A stretch of DNA of 12,017 nt. Source: Desulfocapsa sp. (GTDB taxonomy: Bacteria; Desulfobacterota; Desulfobulbia; Desulfobulbales; Desulfocapsaceae). How positions within the stretch are numbered: position 1 is the stretch's first letter; the number at the start of each line of letters is the position of its first letter. The position numbers were made by a program, and so were the translations under genes. This document shows positions 1 to 12,017 of this stretch, one piece after another. The notes beneath the pieces were generated by a model that was not told the DNA's origin, did no database searches, and worked only from the letters and a program-made list of their open reading frames with translations. The DNA lies in contig DAOVZA010000024.1 of assembly GCA_030635405.1 (NCBI GenBank), positions 1-12,017 of the forward strand, written 5' to 3'.

Positions 1-10
1 CATTTTTATT

Positions 11-26
11 TGCCAGAAATGTGCCA
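11..26 (-). promoter_or_regulatory. sigma54 (-24/-12) promoter reading leftward out of the window
   Basis: On the minus strand the bases read TGGCACATTTCTGGCA. This keeps the -24 GG and the -12 GC at the required 10-nt spacing and matches the consensus TGGCACGNNNNTTGCW except at the base after TGGCAC and one T of TTGC. The predicted start of transcription falls at about position 1 or just outside, so the target gene is not visible. A sigma54 activator is encoded nearby (3404-4834), and candidate enhancer sites lie 116-144 bp upstream of this start. Seen: the motif. Inferred: function. Confidence 0.6.
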
Positions 27-100
27 CATTAATAATCCATTCAACAGTACGTAAATACACTATGTTACAGACACATCTTTCTTTATACTCTGACCCCACT

Positions 101-144
101 TCGACATTCTCAGCTTTGTCGACAAAAACGTCGAACATCGACAA
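101..144. promoter_or_regulatory. Cluster of TTGTCGA/TCGACAA inverted repeats, candidate enhancer
   Basis: The motif TCGACA occurs at 101-106, 119-124 and 138-143. The reverse half-site TTGTCGA is at 116-122 and pairs perfectly with TCGACAA at 138-144 (15-nt spacer), and a 12-bp perfect palindrome, TTTGTCGACAAA, sits at 115-126. Relative to the predicted leftward sigma54 start, the paired 116-144 arms lie at about -116 to -144, the usual enhancer distance. The half-site TTGTCGA differs by one base from the TTGTCCA arms at 4838-4857. Binding by the activator encoded at 3404-4834 is inference. Confidence 0.45.
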
Positions 145-288
145 TGTACAATAAAACAGATACACAAGATACTTTCCAGTTGCTTCTTAGCAACTAAAGA
201 TAAGCATTTCAGTATAATAAATACTCCTTTTATAGAGCATTAATTCAAAGCAACACTCGGTTTTTATTTCATTTTTTCTATCAACAGC

Positions 289-318
289 TTGACATTTACA
301 CCTTTGAAAGCTTAAACT
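289..318 (+). promoter_or_regulatory. Possible sigma70 promoter of the kinase-activator operon
   Basis: A perfect -35 TTGACA (289-294) is followed after 18 bases by TAAACT (313-318, four of six matches to TATAAT). Transcription would begin near 325, giving a leader of about 60 nt before the GTG at 388. The isolated TATAAT at 213-218 is an alternative that lacks a -35. Confidence 0.35.
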
Positions 319-387
319 TAAATTGAAAATAAATTAGCACTGGGTCAATATACTCATAAACTTCCATTCTTCTTTAGTGATACCAAG

Positions 388-3300
388 GTGATTTTCAAAG
401 ACCTCAATGCAGCAAAAACTGCAATCAAAATTGTCATTATTTATATATCGATTGCCAGCCTCGGCATAATACTGATTCCATGGTTTAACCATAGTAGCGC
501 TCTATTCTCCATTTCTCCCATCTACTTACTTCAGGATGCTTTTTTTCTCCTGCTAAGCAGCTGTCCTCTTTTTTATCTGATTTACCGATCCGCCTCACAA
601 CAAAATCATCACCAGCAAGTAGCGAAACAGAGTGAATTACGATATCGCTCACTGTTTAATAATATGGGTAATGGTGCTTGTGTTTATCGCCCCATTGATG
701 GAGACCAGGACTTTGTAATTGTAGATTTAAATAGCAAAGGTGGAGAAATCGCCAAAGTTAATCGACAAGACTATATAAACCGTAAAGTTTCAACCTTCCC
801 ACCGGATGTAACACATGAAGAGTTATTACAAACAATAAAAAGAGTACACACAACTGGAATAGCTGAAGATTGTCCCATAGACAGATACCGAAACAATCTT
901 CTTGAAACAAGTAGAGCTAACTATGTTTATCGTCTGGATTCGGGAGAAATAGTTGTTATCTATAATGACATCACAGAAAAAAAACGTCTGGAAGAACAAC
1001 TCAAACAATCGAAAGAAAAAGTTGCCCTCCAGAACAGTATCATCACATTGTTTCTAACGATAAATGATGATGCTGTGTACCAACATGTCCTGAAACTCAT
1101 AAACAATAATTTCGACTGCAATTATGGCTCCTTGGGCTACTTTGATGACCAGGATCAGGTCATTATTACCAGCCTGAACAATATCCAATGTAAATACTAT
1201 ACAATTGCCGTCAAGGATCTCGTAACGGAGAATGAGAGCACAAAAAGAATACTCGACAAAGTGCTAGAAACGGGAACTCATTTCATCCAGAACGAACCAT
1301 TCACCTCGCCAATAACTCAAACAGCTCTTCAAAACGGGGTGGCCATTCCCATTCAATTTCAGGAAAAAACAATTGCCATACTTTTTCTTGGCAACAAAAC
1401 AGAATCATACACCGGTAATGACGTTGATTTACTGAAAGATATCTGCTCCTACATAGCACCTATCATTAACGCCAGGCTTGAGGCTCATCATAGTGCCCGG
1501 CTACACCACGAAGCAAACACAAAACTGAAAAAAAGTGAATCCAACTTAAAAGAGGCTGAAAAACTGGCAAAGACAGGCCATTGGGAATACGATTTTATGA
1601 ACGATACGCTTCTTTGTTCAGATGAGGTGTATCAAATTTGCGGCCTTGAAGCGGCTCACTTCATCCCAAACGCCAAGACTCTCTCATCTCTCATTCACCC
1701 GGATGATCAAAGATATGTTAAACGCGCCTATATAACAGCAATCAAAGACAAAAAAATCTGTGAACTTCCTCACAGGATATTGCTGGATGACGGCACAGTA
1801 AAACATGTGCAGGATCGTTGTGTAGTAACATATGACGACAAGGGTAACCCTGTCAGTTCGCTAGGAACAGTACAAGATATAACTGAAAGAGTAAGGGCAG
1901 AAGAGACAACTAAAATGCTTGCCACTGCCATTGAGCAGGCCGTGGATGCTGTTCTTGTCACAGACAATAACGGAATTATCCAGTATGTAAATCCAGCCTT
2001 TGAAAAACTTTCCGGCTATACAAAAGAGGAAACCATGGGGCAAAACCCACGTTTTCTGAAAAGTGGTGAGCATTCATCAGCATTTTATCAAGACCTATGG
2101 ACAACTATCTCAAGTGGCGAAATCTGGCAGGGTCAACTTATTAACAAAAGTAAATCTGGTGAAATATTATTCGAAGAAACAACAATAACACCCATCAGAG
2201 ACGACACCAAAAAAATCATTAATTATGTCGCTGTCAGGCATAACATTTCCCGTGAGATTGAACTGGAAGAACAACTTCGACAGGCTGTAAAAATGGAAGC
2301 GGTGGGAACTTTTGCAGGAGGAATTGCTCATGATTTTAACAATATCCTTGGAGCCATGCTCGGCTTTACCCAAATGGCCATGGACGAAATCCCTAAGAAA
2401 AGCCAAGCCTACAAAGATCTCAGTGAAGTACTTCAATCTGGAGACAGAGCCGCAGACCTTGTTAAGCAAATCCTCCTTTTCGGTCGCCACCAGAACCAGG
2501 GACACGTTCCAGTACAGATACAATTCCTAATCAAAGAGGCCATCAAGATGCTCCGCGCATCACTTTCCGCCTCAATAGTAATAGAAGAAAATATCGACGT
2601 AGATTGCCCTTCGATAATGGCAGACCCAACACAGATTTACCAGGTTCTAATAAACCTCTGTGCCAATTCCAGACAAGCTATGCTTCAACATGGTGGAACT
2701 CTCAGCATTGGGTTATCACATACAGATTTTTCAAAGGATGACTTGAAGATGCCTGCTAATGTTGCTCCCGGGCAATATATAAAGATAACCATTGAAGACA
2801 CTGGTTCAGGCATAGAAGAAAAAACACTTTCCCGAATTTTTGATCCTTTCTTCACAACGAAAAGCATTGGTGAAGGAACTGGTTTGGGATTAGCCGTTGT
2901 TCATGGTATAATAAAGAGTCACCATGGCCATATTTCAGTGAAAAGCACTCTTCAAGAAGGGACGAAATTCACTGTTTTACTTCCCGTGGATGAAACTGAC
3001 ACAAAAGTAGAACCAATTGCTAATAACGACACACTCCCTACTGGAACTGAGCATATCCTGGTGGTGGACGATGAACCCAATATTTTGCTGATTCGTGAAC
3101 GATTACTCTTAAAATTGGGATATCAGGTCAGCACTTTTGGAAACGGCCTTGAAGCGTTGGAAGCTTTCCAGAAAGAGCCTCTTCAGTACGATCTGTTGCT
3201 CGTTGACATGGCCATGCCTGGTATGGATGGTAAAGAATTTATTGCCAACATAAAAAAGATCACCCCAGATGTACCAGCCATTCTCTGTACTGGAAATGCT

Positions 3301-3414
3301 GAGCTTCTTACTAAGGATCAGGCAATTCAATATGGTTTTTGCGACCTGCTTGAAAAACCAATTAAACCATTGCCACTAGCCAAAGCGATACGTAGATACT
3401 TAAATGAAAAATAG
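388..3414 (+). CDS. Membrane-anchored hybrid sensor histidine kinase (PAS-GAF-PAS-PAS-HisKA-HATPase-REC)
   Basis: Predicted to autophosphorylate and pass phosphate to its own receiver and to the adjacent activator. Two membrane segments (about residues 13-33 and 47-68) enclose only a very short outside loop, so sensing is probably cytoplasmic. Then come PAS (83-200), a short coiled coil, GAF (212-370), PAS with PAC (392-505), a second PAS with PAC (511-625), HisKA with phosphoacceptor His648 in GGIAHDFNN, HATPase with N-box Asn756/Asn760, DTGSGI (804-809) and GEGTGLGL (828-835), and a receiver (886-1005) with Asp894/Asp895, phospho-Asp940 and Lys990. All catalytic residues are present. The start is a GTG with only a weak AAGG nearby. 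The frame is open back to a stop at 319-321, and the first in-frame ATG would remove both membrane segments. The signal sensed cannot be told from sequence. The gene overlaps the next one by 11 nt. Confidence 0.93.
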   Translation: MIFKDLNAAKTAIKIVIIYISIASLGIILIPWFNHSSALFSISPIYLLQDAFFLLLSSCPLFYLIYRSASQQNHHQQVAKQSELRYRSLFNNMGNGACVYRPIDGDQDFVIVDLNSKGGEIAKVNRQDYINRKVSTFPPDVTHEELLQTIKRVHTTGIAEDCPIDRYRNNLLETSRANYVYRLDSGEIVVIYNDITEKKRLEEQLKQSKEKVALQNSIITLFLTINDDAVYQHVLKLINNNFDCNYGSLGYFDDQDQVIITSLNNIQCKYYTIAVKDLVTENESTKRILDKVLETGTHFIQNEPFTSPITQTALQNGVAIPIQFQEKTIAILFLGNKTESYTGNDVDLLKDICSYIAPIINARLEAHHSARLHHEANTKLKKSESNLKEAEKLAKTGHWEYDFMNDTLLCSDEVYQICGLEAAHFIPNAKTLSSLIHPDDQRYVKRAYITAIKDKKICELPHRILLDDGTVKHVQDRCVVTYDDKGNPVSSLGTVQDITERVRAEETTKMLATAIEQAVDAVLVTDNNGIIQYVNPAFEKLSGYTKEETMGQNPRFLKSGEHSSAFYQDLWTTISSGEIWQGQLINKSKSGEILFEETTITPIRDDTKKIINYVAVRHNISREIELEEQLRQAVKMEAVGTFAGGIAHDFNNILGAMLGFTQMAMDEIPKKSQAYKDLSEVLQSGDRAADLVKQILLFGRHQNQGHVPVQIQFLIKEAIKMLRASLSASIVIEENIDVDCPSIMADPTQIYQVLINLCANSRQAMLQHGGTLSIGLSHTDFSKDDLKMPANVAPGQYIKITIEDTGSGIEEKTLSRIFDPFFTTKSIGEGTGLGLAVVHGIIKSHHGHISVKSTLQEGTKFTVLLPVDETDTKVEPIANNDTLPTGTEHILVVDDEPNILLIRERLLLKLGYQVSTFGNGLEALEAFQKEPLQYDLLLVDMAMPGMDGKEFIANIKKITPDVPAILCTGNAELLTKDQAIQYGFCDLLEKPIKPLPLAKAIRRYLNEK

Positions 3415-4834
3415 CAAACAGCCTGAAGAACAGGAAAACATAGCCAGAATTCTGATTATCGATGATGACGTGACTCTTTGCTACATGCTGCATGAACAAT
3501 TAAATCGCAAAGGTTACGAAACAGAATCAGCCAATACTCTTAAGGATGGTCTTCTTCTTGCCAATCAAGACTACTGGGACTGCATACTTCTCGATGTTCA
3601 AATGCCGGACGGCAATGGCCTGACATTCCTCCCTCAATTCGTAGCAACCCATTCCTCTCCTGAAGTTATTATTATTACGGGACATGGGGCTGCAGATGGC
3701 GCAGAAAAGGCAATCCTTGGTGGTGCCTGGAGCTATATTGAGAAACCTCATGTTATTCGAGACTTACCTCTCCATCTAGCAAGGGCATTACAATTCCGTG
3801 AAGAAAAACAGCGAATGAAAATCATCCCTGTTTCTTTGAAGCGTGGTTCAATTATTGGTAATTCAGAAAAACTGAGCAACTGTCTTGACCAACTTGCCTC
3901 AGCAGCCTCGAGTGATATCAGCGTACTCATTACAGGGGAAACAGGTACAGGCAAGGAACTTTTTGCTCAAGCTCTTCATGATAACAGTGAAAGGTCGAAA
4001 AAACCTTTTGTTGTGGTGGATTGCGCGTCACTGCCAGACACTCTCATCGAGAGCACTCTTTTCGGACACGTCAAAGGAGCATTCACAGGTGCAGACAGAG
4101 CACAGGAAGGCTTAATCCAACATGCACATCAGGGAACACTTTTCCTGGACGAAGTGGGAGAACTCCCGCTGGCTATACAGAAAAAATTTCTGAGAATCTT
4201 ACAGGAACGAAAGTTTCGTCCGGTTGGGGGCACCAAAGAAATTTCCTCTGACTTCAGACTTGTTGCAGCTACAAACCGTGATCTGTCCAAAATGGTGGAA
4301 GAGGGACTCTTTCGCAATGATTTACTTTTTCGGCTTCATGCCATGAACATTACCCTGCCTCCGCTCCGGGAAAGAATTGAAGATGTCAGGGAGCTTGTTA
4401 TTTATTTTCTGGAAAAACTCTGTGACCGCTACAGTAGAGAAACAAAGGGTATCGCACCTGACTTTATTGAAGGTCTGACAGATTTTAACTGGCCGGGAAA
4501 TATAAGGGAATTACATCAAACGGTGGAACAGATTTTTGCCGAAAGCGTTAATGCACCAACACTTTACTCTATTCACCTGCCACAGCAACTGCGGATTAGT
4601 ATTGCCAGAGCAGGGATAAAGGGAAACCACACAACACCAGTCAGTAATTATACGCCAACCTCACTGCTACCGTGGAAAGAATTCAAATCGAAAAGTGAAC
4701 ATGATTATATGAAAAGCCTCATGCAACTAAGTGATAATAATATTCGCAAGGCATGTGAGATTTCAACCCTCTCAAGAGCCAGAATATATCAACTGCTCGA
4801 TAAGCACAGTATTATCATCAATCCACAAAAATAG
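3404..4834 (+). CDS. NtrC-family sigma54-dependent response regulator
   Basis: A 476-aa enhancer-binding activator. The receiver (about 14-130) has the acidic cluster Asp20-Asp22, phospho-Asp64 and the conserved EKP lysine. The AAA+ domain (about 150-385) has Walker A GETGTGKE (178-185), the sigma54-contacting loop GAFTGA (225-230), Walker B with Asp249-Glu250, and a sensor/arginine-finger region near LFRNDLLFRL. A Fis-type helix-turn-helix closes the protein (about 430-470, recognition helix near SRARIYQLL from 457). All elements for ATP-driven opening of sigma54 promoters are intact. The ATG lies inside the end of the kinase gene (11-nt overlap, translational coupling likely), which makes that kinase the obvious partner. 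Two sigma54 promoters flank the pair, at 11-26 and 4939-4954. The biological process controlled is unknown. Confidence 0.94.
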   Translation: MKNSKQPEEQENIARILIIDDDVTLCYMLHEQLNRKGYETESANTLKDGLLLANQDYWDCILLDVQMPDGNGLTFLPQFVATHSSPEVIIITGHGAADGAEKAILGGAWSYIEKPHVIRDLPLHLARALQFREEKQRMKIIPVSLKRGSIIGNSEKLSNCLDQLASAASSDISVLITGETGTGKELFAQALHDNSERSKKPFVVVDCASLPDTLIESTLFGHVKGAFTGADRAQEGLIQHAHQGTLFLDEVGELPLAIQKKFLRILQERKFRPVGGTKEISSDFRLVAATNRDLSKMVEEGLFRNDLLFRLHAMNITLPPLRERIEDVRELVIYFLEKLCDRYSRETKGIAPDFIEGLTDFNWPGNIRELHQTVEQIFAESVNAPTLYSIHLPQQLRISIARAGIKGNHTTPVSNYTPTSLLPWKEFKSKSEHDYMKSLMQLSDNNIRKACEISTLSRARIYQLLDKHSIIINPQK

Positions 4835-4836
4835 AC

Positions 4837-4858
4837 GTTGTCCATTTTTTTGGACAAC
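4837..4858. promoter_or_regulatory. Candidate enhancer site for the 4939 sigma54 promoter
   Basis: The 8-bp inverted repeat GTTGTCCA-N6-TGGACAAC spans about -128 to -107 relative to the predicted start near 4965, a typical position for an NtrC-type enhancer. Its half-site TTGTCCA matches TTGTCGA of the cluster at 101-144 except for one base. The dual reading as terminator and operator is inference. Confidence 0.4.
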
Positions 4859-4866
4859 TTTCTACT
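4837..4866 (+). terminator. Hairpin after the activator gene, possible intrinsic terminator
   Basis: GTTGTCCA (4837-4844) pairs perfectly with TGGACAAC (4851-4858) around a six-T loop, three bases after the activator's stop codon. The following TTTCTACTTTTCC is only a broken T-tract, so termination may be inefficient. The same sequence is also a candidate activator site, entered separately. Confidence 0.45.
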
Positions 4867-4938
4867 TTTCCAAATCGAGGCCATCTCCCCAAGCCACTGA
4901 TTTTCTTTTATTTATACTATAACTTTTCACACGCACAG

Positions 4939-4954
4939 TGGCACACAAGTTGCA
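4939..4954 (+). promoter_or_regulatory. sigma54 (-24/-12) promoter of the 135-aa gene
   Basis: TGGCACACAAGTTGCA matches the consensus TGGCACGNNNNTTGCW at every conserved position but one, with GG at -24 and GC at -12 correctly spaced. Transcription should begin near 4965, giving a 38-nt leader with AGGA at 4990-4993 before the ATG at 5003. It follows directly after a gene for a sigma54 activator with an intact GAFTGA loop, which makes regulation by that protein likely. Confidence 0.8.
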
Positions 4955-5002
4955 ATGTCACTTTAAACGTATTTTATTAATTTTTACGCAGGAATTTTCT
5001 TC

Positions 5003-5410
5003 ATGCAGCTTTTTTTCTATGCCAGTGAACAATCTAATGATGCTGAGGCCTATGCCGAAAAGCTACTCAGCAAAAAACCGCTGCAATCTTTATCAATCCT
5101 GCCTGCAGGAAAACAACTCAAAAGCGATCATAGCCTGAAACTCAGAAATGGGGATATTATGATTCTTTTTGCAGCAACGCACCTGGAACTGGATAAACTA
5201 CTGGCTATAAATAGAATATTTAATGAATTCCGTGTTGTTCTTGTTTTAAAACGACAGGAAAATCCTGACATCCTTAGCAACATTCATATACTTAAGCCAC
5301 GCTTTATCACTTTCACAAACAGTGCTATTGGCAATCTGGAAGATGTCATCACCAAAATGCAAAACCGTGCGGGTAACTCTACTGCAACAAACCCTCTATT
5401 CACGAATTAA
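5003..5410 (+). CDS. Hypothetical 135-aa protein, sigma54-controlled, family not recognised
   Basis: I do not recognise this protein. It has no signal peptide, no clear membrane segment and no cysteine. Predicted alternation of strands and helices (strand MQLFFYAS, helix near 13-24, strand near DIMILFAA, amphipathic helix near 60-72, strand RVVLVLK, strand RFITFT, C-terminal helix) resembles a receiver-like alpha/beta fold. It lacks the acidic pocket and has Phe where the phospho-Asp would be expected after the DIMIL strand. That comparison is inference from pattern only. The start is supported by AGGA nine bases upstream. The gene has its own sigma54 promoter and follows the activator gene, so it is probably a target or accessory component of that two-component system. 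Its stop codon TAA coincides with the left target-site copy of the foldback element. Confidence 0.72.
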   Translation: MQLFFYASEQSNDAEAYAEKLLSKKPLQSLSILPAGKQLKSDHSLKLRNGDIMILFAATHLELDKLLAINRIFNEFRVVLVLKRQENPDILSNIHILKPRFITFTNSAIGNLEDVITKMQNRAGNSTATNPLFTN

Positions 5411-5589
5411 GGGTCTGTAGGAAAATAACATGGCTGAAACTGCACTTATATTTGGGTTGTATTTGGATGTTGCGATTGAGGAAAACCGCAGGCGTAGCTT
5501 GCTACGTTGAGGATTTTCCGATTGAACAACATTCAAAGACGACCCGAAGATAAGATGTAAGATTGGCCATGTTATTTTTTTACAGTCCC
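5411..5589. mobile_element. 179-bp foldback MITE-like element with TAA target duplication
   Basis: The two halves are imperfect reverse complements over nearly the whole length, meeting at the perfect hairpin tip CGTAGC-TT-GCTACG (5493-5506). The outer 24 bases of each end match with three differences. The left end begins GGGTCTGTA and the right end, read inward, begins GGGACTGTA. TAA flanks both sides (5408-5410 and 5590-5592), consistent with a 3-bp target duplication. There is no transposase gene, so any movement would need one supplied in trans. TNA targets of 3 bp are known for some IS5-family groups, but this assignment is tentative. It sits between two converging genes, where its RNA hairpin could also act as a bidirectional terminator. 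Confidence 0.7.
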
Positions 5590-6393
5590 TAAGGCATGTC
5601 GCTGCCTTAACATTTCAAATAGTATCACACCTGCTGCAACTGAACTGTTCAAAGAGTCCAGCTCTCCTTCCATGGGAATAGAAAGCAGCACATCGCATTG
5701 TTTACGTACCAACGGCCGAATACCAGAACCTTCACTACCCACTACGATACAGGTAGGAAGAACCAGATCCGATTGGTAAAGCGATTGCGCTTCAGCATCT
5801 TTTATGGCACCAAAAACCCACGCCCCGACATCTTTTAATGCCTGCAGTGACTGTGCAAGATTGGTCACCTGACAGATATCAATGTGAGACATGGCACCTG
5901 CTGCTGATTTTGCAGCTGTTCCACCAATGGGGGCGGATCGTTCCCGGGTTACAATAACACCATCAACACCGGATGCATGAGCAGAGCGGATGATTGCCCC
6001 GATGTTATGTGGATCCTGGAGGGTATCGAGTGCGATAATTCGTGGATTTTTTCCCTGCGCCACAAGAGACTTAAACTTATCGAGCAGATCATCAAAGGGC
6101 ATTAAACAGGTCTGTGACATTTTCGCCACAACACCCTGATGACGAACCTGTGCCGCTTCTTCACCAACCAGACGAATGGAATCCATAAAGTGAATCTTAA
6201 TTCCAGCAGCTTTCGCCTTCTCTATGATCTCTTCGCGCTTACCGCCCTTTCTATCCTTTACAATATATATTTCACTCATCCGGTCAGCTTCCTGATCGAC
6301 CGCTTCAAAAACAGGATGAATCCCCCAGAGTAAATCTTCACTCAAGCGAATTTTACGTTCATTTCCTTTGTGAAATCCTTTACTATTTTTCAT
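5572..6393 (-). CDS. rlmB: 23S rRNA (guanosine-2'-O-)-methyltransferase RlmB (SpoU/TrmH family)
   Basis: Methylates the 2'-oxygen of a guanosine in the peptidyl-transferase loop of 23S rRNA (G2251 in E. coli) using S-adenosylmethionine. An N-terminal substrate-binding domain begins at LLWGIHPVFEA. The SPOUT domain follows, with motif 1 NIGAIIRSA (Arg136), motif 2 GSEGSGIRPLV (from 219) and motif 3 with Asn249 in SLNSSVAAGV, which forms the knot. The length (273 aa) is slightly above the usual 245-250. ATG at 6393 is chosen over GTG at 6396 because GGTGGT lies five bases before it. The gene overlaps gmk by 11 nt. The last five codons and the stop lie inside the foldback element. Without the insertion the protein would read on from the same Leu to Ile-Arg-Glu-stop. 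Confidence 0.93.
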   Translation of the reverse strand: MKNSKGFHKGNERKIRLSEDLLWGIHPVFEAVDQEADRMSEIYIVKDRKGGKREEIIEKAKAAGIKIHFMDSIRLVGEEAAQVRHQGVVAKMSQTCLMPFDDLLDKFKSLVAQGKNPRIIALDTLQDPHNIGAIIRSAHASGVDGVIVTRERSAPIGGTAAKSAAGAMSHIDICQVTNLAQSLQALKDVGAWVFGAIKDAEAQSLYQSDLVLPTCIVVGSEGSGIRPLVRKQCDVLLSIPMEGELDSLNSSVAAGVILFEMLRQRHALGTVKK

Positions 6394-7009
6394 CACTTAC
6401 CACCATTAAATTTATAGCTTCACCCGTTGGCAATCGATGCCCCCTGCTGCGCTCTGCAATAAGAACAGCCTGAAGAGTAGTAGCAGCGACATCGAGGTCA
6501 TCATTAATCACAAGGTAATTATAAACGCCTGCACAACTCATCTCTTTTGCAGCATTGCCAAGACGGACCGTAATGGTCTCATCACTTTCTGTGCCACGTC
6601 CACGAAGACGCCTCTCAAGTTCATCAAGTGAAGGTGGAGCAACAAAAATTGAGACGGCATCCACTTTTTTATCAGCAGTTATAATTGCAGCGCCTTGAAC
6701 ATCTATGTCAAGGATGACGTCTACTCCCTGCTCCAATTGTTTAAGGACTGCGGGACGGCTGGTACCATAAAAATTCCCGTGTACTTCAGCCCATTCCAGA
6801 AACAGATCCTGATCGCGCATGGCTTTAAATTCATCCACTGTAACGAAGTGATAATCGACACCATCTTTTTCACCTTTACGTGGTGATCTTGTCGTGTGTG
6901 AAATAGAAAACGCCAGGCTTCCGGTCTCCTGCATCACCTTCTTTACGATGGTAGTTTTCCCCGTACCCGATGGTGCCGAAAGAATAAAAAGCTGTCCTGT
7001 TGCTGTCAT
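6383..7009 (-). CDS. gmk: Guanylate kinase
   Basis: Phosphorylates GMP to GDP with ATP, an essential step in guanine nucleotide supply. The P-loop SAPSGTGKTT spans residues 11-20 (Lys18). The GMP-binding region follows, with SHTTRSPRKGEKDGVDYHFV and later GNFYGTS, and the lid region contains RLRGRGTES. The 208-aa length is normal for the family. A TTG at 7018 would also be open, but AGGAG lies about ten bases before the ATG at 7009 and only one base before the TTG, so the ATG is preferred. It starts five bases after the remA stop and overlaps rlmB at its end, so all three are probably cotranscribed. Confidence 0.95.
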   Translation of the reverse strand: MTATGQLFILSAPSGTGKTTIVKKVMQETGSLAFSISHTTRSPRKGEKDGVDYHFVTVDEFKAMRDQDLFLEWAEVHGNFYGTSRPAVLKQLEQGVDVILDIDVQGAAIITADKKVDAVSIFVAPPSLDELERRLRGRGTESDETITVRLGNAAKEMSCAGVYNYLVINDDLDVAATTLQAVLIAERSRGHRLPTGEAINLMVVSDEK

Positions 7010-7014
7010 TTTAC

Positions 7015-7296
7015 TCAATCTCCTGTTCCTTTAATCGCATCACTCACATGGGGACTTAGCTGAAGAGATGCCAAACGCTGGTTGATTGTATCGGGTTGAA
7101 TTGAAGAAAGAATAACATGGTTTGAATCCATTATCAGCATGGAACGTGTTCGCCTTCCTTCGGTTACATCCAGCAATCGTCCGCTCTCTCTTGCCAGTTC
7201 TTTTAATTTTCTTGCAGGAGAAGAACCAGTATTAATTACAGCAATGATTCGTTCAACCATCACCGTATTTCCAAAGCCGATATTAATAAGTTGCAT
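7015..7296 (-). CDS. remA: RemA-like DUF370 regulator
   Basis: A 93-aa protein of the RemA/DUF370 family, recognised from [43 protein letters not shown] and [12 protein letters not shown]. In Bacillus subtilis RemA is a DNA-binding activator of biofilm-matrix genes. What it does in Gram-negative deltaproteobacteria is not established. The family's usual company is yicC upstream and gmk downstream, exactly as here. AGGGA about ten bases before the ATG supports the start. It begins 11 nt after the yicC stop. Confidence 0.9.
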
Positions 7297-7307
7297 GGAT
7301 ATCTTCC

Positions 7308-8189
7308 CTATTCGATGTTTTGAACCTGCTCTCTCATTTTCTCAAGCTCAGCCTTCAGATTCACTGTTAGATGGGCAATATCAGCGTCATTGATTTTGGA
7401 AGCCATGGTATTCACTTCGCGCAAAAACTCCTGCAGAAGAAAGTCTATTTTTCTACCCGTTGCTTCATCAGACTCAAGAAATTCTCTAAATTGATTAATA
7501 TGGCTATCAAGACGAACGATTTCTTCAGTAACATCTGTTTTATCTGCAAGAATAGCTACTTCCTGAGCCAGACGTTGCGGATCAAGCTGAACTCTATCAA
7601 GCAATTTTTGTAAACGCTCACTAAGATTTTGTTCTCTGCGTTCTAAAAGTTCTGGAATAGCATTGCCAATCTGCTGAACAACGCTTGTAAAGTTTTTCAG
7701 TCGCTCAGTTAAGTCCTGTGCCATTGCCTCGCCTTCACGGCTCCGCATCGTATCACAGGTAACAAGGGCAAGTTGCAAAGCTTTTTCCATGGTTGGCCAA
7801 ACAGCGTCAAGATCCTCTTCCTGTTGTTTCAAGACAAGAACGTCGGGATATGAAACAATTTGATCAAGTGTAACCTCAGCATCAAGATCAAGAGATTTCC
7901 CAAGATTTTTCAATGCCTCATTATAGGTTGCAGCAAGAGCGCTATTGACCTCTATTTCACGCAGGTCAGAAAAATCTCCGTTTACCGTGAGGGAGATATC
8001 TACCCGACCACGCTGCAGTGTTTGCCCCACAAGCTTTCGGACATCTTTTTCAAGACCGGCATAAGATCTTGGCAGTTTAATTTTAAGATCAAGATAACGA
8101 TGATTTACGCAGCGAATTTCTGCCACCCATTGCCTTCCACCCGATTCTGCTTCACCACGACCAAACCCGGTCATACTTTTACTTGGCAT
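7308..8189 (-). CDS. yicC: YicC/YloC-family endoribonuclease
   Basis: A 293-aa member of the YicC family, reported as an endoribonuclease in E. coli and B. subtilis. The N-terminal YicC domain begins SMTGFGRGE and contains [17 protein letters not shown] and RGRVDISL. The C-terminal DUF1732 domain carries [27 protein letters not shown] and [17 protein letters not shown], all close to consensus. Length is typical. AGGGA nine bases upstream supports the ATG at 8189, and a second ATG six codons in (8174) lacks a good ribosome site. It lies 15 nt after rfaE1 and 11 nt before remA. Confidence 0.94.
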
Positions 8190-8204
8190 TTTATATATTC
8201 CCTG

Positions 8205-9227
8205 TCAGCAACTGCTGAATGTTGTCTGTACCATTTCTTCTCCGCGAAGTACTGTGAGAAGTTCTTCCTGACTTACTGTGGCTGTTCCAACCTTTCCTAC
8301 CACAACTCCTGCTGCAACGTTTGCAAGAGACGCTGCGTCTGCAAAGTTTGCCTCTGCGGCAAGTCCGAGTGCAAGGGTTGCTATAACAGTATCCCCTGCG
8401 CCAGTCACATCAAAAACAGCCTGTGCTGTGGTTGGGATAGTAACAAGCTTTTTCCCTTTTTCAAGAAGGGCCATGCCGGATTCACCACGGGTAATGAGCA
8501 CCGCCTCGCAGCCGGTTTTTTCAAGAAGATGATCTGCTGCTATTCGCAGATCTTCTGCTGTCTCAATATTCATTCCAGAAAGCTTTTCTGCTTCCATATG
8601 ATTTGGAGTAATCAGAGATGCTCCGTAAAAACGTTCCGGCTCGCTCGGTTTTGGATCCACAACAACCGGAATCTTTTTCCCGCTCTCTTTCTCCACTTTC
8701 GCCACACGGGTAAGAAGCATCGTCATCAAACGTTTTCCAATAACACCCTTGTAGTAATCAGAAATAATAATTGCATCAAAATTTGCCAGACTATGATCAA
8801 GAAAGGCCGTAAGTGTTGCAACGGTTGCTTCTGAAGGAGCACTGGTTCGTTCTCGATCAAAACGTACAACCTGCTGGCCCTGGGCTACAACCCGAGTTTT
8901 TACGGTTGTGGGGCGCTTCCCCTTAACAAGACCATCCGTTGAAGCACCAAGATTTTTAAGGAGCCCCTGAAGACGTACTCCCATTTCATCATCACCAATA
9001 ATGCCACAAAGGACTGCTGTACCACCCAGTGCATATATATTGTGAAGAACGTTTGCTCCACCGCCAAGCAGATACTCTTCTGTCGTAACATTAACAACTG
9101 GCACAGGAGCTTCCGGTGAAATACGACTAACCGTTCCCCATATAAAATGATCAACGATGATATCGCCAACCACCAGTATTTTCTTTCCACCAATCTGGTG
9201 AACTAATTCTTCCAGTTCAGACTTCAT
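8205..9227 (-). CDS. rfaE1: D-glycero-beta-D-manno-heptose-7-phosphate kinase RfaE1 (HldA-type)
   Basis: Phosphorylates heptose 7-phosphate at C1 on the path to ADP-heptose for the LPS inner core. It belongs to the PfkB sugar-kinase family: RISPEAPVPVV and GGGANVLHNIYALGG (signature 1, from 55) near the N-terminus, and DVTGAGDT (273-280, catalytic base Asp279) near the C-terminus. At 340 aa it has only the kinase half of the E. coli HldE fusion. The adenylyltransferase (RfaE2) must be encoded elsewhere. The frame is open upstream to a TTG at 9284, but the ATG at 9227 gives the family's normal N-terminus and starts one base after the previous stop, with AAGGTGG somewhat far upstream. Confidence 0.92.
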   Translation of the reverse strand: MKSELEELVHQIGGKKILVVGDIIVDHFIWGTVSRISPEAPVPVVNVTTEEYLLGGGANVLHNIYALGGTAVLCGIIGDDEMGVRLQGLLKNLGASTDGLVKGKRPTTVKTRVVAQGQQVVRFDRERTSAPSEATVATLTAFLDHSLANFDAIIISDYYKGVIGKRLMTMLLTRVAKVEKESGKKIPVVVDPKPSEPERFYGASLITPNHMEAEKLSGMNIETAEDLRIAADHLLEKTGCEAVLITRGESGMALLEKGKKLVTIPTTAQAVFDVTGAGDTVIATLALGLAAEANFADAASLANVAAGVVVGKVGTATVSQEELLTVLRGEEMVQTTFSSC

Positions 9228-9228
9228 T

Positions 9229-10047
9229 TTATAATTTAACCCACCTTTCAGCCATTCGTTCACAAACAAAAACCAAGGACTCAATATCTAAAAAATCATT
9301 GACCTTACGATAAAAGAGAACTTTAACCTGTGCCGGAAATCCATCCTCTTTGTCTTCATCATAAAAAAGTACATAAAGCGGTAAACGAGGAAGTGCTGGC
9401 ACAAAAAAAGCAGCACTACAACTCTGTTCCGGGTTTTCCTGTAACAGAGCTCCTAAACTCGGTGCTCCCTTCACAAGAATATCTACTTTATCTGTGAAAA
9501 AGTTGGCAATGCGTTCCTCGCAATACACCCTTAATGTCCGAACCTTAGAGATGGAATTCGGAAGAGATTCCATGCCGACCCAATCAAGTAGTGGTTCAGC
9601 GCCACCTGCAAAATGGACATAGTTGTATAAAAGAATCTGATCCCGTGGATCCTCAACTTCTTCACCGTCAATAAGTATTCCATGGTGAGACAACTCAACA
9701 TCACGCCCAAGAAATTGAAGCAGCAGGCTATCTTTTTCGGGGCCTGACCATTTACAGCCAATAGCTTCGGCCGCTTTACTAAAATCAATATCACTGGTCT
9801 TTTTCTTGAGGTAGGCAACAAGGGCCAGATCTTTTTCATCTAGCAGTTTACCAACACCTTCAAGGCCATCCTTTCCTCTTTCGCTTTCGGAAAATTCATC
9901 ACCAAGTTGTGAAACATCAACGTAGGGACATTTTGCAGGGTTTTCACCACCTTTGGTTACAGCGGCAGCAAAAGCTAAACATGCAGGATAGCCACATTCA
10001 CCACAGTTGCTTTTAGGAGTAAACTTTATAAATTCTAATGGTTGCAT
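9229..10047 (-). CDS. Fe-S cluster protein with DUF3786 domain
   Basis: A 272-aa protein. Residues 15-40 carry four cysteines in the pattern C-X2-C-X4-C-X16-C (Cys15, 18, 23, 40), as in the small 4Fe-4S domain of RnfB and corrinoid Fe-S proteins. The rest matches what I know of DUF3786, with ILLYNYVHFAGGAE and a C-terminal half rich in hydrophobic strands. DUF3786 proteins occur mostly in anaerobes and their function is unknown, so an electron-transfer or corrinoid role is only possible. ATG at 10047 is chosen over TTG at 10086, which would lie inside the terminator hairpin. The ribosome site is weak (GGA eight bases upstream). It begins 14 nt after that terminator and is the first gene of the series running to rlmB, with one base before rfaE1. 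Confidence 0.85.
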   Translation of the reverse strand: MQPLEFIKFTPKSNCGECGYPACLAFAAAVTKGGENPAKCPYVDVSQLGDEFSESERGKDGLEGVGKLLDEKDLALVAYLKKKTSDIDFSKAAEAIGCKWSGPEKDSLLLQFLGRDVELSHHGILIDGEEVEDPRDQILLYNYVHFAGGAEPLLDWVGMESLPNSISKVRTLRVYCEERIANFFTDKVDILVKGAPSLGALLQENPEQSCSAAFFVPALPRLPLYVLFYDEDKEDGFPAQVKVLFYRKVNDFLDIESLVFVCERMAERWVKL

Positions 10048-10060
10048 TTTTTTATCCGGA

Positions 10061-10101
10061 CAAAGAAAAACGATGCAAAGGATCAATCCCCTGCATCGTT
10101 T
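10061..10101 (-). terminator. Intrinsic terminator of the pal-ompH unit
   Basis: The arms AAACGATGCA (10068-10077) and TGCATCGTTT (10092-10101) are perfect reverse complements. An inner GGA/TCC stem around a TCAA loop extends the hairpin. On the minus strand the stem is followed by TTTTTC and TTT. It starts about 35 nt after the ompH stop and ends just before the Fe-S gene. No convincing promoter lies between it and that gene. Confidence 0.8.
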
Positions 10102-10135
10102 GCAAACAGCCGTATTTCAAAGAATGGAAACTCTC

Positions 10136-10678
10136 TTATTTCAAACGACCATCGAGTTCTTTTGTGATGGCTGCAGTAATATCGATAGCAGGATCAGCAA
10201 AGAGGACACTAGATTGACCGGTGAGGGTGGAGTCAAGAATAACAGTGTATCCGTTTTTCTCTCCGAATCCTTTAACAACGGTTTGCAGCATTGTCATAAT
10301 AGGCTCGACCTCTTTTGCCTGCAGTTGTCTTAATTCAGCCTGAGCATCTTTACCCTTTGACTGTAATTCTCTTACTTTAAACTGAAATTCACGTGTTTTT
10401 TCTGCCTGCTTATCTTTATTCCAGACAGATTGCTTCTTTTCAATCTCCTGCTGCAGGGCTTTAATGGCTTTTTCTTCTTCCATGAATTTGGCCTTAAGTT
10501 CGCCATCTCGTTTTTTCAAGACTTCTGCTGCCTTTTTACCAGCACTGGAATCAAGAAGAACCTTCTGAATATTCATAACGCCAATTTTCTGCGTTTCAGC
10601 ACTTTGAGCTACACTGCTATTAAAAGTAAAACCTGCAAGTACCATCAAAGTTACTACTAACATTGCGCGTTTCAACAT
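10136..10678 (-). CDS. OmpH/Skp-family periplasmic chaperone
   Basis: Skp/OmpH holds unfolded outer-membrane proteins in the periplasm on their way to the BAM complex. The 180-aa product begins with a signal peptide (MLKRAMLVV then a hydrophobic core, cleavage likely around residues 24-27). The mature part opens with the family's IGVMNIQKVLLDSSAGKKA. A long charged coiled coil follows (about 50-125), forming the tentacles, and then a C-terminal strand region containing NGYTVILDS. ATG at 10678 has AGGAGAG six bases upstream. A TTG one codon earlier is less likely. It lies 40 nt after pal and is followed by a strong terminator. The usual neighbours bamA and lpxD are absent. Confidence 0.9.
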   Translation of the reverse strand: MLKRAMLVVTLMVLAGFTFNSSVAQSAETQKIGVMNIQKVLLDSSAGKKAAEVLKKRDGELKAKFMEEEKAIKALQQEIEKKQSVWNKDKQAEKTREFQFKVRELQSKGKDAQAELRQLQAKEVEPIMTMLQTVVKGFGEKNGYTVILDSTLTGQSSVLFADPAIDITAAITKELDGRLK

Positions 10679-10704
10679 CAACTTCTCTCCTGTTTGTAGG
10701 AATT

Positions 10705-10718
10705 AATAAATATTTATT
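10705..10718. repeat. 14-bp AT palindrome between pal and ompH
   Basis: AATAAATATTTATT is perfectly palindromic and ends directly next to the pal stop codon. It is too AT-rich to make a strong terminator. It may be a processing or stability element, or chance. Confidence 0.3.
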
Positions 10719-11228
10719 TTACTCAACCACAAAATCATCACGACGATTCTGTGCCCATGACATTTCGTCATGACCATGGAGAAGAATCTTTTCTTCCCCT
10801 AAGCTCACAGTGCTAATACGATCAGCAGAAATACCTAACGTAACCAGATACTTCTTTGCTCCCATAGCACGTCTTTCCCCAAGTGCCAGATTATACTCTC
10901 TGGTTCCACGAGGATCACAATTTCCCTCAATTCTTATTTTAGAGTCTTTCTTGTCCTTTAAAAAATCAGCATTCACTTTCATTCTCGGTGCCTGAGCACC
11001 CGATATGGCGTACTGATCAAACCCAAAATAAACGGGCAACATAGGTCCTGTGGTGCGACCTTCCATAATGCCTATGGATTTGGATACAAGAGATTCTTCC
11101 TTACCAATAGCCGCAGGATCCTGAACAGGAAGTTTTGCTTCTTCGGGCTTCTTACTAGCGCAAGCCGACAAAACCAGAATGACACTTAACAAAAACATAC
11201 CACGGTACAGGTTGTTTCCAGCTATCAT
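10719..11228 (-). CDS. pal: Peptidoglycan-associated lipoprotein Pal
   Basis: An outer-membrane lipoprotein that binds peptidoglycan and works with Tol proteins to hold the envelope together. At 169 aa it has a lipoprotein signal ending in the lipobox LSAC (lipidated Cys23), a flexible linker, and an OmpA-like domain (about 65-165). That domain contains VYFGFDQ, the peptidoglycan-binding stretch CDPRGTREYNLALGERRA (104-121, Asp105 and Arg119 expected to matter), and HDE...NRRDDFVV near the end. ATG at 11228 is preferred to GTG at 11249 because AGGAGAG is four bases upstream and the lipobox then sits at the usual distance. tolB is not visible downstream, where ompH follows instead. The likely promoter lies in 11229-11330. 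Confidence 0.93.
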   Translation of the reverse strand: MIAGNNLYRGMFLLSVILVLSACASKKPEEAKLPVQDPAAIGKEESLVSKSIGIMEGRTTGPMLPVYFGFDQYAISGAQAPRMKVNADFLKDKKDSKIRIEGNCDPRGTREYNLALGERRAMGAKKYLVTLGISADRISTVSLGEEKILLHGHDEMSWAQNRRDDFVVE

Positions 11229-11552
11229 ACTTCTCTCCTGTGAACACACTCATGTATTATTCGGTAATAGGGCTTACTCTTTTCACTAAATAAGGTTCTG
11301 TCAAAAAAAAAGTTGAAAATCTTACTTTTAAGTACCAAGTACCTAAAATTATTTTTCGATTCTACTTTTATTTAAGAAAAAATACCATACGTTTTCCCTG
11401 GCTCCATGCTAAGGTTGAATTTGTTTTTTTTATTCTGAATACGTTTTATACTTGATTATTACGATTTGCCTCTCTAAATAGATTTGCTGTTATCAATCAT
11501 TCATAAATTACTATTGCCGATCCACCCACTTTTCACTCAAAAGTAGAATATT
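11229..11552. other. Divergent intergenic region between pal and the phosphorylase
   Basis: No gene was seen. The region is AT-rich with several homopolymer runs. On the minus strand a perfect -35 TTGACA (11299-11304) faces pal, but only weak -10 candidates follow (AAGAGT near 11276-11281). On the plus strand TTGATT (11452-11457) and TAAATA (11475-11480), 17 bases apart, are a weak candidate for the phosphorylase. A 7-bp tandem repeat AAGTACC (11330-11343) overlaps the dyad TACTT-TT-AAGTA (11323-11334). ACTTTT-N5-AAAAGT (11528-11544) lies just before the phosphorylase ATG. Confidence 0.45.
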
Positions 11553-12017
11553 ATGCCGACAAGTAAACCAGTTCATAAAAATATAGATCCTCACAATCTC
11601 ATTGCAAAAAATCAGTTTGGAACATTTTTTGGCGTCACCCAAAAGACATTTGATGATGTATGGGGGAAGATTACAAATCCTGACGGCAATTCTGTTGTCT
11701 ATATCTCAATGGAAATTGGTGCCGACCCTGATGTTTTTCGTCCAATCAAGGATACACTTTTGAGCCTTGAAAAAATTGACAGTATGAATTCAAAGGCCAA
11801 AGAGTTTATAAAAAAGCTCCTTCATGGCCCGGAAAAAATTCCATGCTATGGCGGAGGTCTCGGGGTCCTTGCCGGTGACACATTGAAAAGCTTTGCCGAT
11901 TGCAGGGTTCCAGTTGTTGCTGTGAGTCTACTCTATCGGCACGGATATTTTTCGCAGATTGGCGATTAAAAAATTGGACAAACCTCACAAAGTGAGAAAT
12001 GGCATCCTGAAGAAACA
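11553..12017 (+). pseudogene. Glycogen/alpha-glucan phosphorylase, N-terminal part, interrupted by in-frame TAA
   Basis: Glycogen phosphorylase (GT35) releases glucose 1-phosphate from alpha-1,4-glucan. The first 138 codons are clearly this family: [15 protein letters not shown], then [19 protein letters not shown] and [15 protein letters not shown], matching the start of the shorter bacterial/archaeal phosphorylase type. Codon 139 (11967-11969) is TAA. Reading on in the same frame gives KIGQTSQSEKWHPEE, which fits the family's usual continuation after GYF.Q with a Gln and then W-x-P-E. The defect therefore looks like a single-base nonsense change (AAA to TAA would do) rather than a frameshift. 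Full members are several hundred residues long and the rest is outside the window. The ribosome site before the ATG is weak. It could be a true pseudogene, a sequencing error, or a strain-level polymorphism. Confidence 0.65.

Follow-up and report, generated by a model that had tools for sequence, protein, structure and literature searches.

A predicted two-component sigma54 switch linked to chemosensory operons in Desulfocapsaceae, beside a second sigma54 promoter that probably serves another circuit

Introduction

What does a histidine kinase-activator pair control when a sigma54-type promoter lies on either side of it? The question is raised by a stretch of 12,017 nucleotides from Desulfocapsa sp. 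(contig DAOVZA010000024.1, positions 1 to 12,017), referred to here as the window, in which a hybrid kinase gene and an NtrC-type activator gene are followed by a small gene. The first-pass annotation took the pair and both promoters for one self-contained signalling unit. Comparison with related loci favors a different reading, to which a probability of roughly 0.7 is assigned. The right-hand unit would be a two-component sigma54 switch for a chemosensory complex, and the left promoter would belong to a separate operon of DUF4405, kinase and activator genes. The features concerned are collected in Table 1.

Table 1. Coordinates of the features of the window and the evidence on which each assignment rests
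Feature	Position	Strand	Evidence
Left sigma54 -24/-12 element TGGCACATTTCTGGCA, assigned to the DUF4405-kinase-activator circuit	11..26	-	Consensus scan, DUF4405 comparison
Left upstream TGTCGA/TTCGAC half-sites (101-106, 119-124, 130-135, 138-143)	101..143	-	Positions by arithmetic
Candidate sigma70-type promoter of the kinase-activator operon	289..318	+	10 of 12 matches; chance hits common
Hybrid histidine kinase, 1008 aa	388..3414	+	ORF (GTG start as listed), Pfam
NtrC-type sigma54 activator, 476 aa	3404..4834	+	ORF, Pfam, receiver alignment
Palindromic upstream site TGTCCATTTTTTTGGACA (= TGTCCAcaaaagTGGACA), putative activator binding site	4839..4856		Motif fit, pattern search
Sigma54 -24/-12 element TGGCACACAAGTTGCA of the small gene	4939..4954	+	Consensus scan
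135-aa protein, predicted receiver-like (beta-alpha)5 fold without phospho-Asp	5003..5410	+	ORF, profiles, model
Palindromic dispersed repeat, mobile-looking	~5411..5593		Folding, family genome search

The kinase-activator pair

The hybrid kinase is composed, according to Pfam, of a GAF domain (residues 228-360), a PAS region best matched over residues 409-495 and 510-621, HisKA and HATPase_c domains and a C-terminal receiver. Two membrane-spanning stretches were judged by eye at its N-terminus. The activator gene overlaps the kinase gene by 11 bases and codes for a receiver (REC, PF00072) joined to an AAA+ domain (Sigma54_activat, PF00158), whose GAFTGA motif was read directly in the translation. 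The acidic residues, Asp, Thr and Lys of its receiver are all in place, and Asp64, Thr92 and Lys114 are invariant in an alignment of 22 receivers from the module. By its sequence, the protein thus combines the receiver with phospho-Asp, the sigma54-interacting AAA+ domain and the GAFTGA loop expected of the NtrC family, and the pair described by the first-pass annotation is borne out by the reading frames, Pfam and the translation. At its C-terminus, HTH_8 gave no Pfam match at E 0.001, and a helix-turn-helix-like stretch was recognized by eye only. The candidate promoter of the pair is one of 19 sigma70-type candidates in the window, where 12.7 are expected.

A conserved module around the small gene

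The 135-aa protein has no match in Pfam, NCBIfam or PHROGs, in agreement with its initial description as a member of an undescribed family. A first protein search returned three proteins, including one with 99 percent identity to the query, and an alignment built from them led to one named locus, L001, on a Desulfocapsaceae contig. The order of L001 is that of the window: hybrid kinase, activator, palindrome, sigma54-like element, small gene. Relatives of the small gene were found in 34 of the 93 genomes of one Desulfocapsaceae family, in a search centred on the L001 genome, and in 54 of 395 genomes sampled from the phylum, where some matches lay close to the threshold and a single genome gave as many as four; a broader alignment search returned 22 proteins. 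The family search yielded 44 places, one of which, a fragment (G017:C360), was left out, and 60 of the 69 new places of the phylum search were used, the nine omitted being among the weakest. Gene starts were picked by profile fit and identical proteins were counted once, giving 103 distinct small genes, 43 in the family group (including the window, L001 and L003) and 60 others. In one member, P0003, the N-terminus is extended by a stretch that matches EF-P weakly and was taken as a wrong start or an artefact.

In 23 of 33 family loci and in 29 of the 52 other loci with enough upstream sequence, an activator gene lies no more than 1 kb upstream in the same orientation; the remaining ten family loci have none so oriented in that interval. 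Homologous loci devoid of the promoter and the small gene, named beforehand as the finding that would count against the module, did not come out of this comparison, which was made from the small gene's side. As judged from these gene arrangements, the kinase, the activator, the right-hand sigma54 site and the small gene constitute a conserved module.

The right promoter and its palindromic site

Predicted sigma54 promoters are present at both ends of the pair as first annotated. Within the window, TGGCACN5TTGCW is matched exactly by the right element alone and with one mismatch by the left element alone; with up to three mismatches, 59 matches are found for 55 expected by chance. Sigma54-like sites scoring at least 13, with weights and a consensus of the analysts' own, occur within 300 bases upstream of 79 of the 101 small genes with upstream sequence long enough for scoring, versus 80 of 1219 upstream regions of other reading frames (Fisher p 3e-61, the related sequences being non-independent).

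A recurring palindrome was found by reading the intervals between activator and small gene among the regions listed. In the window, it takes the form TGTCCA-N6-TGGACA within a perfect dyad spanning 4837-4858, about 105 bases upstream of the -12 element. A motif fit was conducted on the 24 loci whose activator is at least 52 percent identical and encoded within 800 bases on the same strand. It recovered TGTCCACAAAAGTGGACA-like sites in 20 of them, with centres 105-175 bases ahead of the -12 element. The fit was seeded by eye and identical seeds were applied to shuffled regions, which reached mean best scores of 6.4-8.1 versus 16.6 for the 24 loci. The palindrome of the window scores 19.1 and is the top match there, the next best scoring 10.7. 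The four fitted loci without it are L036, L045, L048 and L102, and the activator of L036 is among the closest. A more stringent pattern was found at 19 places across the 93 family genomes versus seven for a reversed control, and nine of the 19 are directly upstream of a small gene. Of the other ten, the three nearest the consensus were opened, each being followed by a sigma54-like site and then an operon (gene labels partly by eye), with a substrate-binding-like protein and a hybrid kinase in G010, a triple CheW and a PAS protein in G019, and a hybrid kinase and an MCP-like protein in G004. The promoter of the small gene would thus pair a sigma54 element with a conserved upstream site some 100-180 bases away. 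At gathering scores, no Rfam family matched the window.

The left promoter

The left promoter had been described as having upstream dyads similar to those of the right one, a likeness that does not hold: its sites are TGTCGA/TTCGAC repeats. A TGGYAY-N5-TGGC element is found upstream of DUF4405 genes in six loci and in L189, and L185 contains the left 16-mer of the window exactly. With a final A or T, the pattern has one occurrence in the window and, overlaps included, 18 in 1.6 Mb of loci. In the window, L175, L185 and L189, the half-sites are located at about -110, -98 and -80 from the -24 element. L177 and L178 have those at -98 and -80, which keep within 2 bases of these positions in the window and in all five of these loci, and L183 has the outer two. 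In L181, the element is situated 278 bases ahead of the adopted gene start, and its sites at -113, -101 and -82, positioned by arithmetic, keep the same spacing. In L185, the operon carries, besides the DUF4405 gene, genes for a small protein, a histidine kinase and an NtrC-type activator of its own, and the DUF4405 operon of L175 is divergent to the same kinase, as the left promoter is in the window. Given the shared phasing, the activator of L185 and the divergent arrangement in L175, the left promoter is real but most likely answers to a different regulator, as part of a separate circuit. The DUF4405 gene or operon would start to the left of the window.

Chemosensory genes downstream of the small gene

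In the window, the right promoter precedes a single small gene, as first annotated, but chemosensory genes follow that gene in the relatives. In 33 of the 38 family loci whose sequence continues for 1.2 kb or more past the small gene, the next gene of the operon encodes an MCP, CheW or CheA homologue; the five exceptions are the window, L037, L054, L060 and L066. The link is weaker elsewhere in the phylum, where 22 of 56 loci have a chemosensory gene, counting CheR, in first place. Since six family genomes contain 9-24 MCPsignal matches each, such adjacency is not expected by chance in the family. In family relatives, gene order thus points to an operon headed by the small gene and continued by MCP, CheW or CheA genes.

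Genes were called by longest reading frame, and those without a label may hide distant chemosensory genes; MCPsignal was above the Pfam cut-off in two such proteins, from L131 and L106. The counts above were obtained after seeds from these two proteins, CheR and a second CheA had been added and under stricter operon rules, an earlier and looser count giving a chemosensory neighbor within three genes in 56 of 103 loci. Ten downstream proteins of family loci submitted to Pfam comprised eight MCPsignal, CheW or CheA proteins, one receiver and one phosphonate-binding protein. A further ten included five CheA, two MCPs missed by the seeds and one secretin, which is the first gene after the small gene in L148. 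Of ten downstream genes from loci without a recognized chemosensory gene, nine belonged to unrelated kinds (MTHFR, acetyl-CoA hydrolase, proteases, kinase, sigma70, oxidoreductase and EAL/HDOD proteins among others) and one encoded CheR. Pfam gave no Hpt match in the CheA of L039, L070 or L046, each of which contains three CheW stretches; an Hpt match is present in those of L049, L129 and L044, the last encoded on the opposite strand.

Absence of chemosensory genes from the window

No chemosensory gene is seen in the window; after the small gene comes the repeat, followed by rlmB on the other strand. The genes beyond are housekeeping and other genes (rlmB, gmk, yicC, a heptose kinase and others), mostly on the opposite strand. 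The repeat, about 181 bp long, folds at -93 kcal/mol (z -13). In a search that scored the best eight candidates per genome, it matched at least 35 of the 93 family genomes, some over only 20-30 bases; at least six near-full-length copies with 89-91 percent identity are present in G031, whose housekeeping genes match weakly. G013 and G014 are syntenic and, in the window's orientation, run from kinase, activator and small gene through an MCP gene (followed in G014 by a kinase gene), a LysR regulator, a protein that is transglutaminase-like or unassigned, and one smaller protein to rlmB. The repeat occupies the place of the chemoreceptor and other genes of these two relatives, and the simplest reading is that the chemoreceptor segment was lost, with the repeat at the junction. 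In the nearest genome, G024, however, rlmB adjoins the DUF4405 operon and the module is not there. The module is also absent between LysR and the DUF4405 operon in G011 and so behaves as a cassette. With no chemosensory genes adjacent in the window, the partners of its small protein, if any, would be encoded elsewhere.

Predicted fold of the small protein

The modelled structure of the small protein is receiver-like. Foldseek returned two matches below 0.001 (4lda and 4myr) for the window's model and none for a second model, whose first row was CENP-M; a slower aligner ranked receivers first for that second model. Homology to receivers is not supported by sequence, the hhalign probability against receiver profiles (0.5 percent) being as low as that of an unrelated control (0.4). 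Pfam searches with 41 members gave a best E-value of 0.017, no listed family being matched by more than one member, and a PDB profile search gave three weak matches, namely two designed proteins and the Spo0A receiver (E 0.65). Residues were counted after three short proteins had been dropped. F56, aligned with the phospho-Asp position, is replaced by D or E in none of 100 sequences. Since its predicted fold is receiver-like without a phospho-acceptor, the small protein would most likely act by binding a partner.

Proposed mechanism

In the proposed scheme, the hybrid kinase would phosphorylate the activator, which would bind the palindrome and open the right-hand sigma54 promoter, the last two steps being suggested by conservation. 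In family relatives, this promoter would usually start an operon with the small protein first, followed by chemoreceptor, CheW or CheA genes, and the same palindrome also precedes a few unlinked operons with chemosensory and kinase genes. The kinase-activator pair is thus best read, from these arrangements, as the regulator of when a dedicated chemosensory complex is made. In the weakest step of the scheme, the small protein would bind either a component of that complex or the kinase. More speculatively, and with rather little probability, the complex might signal without ordinary phosphotransfer, the phosphorylation-dead, receiver-shaped protein acting as a structural or allosteric partner, beside the Hpt-less CheA in some loci (L039, L070, L046), while the sigma54 pair sets the time. 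The first interpretation of the locus thus holds in part. The right-hand elements, from activator and palindrome to sigma54 site and small gene, recur as a set, but the unit is not self-contained: the left promoter stands apart, and in family relatives the right-hand promoter normally starts a chemosensory operon headed by the small gene.

Alternative readings

Since the promoters on either side of the pair are sigma54-like, both might be its outputs, as first annotated. Against this, the right-hand motif scores at best 2.5 in positions 1-380, where the shuffled mean is 2.2; TGTCGA sites at -98 and -80 also precede DUF4405 genes elsewhere; and left sites are phased as in operons of DUF4405, kinase and NtrC-type genes, such as that of L185 with its own regulators. 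Rejected on the motif scoring and the DUF4405 comparison, the single unit retains very little probability. Much the same, at barely better odds, can be said of the palindrome as the terminator of the kinase-activator operon, with the small gene under an ordinary promoter. The dyad does form an 8-bp stem with four G-C pairs followed by a T-rich tract, weak and terminator-like on both strands. This is unlikely given the recurrence of 18-bp sites with the same half-sites at a restricted distance from the -12 element in most fitted loci and ahead of the three unlinked operons, and several copies have no T run as judged by eye.

Two further alternatives concern the small gene itself. Its predicted fold and the chemosensory neighbors of its relatives would suit a functional receiver of the CheY type that takes its phosphate from the kinase or CheA, but the lack of an acidic residue at the phospho-Asp position, together with D or E in just 2-19 percent at positions 7-11, after strand 1, makes this extremely improbable. 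That the small gene of the window is a relic left after loss of the chemosensory operon deserves more weight, although it is still unlikely. An MCP gene and three to four more genes separate the small gene from rlmB in two syntenic relatives where the window has the repeat only, and the small-gene frame is interrupted in G013; the frame, the exact sigma54 element and the perfect palindrome are all intact in the window, however, and the cluster P0001, 99 percent identical to the protein of the window, contains three member sequences. A two-component sigma54 switch for a chemosensory complex is accordingly the preferred reading of the right-hand unit.

Comparison with known systems

TadZ and CpaE, which are pilus-assembly proteins, carry a receiver-like domain plus a further ATPase part; the small protein stands alone and shares 14 and 7 percent identity with them. 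The split CheA of Rhodobacter sphaeroides (CheA3/CheA4) includes a CheA without a phosphotransfer domain. The Hpt-less CheA of L039, L070 and L046 resemble it in this respect and differ from it by their three CheW stretches.

In Myxococcus xanthus, too, a chemosensory system is linked to a histidine kinase with an NtrC-type activator, and there CheA3 and CrdS set the phosphorylation of CrdA (PMC3510030). Unlike CrdS-CrdA and Che3, the present pair appears to stand above the chemosensory genes and turn them on, and the excerpted account of the Myxococcus system does not mention a small receiver-like protein (PMC3510030). In related bacteria of the genus Geobacter, che/mcp clusters also have predicted sigma54 promoters; the excerpted account describes neither a dedicated adjacent kinase-activator pair with a palindrome nor such a small gene (PMC2577667). 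NtrC-type regulators of Desulfovibrio vulgaris have been assigned targets just downstream of their own gene, such as DVU0653, whose target is described in the excerpted reports as a missing annotation or an ncRNA (PMC3333781, PMC4641369). The target proposed here also lies directly downstream of the activator gene, a likeness drawn from that description. As far as these excerpts go, there is precedent both for chemosensory genes under sigma54 control and for kinase-activator pairs linked to a chemosensory system (PMC2577667, PMC3510030). Searches of the open PMC literature gave no description of the combination of pair, palindrome, small gene and chemosensory operon.

Significance

A natural misreading is corrected here, two back-to-back sigma54 circuits with different upstream sites having been taken as one unit. 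An unnamed family present in many Desulfobacterota genomes gains a likely regulator and a putative binding site and, in one family, a likely set of partners for the small protein, namely a chemoreceptor, CheW and CheA. The small protein usually heads a chemosensory operon in related sulfur-cycling bacteria, and the arrangement offers concrete predictions for a class of chemosensory operons.

Variation among related loci

The module can be missing as one unit, as in a comparison locus (L189) where the interval between LysR and the DUF4405 operon lacks kinase, activator, small gene and receptor. In another (L037), no chemosensory genes come after the small gene; its neighbours there encode a protein of the phosphonate-binding type and a further hybrid kinase. 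The small gene's reading frame is broken in L174, yet a receptor gene comes next. A four-cysteine motif, possibly a metal site, lies close to the small protein's N-terminus in 10 of 100 aligned sequences (L040, L041, L042, L069 and L071 among them). The CheA proteins of three loci (L039, L070, L046) each contain three CheW stretches, and no match to an Hpt domain was found in them.

Coordinates of the features discussed
Feature	Locus (genome)	Positions
Module-free interval	L189 (G011)	762-6198
Small gene and its non-chemosensory neighbours	L037 (G024)	1670-5871
Broken small gene	L174 (G013)	3173-3560
CheA with no Hpt match	L039	3001-4896
CheA with no Hpt match	L070	1238-3142
CheA with no Hpt match	L046	1118-3088
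Second sigma54 circuit (DUF4405 operon)	L185	8056-12385
Second sigma54 circuit (left promoter and upstream sites)	window	11-143
Palindromic repeat	window	5411-5593
Counterpart kinase	L001	1424-4273

Neighbouring elements and kinase input

Besides the module, a second sigma54 circuit was observed. Its genes code for a DUF4405 protein, a small protein and a histidine kinase together with an NtrC-type activator, and phased TGTCGA sites lie upstream of them. The dispersed palindromic repeat (~181 bp) following the window's small gene has matches, some of just 20-30 bases, in 35 of the 93 family genomes; six copies near full length (89-91 percent identity) occur in G031, a distant genome of the same family.

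The counterpart kinase of L001 differs in its N-terminal part, which by eye resembles a substrate-binding domain, suggesting that the signal sensed may vary from relative to relative.
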